43,448 bases of DNA from Gammaproteobacteria bacterium. Lineage in GTDB: Bacteria; Pseudomonadota; Gammaproteobacteria; Methylococcales; Methylomonadaceae. Below, one piece after another: positions 1-43,448 of this stretch (position 1 is the stretch's first letter; each line of letters starts with the position of its first letter). Location of the stretch: the NCBI GenBank assembly GCA_018830325.1, contig JAHJSQ010000052.1, forward strand, positions 1 through 43,448, given 5' to 3'. A program made the position numbers and the translations under genes. Under the pieces are notes generated by a model. It saw only the letters and a list, made by a program, of their open reading frames with translations, was not told the DNA's origin and made no database searches.

Positions 1-468
1 AGCCTATTTGAAGTCCGAAGTAGGTTTTGTGTCGCTATCGCGACGCTTATATGGAGTCGGTTCGCGGACCGACAACCGCGATACTTTTCTTTGCTTGTCC
101 AAAGAAAAGTATCCAAAAGAAAAGACACCCGGAGGCCGCTGCATCCTGCGCGCTGACGATTTTGCCGAGGGTTTTCGGAAGGGCTATCCCTAGCCCTCCG
201 AAAACGAGCGGCATCCTTGCCGCTCCCCTAGCGGGCTATTCTCGGCAAAATCGCCAGTGCTCGGCGCGGCCTAACGGGACCTAGGCGGGCGCCCTGAGTT
301 AAGTCAAATTGGCTGAACGTTCTAAGTAATCAGGAATATCATTGCTCCGGGAAGTTATTTGTCATGAAATCCTTGGTCAATTCTCATGGGTTATCGAAAG
401 CGTCATTCCGGCTGATTTGGCTGAAGCGGTATATTTTGTCTTAAGTTTTATAAACATAGGTAAAAATA
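1..468. repeat. Gene-free start of window with structured repeat DNA
   Basis: No convincing gene is present. Three nested palindromes are visible. ACTTTTCTTTG at 83-93 pairs with CAAAGAAAAGT at 100-110. GATTTTGCCGAG at 158-169 pairs exactly with CTCGGCAAAATC at 241-252. Inside that pair, 172-186 pairs with 191-204 with one bulged base. Sequences of the TTTCTTTGCTTGTCCAAAGAAAAG type are common intergenic repeats in proteobacteria (recalled, not searched). Short open frames here (8-193, 27-284) run through the palindromes and look spurious. The rest, 300-468, is AT-richer and should contain the exbB promoter, which I could not place. Confidence 0.6.
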
Positions 469-1083
469 GTGTTCGATTTGATTAAAAGCGGCGGCTGGTT
501 AATGCTGCCGATTATTTTATGCTCCATCGGTGCGATGGCGATCATTGGCGAGCGGTTTTGGACGCTACGCAAAAATAAAATTTTGCCGCCCGATCTCGTC
601 CCTCAGATTTGGAAATTATCCCGCGAAGGTAAACTCGATGCTTCAGCGTTGCGCAGCCTTAAAATGAGTTCGCCGTTAGGCGCGGTTTTGGCCGCAGGGC
701 TTGCCAATAGCCGCCACGGTCGGGACATCATGCGCACCAGCATCGAAGAGGTGGGACGGCAAATCGTTCATGAATTGGAAAAATTTCTGAATACTTTGGG
801 TACGATTGCCTCGATCACGCCGTTGTTGGGTCTTTTAGGAACCGTGGTTGGCATGATCAAAGTATTCACGGCTATCATGATGCATGGCGTCGGCGATCCC
901 ACGATATTGGCCGGGGGTATTTCCGAGGCATTGATTACGACCGCGGCCGGCTTGAGCGTTGCGATACCGAGCCTGATTTTTCACCGTTATTTCGAGCGAT
1001 TGATCGATGAATATGTTTTGAATATGGAGGAGGAAGCGCTACGTTTGATCGATGTGTTGCACGGAGAGCGTGAGGAAGCCTGA
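469..1083 (+). CDS. exbB: ExbB/TolQ-type proton channel subunit
   Basis: Inner-membrane subunit of an ExbB-ExbD motor that uses proton motive force to energise an outer-membrane system through a TonB-like partner, or in the lpxK context perhaps lipid or envelope transport. The 204 residues have the MotA/TolQ/ExbB layout: a first membrane segment near residues 12-29, a cytoplasmic loop, then two segments near 108-130 and 146-168 around the conserved Gly/Pro/Thr-rich stretch SITPLLGLLGTVVGMI. The start is GTG with a weak AGG upstream; no better in-frame start exists. The stop overlaps the exbD start (TGATG), showing translational coupling. ExbB-ExbD upstream of lpxK is a recurrent order in gammaproteobacteria. 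Confidence 0.93.
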   Translation: MFDLIKSGGWLMLPIILCSIGAMAIIGERFWTLRKNKILPPDLVPQIWKLSREGKLDASALRSLKMSSPLGAVLAAGLANSRHGRDIMRTSIEEVGRQIVHELEKFLNTLGTIASITPLLGLLGTVVGMIKVFTAIMMHGVGDPTILAGGISEALITTAAGLSVAIPSLIFHRYFERLIDEYVLNMEEEALRLIDVLHGEREEA

Positions 1084-1517
1084 TGGATTTTCATCGTAAA
1101 AAAAGAGAAAAGCTCGAAATCAGCATTACGCCGATGATCGATGTGGTCTTTTTATTGTTGATTTTCTTCATGGTGACGACGACCTTCAATCGGGAAACCG
1201 TATTGAACATAGATTTACCTGAAGCCGAAGGCAGCGAACCTGAAAGAAAACTGAGACAGATCGAGTTGAGCATCGATTCGGACGGCGTCTATTATTTGAC
1301 CGGCGAAGACGGTTTGCCTCGTCAATTGGTTAATCAAGAAAAAGAAACGCTCAAACAAGAGCTACTCAAATTGGCAGGTTCGTCGCGATCTATCCCTTTC
1401 GTCATCAATGCGGACGGGGAAACACCGCATAAATCCGTCGTAATGGCTTTGGATATTGCCGGGCAAATCGGTTTTAAACATATTACCTTTGCGGCAATAA
1501 AACCCAATGGAGGATAA
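1083..1517 (+). CDS. exbD: ExbD/TolR-type proton channel subunit
   Basis: Single-pass partner of ExbB. The 144-residue protein has a basic cytoplasmic N-terminus, one membrane helix at about residues 17-39 and a periplasmic domain. Asp20 in the ITPMIDVVFLLL motif matches the essential proton-carrying aspartate of ExbD/TolR. The start ATG shares a base with the exbB stop. The gene ends at a TAA just before a 160-bp palindromic repeat that separates it from lpxK. No tonB lies in the window, so the energised target is unknown; proximity to lpxK and kdsB suggests an envelope or LPS-related role, which is inference. Confidence 0.93.
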   Translation: MDFHRKKREKLEISITPMIDVVFLLLIFFMVTTTFNRETVLNIDLPEAEGSEPERKLRQIELSIDSDGVYYLTGEDGLPRQLVNQEKETLKQELLKLAGSSRSIPFVINADGETPHKSVVMALDIAGQIGFKHITFAAIKPNGG

Positions 1518-1537
1518 ATGAACGACTCAGGGAAGTT

Positions 1538-1699
1538 ATACTTCGAGCAGCCACATTTTCGGTTTTCTAACGCGCTCCTTTGTCCGGTAGCTACGTTGCG
1601 AAAACAGTTACATAGCTTGCTATGCGCCTGTTTTCGCGCCTTGCTACCGAACAAAATAGCATTGCCATAAAAGCCGAAAACATGACCGCGCGAAGTATA
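1538..1699. repeat. 160-bp intra-operon hairpin repeat
   Basis: A long imperfect palindrome between exbD and lpxK. The outer arm at 1538-1566 pairs with 1670-1699, the inner arm at 1581-1607 pairs with 1628-1653, and the tip is CATAG-CTTG-CTATG at 1611-1624. The right outer arm contains the ATG (1682) that best fits as the lpxK start, so the element reaches into the gene. A 50-codon frame starting at 1518 runs through the hairpin and is probably not a gene. In mRNA the hairpin could affect stability or lpxK translation; this is inference. Confidence 0.75.
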
Positions 1700-2686
1700 T
1701 CGCTCGATACCGTTTGGTATCAAGGCCGATTTCCCGCTAAGTTTTTATTACCGCTTAGTTGGGTTTTCCGAGGAGTCGTCGAGCTCAGGCGGTTTTTTTA
1801 TCGTGCAGGATGGATAAAAAACAGGCGTCTGCCGGTTCCGGTTATCATCGTCGGAAATATCAGCGTCGGTGGTACCGGGAAAACGCCGTTAATTATCGCG
1901 TTGACCAAGCTTTTGAAAGAGAACGGTTATAAACCTGGCGTCATTAGCCGCGGTTACGGGGGGGAAGTCCGGGGCGCACCGGTCAAAGTCGATCCTTCCG
2001 GCAATGCCGCGATTGTTGGCGATGAGCCCTTGTTATTGTCCAAGCACTCCGATTGCCCTGTCGCGGTCGGCGCCAATCGTTTTGAAGCAGGACGTTTATT
2101 GTTGGAGCAAGACGGCTGCGATGTCATTTTATCGGACGACGGTTTGCAGCATTACAAATTGGCCCGCGATATCGAAATTGCTGTCGTCGACAGCGAAAGA
2201 CAGTTCGGTAATGGTTTTTGTCTGCCGGCCGGCCCGTTGAGAGAACCGGTCGAGCGCTTGTCGGAAGTCGACTTTATCATCGAGAATGGAACAAAAACCG
2301 AAGACGAACGTTTTTCGATGACACTTAACGGCGATATGGCTGTCAATCTGACGACCGGTTCTGCCAAGCCGTTGCAAGACTTTATCGGTTTGAGTTGTCA
2401 TGCGCTGGCCGGAATCGGCAATCCCGACCGGTTTTTCAACAAGTTGAATGCCGCCGGACTGCATTGCATCAATCATAAATTCCCGGATCATTATTCGTAT
2501 CGCGCCGACGATATTGAATTCGGAGAGTGTCCGGTATTGATGACCGAAAAAGACGCGGTCAAATGCTTCGATTTTGCTAACGATACGCATTGGTATGTGC
2601 CGGTGACGGCCCAACTGGAGCCGGCTTTTAAGAATCGATTTTTAACCTTATTGAGAGAAAAATATGATGGATACAAAATTACTTGA
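1682..2686 (+). CDS. lpxK: Tetraacyldisaccharide 4'-kinase
   Basis: Phosphorylates the 4' position of the lipid A disaccharide precursor at the inner membrane, making lipid IVA. From the ATG at 1682 the protein is 334 residues, close to E. coli LpxK (about 328). It has the membrane-associated N-terminus with LLPLSW, then a P-loop [11 protein letters not shown] at about residues 58-68, and the downstream SRGYGG and LSDDGLQHY motifs of the family. The frame is open to 1622, but the extra 20 residues come from the hairpin repeat, so I prefer 1682. The 3' end overlaps the Trm112-like gene by 23 bases. Neighbours are exbBD upstream and kdsB downstream, both envelope genes. Confidence 0.93.
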
Positions 2687-2858
2687 AATTCTGGTCAGTC
2701 CGGTCAGTAAAGGGCCATTGATTTACGACAAAGACAAACAGGAGTTGATTTCTATTGCCGATCGCTTGGCGTTCCCGATACGCGATGGCATACCGGTCAT
2801 GCTCGAAGACGAAGCCCGAGAATTGAGTCAAGAAGAAGCCGAAGCCCTGCGCAAATGA
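2664..2858 (+). CDS. Trm112/YcaR family small protein, cysteines replaced
   Basis: A 64-residue protein of the Trm112 family, matching E. coli YcaR along its length (LLEIL.SP...GPL, then [18 protein letters not shown]). Family members usually have a zinc-type CPxC near the N-terminus and further cysteines; here the motif reads SPVS and the later site reads ELIS, so there is no cysteine at all. It probably does not bind zinc. The position between lpxK and kdsB is conserved in many gammaproteobacteria. ATG codons at 2664 and 2667 are both possible starts; the stop overlaps the kdsB start (ATGA). The molecular role is not established. Confidence 0.85.
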
Positions 2859-3655
2859 GTATTCCGTTCAAAGTCGTGATTCCGGCCCGCTATGGGTCGA
2901 CTCGGCTGCCGGGCAAGCCGTTGCTGACCATCGCCGGAAAACCGATGATCGCGCATGTCTGCGAACGAGCAAGGGAAGCCGATGCCGAAGAAATCGTCGT
3001 GGCAACCGACGATGCGCGGATTTTGGATAAAGTGTTGGAGCTCGGTATTCAAGCGGTGATGACTCGCGACGATCATCAAAGCGGGACCGAGCGTATTGCG
3101 GAAGTAGCGGAGTTATGCGGATGGAGCGATGATACGATTATCGTCAATCTGCAAGGTGACGAACCGTTGATTCCGCCGGATTATATCCGGGATGCCGCGG
3201 AAGCATTAGCGGGTCAGCATCGTGCAGGTATCGCAACTCTGGCGGCACGCATTACCGATCCGGAAGAAGTCTTCAATCCCAACTCCGTCAAAACGGTGCT
3301 GAACAAAGACGGTTATGCACTTTATTTCAGTCGTGCGCCGATTCCGTGGGACCGAGATCATTTCAGTCGGCAGGGCAGGGACTTTTCCGGAAAAATCGAT
3401 TATTTGCGTCATATCGGCATGTATGCGTACCGCGTCGATTTCTTGCGGCGTTATTGCGGCTGGGAAGCTTCACCGCTTGAGGCGGTCGAGTCATTGGAGC
3501 AGCTTCGAATACTCTGGCACGGCGAGTCGATTCTCGTTAACACCGTCGCCAAAACTCCAGAAGCCGGTGTTGATACCGAGGACGATTTAAAACGCGTGGA
3601 AAAGGTTTTAGGGGGAAAGATGAAAGGTGAAAGAGGATTGGGTACCCCAGGTTAA
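2855..3655 (+). CDS. kdsB: 3-deoxy-manno-octulosonate cytidylyltransferase
   Basis: Makes CMP-Kdo from CTP and Kdo in the cytoplasm, activating Kdo for the LPS inner core. The N-terminal nucleotide-binding signature [14 protein letters not shown] and the [11 protein letters not shown] motif are present, as are the [11 protein letters not shown] and HIGMYAYR stretches. Length is 266 residues against about 248 in E. coli. The extra tail after VEKVLGG ([12 protein letters not shown]) is encoded by a GA-rich repeat that begins near 3614, so the natural C-terminus seems to have been extended by a repeat insertion. The start overlaps the previous stop by four bases, consistent with one exbB-to-kdsB transcript. 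Confidence 0.95.
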
Positions 3656-3940
3656 ACCCTAAGGACTTTGGATAATATTGGCGGGTACGGCTTTGGTACG
3701 CGCAACATACCCTTCAGTTCCGGCGATAACCCGGTAAAAAAGTATTGATAAATTCTTTAATAAGTTCAATTTTCATTTTGATGCCTCCTGCTAAGTCGTT
3801 GATTTTTAGCTCTAGGAAGCAAATAAAAGTAGGTTGACTGTCTGTTTTTCACCTCAAAAAAATAATAAACAATTGAATTATAATGATTAATATTTTATTT
3901 CGACAGCCTACATCTTTCCTCTTTCTTCTTTCATCTTTCC
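3614..3940. repeat. Intergenic stretch bounded by 23-bp inverted repeats
   Basis: A GA-rich 23-mer at 3614-3636 has an inverted near-copy at 3918-3940 (two mismatches). Between them a second partial inversion is visible: GTAGGTTGACTGTC at 3829-3842 against GACAGCCTAC at 3902-3911. The interior is AT-rich near 3840-3900. The left repeat overlaps the end of kdsB. The layout is like a small non-autonomous mobile element, but I see no target duplication. Apart from one 20-codon frame on the minus strand, no gene is visible before alaC. Confidence 0.5.
3714..3776 (-). CDS. Possible 20-residue peptide or 5' remnant of a lost gene
   Basis: Twenty codons (MKIELIKEFINTFLPGYRRN) with a strong Shine-Dalgarno AGGAGG at 3784-3789, seven bases before the ATG. 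The good ribosome site contrasts with the short frame, so it may be a real small peptide or the start of a gene broken by deletion. I do not recognise the sequence. It lies inside the inverted-repeat-bounded segment 3614-3940. Confidence 0.25.
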   Translation of the reverse strand: MKIELIKEFINTFLPGYRRN

Positions 3941-4031
3941 TCTGATGTATAATTGACAGAGCCTTTGATTAACAGTAATTTAGACGGTTTTTTAAACTTA
4001 CTGACTAATAAATCTTTCTTCAGAGCCGCAA

Positions 4032-5216
4032 ATGGAACAATTTCATCGAATCAGTCGCTTGCCTCCCTATGTTTTCAATATTGTCAACGAGCTAAAAGCG
4101 AAAGCCCGAGCGGCCGGGGAAGATATCATCGACTTCGGGATGGGTAATCCCGATCAGCCGACACCCGATCATATTGTCAAAAAGCTGGTCGAGGCAGCTC
4201 AACGAGAGGACACTCACCGTTATTCCGTTTCCAAGGGTATCCCTCGTTTACGAAGGGCAATATGCAATTGGTATAAACATCGCTTCGACGTAGATTTAGA
4301 TCCGGATACTGAGGCGATCGTTACGATCGGTTCTAAGGAGGGGCTTGCGCATTTGGCTTTAGCTACGTTGGGGCCGGGCGATGTCGTGCTGGTTCCGAAT
4401 CCGGCCTATCCCATCCATCCGTATGGTGTCGTCATCGCCGGTGCCGACATTCGTCATGTGGCGTTAGTTGCTGGTGTGGATTTTTTCGAAGAACTGCATA
4501 AAGCCATCGTCGATTCATGGCCGAAGCCGAAAATGTTGATTCTCAATTTTCCGGGTAACCCGACCACCCAATGCGTCGATCTGGAATTTTTCGAAAAAAT
4601 CGTCGAAATGGCCAAAGAGCATAATATCTGGGTTGTTCAAGATGTCGCTTATGCCGATATCGTGTTCGACGGTTACAAAGCACCGTCGATTCTTCAGGTC
4701 AAGGGTGCGACCGATATTGCGGTCGAATTTTTTTCGCTATCGAAAAGTTACAACATGCCCGGTTGGCGGGTCGGTTTCATGTGCGGCAATAAAGAACTCG
4801 TTGCGGCATTGGCGAGGATCAAATCTTATCTTGATTACGGTACGTTTACACCGATTCAGATTGCCGCGATTAGCGCTTTGGAAGGCCCTCAGGATTGTGT
4901 GGCCGAAATTGCCGAGATGTACCGGAAAAGACGCGACGTATTATGCGAAGGCTTGACGGCCGCCGGTTGGCCGGTGCCTAAGCCGAAAGCGACGATGTTC
5001 GTTTGGGCGCCGATTCCTGAACCTTATAAAGCAATGGGCTCGCTCGAGTTTTCGAAAAAATTGCTCGCCGATGCGAAAGTAGCCGTGTCTCCGGGGATCG
5101 GTTTCGGACAGTACGGAGACGATCACGTTCGTTTCGGTTTGATCGAAAACGAACACAGAACCCGACAAGCGATTCGCGGCATTCGACATATGCTCAAGAA
5201 AGACAAAGTTGTATAA
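4032..5216 (+). CDS. alaC: Class I/II PLP aminotransferase, AlaC type
   Basis: Pyridoxal-phosphate aminotransferase of 394 residues, most like AlaC (YfdZ), which makes alanine from pyruvate with glutamate as donor. Visible features are the N-terminal [10 protein letters not shown] and [12 protein letters not shown] stretches, the [10 protein letters not shown] motif near 171-180, and the PLP-binding lysine Lys238 in [12 protein letters not shown]. The start ATG at 4032 gives the usual family N-terminus. It is followed 43 bases later by hom and then thrC, an order also known from other proteobacteria (recalled). The placement suggests co-regulation of aspartate-family and alanine synthesis. 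Substrate specificity cannot be read from sequence alone. Confidence 0.9.
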
Positions 5217-5259
5217 TGCTCGATTTGTTCGGGTTATGGGAAATTAGCAGGAGTCGAAT

Positions 5260-6570
5260 TTGAAGCCGGTCAAAGTAGGGGTCTTAGGTCTAGGTACCGT
5301 CGGCGGTGGCACCGTCAATGTCTTGAAACGCAACGCCGCCGAAATTGCGCGCCGGGCAGGGCGTGAAATTATCGTAACGCGCGCCAGTGCTCGCGATCTT
5401 GAGCGAAGCCGTATTTGCGATACGCAAGGCATCGCGTTGACGACTGATCCTTATGAGATCGTCAACGATCCCGAGATTGAAATCGTTGTGGAGTTGATCG
5501 GCGGTGAAACGATTGCGAAAGACTTAGTGCTTAAAGCGATTGAAAACGGCAAGCATGTTGTGACCGCGAATAAAGCCTTGATTGCGCTGCATGGGAATGA
5601 AATTTTTGCGAAAGCCAGCGGCAAAGGTGTCATGGTTGCGTTCGAAGCCGCTGTTGCCGGCGGAATTCCTATTATCAAGGCGATTCGAGAAGGCTTGAGC
5701 GGCAATCAAATTGAGTGGGTGGCGGGCATTATCAATGGTACCGGCAATTTCATTTTGACCGAAATGCGTGATAAAGGCCGCGATTTCGCCGATGTCTTGG
5801 CTGAGGCCCAGGCTTTAGGTTATGCCGAGGCCGATCCGACATTCGACGTTGAAGGGATCGATGCGGCGCATAAATTAACGATTTTGGCTTCAATCGCATT
5901 CGGTATCCCCTTGCAATTCGATAAGGTTTATACCGAAGGCATTACGCAAATCACGCGCGACGATGTGGATTATGCCGATACCTTGGGTTATCGTATCAAG
6001 CATTTAGGAATCGCACGAAAAACTTCCGAAGGCATCGAGTTGCGCGTGCATCCAACCTTGATACCGGCCCGTCGATTAATCGCCAATGTCGATGGTGTAA
6101 TGAATGCGGTATTGGTTAAAGGCGATGCGGTCGGGCCGACCTTGTATTATGGTGCGGGCGCGGGCGCAGAGCCTACGGCTTCATCAGTCGTTGCCGATGT
6201 GATCGATGTCGTTCGGGCATTGACGAGCGACCCCGAAAACCGCGTGCCGCACTTGGCCTTTCAACCGAACGCGCTGGCCGATATTCCGATGCTTTCGGCC
6301 GAGCAAATTCATACGGCTTATTATTTACGGCTCAATGCCGAAGATAGGCCGGGTGTGTTAGCCGACATTACCCGCATCTTAGCTTTGCACGACATTAGTA
6401 TCGAAGCGATTATTCAAAAAGAACCTCATGAAAACGAAAAATCGGTGCCGATTATCATGTTGACTCAAAATACATTGGAATCGGAAATGAATGCAGCGAT
6501 TACCGTGATCGAACAATTGACGACCGTAACCGGCAAAGTGTGTCGCATTCGTCTGGAAACTCTGGGATAA
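5260..6570 (+). CDS. hom: Homoserine dehydrogenase
   Basis: Reduces aspartate semialdehyde to homoserine with NAD(P)H, the branch point to threonine and methionine. The 436-residue protein has the N-terminal Rossmann motif GLGTVGGGTV, the central catalytic part (AAVAGGIPIIKAIREGL, NGTGNFILTEM, AEADPTFDVEGIDAAHKL), and a C-terminal ACT domain from about residue 350 (AEDRPGVLADITRIL), which is usually the site of threonine feedback inhibition. It is monofunctional, without a fused aspartokinase. The start is TTG at 5260, supported by CAGGAG at 5248-5253 and by alignment of the N-terminus. It lies seven bases upstream of thrC, so the two are surely cotranscribed. Confidence 0.95.
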   Translation: MKPVKVGVLGLGTVGGGTVNVLKRNAAEIARRAGREIIVTRASARDLERSRICDTQGIALTTDPYEIVNDPEIEIVVELIGGETIAKDLVLKAIENGKHVVTANKALIALHGNEIFAKASGKGVMVAFEAAVAGGIPIIKAIREGLSGNQIEWVAGIINGTGNFILTEMRDKGRDFADVLAEAQALGYAEADPTFDVEGIDAAHKLTILASIAFGIPLQFDKVYTEGITQITRDDVDYADTLGYRIKHLGIARKTSEGIELRVHPTLIPARRLIANVDGVMNAVLVKGDAVGPTLYYGAGAGAEPTASSVVADVIDVVRALTSDPENRVPHLAFQPNALADIPMLSAEQIHTAYYLRLNAEDRPGVLADITRILALHDISIEAIIQKEPHENEKSVPIIMLTQNTLESEMNAAITVIEQLTTVTGKVCRIRLETLG

Positions 6571-6576
6571 AACATA

Positions 6577-7671
6577 ATGACAATTCGTAAACGCTATACA
6601 GGTTTAATCGAAACTTATAGAGATCGCCTACCGGTCGCTGATGGCACTCGCTTGATCAGTCTAGGCGAAGGTAATACACCTTTGATACAGCTGCAAAATA
6701 TTCCAAGATTGATCGGCAAGGACGTCGATATTTATGTTAAATTCGAGGGTTTGAATCCGACCGGCTCGTTTAAGGATCGCGGCATGACAATGGCTGTGAC
6801 CAAAGCCGTCGATGAAGGTAGTCAAGCCATTATCTGTGCATCGACCGGCAATACTTCGGCTTCCGCAGCGGCCTATGCGGTACGCGCCGGCATCAAAGCC
6901 TTCGTGCTGATTCCGGAGGGCAAGATCGCGCTGGGTAAATTGGCGCAAACTTTGATGTATGGAGCCAAGATCATTCAAATCAACGGTAACTTCGATCAAG
7001 GCATGGCTTTGGTTAAGGAAATCGTCGATCATGCGCCGGTTTCGATCGTCAATTCGATCAATCCGTTCCGTCTCGAAGGACAAAAAACCGCAGCATTCGA
7101 AATTATCGACGAACTGGGTACCGCGCCCGATTATCACTGTCTGCCGGTCGGCAATGCCGGCAATATTTCGGCCTATTGGAAAGGCTATAAGGAATATTCG
7201 ACCGATATCGGTTCGCTGAAAGCCGTGACGAATAAGCGTCCCGTGATGTGCGGTTATCAAGCGGCCGGCGCCGCGCCTTTCATCGCTAGGGAAATGATCG
7301 ATCATCCCGAAACGGTAGCAACCGCGATACGCATCGGACGCCCGCAATCCTGGGATTTGGCTTGGGCCGCGCAACGCGAATCGGAAGGTTGGTTTGACGC
7401 GATGACCGACGAGCAAATTTTAGCCGCGCAAAAATTGTTGAGCTCGAACGAAGGTGTTTTTTGCGAGCCTGCTTCGGCAGCATCGTTGGCCGGCGCGCTG
7501 CATGACATCAAGCTGGGTAATATTCCCGAAGGCAGCACGATCGTTTGCACATTAACCGGCAACGGCATCAAAGATCCCGATATCGCGATCAAGCAATGTA
7601 AAGACGCGCATCCGGTCACGATCGAAGCCGATTTAGACGCAGTCAAGAAAGCGATACTCGATAGTCTATAA
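6577..7671 (+). CDS. thrC: Threonine synthase
   Basis: Converts O-phosphohomoserine to threonine with release of phosphate, using PLP. The protein is 364 residues, the short form typical of hom-thrC operons. The PLP lysine is Lys66 in LNPTGSFKDRGM. The CASTGNTSASAAAYA motif and the glycine-rich PVGNAGNISAYWKGY phosphate-cradle segment are present. The start is six bases after the hom stop. Homoserine kinase (thrB) is not in this cluster and must be elsewhere. No terminator with a T-run follows; instead a cluster of palindromic repeats begins at about 7698. Confidence 0.95.
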   Translation: MTIRKRYTGLIETYRDRLPVADGTRLISLGEGNTPLIQLQNIPRLIGKDVDIYVKFEGLNPTGSFKDRGMTMAVTKAVDEGSQAIICASTGNTSASAAAYAVRAGIKAFVLIPEGKIALGKLAQTLMYGAKIIQINGNFDQGMALVKEIVDHAPVSIVNSINPFRLEGQKTAAFEIIDELGTAPDYHCLPVGNAGNISAYWKGYKEYSTDIGSLKAVTNKRPVMCGYQAAGAAPFIAREMIDHPETVATAIRIGRPQSWDLAWAAQRESEGWFDAMTDEQILAAQKLLSSNEGVFCEPASAASLAGALHDIKLGNIPEGSTIVCTLTGNGIKDPDIAIKQCKDAHPVTIEADLDAVKKAILDSL

Positions 7672-8158
7672 AAACTGCTTGTTACTCCCTTTTATCGTTC
7701 CCACGCTCTAGCGTGGGAATGCAGACCGAGACGCGCTAGCGTCTCGTACCGCTGGAGCGGTGCTCGGGCGTTTCCACGAAGAGGTCTCATCATACATAAA
7801 TTGTAGGGTACGCTGCGCGTACCAAAGCCGCGCCTTGGCGGTTCGGTTGGCACATGAACATCGCGGGGTTACCAGGGTACGCACAGCGTACCCTACGCGG
7901 ATCACCTAGCGTTAGGTAATTCGCGAGTGTTATGTGACACAATAAATGGTGAGGATTGTATGATTCCCATTCTCCGCGATCGCCGTCATCCATAAGCACC
8001 AATAGACCTGTAGTGCGAAAAAACGAGGGTTTGAGGGCAGTAATGTCGTGCCATCTGGTAAGACAGTCATGTGGCTGACGGTTATACCAACAAAACTGGG
8101 TTGGGCAATTTTCACTCGCCCCTTGTTCCTTGATCCTTTCCCCTTGCACCTGACCCCT
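7672..8158. repeat. Cluster of palindromic repeats between thrC and recJ
   Basis: About 490 bases without a gene. Perfect or near-perfect palindromes: TTCCCACGCT/AGCGTGGGAA at 7698-7719, GAGACGC/GCGTCTC at 7728-7745, CCGCTGGAGCGG near 7749-7760, and the longer pair GTAGGGTACGCTGCGC at 7803-7818 with its inverted near-copy at 7881-7896. These resemble REP-type intergenic repeats. From about 7930 to 8158 the DNA is unstructured; the recJ frame stays open back to a GTG at 8048, but the residues before 8159 do not match RecJ. Confidence 0.65.
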
Positions 8159-9904
8159 ATGTACTCCCAAGGCGTTAAAAAAACAATTATTCCCCGTCCT
8201 CTAGGTAAGAAAAAGCTGGATTTGGGTGATATGCACCCGGTTTTGCAGCGCATATTTCTAAGCCGGGGTATTAAATCCGCGGATGAATTAGACCGTTCGT
8301 TGGTTGGATTGCCTTCGCCGTGGCTTTTGTCCGGGATGAAGGACATGGTCGCTCATTTGATCGAAGCGCTAAGTCAGCAGCAGCGAATCACTATTGTGGC
8401 CGATTTCGATGCCGACGGGGCAACCAGTTGCGCCCTTGCTATTAGAGGCTTGCGCATGCTCGGAGCGGTCAATGTCGACTTCATCGTGCCGAATCGTTTT
8501 GAATACGGATACGGGTTGACGCCGGAGATTGTCGAGTTGGTCAAACGCCAAGAGCCCGAATTGATTATCACCGTCGATAACGGCATATCGAGCATAGCCG
8601 GCGTTGACGCGGCTAAGGCACTAGGTATCAAAGTATTGGTTACCGATCACCATTTGCCCGGCGAGACATTGCCTGAGGCCGATGCAATCGTCAATCCTAA
8701 TTTACCGGACGAACCTTTTCCTAGCCAAGCATTGGCTGGTGTCGGTGTGATGTTTTATGTCCTGACTGCATTAAGAAGTCGTCTTCGGGAAATCGATTGG
8801 TTTCAACAACAAGCCATCCCCGAACCGAATCTAGCGCAATTACTGGACTTGGTTGCCTTGGGCACGGTCGCAGATGTCGTGCCGCTTGATCAGACCAATC
8901 GAATCTTGATCCATCAAGGCTTGCAGCGAATTCGTTCGGGCCATTGTCATCCGGGAATATTGGCCTTGGTCGAAGTATCGGGGCGGAATCATCGGTATCT
9001 ATCCTCATCCGACCTAGGCTTTGCGTTGGGACCAAGGCTCAACGCTGCCGGGCGCATGGACGATATGGCGCTGGGCATTCAATGCCTGCTAACCGATGAT
9101 GTTCCTTTGGCCAAGGATATCGCACAGCAGCTTGATGAAATGAATAGGGATCGCCGGGACATCGAAGGTCAGATGAAGATCGAAGCAATGAGTTTGTTGA
9201 ACGAAATGAAAGCCTTAGATGAAAAACATCTGCCGGCCGGCGTTTGCTTGTTCGATGAAAATTGGCATCAAGGTGTAATCGGTATTCTCGCATCGAGAAT
9301 CAAGGATAGACTTCATCGGCCGGTCGTAGCTTTCGCACCGGCCGGTAACGGCGAAATCAAAGGTTCGGCGCGATCGATTCCCGGTGTGCATATCCGCGAC
9401 GTTCTGAGCGACATTGCCTCGGCTCATCCCAATATACTTAATAAGTTCGGCGGTCATGCGATGGCTGCCGGAATGAGCATACAAATGCACGATTATCCCC
9501 CTTTTGCGTTAGCCTTCGATGAGATGGTCGCTCGGCGTATAGCGAATATGGACCTGGAACAGAAGGTGTATTCCGACGGCGAATTGTCGGAAAACGAGTT
9601 GACATTGGAATTCGCCGAGTTATTACAACGTTCGGGCACTTGGGGGCAGGAGTTTCCGGAGCCGGTTTTCGATGGTGTATTCGAAGTAATTCAGGCCCGT
9701 ATCGTTGGGCAGCATCATTTAAAATTGGTGCTGCGTCAGGCCGAAAACAAGCAGTTGATCGATGCGATTGCTTTCTTTATCGAAAAGCCCGAACAATGGC
9801 TGGGAATTCGAACGATCCATGCTGCTTACAAGTTGGATATCAACGAATACCGAGGCAATCGAACTCTACAATTTTTGATTCAGTATTTGGAAAAGCTGAA
9901 TTAA
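8159..9904 (+). CDS. recJ: Single-stranded-DNA exonuclease RecJ
   Basis: 5'-3' single-strand DNA exonuclease acting in RecF-pathway recombination, mismatch repair excision and base-excision repair. The DHH-family motifs are intact: DFDADGATS, VDNGISS, VTDHHLPGE and the DHHA1-domain GGHAMAAG, with the C-terminal OB region ending LDINEYRGNRTLQF. From the ATG at 8159 the length is 581 residues, near E. coli RecJ (577). An in-frame GTG at 8048 would add 37 residues that do not look like RecJ. The gene stands alone: repeats upstream, a 209-base gap downstream. Confidence 0.94.
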   Translation: MYSQGVKKTIIPRPLGKKKLDLGDMHPVLQRIFLSRGIKSADELDRSLVGLPSPWLLSGMKDMVAHLIEALSQQQRITIVADFDADGATSCALAIRGLRMLGAVNVDFIVPNRFEYGYGLTPEIVELVKRQEPELIITVDNGISSIAGVDAAKALGIKVLVTDHHLPGETLPEADAIVNPNLPDEPFPSQALAGVGVMFYVLTALRSRLREIDWFQQQAIPEPNLAQLLDLVALGTVADVVPLDQTNRILIHQGLQRIRSGHCHPGILALVEVSGRNHRYLSSSDLGFALGPRLNAAGRMDDMALGIQCLLTDDVPLAKDIAQQLDEMNRDRRDIEGQMKIEAMSLLNEMKALDEKHLPAGVCLFDENWHQGVIGILASRIKDRLHRPVVAFAPAGNGEIKGSARSIPGVHIRDVLSDIASAHPNILNKFGGHAMAAGMSIQMHDYPPFALAFDEMVARRIANMDLEQKVYSDGELSENELTLEFAELLQRSGTWGQEFPEPVFDGVFEVIQARIVGQHHLKLVLRQAENKQLIDAIAFFIEKPEQWLGIRTIHAAYKLDINEYRGNRTLQFLIQYLEKLN

Positions 9905-10113
9905 AGACTGAAATACGAACGCGGCTGATTTTTCCGATCAGTGCTGAGCGTTCAGGAGCATTACTTCTACCTTCATAATGTTAGCCATTTTTTGAGTATA
10001 AAGGGAGTAAGCGTGAAAGATAGGTTGAAACGTTAAAGTTCAGCTTTTCGCAAAATTTATAGTCTTCAAGCTATACTAAATGTTACGAAAAATTCCTAAG
10101 CTTTAGGTGTGTC

Positions 10114-11274
10114 ATGGAAATAGAGTTAGTCAAAGTACAGTCAAGCGATATCGAATTAAATACGCCGCTGCCATTTTCCATTTTTACCTTTGAGCAATCG
10201 TTGTTATTGAAGAAAAATACGATTGTTACCACTGAAAAGCAACTTAACGTGTTGCTTGAAAAAGGGGTTTATAGGAATCTTACGGAACAAGAGATCGAGC
10301 TAAGAGACGCTTTAAAGCAAGAGCCGGATCAAAAAAAACTACAAACCAATCCGTTTACCGCTATCGCTTATTGCAACCAGAAGTTGTATCCATTGTTTCA
10401 AGATTTGGCAGATCAAAAAGCCGAGAATGTACAATCGCGACTAGCGAAAATTGCCGAGCTTTTACGGGTTATAATCGTATTCGATCCTAATGCCGCATTA
10501 GGCGCGATTCATTTACTGGGCTGCGCTAATAATTATGCCGTCATTCATTCAATATATACTGCAGTATTGTCCGGCTTACTCGGTCGGCGCAGGCAGTTAT
10601 CCGATGAGGATAACGAACTGATCATTAGCGCGGCGCTGACGATGAATGTAGGCATGCTGAAATTACAGGATCAGCTTTATCAACAAGATTCTCCGTTGAC
10701 GAGTGAGCAGCGTCAGCAAATCATAGAACACCCTAAACAAAGCGTCATGTTATTAAAAAAAGCCGGTATAGAATCAAGAGATTGGTTGGCGATGGTTTTG
10801 CATCATCATGAAAAAAACGACGGTAGCGGTTATCCCAATAAGCTCAGTGGAGGTGCTATTAGCGAAGGGGCTAAAGTCATCTCTTTGGCTGATATCTATA
10901 CATCGTTGATCACCGGCCGTAAATATCGAGCTCCGATTTTGGCGCATGATGCGATCAAATCGCTATTTGCGAAACGCGGCAATGAAATCGATGAGCAATT
11001 GGCCAATCAATTCATCCGAGAAACCGGTATCTATCCCCCCGGTACATTCGTCGGTTTGCAAAACGGCGAAATTGCTTTGATTACTAAGCGAGCCACAGTT
11101 AAGAGCAGTAAAACATCGGGTCCTTACGCTCTCGCTCTTGTAAGCCCTCGGGGTGCCTTTTATCGAGAGCCTCAAAAACGCGATTGCGGCATTGCGCTGT
11201 ATAAAATTAGCAAGCCTTGTTCGGCGCCAAAGGGATTTAACGTTGATCAAGCCAATAAGTTTTGGGGCTATTAA
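10114..11274 (+). CDS. HD-GYP domain protein with degenerate HD motif
   Basis: A 386-residue cytoplasmic protein with no signal or membrane segment. Residues about 140-300 match HD-GYP domains, which normally degrade cyclic di-GMP. The GYP part is clear (HHHEKNDGSGYP at 230-241, then GAKVISLADIYTSLITGRKYR). The metal-binding HD pair, usually in a context like LLHDIGK, reads ALTMNVGM here (Met177-Asn178). The enzyme may therefore be inactive or have altered metal use and act as a c-di-GMP sensor; that is inference. The N-terminal 80 residues resemble the DUF3391-type region often found before HD-GYP domains. The next gene starts 34 bases downstream and may share its transcript. Confidence 0.82.
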   Translation: MEIELVKVQSSDIELNTPLPFSIFTFEQSLLLKKNTIVTTEKQLNVLLEKGVYRNLTEQEIELRDALKQEPDQKKLQTNPFTAIAYCNQKLYPLFQDLADQKAENVQSRLAKIAELLRVIIVFDPNAALGAIHLLGCANNYAVIHSIYTAVLSGLLGRRRQLSDEDNELIISAALTMNVGMLKLQDQLYQQDSPLTSEQRQQIIEHPKQSVMLLKKAGIESRDWLAMVLHHHEKNDGSGYPNKLSGGAISEGAKVISLADIYTSLITGRKYRAPILAHDAIKSLFAKRGNEIDEQLANQFIRETGIYPPGTFVGLQNGEIALITKRATVKSSKTSGPYALALVSPRGAFYREPQKRDCGIALYKISKPCSAPKGFNVDQANKFWGY

Positions 11275-11308
11275 GCTGAACTTAAAAACAATTATTTTCG
11301 ATGAAGCA

Positions 11309-12778
11309 ATGAGCAGGCAAGATCTTCCACTCGAACTATATTCCGCCGATCAAGTAAGAGAACTGGACCGAACGGCAATCGATGAATTTTGCATTCCCGG
11401 TTATGAATTAATGTGCAGGGCAGGTCAATCGGTATTTGAGCGGGTCAAGGCGTTCTGTCCGGAGGCGAGAAGTTGCGCGATTTTTTGTGGCGGCGGTAAC
11501 AATGCCGGAGATGGCTATGTGATAGCGCGTTTAGCGATTGCTGCCGGAATGGAGGTAACGGTTTATTCTGTTGTCGAGGTTTCTAAGCTTAAGGGCGATG
11601 CGCTCACGGCATATCGAGATTGCATCGATAGCGGCTGTAAAGTTGCGGCCTATGATACGAAAGCTTTACTTGGCGAAGAAGTGATCATCGATGCACTACT
11701 AGGTACCGGCTTGGATCGTGAAGTCGAAGGTTTATATGCCGATGCTATAGCGGCGATCAATGCCAGTCGGGCTTTCGTCATTGCGGTCGATGTTCCAAGC
11801 GGATTGAATGCAGATACAGGAAAAATTATGGGCTGTGCGGTCAAAGCGGATTTGACCGTGTCTTTTATCGGGTTGAAAAAAGGCTTGTTTACCGGAGATG
11901 CGCCTGATTATTGCGGAAAAATTTATTATGCATCGCTCGATATTCCTAACGCGGTTTTTGACAAGGTCGATTGTGCAGCGCAACGCATTCGTTATTTGCA
12001 ACCACCCCAAAGAAGTCGCTGTGCGCACAAAGGTCATAATGGTCATGTCATAGTTATCGGCGGTGATCTCGGTTATTCGGGAGCGATTCGTATGGCAGGC
12101 GAAGCCGCGTTACGGGTTGGTGCAGGGCTCGTTACCGTGTTGACCCGTCCTGAGCATGCCATATTGATCAATAGCTCGCGGCCGGAATTGATGTGTCGAG
12201 GTGACATCGAACCGAAGTGCATAGAGACGATCATTGATAGTGCAGATGTTCTTGTATTAGGACCCGGCTTGGGACGAAGCGATTGGTCGAAAGGTTTATT
12301 CGATGCCACGATCCGAGCCGCTAAGCCGATGGTGATCGATGCTGACGGCTTGAACTGGCTGGCGGATTCGAGCCAATACGGTGACCATTTTATATTGACG
12401 CCGCATCCGGGCGAGGCTTCGCGTTTGTTGAAATGCTCAGTATCCGAAGTCGAACATGATCGCTTCGCGGCAGTAAATTCGATCAGGCGGCAATATGGCG
12501 GTATTTGTGTGCTGAAAGGGGCGGGTACATTGATTGCTAGTCACCATCATGTCGCAGTTGCCGATGTCGGTAATCCGGGCATGGCAACCGGAGGCATGGG
12601 GGATGTTCTGACCGGGGTGATTGCAGGGCTGTTGGCTCAGGGGTTCAGCAATTGGGAAAGCGCCGAACAAGGTGTTTATATTCATGGTTTGGCAGCCGAT
12701 GCGGCCGCTGCCGATGGCGGTGAGCGGGGTCTTTTAGCGACCGATTTGATGCCTTATTTGAGGCGTTTGGTAAACTAA
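11309..12778 (+). CDS. nnr: Bifunctional NAD(P)HX epimerase / ADP-dependent dehydratase
   Basis: Repairs hydrated NADH and NADPH. The N-terminal YjeF_N domain (about residues 1-215) epimerises R- and S-NAD(P)HX: GGGNNAGDGYV and VDVPSGLNADTG are visible. The C-terminal carbohydrate-kinase-like domain dehydrates S-NAD(P)HX using ADP: GHNGHVIVIGGDLGYSGA, LTPHPGEASRLL and the GNPGMATGGMGDVLTGV motif. From the ATG at 11309 it is 489 residues (E. coli Nnr is about 515). The frame is open back to 11153 inside the upstream gene, but those residues are not family-like. As in E. coli, tsaE is the next gene downstream, here separated by a repeat element. Confidence 0.93.
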   Translation: MSRQDLPLELYSADQVRELDRTAIDEFCIPGYELMCRAGQSVFERVKAFCPEARSCAIFCGGGNNAGDGYVIARLAIAAGMEVTVYSVVEVSKLKGDALTAYRDCIDSGCKVAAYDTKALLGEEVIIDALLGTGLDREVEGLYADAIAAINASRAFVIAVDVPSGLNADTGKIMGCAVKADLTVSFIGLKKGLFTGDAPDYCGKIYYASLDIPNAVFDKVDCAAQRIRYLQPPQRSRCAHKGHNGHVIVIGGDLGYSGAIRMAGEAALRVGAGLVTVLTRPEHAILINSSRPELMCRGDIEPKCIETIIDSADVLVLGPGLGRSDWSKGLFDATIRAAKPMVIDADGLNWLADSSQYGDHFILTPHPGEASRLLKCSVSEVEHDRFAAVNSIRRQYGGICVLKGAGTLIASHHHVAVADVGNPGMATGGMGDVLTGVIAGLLAQGFSNWESAEQGVYIHGLAADAAAADGGERGLLATDLMPYLRRLVN

Positions 12779-12831
12779 CGCTCATGAAGGCATGACCATC
12801 GCCCCGGCAAATGAAAGTGCGAGGCGTTGGG

Positions 12832-12939
12832 AGAGGGTGCGGTCACTCGCCCGACAGGACGCCGTGAATACGTCCGTGTAGGCTTGGCGCCGGCTTTCCC
12901 TGCCGCCGACACCTGTCGATCGAGCAACCGCACCCTCTT
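12832..12939. repeat. Cloverleaf-type palindromic repeat, copy 1
   Basis: The outer arms AGAGGGTGCGG... (12832-12857) and ...CCGCACCCTCT (to 12939) are inverted complements with a few mismatches. The interior holds the shared core, with GGACGCCGTGAATACGTCC near 12857-12875 and a following GCCGGC..GCCGCC hairpin. It sits between nnr and tsaE. Its outer arm sequence is related to copy 2 at 18354 but not to copies 3 and 4. Confidence 0.75.
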
Positions 12940-13007
12940 TAGAACCTACGTTGTTTTATATATCGAAAAATTAGATAAGGAGTTCGAATCTGCGAACTTT
13001 CAAAGTC

Positions 13008-13448
13008 ATGCAAATAAAACTGAGAAATACCGAGGCTACCGAAGCATTCGGTGCCGAGCTGTCAAGGCTGTTACCGCATAAATGTTTGATCTTTTTAAAA
13101 GGCCAATTAGGTGCCGGAAAAACTACGCTGGTTCGGGGCTTCTTGAGGGCTCTGGGTCATCAGGGTGCGGTTAAAAGTCCGACTTATACGCTCGTTGAGG
13201 AGTATATATCGAGTGGTCGAGCAGTCATTCATTTTGATTTGTATCGACTCTCCGACCCGGAAGAACTGGAGTGGATCGGGATTAATGATTATTTGGATCA
13301 AGATGCGGTTTGTTTAATCGAGTGGCCGGAAATGGGCGAAGGTTTTCTGCCGGAGCCTGATTTAGTCTTGACCTTGAGCGTTGTCGGGCAAGAGCGAAAC
13401 CTAAAAGTGGAAACTAGCAATTTAAGCTTAAAAAAACTTTTTATCTAG
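13008..13448 (+). CDS. tsaE: tRNA threonylcarbamoyladenosine ATPase TsaE
   Basis: P-loop ATPase that works with TsaB and TsaD to install threonylcarbamoyl on A37 of ANN-decoding tRNAs. The 146-residue protein has Walker A GQLGAGKTT at 32-40, the VKSPTYTLVEEY stretch and the HFDLYRL and IEWPEMGE motifs. The ATG at 13008 fits the family N-terminus. An AAGGAG lies about 26 bases upstream, too far to serve this ATG, so initiation appears weak. The gene follows nnr, and amiC and mutL follow it, the same order as the E. coli nnr-tsaE-amiB-mutL-miaA cluster. Confidence 0.93.
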   Translation: MQIKLRNTEATEAFGAELSRLLPHKCLIFLKGQLGAGKTTLVRGFLRALGHQGAVKSPTYTLVEEYISSGRAVIHFDLYRLSDPEELEWIGINDYLDQDAVCLIEWPEMGEGFLPEPDLVLTLSVVGQERNLKVETSNLSLKKLFI

Positions 13449-13783
13449 CGTGATAAAACAAAGACATACTGCTATACTTTAAACAAATTTATAACTTGAA
13501 TACTTTTAAAATTGAGAAATAACTAAGCGATTCATCGAAGTGCTTGTATTTTCAATTGCTTAGGGAAGGACAAAAAACTGTCGGTTGCGAAAGATATAAA
13601 CTTCCCGTTCCTTAACGTCTAATTTCGGTGTTCAAGTCTTAAAGTTATAGAAAAGTTAAAAATGATACTGTCCGCTAATTTTAATTGAACTGGATACTAA
13701 GCGTAGTTAAGTCTGGAAATTTAGCGGCAAACATTCAATGACGGGGATTTACCGTCGGTAAAATAGCAAGCTTGGGTTGGGTC
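13449..13783. other. Gene-free AT-rich gap before amiC
   Basis: No open frame of note on either strand. A small hairpin GACGG..CCGTC lies near 13740-13757, and CCGCTAATTT near 13672 faces an inverted near-copy GAAATTTAGCGG near 13717. This could be a promoter region for amiC; I could not assign -35 and -10 boxes. Confidence 0.4.
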
Positions 13784-15202
13784 ATGCGTAGTTTTATTAA
13801 TATCTTATTCATTGCGATGTTGCAATTCTGGGCAGGATCGGTGTTTGCGCAACAAACGGCGGTCAATTCCTTGAAGCATCAAATTTCTTCCGATCACTCC
13901 CGGTTGATTTTCGATCTGTCGGCGCAATTTTCACACAGAGTATTTCAACTGGATAATCCCCCGCGTTTAGTTATCGACATCAGTGATGCTCGCTTAAACG
14001 GAAAACTTGACCAACCGTCCTCCAATCATCCGTTGTTTAAAAAAATTCGAAGCGCGGTTCGTAATGACAAAGATTTGCGAGTTGTCGTCGATTTGAAAAA
14101 GAACGGCATAGCTAAGAGTTTGACGATTCCGGCTAATCAATCCGGTGGCTATCAATTGATGATTGATTTGTTTGCCAAACAGGATGGTCTTGCTGCCAAG
14201 CTTCCCGTTACACGGTCGGTTGCATCGCATCCATTGCTTTCGAAGCGAACCCCTTCCCCTAATCCGACCAAAAGGCCTTCCGCAAGGCCCGAAGCGTTAG
14301 CCGCCGTACATAATAAGCCGGTGAAAAAAACGCCGCAACGCAGCAAAGACGTTGTAATAGCGATCGATGCCGGACATGGTGGCCAAGACCCCGGAGCAAA
14401 AGGCCCGCATGGCACTCATGAAAAAGATGTGACTTTTGCGATCGCGAAAAAGCTGGCGGCCTTAATCGATAAAAAGCCCGGAATGAAAGCCGTTTTGGTT
14501 CGGCAGGGCGATTATTTTATCGATCTGAAAAAACGCATGAAAATTGCCAGGAAAGCAAAAGCCGATTTATTTGTATCGATTCATGCCGATGCCTACGATA
14601 ACCCAAGTGTCAAAGGTGCGTCGGTATTTACCTTATCTAACAAAGGCGCAACGACCGAAATGGCGCGATGGTTGGCCAATCATGAAAATTCCGCTGACCT
14701 GGTTGGAGGCGTCAGCTTAGTCGATAAAGACGATGTATTGGCGTCCGTGTTACTCGATCTATCGATGACCGCCACTCAAGAAGCCAGTCAAAATGCAGCG
14801 TCAAAGATACTCGGAAGCCTGAAGCAAGTTGGTCATTTACATTCTCGGTCGGTGCAAAAAGCTGGTTTTTTGGTGCTTAAATCGCCCGATGTACCGGCAA
14901 TTTTGGTCGAAACCGCGTTTATTTCGAATCCGGACGAAGAAAGTAAACTGCGCAGTGTTGCTCATCAGAGCAAAATGGCCCGAGCTATTTTCAATGGTAT
15001 CGACAGTTACTTTCAGCAGGCGGCTCCAGCCGGAACTTATATCGCCGAACAAGGTCGACAACACGTCATCAGCCGTGGCGAAACTTTGTCAGGTATAGCG
15101 CAGCAATATGGAATTAGCATGCAGAAAATTAAAACGACTAATGCAATGAATGGTAATCAGGTTAGGATCGGCCAAGTTTTGAGTATTCCTGTTGATGGGT
15201 GA
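13784..15202 (+). CDS. amiC: N-acetylmuramoyl-L-alanine amidase with AMIN and LysM domains
   Basis: Periplasmic zinc amidase that cuts the peptide from MurNAc to split septal peptidoglycan at division. Residues 1-22 form a signal peptide ending VFA-QQ. An AMIN localisation domain follows (about 25-130), then a Pro/Lys-rich linker, an Amidase_3 domain (about 190-410) with IDAGHGG, the zinc/catalytic Glu in THEKDV, SIHADAY and LVETAFISN, and one C-terminal LysM domain (HVISRGETLSGIAQQYGI). The ATG at 13784 is preferred over a TTG at 13772. Enzymes of this family need a LytM activator; an NlpD-like protein is encoded at 37501-38292. The name amiC versus amiB is uncertain. Confidence 0.92.
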   Translation: MRSFINILFIAMLQFWAGSVFAQQTAVNSLKHQISSDHSRLIFDLSAQFSHRVFQLDNPPRLVIDISDARLNGKLDQPSSNHPLFKKIRSAVRNDKDLRVVVDLKKNGIAKSLTIPANQSGGYQLMIDLFAKQDGLAAKLPVTRSVASHPLLSKRTPSPNPTKRPSARPEALAAVHNKPVKKTPQRSKDVVIAIDAGHGGQDPGAKGPHGTHEKDVTFAIAKKLAALIDKKPGMKAVLVRQGDYFIDLKKRMKIARKAKADLFVSIHADAYDNPSVKGASVFTLSNKGATTEMARWLANHENSADLVGGVSLVDKDDVLASVLLDLSMTATQEASQNAASKILGSLKQVGHLHSRSVQKAGFLVLKSPDVPAILVETAFISNPDEESKLRSVAHQSKMARAIFNGIDSYFQQAAPAGTYIAEQGRQHVISRGETLSGIAQQYGISMQKIKTTNAMNGNQVRIGQVLSIPVDG

Positions 15203-15489
15203 TTTTTAAAGATGAAAGGTGAATCGGGGTTTGGTTTGCCAATCTTTTCTATAAAAAGCATTTTTCACACGAAACACGCAGATTTTTGCTTGTTTTAATT
15301 GGCTTCCCTCCTAAGAGTGGAAGGTTAATCCGCCCATGGTTCGACAGGGCTCTCCTGAGCGCAGCGGAAGGGCTCACCACGAACGGATTAACCTTAAATT
15401 GTCCCGCATTAATTGAGTAGCCTTGTAATTCAAACTGACATGGCTTTGACCGATCGGCTAAAATAGCCGATTTGGTTTCAGACTGTTCA
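15203..15489. repeat. Intergenic repeats between amiC and mutL
   Basis: Two repeat signals. At about 15254-15280 the minus strand matches the CGTGTGTTTCGTGGACAAAA motif also found at 21783-21813 and, weaker, at 20752-20779. At 15321-15332 AAGGTTAATCCG is an exact inverted copy of 15384-15395, with a TTCGACAGGGCTC..CTCACCACGAAC interior, a type of intergenic repeat seen in many genomes (recalled). Confidence 0.6.
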
Positions 15490-17307
15490 ATGCGTATTCA
15501 TTCTCTTCCGACTCAACTCGTCAATCAGATCGCCGCAGGCGAGGTCGTCGAAAGGCCTTCTTCGATCGTTAAGGAGTTGGTCGAAAATTGCTTTGATGCC
15601 GGGGCTACGTCTGTTGCCATCGAGATCGAGCAGGGCGGCATGCGCCGGATCAAAATCCGAGACGACGGCTGCGGTATCGACAAGGATGATTTGCCGCTGG
15701 CCTTGTCTCGCCATGCCACCAGCAAAATCGCAACGCTTGATGATTTGGAGCATGTCTCGACGATGGGGTTTCGCGGAGAGGCCTTGCCCAGCATCAGCTC
15801 GGTCGCCCGGCTGACGTTGATTTCCAGAATCGAAGGTGCCGATTGCGCCTGGCGAGTCGACGCGGACGGTTCCGAGCAGAATTTTGATCCGCAGCCGGAC
15901 CCGCATCCTCAAGGTACGACTGTCGATGTGCGCGATTTGTTTTACAACACGCCGGCTCGCCGAAAATTTCTCAAAACAGAAAAAACCGAATTCGGTCATA
16001 TCGAAACGCTGATTAAACGCATGGCGTTGAGCCGTTTCGATATCGGATTTGCCTTGACGCATAATCAACGCGAAGTGTTGAATCTGAAACCGGCCGCGAC
16101 CGAGGTGCAGCGCGAACAGCGTATCGCCGGCATTTGCGGTTCGGAGTTTATCGATAATTCGGTCAAGATCGATTTCGAGGCTTCAGGTTTGCAATTGACC
16201 GGATGGGTCGGTTTGCCGACTTTCTCGCGAAGCCAGCAGGACATGCAGTTTTTTTATGTCAACGGCCGTTTGATCAAGGACAAGTTGGTATCGCATGCGG
16301 TGAAACAGGCTTATCAGGATGTGCTTTATCACGGCCGCCATCCGGTATTCGTGCTGTATTTGAATCTTGATCCGGCCTTAGTCGATGTCAACGCGCATCC
16401 GGCCAAACTCGAGGTCCGTTTCAGGGAAGGCCGTCTGGTTCATGATTTTCTTTATCGGGCGCTACATCGTTCGTTGGCCGACTTACGGCCGGGGAGTCAA
16501 GAACAACGGTTCGTTCCAATCGAGGAATTCGTTCCGATGCTGCCGCAAACTCCGGAGCAGCCACCCGTCAAGCCACAAGTCCAATTTCAAGCCAAGCCGA
16601 AGCAAAATACGCTGCCGCTGCATGTCGAGGAGGATATTCGCGCTTACGCATCATTGTATCCGGCGATCGAGCCGGAGCCTGAAAGCAAAAGCCCCGAGCC
16701 ATCAACAGCCGGCGAAGAGTCGTATCATCCTTTGGGGTATGCCGTCGCGCATCTGCATAATATCTATATTCTTGCCGAAACGCCGAAAGGCATCATTCTT
16801 GTCGATACGCATGCCGCGCATGAACGCGTCACTTATGAACGCTTGAAGCAACAATTCAACAACGGTAGCGTGCCTAACCAGCCGTTGCTGTTGCCGATTA
16901 AGATCGTGGTCAGCGCCGGTGAAGCCGACTTGGCCGAACAGCACCAGGAATTTTTCAATGCGCTCGGGTTCGAATTGAACCGCTCGGGTCCGGAAACGAT
17001 CGTGTTGCGGTCGGTTCCGGTGTTGTTAGCCGGCGGCGATAGCGAAGCGCTGATTCGGGATGTGTTGGCCGATATCATCGAGCACGGCTTGAGCACGCGG
17101 ATTCAGGAAAAAGCCAATGAAGTTCTCGCGACGGTTGCTTGTCACGGCTCGGTTCGTGCGCGCCGACGTTTGTCGATCGACGAGATGAACGCTTTGCTGC
17201 GCGACATGGAGCGGACCGAACGCATCGGGCAATGTAATCACGGACGTCCGACTTGGATCGAGCTATCGACTCAGGAACTGGATAAATTTTTCCTACGCGG
17301 ACGGTAA
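15490..17307 (+). CDS. mutL: DNA mismatch repair protein MutL (endonuclease type)
   Basis: Mismatch-repair coupling ATPase, 605 residues from the ATG at 15490; a TTG six codons upstream is less likely. The N-terminal GHKL ATPase is intact (IAAGEVVERP, KELVEN with Asn33, DDGCGI, TMGFRGEAL). A proline-rich linker spans roughly 345-420. The C-terminal dimerisation domain contains DTHAAHERVTYE from residue 439, which fits the DxHA(x)2E(x)4E nicking-endonuclease motif, with CHGS and CNHGRP near the end. E. coli MutL lacks this motif and relies on MutH. This protein probably nicks DNA itself, as in Pseudomonas. It lies just upstream of miaA as in E. coli. Confidence 0.95.
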   Translation: MRIHSLPTQLVNQIAAGEVVERPSSIVKELVENCFDAGATSVAIEIEQGGMRRIKIRDDGCGIDKDDLPLALSRHATSKIATLDDLEHVSTMGFRGEALPSISSVARLTLISRIEGADCAWRVDADGSEQNFDPQPDPHPQGTTVDVRDLFYNTPARRKFLKTEKTEFGHIETLIKRMALSRFDIGFALTHNQREVLNLKPAATEVQREQRIAGICGSEFIDNSVKIDFEASGLQLTGWVGLPTFSRSQQDMQFFYVNGRLIKDKLVSHAVKQAYQDVLYHGRHPVFVLYLNLDPALVDVNAHPAKLEVRFREGRLVHDFLYRALHRSLADLRPGSQEQRFVPIEEFVPMLPQTPEQPPVKPQVQFQAKPKQNTLPLHVEEDIRAYASLYPAIEPEPESKSPEPSTAGEESYHPLGYAVAHLHNIYILAETPKGIILVDTHAAHERVTYERLKQQFNNGSVPNQPLLLPIKIVVSAGEADLAEQHQEFFNALGFELNRSGPETIVLRSVPVLLAGGDSEALIRDVLADIIEHGLSTRIQEKANEVLATVACHGSVRARRRLSIDEMNALLRDMERTERIGQCNHGRPTWIELSTQELDKFFLRGR

Positions 17308-17314
17308 GCCTATC

Positions 17315-18253
17315 GTGACCCAATCAACCAAGCCCACGGCAGTGTTTTTGATGGGGCCGACAGCTTCCGGCAAGACCGCTTTATCGGTGCAACTCGCCGA
17401 AGCGCTCGATGCCGAGATTATCAGTGTCGATTCGGCGCTTGTCTATCGCGGTATGGATATCGGCACCGCCAAACCCACGGAGGCCGAAAGAGGCGGTATT
17501 GTGCATCATTTGATCGATATTCTCGATCCGAGCCAGGCATTTTCGACCGGACAATTTCGATCCCGAACGCTGGAATTGATCGCGGATATCAGCGCGCGCG
17601 GTAAACTGCCCTTGTTGACCGGCGGCACGATGCTGTATTTCAATGCGCTCAATCACGGATTGGCGCAACTGCCGACCGCCGACGCTACGGTCAGAGCCGA
17701 ATTGGATAAAGAGCTCGAACACATCGGCAAGGAAGCGATGCATCGGCGACTGGCGCAAGTCGATCCGGAATCCGCCGCGCGTATTCATCCGAACGATCCG
17801 CAGCGGGTGCAACGTGCGCTCGAGGTGTATCGATTGACCGGCAAAACCTTGACCGAATTGTTCAGCGAAGCCGAGGCGCAACCGCTTCCTTTTCGCGCGG
17901 TTAAATTGATCATCGCGCCGCAGGACCGAAAGCTACTGCACGAAATCATCGCAAAACGGTTTCACCGGATGTTGGAACAAGGCTTGATCGAAGAGGTGGA
18001 AAGGCTTTATCGACGCGGCGATTTATCGGAAAAAATGCCGTCAATACGCGCGGTCGGCTACCGGCAAGTGTGGTCGTTTTTGCAAGGCGAATACGATCAT
18101 GCCGCGATGATCGAAAAAGCCATTGTCGCTACGAGGCAATTGGCGAAGCGTCAGTTCACTTGGTTGCGCCGTGAAAACGATGCTTGCGCTCTTATCAGCG
18201 GCGATCCGAAAGCATTGGACCGAGCGTTGCGGTATATTGCCGAGTTGGGTTGA
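17315..18253 (+). CDS. miaA: tRNA dimethylallyltransferase
   Basis: Transfers a dimethylallyl group to A37 of tRNAs reading UNN codons. The 312 residues include the P-loop GPTASGKT at 14-21, the SVDSALVYRGMDIGTAKPT substrate motif and the HHLIDILDP stretch, then the C-terminal AVGYRQVW and RQLAKRQFTWLR motifs. The start is GTG at 17315, eight bases after the mutL stop, so the pair is cotranscribed. In E. coli hfq follows; here a composite repeat follows, and hfq is not in the window. Confidence 0.95.
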   Translation: MTQSTKPTAVFLMGPTASGKTALSVQLAEALDAEIISVDSALVYRGMDIGTAKPTEAERGGIVHHLIDILDPSQAFSTGQFRSRTLELIADISARGKLPLLTGGTMLYFNALNHGLAQLPTADATVRAELDKELEHIGKEAMHRRLAQVDPESAARIHPNDPQRVQRALEVYRLTGKTLTELFSEAEAQPLPFRAVKLIIAPQDRKLLHEIIAKRFHRMLEQGLIEEVERLYRRGDLSEKMPSIRAVGYRQVWSFLQGEYDHAAMIEKAIVATRQLAKRQFTWLRRENDACALISGDPKALDRALRYIAELG

Positions 18254-18353
18254 GCCGTTTTTCCGGAGGAGCCATGTGTAGACTATCGATAGCCTGTAGT
18301 ATTCGCATTGCGTTGCAAGGGTTAGGAATATGCGCAAAATAAATCCGCTTTGT

Positions 18354-18577
18354 GGAGGTTCGGTAACTCGCTTGACAGGACGCCGCAAATACGTCCGTGT
18401 AGGCTTGACGGCGGCTATCAGATTGCCATGGACGGCATGAACCCAGCACCTAAATTATCCAAGATAGTTAACCATAGACAATGGATTATGGAATTTAGGT
18501 GCTGGGTGAATGCAGATTTTGCAGGAGCAAAAATCTGCCCTGCCGCCGACACCTGTCAATCGAGCAACCGAACCCCC
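18354..18577. repeat. Cloverleaf repeat copy 2 with a nested second repeat
   Basis: Outer arms 18354-18379 and 18552-18577 are inverted complements (GGTTCGGT..CTCG.TTGACAGG type). The core GGACGCCGCAAATACGTCC starts near 18379. Where other copies continue directly into the second hairpin, this copy is interrupted at about 18418-18536 by another palindrome: a perfect 16-bp inverted repeat 18441-18456 / 18492-18507, followed by a GCAGATTTTGC..GCAAAAATCTGC hairpin at 18512-18538. The second core hairpin then resumes (CCCTGCCGCC). Confidence 0.75.
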
Positions 18578-18619
18578 TTCCGACATTTGAAAAAGTTGAT
18601 TCATGCTCGTTCCTTAATT

Positions 18620-19399
18620 TTGAAAGACAGCGTGGTTTTTTTTCTGCGCTCGCTATTTTGGGTGCCGATATTGTTGATAACCGCTTGCACCGCACCGGTC
18701 AAGGACGGGACGTTTCGGGTCATGCATCAAAGCGGTATCGCTCCGGCTTTCATGATTCCTTCGGTTCGGGAGCGCATGATCTATTTGGCGCAACAGGAAT
18801 GGACACTATTCGGACGCCCCATAGCCGACTATAGCGTCGGGGAATCCGAATTGATCTATCCGGAAGACAAGGAGCCGACGCACGAAACCCAAGCGCCTTA
18901 TTTTTCGCGCGTCATTCTTTATTGGTACAACGCGACGCATTTGCCGTTACTGAATCACGATGGCGAAGTCCGGCCCTGGTCGGCCGCCTTTATTGTTTGG
19001 TTAGCGCGGAGCGCCGGTGTGCCGGAACAGGATTTGCCTTCGACCGTGCTGCATTGGGACTATATCGAACATGCGATGTTCGCCGGAAAAAATGCTCGGT
19101 TTATCGCCCGCGACGCACACTTTTTCAGTCCTAACCCCGGCGATCTGTTATGCGCGCCGCGTAGCGAAATTTTTACGCAACAAGTCCAGGCATTCAGACA
19201 ATTACGCCGAGGGCCTTATCATTGCGATTTGGTCGTTGCCAAAAAAAACGATGCACTCGACGTGATCGGCGGCAATGTGCTCGACGCTGTGTCGATGACG
19301 CGCGTGACACTGGATGACAACGGTATTGTGAAGCCGACCAAAGAGCGGCCTTGGTTGATTGTTTTGGAGCAGAGGGAAGGGAATAAAGATGAAAGATGA
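18620..19399 (+). CDS. DUF2272-like lipoprotein
   Basis: Predicted lipoprotein of about 256-260 residues. A hydrophobic segment ends in the lipobox LITAC, so the mature protein starts at that cysteine and is probably periplasmic or outer-membrane bound. The body has the WSAAFIVWLARSAGV stretch and later HADH-like conserved positions that I associate with DUF2272, a family without firm function but resembling cell-wall NlpC-like folds; this is from memory. The open frame extends upstream to 18350, but that part reads through repeat DNA. Likely starts are TTG 18620 or GTG 18632; neither has a good ribosome site. The gene ends immediately before an 8-unit AAAGGGG tandem repeat. Confidence 0.7.
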   Translation: MKDSVVFFLRSLFWVPILLITACTAPVKDGTFRVMHQSGIAPAFMIPSVRERMIYLAQQEWTLFGRPIADYSVGESELIYPEDKEPTHETQAPYFSRVILYWYNATHLPLLNHDGEVRPWSAAFIVWLARSAGVPEQDLPSTVLHWDYIEHAMFAGKNARFIARDAHFFSPNPGDLLCAPRSEIFTQQVQAFRQLRRGPYHCDLVVAKKNDALDVIGGNVLDAVSMTRVTLDDNGIVKPTKERPWLIVLEQREGNKDER

Positions 19400-19458
19400 A
19401 AGGGGAAAGGGGAAAGGGGAAAGGGGAAAGGGGAAAGGGGAAAGGGGAAAGGGGAAAG
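19399..19458. repeat. (AAAGGGG)8 tandem repeat
   Basis: Eight perfect 7-bp units AAAGGGG from 19399 to 19454 plus a partial unit. The first base overlaps the stop codon of the DUF2272 gene. The G-runs are all on the plus strand, in the sense direction of both flanking genes. Such runs can slip during replication and can form G-quadruplexes. Confidence 0.95.
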
Positions 19459-19705
19459 ATTCCGCTGTTTCCCAAGCTCCTTGCTTGGGAAAGCTATACT
19501 CGAAGCTCTAGCTTCGCGATATAGAGGCATAAAGTGGTGCTATATGTGTATCATCGCATGAACCGCGACATTCTCCGTTGCCACGCTCCAGCGTTCAGTA
19601 ACGTTGCGAACGGTTTTATAACTCCTGTTCGGCGCTGGAAGGGTGAAAGGGTAATGGTGAGTGGCTGCTTGAATTTTTATTTTTATTGGGATTTGATGAT
19701 TTATT
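19459..19705. repeat. Short hairpins between tandem repeat and rbgA-like gene
   Basis: TTTCCCAAGC at 19468-19477 pairs perfectly with GCTTGGGAAA at 19483-19492, and CGAAGCT at 19501-19507 pairs with AGCTTCG at 19510-19516. The remainder contains GCCACGCTCCAGCG, similar to the palindrome arms at 7698. No gene is visible before 19706. Confidence 0.6.
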
Positions 19706-20626
19706 ATGCATATACAATGGTATCCGGGGCACATGCACAAGGCTGGGAAGGAAATCAGGGAGATTGCGCCTCAGGTCGATTTGTTCATTGAAATTCTTGA
19801 TGCGCGCATTCCGTTCAGCAGTGAAAATCCGCTGTTGGCGCAACTTCGAGGTTCTAAGCCTTGTATCAAGGTATTGAATAAAAGCGATTTGGCCGACCCC
19901 GAAGCAACGCGGCAATGGCAAGGTTATTTGGAGCGCGAACAAGGCGTGAAAACGCTCGCGCTGAGTATCGAGCAGCCGGAAAAAATCAAGCAGTTGCCTG
20001 AATTATGCCGTAAATTGCTGGCTGTCGATGAGTCGGATAATCGCTTGATTCATGCGTTGATCATGGGGATTCCGAATGTTGGAAAATCCACATTGATCAA
20101 TGCTTTGGCCGGACGAGTCATCGCCAAGACCGGTAATGAACCGGCCGTCACTAAAGCCCAACAGCGCATCTCGATCGGAAACAATATCGTTTTGCTCGAT
20201 ACGCCCGGCATGCTCTGGCCGAATTTGGAAAATAAAAACACCGGCTACCGGCTCGCGGTGACCGGCGCGATCAAGGATACCGCGATCAAGCATGACGATA
20301 TTGCGTATTTTGCCGCCGAATTTCTGCTTAAACTTTATCCGAATTGTCTAGTTGATCGATTCAAGCTCGATCCTCTTCCTAACAACGAGCACGACTTGAT
20401 GCTTGCTATTGGAAAGAGCCGAGGTTGTTTGCGCTCCGGCGGCCGAGTCGATCTAGACAAGACCGCTAAGATATTGTTGTCCGAACTTCGTTCGGGGATG
20501 TTGGGCAGACTCACGCTGGAAACGTCGGCGATGATGGAGCAAGAGTTAACCGAGCTGGCCGTGATCAGGGAGCAGAAGGCTGCGAAAAAGCTGGCACGAA
20601 AGCAAAAACGTAAAGGTGCTCTTTAA
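19706..20626 (+). CDS. rbgA: Circularly permuted ribosome-biogenesis GTPase, YlqF/RbgA type
   Basis: GTPase acting in late assembly of the large ribosomal subunit in its best-studied relatives. The permuted motif order is clear: G4 NKSD at 58-61 precedes G1 GIPNVGKST at 121-129, and G3 DTPG follows at 165-168. The N-terminus QWYPGHMHKAGKEI is typical. The 306-residue length is near that of Bacillus RbgA (about 280). The C-terminus is very Lys/Arg-rich (KKLARKQKRK), fitting rRNA contact. It stands alone with repeats on both sides. The start ATG at 19706 fits the family. Confidence 0.92.
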   Translation: MHIQWYPGHMHKAGKEIREIAPQVDLFIEILDARIPFSSENPLLAQLRGSKPCIKVLNKSDLADPEATRQWQGYLEREQGVKTLALSIEQPEKIKQLPELCRKLLAVDESDNRLIHALIMGIPNVGKSTLINALAGRVIAKTGNEPAVTKAQQRISIGNNIVLLDTPGMLWPNLENKNTGYRLAVTGAIKDTAIKHDDIAYFAAEFLLKLYPNCLVDRFKLDPLPNNEHDLMLAIGKSRGCLRSGGRVDLDKTAKILLSELRSGMLGRLTLETSAMMEQELTELAVIREQKAAKKLARKQKRKGAL

Positions 20627-20636
20627 GCTTAAATTC

Positions 20637-20779
20637 TGCAGTCAGTCTACGAAAATCACGAGAGCAATCATCGGGTTACATAAATCTCTTAAATCAGCCT
20701 TTAGGTGAGCAACTTGGAAAGCATAACTAGTTGAATATTCAAGTGATTATTTTGTGATATGTGGGCAAAATGCTTTTGA
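20637..20779. repeat. Direct repeat, left copy (uninterrupted)
   Basis: About 143 bases that align with 21511-21813 after removing an insertion there. Shared blocks are GCAGTCAGTC.ACGAAA, GGTTACATAAATCTCTT, CAACTTG, TAACTA.TTGAATATT and TG..CAAAATGCTTTT. The two copies flank the minus-strand lipoprotein gene and are clearly diverged. Confidence 0.75.
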
Positions 20780-20812
20780 TTAAGTTTAAGAAAGCCTTGA
20801 CTATCTTAAGGT

Positions 20813-21484
20813 CTAAAATTCGCCATTGATCAACAAACGTTCATGGAGACTGGGACTTTCATGTTCATTGCGGGCATTTTTCGGAATTAAGTCTGAATCG
20901 GTCCAGCTGATTAATAACACCGTCCATTCAACGAATCGGGAAAAACCATAGCTTGGTTCAATAACACTTTCCAGCGTACCTACATTAGCATCATAAACAG
21001 ACAAGCCAATCTTGGCGATGCCTTCCAGTTTATTGTTGCCCAGCAAAACAATTTCAGGTATTTCAAGGGTCCCCGTTAGTGGAATGGGGACGTTCAGGTG
21101 CGGTAGTCCCAGCCAACGGCTTTTGTGTTGATTGATCGACAATGCGCCCAAACGAATTTCGATAATGGAGTCGGCCTCTTTTCTATCGCTTACAACCGGG
21201 TATCCTAGGGTCAATAATTGGTTCTTGATCGCACCGATGGCATATTTGGCATCGGTGCTGACGGTATCGAAATATTGAGTGTCCAGGAAGATTTTATGGT
21301 GTTTCGGTAAATCAATCGCTAATTTTTGCGCGGAGTGATCGGCAGCAGTGGAGAGTAGAAGTTGTTCGGTCGCGGTCCGCGCCGGCAAAGATTCCCTTAC
21401 CGTCGAACAACCCGTTAAAGTTAGGGCGAAAATCCCGATGATGGAGCAATAATAGCGTAGGCAATAATTAAAAGGGGTAGTCAT
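20813..21484 (-). CDS. Putative lipoprotein (DUF6655-like)
   Basis: A 223-residue protein with a signal segment ending in the lipobox LTGC (cysteine at about 26), so a likely outer-membrane lipoprotein. The sequence after it, PARTATEQLLLSTAADHSAQKL, and the DTQYFDTVSTDAKYAIGAIKNQLL region recall a family I know as DUF6655; function unknown and the assignment is from memory. The central region is rich in beta-type hydrophobic runs, without membrane helices. The gene is bounded on both sides by diverged copies of the same direct repeat (20637-20779 and 21511-21813). Confidence 0.72.
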   Translation of the reverse strand: MTTPFNYCLRYYCSIIGIFALTLTGCSTVRESLPARTATEQLLLSTAADHSAQKLAIDLPKHHKIFLDTQYFDTVSTDAKYAIGAIKNQLLTLGYPVVSDRKEADSIIEIRLGALSINQHKSRWLGLPHLNVPIPLTGTLEIPEIVLLGNNKLEGIAKIGLSVYDANVGTLESVIEPSYGFSRFVEWTVLLISWTDSDLIPKNARNEHESPSLHERLLINGEF

Positions 21485-21510
21485 AATTGAACAAGGGTTG
21501 ATCCTAAATT

Positions 21511-21813
21511 TGGCAGTCAGTCCACGAAATACACTAACGTAATCATACGGTTACATAAATCTCTTGAGTCACCCATTGGGTAAACAACTTGAATAGTATA
21601 CCCGTCGTAGCTCAAAATTCGGCGCCTGGGTGTCCGCTAAAGGACGCCGTGAATACGTCCATGTAGGCTCTATGCCAGCTCCATGCTGGCAAAGCCTTTA
21701 TCGGACACTCAGGCGCCTCCTCTGGCACTGCCGAAATTTGAAGTGCGAAAGGTATATAACTAATTGAATATTTTCGTGATTTTCGTGTGTTTCGTGGACA
21801 AAAATGCTTTTTC
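21511..21813. repeat. Direct repeat, right copy, split by an inserted element
   Basis: It matches 20637-20779 on both sides of a 151-bp palindromic insertion at 21601-21751. The sequence GTATA occurs directly before (21596-21600) and after (21752-21756) the insert, and the uninterrupted left copy has only one equivalent (GCATA), as expected from a target-site duplication. Confidence 0.75.
21601..21751. mobile_element. Cloverleaf repeat copy 3, MITE-like insertion
   Basis: A palindromic element with no coding capacity. Terminal inverted repeats are 21609-21623 against 21730-21744 (AG.TCAAA.TTCGGC type). The inner arms 21622-21643 pair with 21695-21716 (GGTGTCCG../..CGGACACTC). The core GGACGCCGTGAATACGTCC at 21642-21660 and the GCCAGC..GCTGGC hairpin at 21674-21690 match the other copies. 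Flanking GTATA repeats support movement as a unit. Confidence 0.65.
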
Positions 21814-21869
21814 TAGGTTGATCGCAGGTGACGATTCGTTATTGAATCCTAAAGAAATCGAAAATAAAA

Positions 21870-22430
21870 ATGCAGTACATCAAATCACGTCATACGATTG
21901 AAGACATCATCAAAAAATCGCGTTTTATCGGAATCATTATACCAGTTGCCGATGAGCAGGAGGCTTTGCAAAATCTCAGGCAGTTGGCGGTCGACTATCC
22001 GGATGCCAGTCATATCGCTTTCGCTTATCGAATTCGGACGGAGCAAGTATTCATTTGTCGTTTTCATGATGCCGGCGAGCCGTCCGGCACGGCCGGCAAA
22101 CCGATTTTTCAGCATTTGGAGGGTAAGGATCTCATCAACGTGTTAGTCGCGGTGATTCGTTATTTCGGCGGCGTGAAACTCGGCGCCGGCGGGTTGGCGC
22201 GGGCTTACGGCAACGCTGCGAAGCATGTCATCGAGTCGGCGGAAATCATCGATTATGTGGAGCTGATAAGAGTCAGATTAACACTCGCCTATCCTCAAAT
22301 GCAGCAGTTCGAATATCAGCTCAAAAAATTGGATGGGCGAATTTTACAGCAGGATTTTTCCGAGCAGATCGATTTGCTGGTTGAATTACCCGCCGCCAGC
22401 CAAGAGGCTTTGTTCAAGTTTTTATCGTGA
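21870..22430 (+). CDS. YigZ/IMPACT family protein
   Basis: A 186-residue UPF0029 protein like E. coli YigZ. The signature region DAGEPSGTAGKPI...RYFGGVKLGAGGLARAYG is complete, and the C-terminal ferredoxin-like domain (about residues 125-186) is present. The eukaryotic relative IMPACT regulates Gcn2; the bacterial function is not settled. The start ATG at 21870 follows an A-rich leader. It is the last core gene before the integron-like cassette. Confidence 0.9.
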   Translation: MQYIKSRHTIEDIIKKSRFIGIIIPVADEQEALQNLRQLAVDYPDASHIAFAYRIRTEQVFICRFHDAGEPSGTAGKPIFQHLEGKDLINVLVAVIRYFGGVKLGAGGLARAYGNAAKHVIESAEIIDYVELIRVRLTLAYPQMQQFEYQLKKLDGRILQQDFSEQIDLLVELPAASQEALFKFLS

Positions 22431-22544
22431 CTAGGTTTGCTTCTTTCCACAGTTCCCGCTTTTGCGTGGCATAGGTTGACCTTAAGGATTCGCGCGAGAA
22501 TGGGCAATAGTAGTTATGGATTCGGTCATAAATAACTTCCCTAT

Positions 22545-22631
22545 TTTTAACGCCGCCAACAACACGCGCAGCTTAGAAGTGAAGGCGAAGCCGCAACGAA
22601 AAAGCTGTCGCTGTGCTTGGCCTTGTTAGGG
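22545..22631 (+). repeat. attC-like recombination site (left)
   Basis: An imperfect 87-bp palindrome: TTTTAACGCCGCCAACA..GCGCAGC on the left faces GCTGTCGCTGTGCTTGGCC..GTTAGGG on the right. The AAC/GTT core boxes at the ends, the extrahelical mismatches and the size fit integron attC sites. The right box GTTAGGG (22625-22631) would place the cassette junction after G22625. This is the weaker of the two sites. Confidence 0.65.
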
Positions 22632-22665
22632 CACTTGACGTATACTTGTACGGAAAATCCGTACA
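22617..22665 (+). promoter_or_regulatory. Candidate promoter and operator of yefM-yoeB
   Basis: TTGGCC (22617-22622) and TATACT (22641-22646) are 18 bases apart and could be -35 and -10 boxes. TGTACGGA-AAA-TCCGTACA at 22647-22665 is a perfect palindrome 13 bases before the antitoxin start. The E. coli yefM operator is also built from TGTACA-type palindromes, so this is the probable YefM/YoeB autorepression site. Confidence 0.6.
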
Positions 22666-22678
22666 TCAAGGTGCCATC

Positions 22679-22951
22679 ATGGATACAATCAGTGTAAACA
22701 AATTTAGAGACAACCTGAAGAGCGTTGTAGAACAAGTGGTTAGCAGGCATGAACCACTCAAGGTAACTCGACGAGCCGGAGAGGCATTCGTTGTAATGAG
22801 CGCCGACGACTGGGAGCGAGGACAAGAAACGCTTCATGTTCTTCAAAGCCAGAGCCTCATGCAACAGATTGCCTACTCCCTTGAAACCCACAACCGTGGT
22901 AAAGGCTATATACCGACTGAAGAGCAAATGAATGAGATCACTGGTATTTGA
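22679..22951 (+). CDS. yefM: Phd/YefM family antitoxin
   Basis: A 90-residue antitoxin. The N-terminal half (DTISVNKFRDNLKSVVEQV...PLKVTRRAGEAFVVMSADDWE) is the Phd/YefM DNA-binding fold; the C-terminal tail, which neutralises the toxin, carries the QMNEITGI end. The start ATG at 22679 has AAGGTG upstream and lies directly after the palindromic operator. A longer in-frame start at 22613 would lie inside the attC site and is rejected. It overlaps the toxin gene by 20 bases, typical of type II pairs. The pair lies between two attC-like sites. Confidence 0.92.
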   Translation: MDTISVNKFRDNLKSVVEQVVSRHEPLKVTRRAGEAFVVMSADDWERGQETLHVLQSQSLMQQIAYSLETHNRGKGYIPTEEQMNEITGI

Positions 22952-23204
22952 AGGCAACACCTGGGAAGCGTATGAAACTATGCGCGAGAAGGACAAACAA
23001 TTGCACAAGGCTTTGTGTAAATTACTCAAGGAAATGCTGCGTTCAAACGACCCTGCTTCAGGTTTAGGGAAGCCTGAGCCACTTAACCACAACCTCTCTG
23101 GCCTTTGGTCCAAGCGAATATCACAAAGAGATCGTTTGATATATCGGTTTGACGAAAAGTCCATTTATATCTTCGCTATTGGTGGTCACTACGATCAGCC
23201 CTAA
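22932..23204 (+). CDS. yoeB: Txe/YoeB family mRNA interferase toxin
   Basis: A 90-residue RelE-superfamily toxin that cleaves mRNA at the ribosomal A site when freed from its antitoxin. The family block GKPEPLNHNLSGLWSKRI is present (residues 46-63), followed by RLIYRF and the C-terminal GGHYD with His86-Tyr87, which match the catalytic His/Tyr of E. coli YoeB. All expected catalytic residues are visible, so the toxin looks functional. The stop codon lies within the left box of the second attC-like site (CCCTAAC), as is common for integron cassettes. Confidence 0.93.
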   Translation: MRSLVFEGNTWEAYETMREKDKQLHKALCKLLKEMLRSNDPASGLGKPEPLNHNLSGLWSKRISQRDRLIYRFDEKSIYIFAIGGHYDQP

Positions 23205-23305
23205 CGCCGCAAATCACCGGCAAATTGTAGCAACGTGAGGCTTGTGCGATTTACGCACAAACGAGCGTTGCGGAAATTTGTCCGTGTGAATTTGCCTTGT
23301 TAGCC
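23199..23305 (+). repeat. attC-like recombination site (right)
   Basis: A 107-bp imperfect palindrome. The left half CCCTAACGCCGCAAAT.CAC.CGG.CAAATT..GCAACG pairs with a right half ending TTGCCTTGTTAGCC, with a TTGTGCG/CGCACAA apical stem near 23242-23260. Boxes CCCTAAC (23199-23205) and GTTAGCC (23299-23305), with unpaired bases in one arm, match attC architecture. Together with 22545-22631 it delimits a cassette of about 674 bp (22626-23299). Confidence 0.75.
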
Positions 23306-23308
23306 TTG

Positions 23309-23692
23309 CTATCCATAAAGCTTAACTTTCAACACCCGATTAAGCAGCCGGAAGTGCTTATCAAGTGAGTAAACATTGCAGCTATTTTGTTTTGCATTTT
23401 GTGCAATGATTAAATCAGGAATGCCGACCCCGTTAGCTCCACCTTTTAAGCACTTCACTTGATATTCAATAATCTCTTCCCAATGAATAGAAAGTGGAAC
23501 TTTATTTATCTCATGAAGAAGAGTAATGACTTTATTTTGCTTCTTTATTTTCAGATAAGGAATCAATTCAGCCAGAATAATATCGTTGGTAACTAACAGA
23601 TTTTCATCTATTAGATAATCTAGGTCTTTAGAGTTATCCCCACCCCTGAAGTAATCAATCCATATTGAAGTATCAACCAACACCTCCATCAA
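23309..23692 (-). CDS. vapC: VapC family PIN-domain ribonuclease toxin
   Basis: A 127-residue PIN-domain toxin. Acidic metal ligands are in place: Asp7 in VDTSIWIDYF, a Glu near 42 in ILAEL, an Asp near 93 in GIPDLIIAQNA and an Asp near 110 in LDKHF. VapC toxins cut specific tRNAs or rRNA. Two ATG codons, 23690-23692 and 23687-23689, are possible starts; the first overlaps the antitoxin stop. The gene ends four bases from the right attC-like site and is AT-richer than the surrounding core genes, suggesting transfer. It points against the YefM-YoeB pair. Confidence 0.92.
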   Translation of the reverse strand: MMEVLVDTSIWIDYFRGGDNSKDLDYLIDENLLVTNDIILAELIPYLKIKKQNKVITLLHEINKVPLSIHWEEIIEYQVKCLKGGANGVGIPDLIIAQNAKQNSCNVYSLDKHFRLLNRVLKVKLYG

Positions 23693-23883
23693 TGACGATC
23701 TCTTAATTCATTTAGGTCGATATCAAGATCAATCTTGCCGCGATACTTCTTGATCCCTGAAATCTTTGATTTTCTTACCAATTCTTCTAGGGCTTTTACT
23801 ATTACGGCTGTTTTAGTATCAGTATGGGAGACCTTCATAGCCTCATCGAGCAGGTTTTCGGGTAAATCCAGGGTTGTTCTCAT
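23689..23883 (-). CDS. vapB: VapB family antitoxin
   Basis: A 64-residue antitoxin of the short ribbon-helix-helix class (MRTTLDLPENLLDEAMKVSHTDTKTAVI...), with a charged C-terminal tail that should wrap the VapC toxin. The start ATG (23881-23883) is preceded by AAGGAGG at 23889-23895, a near-perfect ribosome site, so the longer frame from 23907 is rejected. It overlaps vapC by about four bases. Confidence 0.9.
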   Translation of the reverse strand: MRTTLDLPENLLDEAMKVSHTDTKTAVIVKALEELVRKSKISGIKKYRGKIDLDIDLNELRDRH

Positions 23884-23901
23884 CGTAGCCTCCTTAGTTT
23901 T

Positions 23902-23933
23902 ATGCATATCATTTTAGTTGTTCATGCATATCA
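23902..23933 (-). promoter_or_regulatory. Candidate VapB operator repeats
   Basis: The 10-mer ATGCATATCA occurs at 23902-23911 and again at 23924-23933, 22 bases apart (about two helical turns), just upstream of the vapB ribosome site. Each contains the palindrome ATGCAT. The spacing suits two ribbon-helix-helix dimers binding the same face of DNA. Inference from position. Confidence 0.5.
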
Positions 23934-24343
23934 CTTCAAGAGGCTAACAAATTATTGTCCCGACCGTGCTAACATACGGCTTTTTCTGCTTTATTGTCAA
24001 GAATGCTGCTTCAACGCTAGATGTTCTAAACGGTATAACCTATATTTCATTCATGATAAACCGATCGTGATAATTCCAAAGCCACGTTTTGAATGACCGC
24101 AATTACCAACTCAAGCGACAGCCAAACATCTAAATTAAGAGACCGGTTTGGGTCGTATGCGAACCCTCGGCACATAAAGCAAGTAACCATCCACATAGGA
24201 GTTGCTGAAAGATTTAGCAAAGCGCCGACCGGCGTAAGGTTTCGGAATAGCTCTGCCTGTTAGTTTGAGTATAGATGCTTGATTGCAAGCCCCGGTACCG
24301 TTTTGCGTCGCCTTTCCAAGGCTCCTCGAAATGACAGTAGCAA
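23934..24343. other. Gap between vapBC and the aldehyde dehydrogenase gene
   Basis: About 410 bases without a credible gene. GCTAACAAATTATTG near 23943 recalls an attC left box, but no right box was found within 150 bases. CGCCGACCGGCG near 24212 is a small hairpin. A 70-codon frame on the minus strand (24135-24347) looks spurious: basic, no ribosome site, and overlapping the neighbouring gene end. Confidence 0.4.
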
Positions 24344-25708
24344 TCATTTAATCCAGATCGTCTTGGCATTCACAAACTCGCGAATACCATGATGCGATAA
24401 CTCACGCCCATAACCGGAAAGTTTGATACCGCCAAACGGCATCCGCGGATCGCTTTTTACCAAGCCGTTCACAAATGCCGCACCGCATTGTAGCTGTCGC
24501 GCCACGCGTTCACCGCGCGCGTTGCTTTGCGTCCAGACACTGCCGCCTAGGCCGAAGTCGTTGCTGTTGGCAATAGACACTGCATCATCTTCATTCTTGG
24601 CGCGAATCACGATTGCGACCGGGCCGAACAGTTCTTCGTGCCAGGCACGCATACCGGGTTTAACATGATCAATAATGGAGGCTTGGTAATAAGCACCACT
24701 GCCGGCTTCCGGTGCACAACCGGTGACAACCTTCGCGCCCGCCTCGATGCTTTCAATCACCTGCTTATGTAATTCATCGCGCAGATCGTGGCGCGCCATC
24801 GGTGCCAGGGTGGTATCTACACTCATTGGATCACCCGTACGCAGATCTTCCACAGCGGCTTTGAATTTTTCCAGAAATGCATCGGCAATCGCATCCACCA
24901 CGATGAACCGCTTGGCCGCGATACAACTTTGGCCAGCATTCATATAACGCGAGGTCACACCCTGCTTTACCGCTAGTTCCAGATCGGCATCATCCAGCAC
25001 GATAAAGGCATCCGACCCGCCCAGTTCCAGAACGGATTTTTTAATATTCGCACCGGCTGCCTCCGCCACCGATTTTCCGGCCGGCTCACTGCCGGTCAAG
25101 GTCACAGCCTTGACTCGTGGATCATCGATCACACCACGTACCTGAACTGATCCGATCATCAGTGTCGTGAAGACCCCTACGGGAAAGCCGGCCTCCTTAA
25201 ACACAGATTCAATTGCCTGCGCACACTGCGGCACATTCGAGGCGTGTTTCAACAATCCGGTATTACCCGCCACCAGTGCCGGAGCCGCAAAGCGAAAGAC
25301 CTGCCAGAATGGGAAGTTCCATGGCATCACCGCTAGTATGATCCCCAACGGCTGATAAGTGACCAGACTCTTGGCGGCGTCGGTTTCGATATATTCATCT
25401 TCGAGGAAACCCGGCCCGTGTTCGGCATAGTACTCACATACCCAGGCACACTTCTCGATCTCACCGCGCGATTCCTTGATTAGCTTACCCATTTCCCGGG
25501 TGATGATCGTGGCCAACTCTTCCTGACGTGCCCGCAAGACCTCCGCTGCCTTATACAGCAGGTCACAACGTTTTTTGATCGGCGTGCCGGCCCACGGCCC
25601 GGCTGCCAGTTCGGCAACATCCATTGCCTTGGACAACCGGGACGCCCCCCAGTTGTCCAAGGTCAGTATAGTGCTACCGTCAACGGGGTTGATTGCATGA
25701 AAGGCCAT
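24344..25708 (-). CDS. Succinate-semialdehyde dehydrogenase
   Basis: An aldehyde dehydrogenase of 454 residues, most like the succinate-semialdehyde dehydrogenases (GabD/Sad group) that oxidise succinate semialdehyde to succinate with NAD(P). Visible are [21 protein letters not shown], the catalytic Glu228 in LELGGSD, the nucleophile Cys262 in NAGQSC and the EELFGPVA motif. The start ATG has GGAG upstream. Its position beside the 2-oxoglutarate dehydrogenase operon fits a role near the 2-oxoglutarate to succinate step. CTG and GCC codons seem more common than in neighbours, hinting at transfer; not quantified. Other semialdehydes are possible substrates. Confidence 0.85.
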
Positions 25709-25902
25709 TGGCTGCTCCCTGAGTCAATAAAAGTTTGCTATGCTGCATTATTAAATGGACTTGGATTCAATATTACGAAATAACCATGAGGAGTAACGTG
25801 ACACGAAGAATTCGATCGTCGATTTTATAGCCTTTTCTTCATTGTCTTCATGATGTATTCGCCAATACTTTCAAAGTTTAAGAGTCGAGGGAAAACGAAA
25901 GA

Positions 25903-26292
25903 TTACAAGGCGAAATTCAAAAGAGTTAGTCCGATCCATACGAAACCGATCGTTGTTATCGCAAAACTGACAATCGTATAGGCTTTCCAAATGGTTTTAT
26001 CCCAAAAATTAGGATCGAAGGCCGCTATAACGAAAACGCCGGGGTTGGTCATGCCGCCGATGACGACGAGCCAGCAAGCTGCTACCGGCAGCGGAATTTT
26101 TACCGCATAAAAAGCCAAACAAAACAGTGCCATCAGTACAAAATCGACATGGGCTCTGACCATCGTTTTATAATCTTTTAGAAATCCGCCGTCTATGCCT
26201 TCGATAGGAAACCATTTGGCAAAGGTCATAAGCCATGCCGAGGCCAATACCGCGAAAATCATCAACACGGCTCCGATAAGTAATATTTCCAT
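25903..26292 (-). CDS. Small four-helix membrane protein
   Basis: A 129-residue integral membrane protein with about four hydrophobic helices (roughly 3-24, 50-68, 70-92 and 103-127). The RAHVDFVLMALFCLAFYAV and GMTNPGVFVIAAF stretches, with charged His/Asp near helix ends, faintly recall hydroxylaminobenzene-mutase-like four-helix proteins, but I cannot support a function. It sits between lpd and the aldehyde dehydrogenase on the same strand, separated from lpd by 160 bases with a small GAAGCCG..CGGCTTC hairpin at 26334-26359. It may be its own transcript. Confidence 0.72.
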   Translation of the reverse strand: MEILLIGAVLMIFAVLASAWLMTFAKWFPIEGIDGGFLKDYKTMVRAHVDFVLMALFCLAFYAVKIPLPVAACWLVVIGGMTNPGVFVIAAFDPNFWDKTIWKAYTIVSFAITTIGFVWIGLTLLNFAL

Positions 26293-26452
26293 ATTATTGC
26301 TCTTTAGTTTTATGTTAAGTTAAATTGAATTTTGAAGCCGAAGCTATCCAGCCGGCTTCTGTTTCGCGGGTATGGGTTGGTAAAGATTAGCTAAAGAAGC
26401 GCGACCTACCTGTTTGTTCTCGGTTTTTAGATTATTTTGCTAAAAGTCCATA

Positions 26453-27889
26453 TCAAGGAAGATGCAAGGACCTGTTTTCTATTGCTAGTGCCGCCTCATG
26501 TAAGACTTCCGAGATGGTCGGGTGGGCATGTATAGTTCTGGCTAGGTCTTCGCCGCTCGCCGAGAATTCCATCGCTAGAACCGCTTCGGCAATTAATTCC
26601 GAAGCATTGGCTCCGATGATGTGGATGCCTAGAATCAAATCGGTTTCCGCATGTGTGATGATTTTGACCAAACCTTCGGTTTTGTCGATCGATTCGGCGC
26701 GGCCATTGGATTTCAATGTGAATGTACCGGTCCGATATTTTTGTCCAATGGCTTGCAGCGCTTGTTCGGTTTGTCCGACCCAGGCGATTTCAGGATCGGT
26801 GTAGATGACGCTCGGCATGATGTTATAGTTGATCGGATTGTGTTGGTTGGCGATGTGCTCGGCGACGAATACGCCTTCCTCTAGGCCCTTATGCGCCAAC
26901 ATCGGCCCGAGTAAGGTCAAATCGCCGATCGCATAAACGCCGGGAACCGTCGTGCAGCAGTTTTCGTCGACATGGATATATCCGTTTTCATCCAAAAGCA
27001 GTTCGGCTTCGGGGGCTGCGATATTTTCCGAATTAGGCTTTCTACCCGTAGCCACGATCAGTTTGTCGAGTCGTAAAGTATGGCTGCCTTCCGGGTTTTG
27101 ATAGTCGACGACGACTTTGTTATTATTTTTTTTAGCCGAGGTGACGCGAGCTCCCAGACGCAAGTCCAGTCCTTGATTGGAATAGATTTTATAGGCTTCC
27201 GCAGCAATTTGGTGATCGACGATCGGTAAAAAAGATTCTTGCGCTTCTAACAAAATTACTTCGGAACCCAAGCGATTCCATATTCCAGCAAGCTCTAAGC
27301 CAATGACGCCTGACCCGATGATTCCGAGTCGTTTGGGGATGCTGGTCATGTTCAGCGCATAAGTTGTATCGACGATAAACTCGTTGTCGATTGGTGCGCA
27401 CGGTAGATCGATGGAGGTGGAGCCGGTCGCTAGTATTATATTGGGGGCATTGAGTTTGATTGGTTTGGCACCGTCGGCGGGTGTCACGCTGACTTGGTCG
27501 GCGTTGAGCAGCTTTCCTTGCCCATGATAATAGTTAATTTTTTTTTCGGCGAAAACATTGAGGATCTGCCGGCTTAATCGCGCTATCTTTTCATTTTTGC
27601 GGTCTATCATCTTCGGCAAGTCCAGTTTAATGTTCTCGACCGATATGCCATGATCGGCAAGCCCATGCCGCATTAAATCGTAGATTTTGGCCGACTCGAG
27701 CAGCGCCATCGAGGAAACGCAACCGGCGTTGATATAAGTCCCGCCCAGACTTGGATCGCCATTAATATTGGTCCAATGATCAACACAGGCTGTTTTCAAT
27801 CCTAATTGGGCGGCGCGGATCGCGGCGACATAGCCGGCAGGGCCGGCACCGACGACAATAACATCATAAGTTGATTCGGGTTTTGACAT
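26453..27889 (-). CDS. lpd: Dihydrolipoyl dehydrogenase-like flavoprotein lacking one redox cysteine
   Basis: The E3-type gene of the 2-oxoglutarate dehydrogenase operon, 478 residues. The FAD motif GAGPAGYVAAIRAAQLG, the NAD motif GSGVIGLELAG, AIGDL, and the C-terminal HAHPTISEVLHEA catalytic His/Glu are intact. The redox-active disulfide is not. Canonical GGTCLNVGCIPSK reads GGTYINAGCVSSM, so the first cysteine is Tyr52, with Cys57 retained, and the conserved Pro and Lys are also changed. I checked the bases: the codon is TAT. Ordinary dihydrolipoamide oxidation needs both cysteines, so this protein may be inactive as E3 or have another job. It follows sucB by 13 bases. Confidence 0.9.
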   Translation of the reverse strand: MSKPESTYDVIVVGAGPAGYVAAIRAAQLGLKTACVDHWTNINGDPSLGGTYINAGCVSSMALLESAKIYDLMRHGLADHGISVENIKLDLPKMIDRKNEKIARLSRQILNVFAEKKINYYHGQGKLLNADQVSVTPADGAKPIKLNAPNIILATGSTSIDLPCAPIDNEFIVDTTYALNMTSIPKRLGIIGSGVIGLELAGIWNRLGSEVILLEAQESFLPIVDHQIAAEAYKIYSNQGLDLRLGARVTSAKKNNNKVVVDYQNPEGSHTLRLDKLIVATGRKPNSENIAAPEAELLLDENGYIHVDENCCTTVPGVYAIGDLTLLGPMLAHKGLEEGVFVAEHIANQHNPINYNIMPSVIYTDPEIAWVGQTEQALQAIGQKYRTGTFTLKSNGRAESIDKTEGLVKIITHAETDLILGIHIIGANASELIAEAVLAMEFSASGEDLARTIHAHPTISEVLHEAALAIENRSLHLP

Positions 27890-27902
27890 GACAGTGAACC
27901 GT

Positions 27903-29150
27903 TTATATGTTTAGCAATAAGTGCGCTGGAGATTCCAGGCATTCTTTGATGGTGACCAAAAACTGCACCGCTTCGCGGCCGTCGACCAAGCGATGATCGT
28001 AAGATAAAGCAAGGTACATGATCGGTCTGACGACTATTTGTCCATTTTCAACGACGGGTCGATCCTTGATTGCATGCATGCCTAAGATCGCGCATTGCGG
28101 CGGATTTAATATCGGGGTCGATAGCATCGAGCCGAAAATGCCGCCATTGGTTATCGTAAACGTACCGCCGGTCAGGTCTTCAAAACTAATGTTGCCTTCT
28201 TTGGCTTTTTTGCCGAAATCGGCGATATTTTTTTCGATACCGGCAAAGTCTAATTGATCGGCATCGCGCAGTACCGGAACAATCAAGCCGCGCGGCGTAC
28301 TGACGGCAATGCCGATATCGTAGTAGCCGTGATAGATAATGTCGTTACCGTCAATCGAGGCATTGATAGTCGGGAATTTTTTCAAGGCTTCGATCGATGC
28401 TTTGACGAAAAAAGACATGAAGCCCAATTTGATACTGTGCGTTTGCTCGAAGCGGTTTTTATATTGGTTTCGTAAATCAATCACATGATGCATGTCGACT
28501 TCGTTGAAAGTCGTCAGCATCGCGGCGTTTTGTTGCGCTTGCAGCAAGCGTTCGGCAATCTTTGCTCTAAGTCGAGTCATTGGGACTCGTTGTTCGGGTC
28601 TCAATGCAGCCGGAATCGTGGCCGGTTTCGAATCCGTTTGCACGGATTCCGGCGGTGTTTTTGTACGGGACGAGGTTTCGAGAACCGGTTCGTCCTGCAA
28701 ATATTCGAGAATATCGTTTTTGGTAATACGACCATGTTTTCCCGAGCCGCTAATGGCCGAGGGGTCGAGATTTTTTTCAACAACGAGCCTTCGGACTGCG
28801 GGGCTCAAAGGAATGTTGGCCGATGCGGCTTCCGGTTCTTTTTCGGCGGTCTGTTGCGGTTCATTGTCGGCATCGCTTGCTGGCGTAGCGGCGGTTTCTT
28901 CAGTCGCGGCCGCTTGCGGGTCGATGATAGCCAGTATTTCGCTGCCGACAACAATGTCGCCGTCGTTTTTCAGGATTTTCGTTAAAACGCCTGATTCGGG
29001 CGCAGGCACTTCGAGCACGACTTTATCGGTTTCGAGATCGACTAGATTTTCGTTTTTTGTGACTCTATCTCCGGGTTTTTTTTGCCAGTTAATGAGTGTG
29101 GCATCGGAAACGGATTCAGGCAGATTAGGAACGAGGACTTCAATGCTCAT
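27903..29150 (-). CDS. sucB: Dihydrolipoyllysine succinyltransferase (E2 of OGDH)
   Basis: The E2 core of the 2-oxoglutarate dehydrogenase complex; transfers succinyl from lipoyl to CoA. 415 residues from the ATG at 29150; the open frame is 20 codons longer but overlaps sucA. One lipoyl domain (lipoyl lysine Lys43 in [10 protein letters not shown]), an Ala/Glu-rich linker, a peripheral subunit-binding domain ([27 protein letters not shown]) and the catalytic domain with [12 protein letters not shown] near the end. AGGAAA precedes the start, just after the sucA stop, so the two are coupled. Confidence 0.95.
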
Positions 29151-29151
29151 G

Positions 29152-31977
29152 TTATTTTCCTGTGTGTTTTCCAAATAAAGCGGTGTTAACAACTTGTTGC
29201 TGTTGTTCAAGATGCTTCTTGAAATTGCCTACGGCGGGCGCTGCGGATGCCGGGCGTCCGGCATATTGCAGATTGATTTCGGTTGCCAACGTATCGACGA
29301 AATGGTGTCGTATTTGATACCAAGCACCTTGATTTTTGGGCTCTTCTTGACACCAAATCAAGTGTTCCAAATTCGGGAAACGATCGATTTCTTGTTTAAA
29401 CCGATTATTTGGAAACGGATACAGCTGTTCTATCCTGACAATGGCAACATGGTCGAGTTCGTGCTCCCGTCTGGCTTCCAAAAGATCATAATACACTTTG
29501 CCTGAACATAATATTAGACGGGTTACTTTATCCGGTTTAATCGGGTCTATTTCGCTGATAACCGTTTGAAACCGCCCTTTAGTGAGGCATTCCAGTGTTG
29601 ACACGGCGAGCTTATGACGCAATAAGCTTTTTGGAGTCATGACGATTAACGGTTTACGATAAGGGCGGAGTAATTGCCGGCGAAGTAGATGAAAGATTTG
29701 TGCCGGAGTCGTCGGTGCGCAAACCTGGATGTTTTGTTCGGCACAAAGCTGAAGATAGCGCTCCAGTCGGGCGGAGGAATGCTCGGGGCCTTGTCCTTCG
29801 TAACCGTGCGGCAGCAGCATCACGAGACCGCTCAAACGCCCCCATTTGGTTTCGCCGGAACTAATAAATTGATCGATAACCACTTGGGCTCCATTGGCGA
29901 AATCGCCGAACTGTGCTTCCCAAATTACCAGAGTTTCAGGGGCGGTAGTACTGTAGCCGTATTCAAAACCCAATACGCCTGCTTCGGAAAGTAACGAGTC
30001 GTAAATGTAAGCTCGGCCTTGTTCGGAATCCAGGTGATTGATCGGCAGGTAGGTTTTGCCGTCAATCTGGTTATGTAAAACGGCATGTCTGTGAAAAAAA
30101 GTACCGCGCCCCACATCTTGCCCGGTCAAGCGGACATTGCGTTTTTCCAGCAGCAAGGTTGCATAAGCCATGTTTTCGGCAAATCCCCAGTCCAGCGGTT
30201 GAGCGCCGGCGGCCATTTTATTTCGGCTGTCCATGATTTTGGCAACCCTGGGGTGTAATTCGAAACCGGTCGGCAGGCACTGTGACCTTTTATTACAGAA
30301 CCGGAGTACATCGAGCGATACCGAGGTTTTACAAGAAGCCGTCCACTTAGCGTGATGGTATTTTTCCCATAGCGCCGAGTAGGAATACACCTTGTTACTG
30401 AGAACCGGCCTGGAGACTACCATCCCGGCTTCCAGCATCGAAACGTAGTCGTTTTCGATATTTTGATCCTCTTCCTGTGTGATCAATGCTTCGGATATAA
30501 GTTTTTGGGTATAGATTTGGCGTGTGGTCGGATGTTTGCGAATTTTTTGATACATCAATGGCTGGGTCGTTGCCGGTTCATCCGCCTCATTGTGACCTAG
30601 TCGCCGATAGCATATTAGATCGATGACAACGTCCCGGTTGAAAGTCATACGGAAGTCTAAGGCAAGCTGAGCGACGAACGACACGGCTTCCGGGTCGTCA
30701 CCATTGACATGGAAGACTGGGATTTGCGCCATACTGGCAATATCGGTGCAGTAATAAGTCGAACGGGCATCTAGGGGGTTGCTGGTGGTGAATCCAACCT
30801 GATTGTTGATGACGACATGAATAGTTCCGCCGGTGGAATAGGCACGGGTTCCCGCCATATTTAAGGTTTCCATGACAACACCTTGTCCGGAAAAAGCAGC
30901 ATCGCCGTGGATTAAAATAGGTAGGATGGTATTGAAGCTATTGGGACCGTAACGATCTTGGCGTGCTTTAACCGAGCCTTCGACGACTGGGTTGATGATT
31001 TCCAAATGCGATGGATTGAATGCCAACGTGACATGAATGGGCCCGCCGGGAGTGGCGATATCTGAGGAAAAGCCCATGTGATATTTAACGTCGCCGGAAT
31101 TCATGCCGGGCGTTGAGGTGTGCATTCCTTTGAATTCGTCGAACAAGACGCTCGGGTTTTTTCCCAGGATGTTGACCAGGACATTTAATCGGCCGCGATG
31201 AGCCATGCCGATGACGACCTCTTTGATTTGCTTATCGCCGCCACGCTGTACGATATTATCTAAAAAAGGGATTAGAGACTCGCTGCCTTCCAGAGAAAAT
31301 CTTTTTTGCCCTACAAATGTACGATGCAAATATTTTTCGATGCCTTCCGCCGCGGTCAACTGCTTGTGGATGGAGAGTTTTTCTTCGGATGTTAAGTTTG
31401 GCTTGGCGCGGGTGCCTTCAAGCCGGTTTTTGATCCAACGTTTGACATCGGTATCCACGATATGCATGTATTCGCTGCCGATGCTTCCGCAATAAATTTC
31501 TTTCAATCTACCGAGAATTTCTCTGAGCGGAAGTCTGTCTTCTCCATATAAGGTGCCGGTATCGAATAGCGTATCCATATCGAGTTCGGTCAGTCCGTAA
31601 TATGCAGGCTCAAGGTCCGGAACGGAAGGGATCGATTTATTCAGTGGATTATTGTTGGCAATTTGATGGCCTCTAACCCGGTAATGATTGATAAGCCGCG
31701 CGACCGCAGATTGTTTTTTTACGCTTTCTTCGGTAAAGCCTTGCAGCTTAGCTAGACGGCCTTGAGATTGCTGGGCTAGGCTGGCGAATCTGTCAACAAT
31801 AGGACTATGAATGATCTCCTGTGCCATGCCGTTATGCAGCTTCTTAAATGTGTGTCTCCAACTCGGGTCGACCGAGTCGGGGTTTTGCAGATATTTTTCA
31901 TATAAGTCTTCGATAAATACGGCGTTTCCGCCATAAAGCGCGGAAGATTCTTGAAATAACTTGAGGAGGTCGCTCAT
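29152..31977 (-). CDS. sucA: 2-oxoglutarate dehydrogenase E1 component
   Basis: The thiamine-diphosphate-dependent E1 that decarboxylates 2-oxoglutarate and loads the succinyl group onto SucB's lipoyl arm. 941 residues (E. coli about 933). The N-terminal [17 protein letters not shown] segment, the [10 protein letters not shown] and AHRGRL region, the thiamine-site [19 protein letters not shown], and the C-terminal [26 protein letters not shown] stretch (read as separate motifs) are all intact, so no sign of decay is seen here, unlike lpd. First gene of sucA-sucB-lpd; its promoter should lie in 31978-32130, shared divergently with the DUF2914 gene. Confidence 0.96.
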
Positions 31978-32130
31978 GGATGATTTCCGTTTAATCTGAA
32001 GCTGATGCCGATATCTTAGGGGGAAAATGCTATATTACCAAGTAGTAAAGTGCCGTTGTTATAAAAAATCAGCCTACATGACTGATTGTGGCGGCGCAAG
32101 GTTCTGACTTACGAAGACCGGGAAAAGTTT

Positions 32131-32820
32131 ATGGCAAATGCAAAAAAAATTGTAATCAAAATTAATCGTTCCGGAAGCGAACAAAGCAATATGCCGAGAA
32201 ACTCGGCGTCTTCCGAAATTGTTATTTGGAATGTCAGGCGAATCGTATTGGCTGTGATTATTGCTATTGCATTTATAGTGATTCCTTATTTTTATCTAAG
32301 TAATGGATTAGAAGATAAAGTCGACAAAAAAACTGAACAGACTTCGTCTGAAGTAATGGTGAAAGAATCCTCTCTTATTGAAACAAAAGATCAACCGATT
32401 TCCGAAAAAAATCATCGGATTAAAGAGGTTATTCCTGAGTTGGCAAAAGAAGCTCCAATTGACCGGCGATTTAAGACAATCAATCATTATAAGATTACCC
32501 GGGGCTTATTAACTAATGCCATCGTTAATAAAGAACCGTTAATAGAGTTGATTCCACCCTTCAGTCTCGGAGAAAAAAAGCCAATTCATCTTTATTATTT
32601 TACTGAGCTCAAAGATTTGAAAGGCGAATCTTTTTTTCATCAGTGGATTAAAGATGGCGTACTTGTTGGGAAAATACCAATCAATCCGAAAGGCAATCGT
32701 TGGAGAGTCTCGACTAATAGAGTATTGACCTTTACGGATGCAGGGCATTGGATGGTTCAGTTAATAGATAAGAATGGATTAATTTATAACGAAATTAAAT
32801 TCGAGGTCATAACTGACTAA
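32131..32820 (+). CDS. DUF2914 membrane-anchored protein
   Basis: A 229-residue protein with a cytoplasmic basic N-terminus (NAKKIVIKINRSG), one membrane helix near residues 48-70 (RIVLAVIIAIAFIVIPYFYL), a charged periplasmic linker and a C-terminal DUF2914 domain (YYFTELKDLKGESFFHQWIKDG ... GHWMVQLIDKNG, given here as two separate parts). DUF2914 has no established function. The ATG at 32131 with GGAAAAG upstream is preferred over a TTG at 32086. It is divergent from sucA. The gene is AT-rich. Confidence 0.82.
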   Translation: MANAKKIVIKINRSGSEQSNMPRNSASSEIVIWNVRRIVLAVIIAIAFIVIPYFYLSNGLEDKVDKKTEQTSSEVMVKESSLIETKDQPISEKNHRIKEVIPELAKEAPIDRRFKTINHYKITRGLLTNAIVNKEPLIELIPPFSLGEKKPIHLYYFTELKDLKGESFFHQWIKDGVLVGKIPINPKGNRWRVSTNRVLTFTDAGHWMVQLIDKNGLIYNEIKFEVITD

Positions 32821-33340
32821 GCTATACCCTTTTCTTGTCTGACGAATAAAGCCGAAAATGCATAAGAGATACTGATTTTGCGCTTATGAGGAGGTGGCTC
32901 GATTGACAGGGTCGGCGCAGGGGTTATGTTAAGCGAGATTACCTTGCCTCTACAAAGCTTACTGTCTCGGGAAGTTATCTTGTGCATATTCCTAATTAAG
33001 AATGCAGTTTTTGGAATAAGGCGAAATTATCTGATCAACAGACCAAGTTTGATTTAAAACTCATCAAGCATAATCTCTCTTTTTTGTTAATGCTTTGAGT
33101 TGTTGCTCATTTAATGTTTTTTTAGTTACAATTAATAGCTATCATTCCTTGAATAAAGAAAAATCTCTTTTTGGGTCTATTAATCTTTGATCACTGGAAA
33201 ACCTATTAAAAAAAACATGATTATTTGTCTCATGTGATTTTTATTAAACCGGCGACTTAAGCATTTGTTATTTTTTAATTGAGTTGCTTTGGGTCCTAAT
33301 AAAATTAATTGAAACTTTTACATTAAGTGAGAATTTACGT
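32821..33340. other. AT-rich intergenic region upstream of the H-NS-like gene
   Basis: About 520 bases, very AT-rich from 33060 onward, without a convincing frame on either strand. CGGGAAGTTATCTTGTG near 32968 resembles CCGGGAAGTTATTTGTC near 348 and the reverse of ATAAATAACTTCCC near 22530, a possible short dispersed motif. ACATGA..TCATGT near 33213-33233 is a weak hairpin. High AT before an H-NS gene would suit autoregulation; inference. Confidence 0.4.
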
Positions 33341-33658
33341 ATGACCGATTTTCAGAATCTTTCAGAAGATGAATTGCAGGCAGTTATTTTAAATGCTGAA
33401 AAAGCACTTAAAGCTAAGCAAGCAGATAAACGTAAAGAAGTTATGAATCAGATAAAAGAACTTGCCGCCTCGATCAATGTGGCGGTTGAGTTTATTGATG
33501 ATCAAAAAAAATCCGCTAGAAAAGGCATTAAGGTACCTGTTAAATATCGGCATCCAAACGACTCTAGCAAAACATGGACTGGACGAGGAGTTATGCCTAA
33601 ATGGCTTCAGACTTTAGTTGAACAAGGTCATGACCGTTCGGAATTCGAAATTGATTAA
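33341..33658 (+). CDS. H-NS family nucleoid protein
   Basis: A 105-residue H-NS-like protein. The N-terminal half is a coiled-coil-type oligomerisation helix (ELQAVILNAEKALKAKQADKRKE). The C-terminal DNA-binding signature is KYRHPNDSSKTWTGRGVMPKWL, close to the family YR.P....TWTGRG..P.WL. It binds AT-rich DNA and silences or shapes gene expression. The ATG at 33341 is chosen over a TTG-initiated longer frame. It is shorter than enterobacterial H-NS (137) but similar to many short H-NS/BpH3-type proteins. Single-gene unit. Confidence 0.93.
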   Translation: MTDFQNLSEDELQAVILNAEKALKAKQADKRKEVMNQIKELAASINVAVEFIDDQKKSARKGIKVPVKYRHPNDSSKTWTGRGVMPKWLQTLVEQGHDRSEFEID

Positions 33659-33842
33659 GTTATTTATAACGTAATCCTATAAAGCCTTGTGTTAAGTTTT
33701 TAGCGCTTTTTATGAGGTGGCCGCTAATTAGGATTATTAATAATTGCTAAGCCGGTAGGGGGATTTTGTGGATGTGTAGGGTCCAGAAATAGAAAATATC
33801 TATTTGTTGCCGGGAATGATAACGTAATAGCTTAATGAGAAA

Positions 33843-33872
33843 GAGCTTCCAAGAAGCTAGCCTTGGAAGCTC
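33843..33872 (-). terminator. Possible terminator of the small minus-strand gene
   Basis: A perfect 11-bp stem (GAGCTTCCAAG / CTTGGAAGCTC) with an 8-base loop. On the minus strand it is followed by TTTCTCATT, a weak T-tract. It lies 49 bases past the stop of the 54-residue gene. Confidence 0.5.
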
Positions 33873-33920
33873 GAAAATTAAATGTTGAATTGTCGGTTTT
33901 GCATCTATTAGTCATATGTA

Positions 33921-34085
33921 TCACAGACGCTCGCTTTTATTACGTTTGTGGGTTGCGTTAATGTTTCCAGCAATAGCTGCCGTGGCGAATAAAGTAGAAG
34001 AGAGTATGAATTCTCCGGAAACAAAGCCAATCACGCCAGTGACAAATACTGCGCCAGTTAAAATGTCTTTTTGAAAATCGCTCAT
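33921..34085 (-). CDS. Small hydrophobic protein (54 residues)
   Basis: An uninterrupted 54-codon frame with GAGG about ten bases before the ATG. The peptide has two hydrophobic stretches (GAVFVTGVIGFVSG and FILSSTLFATAAIAG) and a basic, charged C-terminus (THKRNKSERL), so it is likely a small inner-membrane protein. A strong hairpin at 33843-33872 lies downstream in the right place for termination. I do not recognise a family. Confidence 0.6.
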   Translation of the reverse strand: MSDFQKDILTGAVFVTGVIGFVSGEFILSSTLFATAAIAGNINATHKRNKSERL

Positions 34086-34564
34086 TAGATGAATCCTCGT
34101 TTATCTAGTTAAAGGTTTAAATTACGGTTTAACTATACTGAACAGGGTTGATGTAAACAATACCATTAAAAATAGACGGATTGTTTACCAAAGCAGTACT
34201 AATGTTTAATGAACTTTTCATACAGGGCGATTATAGTTATCGCAATTGGGTGTTTTTGCACTTTGCTAGTAAAATTTCGGTGCAGGAGAGTGACGTCTAA
34301 GGTCATCGTACCCAGTCATAAGTACCACTCAGTGCTTAGTGTATTTTCGGCATTTATCGTTTTGTCGGTATTCAGGTTACATGAATGTAAAGCTACGCTT
34401 GCTTTCCTGGCGCTGTATATATTCGTCAATCCTTCGCGGTGCCCTTAGTTGGCGTTTAAGCCGCGCTCAGTGCTTCGTTGCATTAATCAGAAATTTGATG
34501 AGAAGTATAAAAGGCTTACAATGGCGATCGTTTTTTGAATAAAGTTGAAAAATACAAGATAAAT
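34086..34564. other. Gene-free region before the rhodanese gene
   Basis: About 480 bases. TGTAAACAAT near 34153 and ATTGTTTACC near 34183 form an inverted repeat flanking an A-rich spacer, a possible operator or promoter for the small minus-strand gene. Frames at 34209-34448 and 34339-34542 lack ribosome sites and family resemblance, so I do not call them. Confidence 0.4.
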
Positions 34565-34888
34565 ATGCCGGTACAACAAATTTCACCCACCGACTTAAAT
34601 GTTAAGCTGCAAAGCGATACCCCGCCTTTTTTGCTTGATGTAAGGGAGCCCTATGAATTTGCTTATGCCCGGATTGCAGGCAGCGTGCTGATTCCGCTAC
34701 ATCAAATTCCCGAACGGTTGGATGAGCTGGATGCAGAGCAGGATATTGTTGTGATATGTCATCATGGCATACGTAGTCAGCAGGCGGCATCTTTTTTAGA
34801 GCACCATTCGTTTCGAAAATTGCTGAACCTACAAGGCGGAATCGATGCATGGTCTTGTGAATGCGACGCCTCGGTACCGAGATATTGA
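34565..34888 (+). CDS. Single-domain rhodanese-like sulfurtransferase
   Basis: A 107-residue single rhodanese domain of the GlpE/PspE type, cytoplasmic, without signal peptide. The domain opens with ISPTDLNVKL and LLDVREPYEFAYARIAGSVLIPL; the active-site loop is CHHGIRS with the persulfide-carrying cysteine. It ends with NLQGGIDAW. It probably moves sulfane sulfur to an acceptor; the substrate is unknown. The ATG at 34565 is preferred over a TTG at 34535. It converges on moeA, whose own pathway uses sulfur in molybdopterin; any link is speculative. Confidence 0.9.
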   Translation: MPVQQISPTDLNVKLQSDTPPFLLDVREPYEFAYARIAGSVLIPLHQIPERLDELDAEQDIVVICHHGIRSQQAASFLEHHSFRKLLNLQGGIDAWSCECDASVPRY

Positions 34889-34957
34889 TATTTAAGGCAA
34901 TGCTTACAGTTTTCTGAAATACTTCATGTACTTCATGGTTAAAATGCCGCTTTTAGG

Positions 34958-36205
34958 TTAATCGATCCAAGTTGATAAAGGCTCGACGACCACTCTATCG
35001 CCTTTTTTTATGCCTTGGCAATCGCCGGGAAGTACAATGAAGCAATTTGCGTAACTCATGCTTGATAGTATATGTGATCCTTGTTTTCCCGCCGACCGGA
35101 CTTGATGCTCGCCGTTATCGGATTGCGATAAAACCCCCCTTATAAACTCAAGTCGACCGGGCGATTTTTTAATCGATTCCTGACAAATGGCAGTTAATTG
35201 CAGTGGTTTTTCCGGTGATAATCCAGCCATGAACCGGAGCCCCGGTATGACAATACGCTGAAAAGCTAAAACTACCGAGACCGGATTTCCCGGTAATCCG
35301 AAAAGTCGGCAATTGCCGATCGAACCAAACGCAAGCGGTTTTCCGGGTTTAACCGCTATTTTCCAAAGTTCTACCTGTCCGATTGTGTCCAGTATTTCTT
35401 GGATAAAGTCAGCTTCGCCAACTGAAGCGCCGCCGGTGGTTATGATCGCATCATGAGTTTCGGCAGCCGCAGTCAATAGGTTTTCGAGCCGGTCCTTATC
35501 GTCCGGCACAGCGCCCAAATCAGTAGTTGAGAAGGCTTCTTCTTTTAGTAATGCACTCAGCATATAGCGATTACTGTCGTATATATTTCCAGGAGCCAAG
35601 GGTTGGCCAAGCGGCGTCAATTCATCACCGGTCGATAGGAAGGCGATTTTAATTTTGCGTTTTATGTTGACTTGATAAATGCCGGCAGAAGCCAGCAAAC
35701 CAAGGTCGATAGCGGACAGTCGTTTCGGTGCGGTTATCAGGAGAGCATTTTTTGCGATATCCTCTCCGGCAATTCTGACGTGTTGCAAGGCTTGAACCTT
35801 GGCCGGAAAATGCACGATTTCGCCGATTCTTTGCACATGCTCTTGCATGACGACGGTATCGAGTGCTTCCGGTACAACTCCGCCGGTAAAAATTCTGACG
35901 CATTGCCCGGGTAAAATACTTCCGTCATAGGGATGACCGGCCCATGAAGTACCGATTAGGTTTAAGCTGAACGGATGGTTGGGATTGATATCGGAGCTGG
36001 CTAGCGCATATCCATCCATTGAAGCATTATTGTGATAAGGCAGATCGATAGGAGAAATGACCGATTCCGCCAAAACTCTGCCTAACGCATCGTGTAAATT
36101 AACCTTCTCAGCGTCGATTATCGGTTCTATTGACGATTCGATTCGAGTCAGCGTCTCCTCAAGAGTCAGCAGGCGGTTTTCTGTTTGAATGCAGGCATCA
36201 ATCAT
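34958..36205 (-). CDS. moeA: Molybdopterin molybdenumtransferase
   Basis: Inserts molybdenum into adenylylated molybdopterin. 415 residues (E. coli MoeA 411). Domain motifs: SMDGYAL, RIFTGGVVPEALDTVVMQE as two adjacent blocks, FLSTGDEL, GNIYDSNRYML, TTGGASVGEADF, KPGKPLAFG and LPGNPVSV, all intact. It overlaps mobB by eight bases, so both form one operon read from mobB to moeA. A molybdenum or tungsten enzyme such as formate dehydrogenase or nitrate reductase would use the product; none is in the window. Confidence 0.96.
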   Translation of the reverse strand: MIDACIQTENRLLTLEETLTRIESSIEPIIDAEKVNLHDALGRVLAESVISPIDLPYHNNASMDGYALASSDINPNHPFSLNLIGTSWAGHPYDGSILPGQCVRIFTGGVVPEALDTVVMQEHVQRIGEIVHFPAKVQALQHVRIAGEDIAKNALLITAPKRLSAIDLGLLASAGIYQVNIKRKIKIAFLSTGDELTPLGQPLAPGNIYDSNRYMLSALLKEEAFSTTDLGAVPDDKDRLENLLTAAAETHDAIITTGGASVGEADFIQEILDTIGQVELWKIAVKPGKPLAFGSIGNCRLFGLPGNPVSVVLAFQRIVIPGLRFMAGLSPEKPLQLTAICQESIKKSPGRLEFIRGVLSQSDNGEHQVRSAGKQGSHILSSMSYANCFIVLPGDCQGIKKGDRVVVEPLSTWID

Positions 36206-36728
36206 GCTTGCGCTCCAAGAATTGGTTTAAAATGTAGTCGGCTATCATGTTCGGATTGTTTAAGTCGAAACCGAGTAAATGTTTTGGTAATTCGAGCGGG
36301 CTATCCGATGCAACGGCGATAATATTAGGGTCGTTCGGGTAGATTAGCGGTTTGTTTAGCGCCGGTCTATGGATTTCGATTTTTGGAAATAATTCAGCCT
36401 TGAAGCCTTCGACTAAAATGAGATCCAGGTTGCTTTGATCAATAACTTGTAGCTGGTCGGCTAGCTTAGGTTCTTGTGCCGGTTCGATTTCAGTAATGAT
36501 TGCGCGCCGGTGTTTTGATGCCAATAGCACGGTTAGGGCCCCCGCCTTGCGCAGTCGATAACTGTCCTTGCCCGGTTGGTCGATCTCGAAATTATGATGG
36601 CTGTGTTTGATTAAACCGATTCGTAGCTTATGATTTTTGAGAATGGGTATCAATTGTGTCAATAAGGTAGTCTTACCTGTTCCGCTGAATGCAGCGAAAC
36701 CGAGGATAGGAATATGAGTTTGTAGCAT
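36198..36728 (-). CDS. mobB: Molybdopterin-guanine dinucleotide biosynthesis adaptor MobB
   Basis: A GTP-binding adaptor that helps MobA form the guanine dinucleotide cofactor. 176 residues with P-loop FSGTGKTTLL at the N-terminus, KHSHHNFEIDQPGKDSYRLR split as KHSHH and DSYRLRKAGA motifs, and LILVEGFKAELFPKIEIHR. First gene of the mobB-moeA operon. mobA is not adjacent here. Confidence 0.94.
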   Translation of the reverse strand: MLQTHIPILGFAAFSGTGKTTLLTQLIPILKNHKLRIGLIKHSHHNFEIDQPGKDSYRLRKAGALTVLLASKHRRAIITEIEPAQEPKLADQLQVIDQSNLDLILVEGFKAELFPKIEIHRPALNKPLIYPNDPNIIAVASDSPLELPKHLLGFDLNNPNMIADYILNQFLERKHD

Positions 36729-36828
36729 GGTCGACTAATTACTGTAATCTGGAAAAATTCGGAACTAAGATAGGGTCTTAAGGTTTAATATGCAATTATT
36801 TGTAGCTATTCAGCGTATTCGGTAGGTT

Positions 36829-36928
36829 GGTGTCAGGCATTGATTTCTAAGGACGCGTGAATACATCCCTGTAAGCTCTGACTGCAACGTCCTGTTGCCG
36901 ACAGCCTTATAAATCAATGCCTGACACC
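36829..36928. repeat. Cloverleaf-type palindromic repeat, copy 4
   Basis: Perfect 18-bp outer arms: 36829-36846 is the exact inverted complement of 36911-36928 (GGTGTCAGGCATTGATTT type). The core AAGGACGCGTGAATACATCC follows at 36849-36868, then a degenerate second hairpin and ..GCCTTA. A further inverted match, TATTCAGC near 36807 and GCTGAATA near 36947, may be the true ends. It lies between the divergent mobB and J-domain genes. Confidence 0.78.
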
Positions 36929-37000
36929 TTCTCATACATGACTTATGCTGAATAATTACAATTATTTCAATAAGCGGATCATTTTAATCGGAGAGTATTT

Positions 37001-37501
37001 TTGATTCGGATCTATTTGGCGTTATTGGCGCTAGCGGTCTTTTTTTGGTTATTACGCGGGTTTTTAAGCCGTCCACCTGAAGTTGTGGCTCGTTATATAA
37101 AACTGATAATCGCCGTTTTCATCGGATTGGTTTTGCTATATCTTGGCGCGACAGGAAAGCTTAATTGGTTGTTAGCATTTTTGGGTATCTTGGTTGCTGT
37201 CTTGACTAGGTTTGTTCCCGCTTTGCTGTACTATGCCCCAGCATTACAGAAACTTTGGTTTATGTTTAAATCGGGCAAGCAAAGCAGCGAAGGACGCCGT
37301 TATTCGAGATCTAGCAATGCCGCGATGTCGGTTGAAGAAGCTTACGAGATTTTAGGATTAAAACAAGGGGCAACTCGTCAGGATATTATTGCCGCGCATA
37401 GAAAGTTAATGCAAAAACTACACCCGGATCGGGGTGGCTCGGGTTATTTGTCGTCTAAGATCAATCAAGCAAAAGATTTATTATTAAAGTATGTAGCCTA
37501 A
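37001..37501 (+). CDS. Membrane-anchored J-domain protein
   Basis: A 166-residue protein with two or three N-terminal membrane helices (about 3-20, 34-50, 52-72) and a C-terminal J domain (EEAYEILGLKQGATRQDII...LHPDRGG). The HPD tripeptide that activates Hsp70 is present, so it should recruit DnaK to the inner membrane. The organisation is like the TIM14/DnaJ-type membrane proteins. The start is TTG at 37001 with GGAGAG at 36990-36995. The stop overlaps the next ATG (TAATG), so it is coupled to the NlpD-like gene and upstream of rpoS. Confidence 0.86.
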   Translation: MIRIYLALLALAVFFWLLRGFLSRPPEVVARYIKLIIAVFIGLVLLYLGATGKLNWLLAFLGILVAVLTRFVPALLYYAPALQKLWFMFKSGKQSSEGRRYSRSSNAAMSVEEAYEILGLKQGATRQDIIAAHRKLMQKLHPDRGGSGYLSSKINQAKDLLLKYVA

Positions 37502-38292
37502 TGTTTTTATTTAAATTAGTTGCACGTCTCGATTGCTGGGTATTGATGCTTGCCGGGGTTGCTGTTTCTTGTGGACAGGTCGTTTTACCGGATTCGGAAG
37601 TTGCGACGACGCCCTCCATATCAAGGCCCCAACCGACTAAAGCAACGATTGAATCCGCTTATTATATCGTCCAACCAGGAGATACGCTTTATTCAATCGG
37701 GTTTCGATCGGGTCATGGTTATCAGGTGCTTGCTGCCTGGAACGGGATTAAACCGCCTTACAAAATATTGGTCGGTCAGACGCTCAAAATGTTTGATTCA
37801 GGTCCCGAAAAACCTACTGTCGTCAAACCTTCAAATGACCCGGGAAGCTTAGTGCGGGCCCCAGTTAAAAAGAGAAATTCGTCACAAAAAAAATCAATAG
37901 TTTCAAATGATAAGAAAAAACTGTTAAAGTTGCACTGGCAGTGGCCGATTACCGGAAAGGTACTAAAAAAATTTTCTCAATCCGGAAGAAAAGGAATAGA
38001 TATCTCAGGTCGTTTAGGTCAGTCGGTTAAGGCGACGGAAACAGGTAAAGTCGTTTATAGCGGTACAGGTTTAATCGGCTATGGAAATCTACTCATCGTT
38101 AAACATAATGAAATGTACATGAGTGCTTATGCCAATAACAGTCTATTGCTGGTCGAAGAGGGAGAATATGTGGAAAAAGGCCAAAAAATAGCTGAATTAG
38201 GTAAATCAGCGTCGGGGCAAGCCGCGCTGCATTTCGAAATAAGAAAAAACGGAAATCCGGTAAATCCACTCGAGTATTTGCCGAAAAATTGA
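37501..38292 (+). CDS. nlpD: NlpD-like LysM/LytM factor
   Basis: A 263-residue envelope protein: hydrophobic N-terminus with a possible lipobox at AVSC (about residue 24), a LysM domain (IVQPGDTLYSIGFRSG), a basic linker, and a C-terminal LytM/M23 domain. The M23 zinc ligands are mostly lost (GRKGIDISG instead of H..D, YANN instead of HxH), as in NlpD/EnvC. Such proteins do not cut peptidoglycan but activate amidases like the AmiC-type enzyme at 13784-15202. It lies directly upstream of rpoS, as in E. coli, where rpoS promoters lie within nlpD; the same may hold here. Confidence 0.9.
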   Translation: MFLFKLVARLDCWVLMLAGVAVSCGQVVLPDSEVATTPSISRPQPTKATIESAYYIVQPGDTLYSIGFRSGHGYQVLAAWNGIKPPYKILVGQTLKMFDSGPEKPTVVKPSNDPGSLVRAPVKKRNSSQKKSIVSNDKKKLLKLHWQWPITGKVLKKFSQSGRKGIDISGRLGQSVKATETGKVVYSGTGLIGYGNLLIVKHNEMYMSAYANNSLLLVEEGEYVEKGQKIAELGKSASGQAALHFEIRKNGNPVNPLEYLPKN

Positions 38293-38337
38293 CGAAACCA
38301 CTTCGGCAATAGCCGATTAACCTGGGGGTTAATAATA

Positions 38338-39321
38338 ATGAAAGAAGAATTCGTTGAGGTTACTTCCATTAAACCGCACGGTGCGCTCTCAGATGATCTC
38401 GTTTTCGAAGATGAAGATGATCAAAGTTTGTGTCTCGAGGAAGTGTCTGTTATAGAAGATGTAGTCGTTGACGATTCCCAGAATGATTATACATTCGATG
38501 CTACACGTTTTTATTTGAATGAACTGGGTCGATCGAAATTACTGACTGCCGATCAAGAAAAAATGTACGGCAAAAGGGTTTTACGGGGCGATGAAGAGGC
38601 TCGTAAAATCATGATCGAAAGCAACCTTCGGCTAGTCGTAAAAATTTCTCGCCGTTATTTAAATCGAGGGTTGCCTTTACTGGATCTGATCGAAGAAGGC
38701 AATCTCGGCTTGATTAGGGCGGTTGAAAAATTCGATCCCGAGCGAGGATTCAGGTTTTCGACTTACGCCACTTGGTGGATAAGACAAACCATTGAAAGAG
38801 CGATCATGAATCAGACTCGTACGATTAGGCTTCCGATCCATATTGTTAAAGAGATGAACGTTTATCTCAAAGCGCAAAGACAATTAGCGCAAATTCTTGA
38901 TCATGAGCCGAATGCCGAAGATATCGCCCGTCATCTTGATAAGCCAGTCAAAACCGTCGAAAAAATGCTTAAATTAAACGAGCGCGTTAGCTCCGTGGAT
39001 GTTCCGGCCGGAAAGGATTTTGATAAGCCGTTAGTTGAATCGATTTCTGATGAATGGAGCATGTCTCCAACCGAAACCCTGCAAGAAGAAGGTATCAAGG
39101 ATAATGTCACGAACTGGATCTATCAGCTTTCGGAAAAGCAACGCGAAGTCATTTGTCGGCGCTATGGGTTGTGCGGTCATGAGTCGGCGACTCTGGAACA
39201 AGTTGCTCAAGAGCTGGGGGTCACCCGGGAAAGAGTCAGGCAGATTCAGATGGACGGTTTAAAAAGACTCAAAGAAATATTGGAATTCGGCGGCTATTCC
39301 TTTGAGTCTATTTTTCACTAA
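38338..39321 (+). CDS. rpoS: RNA polymerase sigma factor RpoS
   Basis: Stationary-phase/general-stress sigma factor of 327 residues (E. coli 330). After an acidic N-terminus comes region 1.2 ([16 protein letters not shown]), region 2 ([32 protein letters not shown] and [19 protein letters not shown] are in frame), region 3 ([13 protein letters not shown]) and region 4 ([15 protein letters not shown]...[19 protein letters not shown]). GGGG about nine bases before the ATG serves as a ribosome site. The gene converges on the nitrilase gene with only ten bases between. Confidence 0.96.
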
Positions 39322-39331
39322 TGGGTTTGAT

Positions 39332-40195
39332 TTAAATGAATCTTTCTTGCAAAGGCCAATCTCTGTAATTAAAGACTTGGCCTTCTGCACGGACTTTCGC
39401 AATCTCGGTCAATGAAATATCGGCATAGACCCATTGCGTGGCATTCAATTCACCTATCGCGGCAATACCGTTGTCTGGAAACCCTCGATCGACAGGCGTA
39501 TAAATCGCTGCAGCACCCACATTGACATCGACCGCCTCCGACCATAGAGCGTTGCCGACTGTCGGCGACTGTACGACAAAGCATTGATTTTCTAAGGCTC
39601 TTGCCTGGCAGCCGATTCTCACACGATGATAACCTGCCACGGTATCGGTACAACTCGGTACCAAAATCAGGTTTGCGCCGGCTTCAACTTGTTTTCTGGC
39701 CAGCAGCGGAAATTCGCTGTCATAGCAAACATTGATCGCGATTTTGCCGTAGTCGGTGTCGAAACATTTTAATGCTACACCGCTTTTGATCAACCACTGC
39801 TCGTTTTCGAAGCGTGTCATCTGTAATTTATCCTGAAAATCGTAGCGACCATCGGGCCAGAATAAATATGCGCGGTTCCGATAGTCTCCGTTTTCGATTT
39901 TGACTGGAAACGTTCCAGCCTGGATATAGCAAGAATATTGCTGTGCCAGCGATCGGTATAAGTCGACATAAGCGTCATGCAGGCTTTGTATGGCATCCAG
40001 TTGTTTTTCCAACGACTTGTATATTTCTTCCGAAAAAAGCGAAGCTAATTCCATGCTGCCGTATTCTGGAAATACTAAAATTTTTGCGCCTTCATCGGCG
40101 GCTTCCTGAACCCAGCGTTCGATTTTGCTTTGATAATTGGCCCAGGTTTCGAGAAAGCCGATATCGTATTGCGCAGCCGCTATTTTAATCGTCAT
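39332..40195 (-). CDS. Carbon-nitrogen hydrolase (nitrilase superfamily)
   Basis: A 287-residue amidase-type enzyme. The catalytic triad is visible: Glu44 in FPEYGSMEL, Lys123 in QDKLQMTRFE and Cys157 in NVCYDSEFP. The substrate cannot be told; close families include N-carbamoyl- and omega-amidases. The start overlaps the end of the upstream GNAT gene by 11 bases, so the two are cotranscribed and probably act together. In other bacteria similar acetyltransferase and nitrilase domains are fused in one protein (recalled), which supports a joint function. Confidence 0.9.
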   Translation of the reverse strand: MTIKIAAAQYDIGFLETWANYQSKIERWVQEAADEGAKILVFPEYGSMELASLFSEEIYKSLEKQLDAIQSLHDAYVDLYRSLAQQYSCYIQAGTFPVKIENGDYRNRAYLFWPDGRYDFQDKLQMTRFENEQWLIKSGVALKCFDTDYGKIAINVCYDSEFPLLARKQVEAGANLILVPSCTDTVAGYHRVRIGCQARALENQCFVVQSPTVGNALWSEAVDVNVGAAAIYTPVDRGFPDNGIAAIGELNATQWVYADISLTEIAKVRAEGQVFNYRDWPLQERFI

Positions 40196-40784
40196 GTTTC
40201 AACCAGAATGTCATCAGCTTAGGGGTTTCGGTTTCATCGTCCAGGTCTTTCCAAGTATAAGTTGTTTGTAGCTCCGGGTGCTTGAAATAGCCGCGCTTGT
40301 TCCAGAACTTGTCGAGCGGGACGTAATCGGCGGGGCGGCGGGGATGGTTCTTGGGGCGCTCGACACAACAAAAACAAATATGTTTGAAACCGCCCAGATC
40401 AGTGGCATGCGCTTCGCGTTGTTCGAAAAATTTGACGCCGATGCCGAGGCCTCGATAATTTTTATTCAAAACCGACTCGCCGCAATAAAAAATTTCATCC
40501 GGATTATAGCCGTGCTCGATAAAAGGCTTTTTGACTTCGTCGGTTTCATATTTCATGGGAATCGCGGTTGATGCGCCGATGATTTTATCGCCGTCGAATG
40601 CCAATACGATCACGCTTTCCGGGCAATCGATATAGGTTTGCAAATATTTCTTCTCATAGTCGTAATCGCCATCGTAAAGATAGGGAAAACCATGAAAGAC
40701 TTCGATACGAAGGCGAGCAAGGTCGGAGATGTATTTCTCCAAATCTTTTCCGCTCCATCTTTCAATGCGTATGTTGTTAGACAT
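40185..40784 (-). CDS. GNAT family N-acetyltransferase
   Basis: A 199-residue GNAT acetyltransferase. The acetyl-CoA binding motif is NKNYRGLGIGVKFFEQREAHA, visible as RGLGIG in the usual place (about residues 111-116); the strand before it, IFYCGESVLNKNY, fits motif A. It likely acetylates an amine on a small molecule. First gene of a two-gene unit with the nitrilase gene. The acetylated product, or an amide formed upstream, could be the hydrolase's substrate; inference. Confidence 0.88.
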   Translation of the reverse strand: MSNNIRIERWSGKDLEKYISDLARLRIEVFHGFPYLYDGDYDYEKKYLQTYIDCPESVIVLAFDGDKIIGASTAIPMKYETDEVKKPFIEHGYNPDEIFYCGESVLNKNYRGLGIGVKFFEQREAHATDLGGFKHICFCCVERPKNHPRRPADYVPLDKFWNKRGYFKHPELQTTYTWKDLDDETETPKLMTFWLKHDD

Positions 40785-40816
40785 CGTGTTAACCTGCTTT
40801 TAAAAAAACGGATATT

Positions 40817-41182
40817 TTAACGGAAGCGACTGCGGGATGTGAATTGATACAGAATGAATAGTGCAATTGCGGCGCCTAACGTATCGGCAAGCCAATCGAG
40901 AACATCCGAAGAACGTCCGTCGACGAAAGATTGGTGCCATTCGTCGCTGATTCCGTATATGCTGCAGAATAAAAGGCTCACAACAGCCAAGTGCCGAGGA
41001 GTCGAAATAAAGTGTGTTAATAAACGCCAGGTGAAAAAAGCCAGAATAAAATAGGCGCCGGCATGATACAGTTTGTCTTGATGCTCGAACCACATTGGCG
41101 CAGGCAGGGAAGGTTGATGCGATAGCCAAAAAATAAAGCCGCAGTACAAAGCCAAGAGTAAAAAATCCCTAAATTTAGTCAT
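40817..41182 (-). CDS. VanZ-like membrane protein
   Basis: A 121-residue protein with about four membrane helices and the VanZ-family pattern: FWLSHQPSLP near the first helix, DKLYHAGAYFILAF, then YGISDEWHQSFVDGRSSDVLDWLADTLGA (family residues Asp-Glu-x-His-Gln and Asp-x-x-x-Asp). Family function is unknown outside the teicoplanin-resistance namesake. The start at 41182 has AAGGAA upstream; the longer frame to 41287 would overlap the divergent gene. Only 18 bases separate its start from the DUF455 start. Confidence 0.87.
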   Translation of the reverse strand: MTKFRDFLLLALYCGFIFWLSHQPSLPAPMWFEHQDKLYHAGAYFILAFFTWRLLTHFISTPRHLAVVSLLFCSIYGISDEWHQSFVDGRSSDVLDWLADTLGAAIALFILYQFTSRSRFR

Positions 41183-41200
41183 CGTTTGAATTCCTTGGTG

Positions 41201-42004
41201 ATGAAAAACATATTTCGAACAGCCGAAAACTGCTTGTTTCATGCCTCGATTCCGGAAAAGTTGTCGCAAACTCACCAGACTTGGCAATTTTGCAAAGACG
41301 GCTTACTCAGTTATGAATCGATAGACAAGCCTAAACCTATAAATGCCACGCGATTTCCCGATAAGCCGCTATGGTTGCCGCCGAAACAGATGCCGCGACG
41401 GCAATTGACGACTCCGGAAGGCCTTGCGGCATTTTTTCATGCCTTGGTGCATATCGAGTTCGTTGCAATTTATTTGGCCTGGGATATTATTTACCGATTT
41501 CGCGGCTTGCCCAACGAGTTTTATCGGGATTGGCTACGCGTAGCCGATGAAGAGGCGCAACATTTTACGTTATTACGCAACCATCTTGCGACACTCGGTT
41601 GCGATTATGGCGATTTGCCGGCACATGGCGGTTTATGGGATCATGCTCAAGATACCCATAGCGATTTATTGGCAAGATTGGCTATTGTGCCGCGCTGCTT
41701 GGAAGCGCGCGGTCTGGATGTAACGCCGGCGATGATCGAAAAACTTGAAGCGCTGGGTCATACTCAAGGCGTGACGATTTTAACCCGAATTTTGAATGAT
41801 GAAGTCGGTCATGTGCAATTAGGTTCGAAATGGTTCGAATATCAGTGCCGCCAACAATCGCTCGACCCTAGTGAAACCTATAAAAAACTTATCAATCATT
41901 ACTTCAAAGGCAAACCGAAAGGCCCATTTAATCGCGAAATGCGTATAATCGCAGGCTTCTCGGATGCTGAACTGGATTGGCTGGAATATGAACAAAAACA
42001 ATAG
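41201..42004 (+). CDS. DUF455 ferritin-like protein
   Basis: A 267-residue protein of the DUF455 family, a ferritin-like four-helix bundle with a probable di-metal site. Candidate ligands: Glu in ALVHIEFVAIY, Glu and His in DEEAQHF, and Glu and His in LNDEVGHVQ. Function is not established. A start at 41201 is favoured; GTG 41198 and TTG 41186 are alternatives, and none has a good ribosome site. The last 17 bases overlap the nnrS start, so the two are coupled. Together they may form a redox or NO-related unit; inference. Confidence 0.87.
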   Translation: MKNIFRTAENCLFHASIPEKLSQTHQTWQFCKDGLLSYESIDKPKPINATRFPDKPLWLPPKQMPRRQLTTPEGLAAFFHALVHIEFVAIYLAWDIIYRFRGLPNEFYRDWLRVADEEAQHFTLLRNHLATLGCDYGDLPAHGGLWDHAQDTHSDLLARLAIVPRCLEARGLDVTPAMIEKLEALGHTQGVTILTRILNDEVGHVQLGSKWFEYQCRQQSLDPSETYKKLINHYFKGKPKGPFNREMRIIAGFSDAELDWLEYEQKQ

Positions 42005-43178
42005 TAATTCGACGCCTGTATTTGATTACCCGGTCTTTGGTTTGGGGTTCAGGCCATTTTTTATATTGGCCGGTTTATTCGCGTTATTGCTGATTTTGTT
42101 ATGGAATGCCATCTATAAAGGCGAGTTTACGGTTCAAAATTATTATGCACCGAATATCTGGCATGCGCATGAAATGCTGGTTGGTTATTCGGTGGCTGTC
42201 ATTGCCGGCTTTTTGTTAACTGCCGTGAAAAATTGGACCGGACATGCAACGGCCAGCGGTGATCGTTTGGCCGGACTTTGTTTGCTTTGGTTGTACGGCC
42301 GAATTTTGCCTTTTTATGCCGAGTTATTACCGGATTTTTTGATCGCGTTGACCGATTTTGCATTTTTACCGGTGTTGGCTTATTCGGTCAGTCAACCGAT
42401 TATGCGATCAGGTCATAACAAGAGCTTGGTTTTCATAGTTTTATTGGCGTTGATGACGGCGGCTAATGCTTTAGTTCATCTTGAAATGCTTGATATTTAT
42501 GAAAGTACGGCGATGCTGGGGCTTAATATGCTTTTGGCTATTATCATCGTGATGATTTTGGTCGTTGCCGGACGTGTTTTTCCTTTTTTTACCGAACGCG
42601 GTTTAAAGGGCGTTATCGCGATTCGCAATCCGCTTTTAGACGTCTTGTCGATTGTTTCCGCCGCCTCGGTTTTCTTGTTGCAAATGGCCGGTATATCCGG
42701 GCACATTCTTGCTGTGAGTGCGATTGCCGCTTTGGTAGTCAATCTTGTGCGTATTGCCGGTTGGCATGTGCGGCAAGTTTGGTATGTGCCGTTGTTATGG
42801 ATATTATATATCGGTTACGGATGGATCATTTTGGGGTTCGGCTTAACTGTTTTGGCGGCTTATGCAATAATTTCCTATTCTTTGGTTTTGCATGCGTTTA
42901 CGCTGGGGGGAATCGGTGTATTGACCTTGGGCATGATGGTCAGAGTGTCTCTGGGGCATACGGGGCGAGTTATGAGGGTTTCGAATATCATTGTGACCGC
43001 TTTTGTTCTATTAAATTTATCCGCTTTTGTTCGGGTTGTTCTTCCCGCTTTGTTACCTGCTTGGTATAGTCAGTTTGTTTATATTTCGACACTGGCTTGG
43101 CTGGCGGCCTTTGCCTTGTTTGTGTTTGTATACGCGCCAATTTTATTGGCATCTAGAATCGACGGCAAACCCGACTAG
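41988..43178 (+). CDS. nnrS: NnrS family heme-copper membrane protein
   Basis: A 396-residue membrane protein with about 12 helices. NnrS proteins hold heme and copper and protect against nitric oxide and related stress. Histidine-bearing motifs typical of the family are seen: NIWHAHEMLVGY near residue 55, VHLEML mid-protein, and HAFTLGGIGVLTLGMMVRVSLGHTGR given as two blocks near residues 305-330. The N-terminus FDYPVFGLGFRPFF is characteristic. The start ATG at 41988 lies inside the DUF455 gene. No nitrate or nitrite reductase gene is in the window. Confidence 0.92.
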   Translation: MNKNNSNSTPVFDYPVFGLGFRPFFILAGLFALLLILLWNAIYKGEFTVQNYYAPNIWHAHEMLVGYSVAVIAGFLLTAVKNWTGHATASGDRLAGLCLLWLYGRILPFYAELLPDFLIALTDFAFLPVLAYSVSQPIMRSGHNKSLVFIVLLALMTAANALVHLEMLDIYESTAMLGLNMLLAIIIVMILVVAGRVFPFFTERGLKGVIAIRNPLLDVLSIVSAASVFLLQMAGISGHILAVSAIAALVVNLVRIAGWHVRQVWYVPLLWILYIGYGWIILGFGLTVLAAYAIISYSLVLHAFTLGGIGVLTLGMMVRVSLGHTGRVMRVSNIIVTAFVLLNLSAFVRVVLPALLPAWYSQFVYISTLAWLAAFALFVFVYAPILLASRIDGKPD

Positions 43179-43448
43179 CTAAGGATTTCGTGATACTCCC
43201 TTTTGATTGAAAAACCGTCTAAGAATAAAAGGTATGGGATCTATCTATCGAGGAACGCCGTAACCCCGTCCATGGGGGGCTTGACGGCAGCGCTCCCTGC
43301 TGCCGACCGCTGAAAATCTTGGAAACGGAGCGCCAGCGAAGTGAAGATTTTTAGTCCCCGATAGCCGTAGCGCCGGGTGTTTTGCCGGAGTCTGCGCGAC
43401 TAGCGCAGGCGGAGGCAAAATACAAGGCATCGCGACACGGCGTCAAGC
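43179..43448. repeat. Cloverleaf repeat copy 5 and further hairpins at window end
   Basis: CTATCGAGGA (43245-43254) pairs with TCCCCGATAG (43355-43364) with one mismatch. The core reads GGAACGCCGTAACCCCGTCC from about 43252, followed by a GGCAGC..GCTGCC hairpin. Inside the right half, AAAATCTT..AAGATTTT near 43313-43352 forms an extra hairpin. From 43378 GTTTTGCC..GGCAAAAT makes another palindrome. No gene is seen. Confidence 0.6.

Follow-up and report, generated by a model that had tools for sequence, protein, structure and literature searches.

Several relatives of dihydrolipoyl dehydrogenase (E3) manage with an incomplete pair of active-site cysteines. The soluble Si-specific transhydrogenase SthA, an NAD(P)H/FAD enzyme of the same superfamily, keeps the first cysteine and lacks the second. 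Rv3303c (LpdA) of Mycobacterium tuberculosis is an E3-like NAD(P)H-quinone reductase with a single active-site cysteine, and single-cysteine CoA-disulfide reductases are also known. The protein described here, encoded directly behind sucA and sucB, shows the reverse of SthA: the second cysteine is present and the first is missing. We label its gene lpdY; the name is our own. It lies in a 43,448-nucleotide stretch of DNA, called the window below. In an open-access literature search covering titles and the openings of abstracts, no description of a cysteine-less sucAB-linked E3 was found.

The window's genus is that of the model type I methanotroph Methylotuvimicrobium alcaliphilum 20Z, in agreement with the host supposed in an earlier reading of the window (hereafter the original prediction). 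An excerpt of PMC5023229 states that, although the genes are present, no one has yet demonstrated 2-oxoglutarate dehydrogenase activity in these methanotrophs. The cysteine loss in LpdY may bear on this old puzzle of the methanotroph citric acid cycle.

The sucA-sucB-lpdY operon and the active site of LpdY

The three genes of the operon are closely packed (Table 1): one base separates the sucA stop from the sucB start, and 13 bases separate the sucB stop from the lpdY ATG. SucA and SucB both pass the cut-offs of curated families, and SucB contains lipoyl, E3-binding and acyltransferase domains; the original description of sucA and sucB as intact thus holds. The intact lpdY frame includes the active-site block GGTYINAGCVSSM, with the motif starting at Gly49. 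Translation confirmed the central claim of the original prediction, that the interchange cysteine is replaced by Tyr52, and also its further points: Pro59 has become Ser, the conserved lysine has become Met61, and the FAD (GAGPAG, GD), NAD (GSGVIGLE) and His/Glu (HAHPTISE) motifs remain, the last with the catalytic pair His456/Glu461.

Table 1. Features of the sucA-sucB-lpdY operon in the window
Feature	Positions	Strand	Basis
sucA, 2-oxoglutarate dehydrogenase E1	29152..31977	-	NF006914, 1349 bits (cut-off 764)
sucB, dihydrolipoyl succinyltransferase, ATG at 29150	27903..29150	-	curated family above cut-off
lpdY, third gene of the operon, for an E3-like FAD/NAD protein of 478 residues	26453..27889	-	TIGR01350, Pyr_redox_2, Pyr_redox_dim
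TAT codon, Tyr52, at the interchange Cys position	27734..27736	-	translation; Y/F/H in 142/144 f1 copies
Cys57, second (flavin-side) Cys, present in the window's copy	27719..27721	-	translation; present in 108/144 f1 copies
Met61, at the conserved Lys position	27707..27709	-	translation; Lys in 0/144, always M/I/L/V/F

LpdY scores 475.7 bits against the dihydrolipoyl dehydrogenase family TIGR01350 (cut-off 408.8). Pyr_redox_2 and Pyr_redox_dim are complete, and LpdY has the FAD/NAD motifs and the dimerisation domain of such an enzyme; it lacks the redox-active CxxxxC, whose first cysteine is Tyr52, and the conserved lysine that follows the second cysteine. Two homologs without either cysteine, L025 (444.1 bits) and L056 (419.2 bits), also score above the cut-off, so TIGR01350 alone cannot tell an active enzyme from an inactive one. 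This family model names all three methanotroph copies run against it dihydrolipoyl dehydrogenase, including two that have no active-site cysteine at all; annotation by it therefore takes a complete dedicated complex for granted. The AlphaFold model of LpdY, based on 26 sequences, has a mean pLDDT of 90.2, and its best PDB match is LpdG of Pseudomonas aeruginosa (TM 0.96).

A sequencing or assembly error can be ruled out. The original prediction allowed that resequencing might reveal a cysteine codon at residue 52; four other genomes of the genus, assembled in one or two contigs each, carry the same motif, and the first cysteine is missing from 147 of 147 copies in the family coded f1. The LpdY of M. 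alcaliphilum 20Z is 99% identical to that of the window and has the same motif.

Other genes of the window and its genome were recorded. Between lpdY and an aldehyde dehydrogenase gene lies a gene for a 129-aa hydrophobic protein (25903-26292, minus strand), 98% identical in another genome of the genus (G060) and without a match in a Pfam scan. Close together on opposite strands lie a gene for a Phd-family antitoxin (22616-22951, plus strand), which passes its cut-off, and one for a VapC-like toxin (23312-23692, minus strand), which reaches 53.6 of the 80 bits required. Elsewhere in the window's own genome (C155), the C-terminal part of a 726-aa frame, L003, contains a flavoprotein of the same superfamily with the motif GGDCLNTGCVPSK.

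Spread, descent and selection of the cysteine-less protein

The comparison covered 144 lpdY copies of f1, from 143 genomes and 25 genera; 50 loci came from searches and 94 were retrieved by coordinates. In total 164 f1 genomes have an lpdY match, of which 19 were left out (partial genes or no coordinates). Three further f1 copies (L083, L084, L087), which also lack the first cysteine, bring the total to 147; counts per residue rest on the 144. The original prediction pointed to conservation of Tyr52 in related species as a check. The absence of cysteine is indeed general (144/144), whereas tyrosine itself is not: it occurs in 74 copies, the others having mostly His (41) or Phe (27), with Asn and Val once each. 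The lysine is likewise missing from every copy (Met 59, Ile 47, Leu 21, Val 16, Phe 1), and the conserved proline is mostly replaced. The second cysteine is kept in 108 copies, leaving 36 without any active-site cysteine; His456 is kept in 112 and Glu461 in 117. In L056, L062 and L127 four residues are missing at the GG that precedes the former redox helix, and Asp or Ser replaces the second cysteine. All 11 named methanotroph copies, including those of Crenothrix polyspora and a Methylovulum, also lack the first cysteine; they were not added to the 144 since at least some come from the organisms of coded genomes (L122 is L042). Outside f1, the first cysteine is absent from all four copies compared (one from f2, one from f5, two from f6). 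The two f6 proteins, L066 and L067, may be a separate paralogue and were counted apart, because they are long-branched and keep the lysine, and L067 (genome G216) is not linked to sucAB.

In relatives outside the methanotroph clade, both cysteines and the Pro, Lys, His and Glu are all intact in 81 of 81 proteins. These comprise 69 named relatives, which remain from the best 80 of 531 matches once methanotroph records are set aside (Pseudomonas, Competibacteraceae, Xanthomonas, Paraburkholderia and others), and 12 proteins from f7 and f8, two families of the methanotrophs' own order in which 20 genomes have a match. Set against 0 of 144 in f1, this shows that the loss is not due to chance; the division into cysteine-less and intact proteins was set after the motif had been seen, and the tree recovers it as one clade. 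LpdY very likely lacks normal E3 activity, judging by these residues. It is highly improbable that it remains an active E3 with altered chemistry, in which Cys57 alone or the second thiol of the substrate would carry out the dithiol exchange. Because the window's copy keeps Cys57, His456 and Glu461, a weak single-thiol lipoamide reaction, in the manner of the single-cysteine CoA-disulfide reductases, is conceivable there, but Cys57 is missing from 36, His456 from 32 and the lysine from all of the 144 f1 copies.

In a tree of 77 rows (a quick search with the active-site columns included and several long branches flagged), the 51 cysteine-less rows form one clade with SH-aLRT support of 100, and its sister is the intact f7/f8 proteins. 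The horizontal import of a different flavoprotein was considered and rejected, as the clade stands beside sucAB-linked E3s of the same order and shares their operon position. Changes were counted over 175 rows on a second tree, built without residues 48-62. Residue 52 changed letter at least 14 times, but moved between the states cysteine, aromatic and other only 4 times at minimum; the corresponding minimum is 10 changes for the second cysteine, 9 for His456 and 6 for Glu461. These counts indicate that the protein can do without the thiols and the acid-base pair, but seemingly not without an aromatic residue at position 52.

By a simple Nei-Gojobori count, dN/dS within the genus is 0.009-0.047 for lpdY and 0.009-0.033 for sucA (10 pairs each, five genomes for lpdY). 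For pairs from different genera, in which dS comes close to saturation, the computable LpdY values are 0.045-0.151, against 0.032-0.036 for four f7/f8 pairs. Entropy was compared between 65 cysteine-less and 75 intact rows of similar mean identity (0.61 and 0.62). The mean entropy of the FAD domain is higher in the cysteine-less group (1.72 vs 1.34) and that of the central domain is lower (0.71 vs 0.97); the NAD domain (1.24 vs 1.25) and the interface (1.09 in both) hardly differ. The higher between-genus dN/dS and the more variable FAD domain point to a constraint weaker than that on a working E3. On these sequence comparisons, selection on lpdY is purifying, but looser than on a working E3.

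Residues ~45-65 and ~102-120 are relaxed in the cysteine-less group, and two other stretches, ~284-306 and ~430-455, are held more tightly there than in the intact relatives; the single most extreme stretch in each direction was unmatched in 500 shuffles, which ignore the natural correlation along the chain, and 430-455 is the second-ranked stretch, not that one. Gly192, Gly194 and Gly197 of the NAD motif, an acidic residue (Glu/Asp) at 215 and Asp323 of the FAD site are found in all 144 copies, and Glu199 in 141. The stretch 430-455 includes Glu447, Asp448 and Arg451, which would be part of the dimer interface, close to where other E3s bind E2; Glu447 is present in 144 and Arg451 in 131 of the 144 copies, against 76 and 23 of the 81 relatives. 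By analogy, this stretch is read as a putative E2-binding region.

It is very unlikely that LpdY is in slow decay, a course in which sucAB would have borrowed another E3 and lpdY, its function lost, would survive by chance or for translational coupling. The looser between-genus constraint, the erosion of LpdY in g12 and g18 (including the four-residue gap at the GG motif), the long branches in g18 and g25 and the genomes of other lineages without any linked E3 (see below) would all fit such decay. However, the dN/dS within the genus is low, frames of at least 460 residues are open in all 144 copies across 25 genera, substitutions at 52 and 61 are restricted by class, and some stretches are tighter than in active E3s. 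These features suggest that lpdY has very probably been retained for a new function.

Linked E3s, LpdP and the 2-oxoglutarate step

A search of 301 genomes of the order found sucA in 295 and an lpdY orthologue (E <= 1e-95) in 188; these include the intact f7/f8 orthologues and no f4 genome. Many of the surveyed genomes are drafts, and the operon survey left out f3 and g5 (one draft). We take f4 to be the Methylococcaceae, with Methylococcus capsulatus as a member, f7 to be relatives of Cycloclasticus, and g11 to be Methylomonas. In the neighbourhoods examined, lpdY directly follows sucAB in 17 of 17 f1 genomes that have it, and an intact E3 does so in 3 of 3 f7/f8 genomes; no E3 stands beside sucA in 3 g11, 2 g21, 7 f4 and 4 f6 genomes. 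sucB is beside sucA in 15 of these 16 (the stretch of G210 has none). A 24% identical flavoprotein is encoded ~2 kb from sucA in G247. In two g13 genomes (L227, L228), the 15 kb examined holds sucA but no sucB and no lpd; such a lone E1 might act as a decarboxylase. Neither of two f3 genomes has a sucA match.

PF02461 (the AMO/pMMO family) was rejected as a divider for methanotrophy, since f7 and f8 also match it (237 of 301 genomes in all); hexulose-phosphate synthase was used in its place. It scores above its cut-off in 14 of 25 genomes, all from f1, f3, f4, f5 and f6, and in none of the 11 genomes from f7, f8 and f2. f2 is an exception to a strict link with the ribulose monophosphate pathway, as two of its genomes (87 and 92% complete) have no hexulose-phosphate synthase above the cut-off and the one f2 copy compared is cysteine-less. 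The pattern suggests that, in the methanotroph lineages examined, the sucAB-linked E3 has been disabled or is gone, and that f7 and f8 keep an intact one.

The suggestion of the original prediction that the complex may borrow another E3 finds a candidate in LpdP, the aceEF-linked E3, an orthologue of which, with both cysteines, is present in 30 of 30 genomes checked (29 by a motif script and the thirtieth, GGVCSNVGCIPSK, by eye). In the window's own genome, LpdP is found in an aceE-aceF-lpd arrangement and scores 524.3 bits against TIGR01350. It is quite likely, on these comparisons, that 2-oxoglutarate dehydrogenase relies on LpdP for its E3 step. As a marker of the bound E3, the E3-binding domain of SucB was tried; it looks alike in genomes with and without lpdY and hence does not reveal which E3 binds.

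These results could offer a reason why the 2-oxoglutarate step is weak or dependent on another E3. One possibility, which we regard as doubtful, is that dead LpdY acts as a brake: it would fill the E3-binding domain of SucB, LpdP would reach the complex poorly and activity would be low, an arrangement suited to cells that obtain NADH from C1 oxidation. The operon position of lpdY, the E3-binding domain kept by SucB and the extra constraint at 430-455, with Glu447 and Arg451, are consistent with such a role. So are data from M. alcaliphilum 20ZR: 2-oxoglutarate dehydrogenase with NAD+ is given as N.D., a term left undefined in the part of PMC5802761 that holds Table 3, beside pyruvate dehydrogenase at 120 and 290 nmol/min/mg (PMC5802761). 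For succinate semialdehyde dehydrogenase a value of 80 is listed there. Nevertheless, no 2-oxoglutarate dehydrogenase activity was measured in M. capsulatus either, according to an extract of PMC6288188, and the seven f4 neighbourhoods have no lpdY. Since M. capsulatus is reported to lack the activity and g11, g21 and f4 lack the gene, the pseudo-E3 cannot be the whole cause.

Nor is the step absent. Sections of PMC6373157, PMC6456754 and PMC10602362 cite Fu 2017 for a complete oxidative cycle, traced with 13C, in M. buryatense grown on methane, and describe little flux on methanol and several routes from 2-oxoglutarate; PMC6373157 also mentions, as data not shown by its authors, that a succinate dehydrogenase mutant of Methylomonas DH-1 accumulates succinate. 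The connection with the missing activity, offered as speculation in the original prediction, gains weight: the methanotroph lineages examined have a pseudo-E3 or no linked E3 and f7/f8 proteins are intact (12/12), but the pseudo-E3 would not account for all of it, and the cycle is reported to be complete in M. buryatense on methane.

Two genes downstream of lpdY lies the aldehyde dehydrogenase gene mentioned above (24344-25708, minus strand). Its product comes nearest to the succinate-semialdehyde dehydrogenases, with 557.6 bits where the cut-off is 730. The enzyme could use succinate semialdehyde if SucA decarboxylates 2-oxoglutarate without E3. Among the neighbourhoods examined, it is near sucAB only in the window's genus (one g29 genome has a 26% identical aldehyde dehydrogenase ~5 kb from lpdY), and it has a match at E <= 1e-80 in 7 of 30 genomes; an adjoining succinate-semialdehyde bypass was rejected as a general explanation on these grounds.

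Proposed role of LpdY and comparison with known systems

LpdY would be a vertical descendant of an ordinary sucAB-linked E3, whose dihydrolipoyl dehydrogenase function would have been lost once, early in the methanotroph part of the order. The simplest course would be that LpdP came to supply the E3 step and that LpdY ceased to oxidise dihydrolipoamide. In the sequences, the interchange cysteine and, in f1, f2 and f5, the lysine are gone clade-wide; the second cysteine and the His/Glu pair have been lost repeatedly as well, and an aromatic residue (Tyr, Phe or His) is held at 52. LpdY may have been kept in 25 genera for a task that depends on FAD, NAD(H) and a pocket lined by an aromatic residue, and on no thiol. 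We consider it reasonably probable, on sequence grounds, that LpdY is such an ancient pseudo-E3, a thiol-independent NAD(H)/FAD protein beside which another enzyme provides the E3 step. Its role is not universal, because g11, g21, f4 and f6 genomes do without a linked E3.

LpdY may still sit on or near the SucB core, where it would not turn over lipoamide but would serve either as a structural or regulatory subunit that holds NAD(H) or as a diaphorase-type NADH:acceptor enzyme; the chances that it is physically part of the complex appear evenly balanced. More tentatively, the LpdY of type I methanotrophs might stay on the complex and sense NADH or block E3 binding, the pseudoenzyme throttling the citric acid cycle at this step and lineages without LpdY simply having no dedicated E3. 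If true, this throttling would be the molecular basis for genes that are present and an activity that is unseen.

LpdY could instead have left the complex and become a free NADH:acceptor flavoprotein, such as a quinone, metal or oxygen reductase, its old operon position merely kept; we think this possible, though not probable. The NAD domain is as constrained as in the relatives, the old positions of the first cysteine and the lysine hold aromatic and aliphatic residues, and the single-cysteine relative Rv3303c has quinone reductase activity. However, lpdY stands beside sucAB in each of the 17 f1 neighbourhoods examined, which points to a link with the complex; the domain scan found no added domain in LpdY, and the score against the NAD(P)H-quinone dehydrogenase family NF005883 is 257.1 bits, far under the cut-off of 479. 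The pseudo-E3 reading places a candidate pseudoenzyme, clade-wide and under purifying selection, inside a 2-oxoacid dehydrogenase operon, and it makes the puzzle of genes present and activity undemonstrated directly testable.

Among known systems, LpdY is closest to the LpdG/Lpd enzymes of P. aeruginosa (5u8u, 5u8v) and P. putida (5tr3), with which it shares the fold, the FAD/NAD motifs, the dimerisation domain and ~48% identity; it differs from them in the absence of the interchange cysteine and the conserved lysine and in the proline, which is mostly replaced. A one-residue insertion in GDLTLLGPML marks the f1 LpdY copies compared and is absent from those of f2, f5 and f6. LpdP of the same genome is also a TIGR01350 member, ~36% identical to LpdY, but has an intact CxxxxC and belongs to a pyruvate dehydrogenase operon. 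LpdY scores 292.9 bits against NF003585, the Si-specific transhydrogenase family of SthA, under its cut-off of 465, and Rv3303c LpdA (1xdi) is a distant match (E 3.1e-42).
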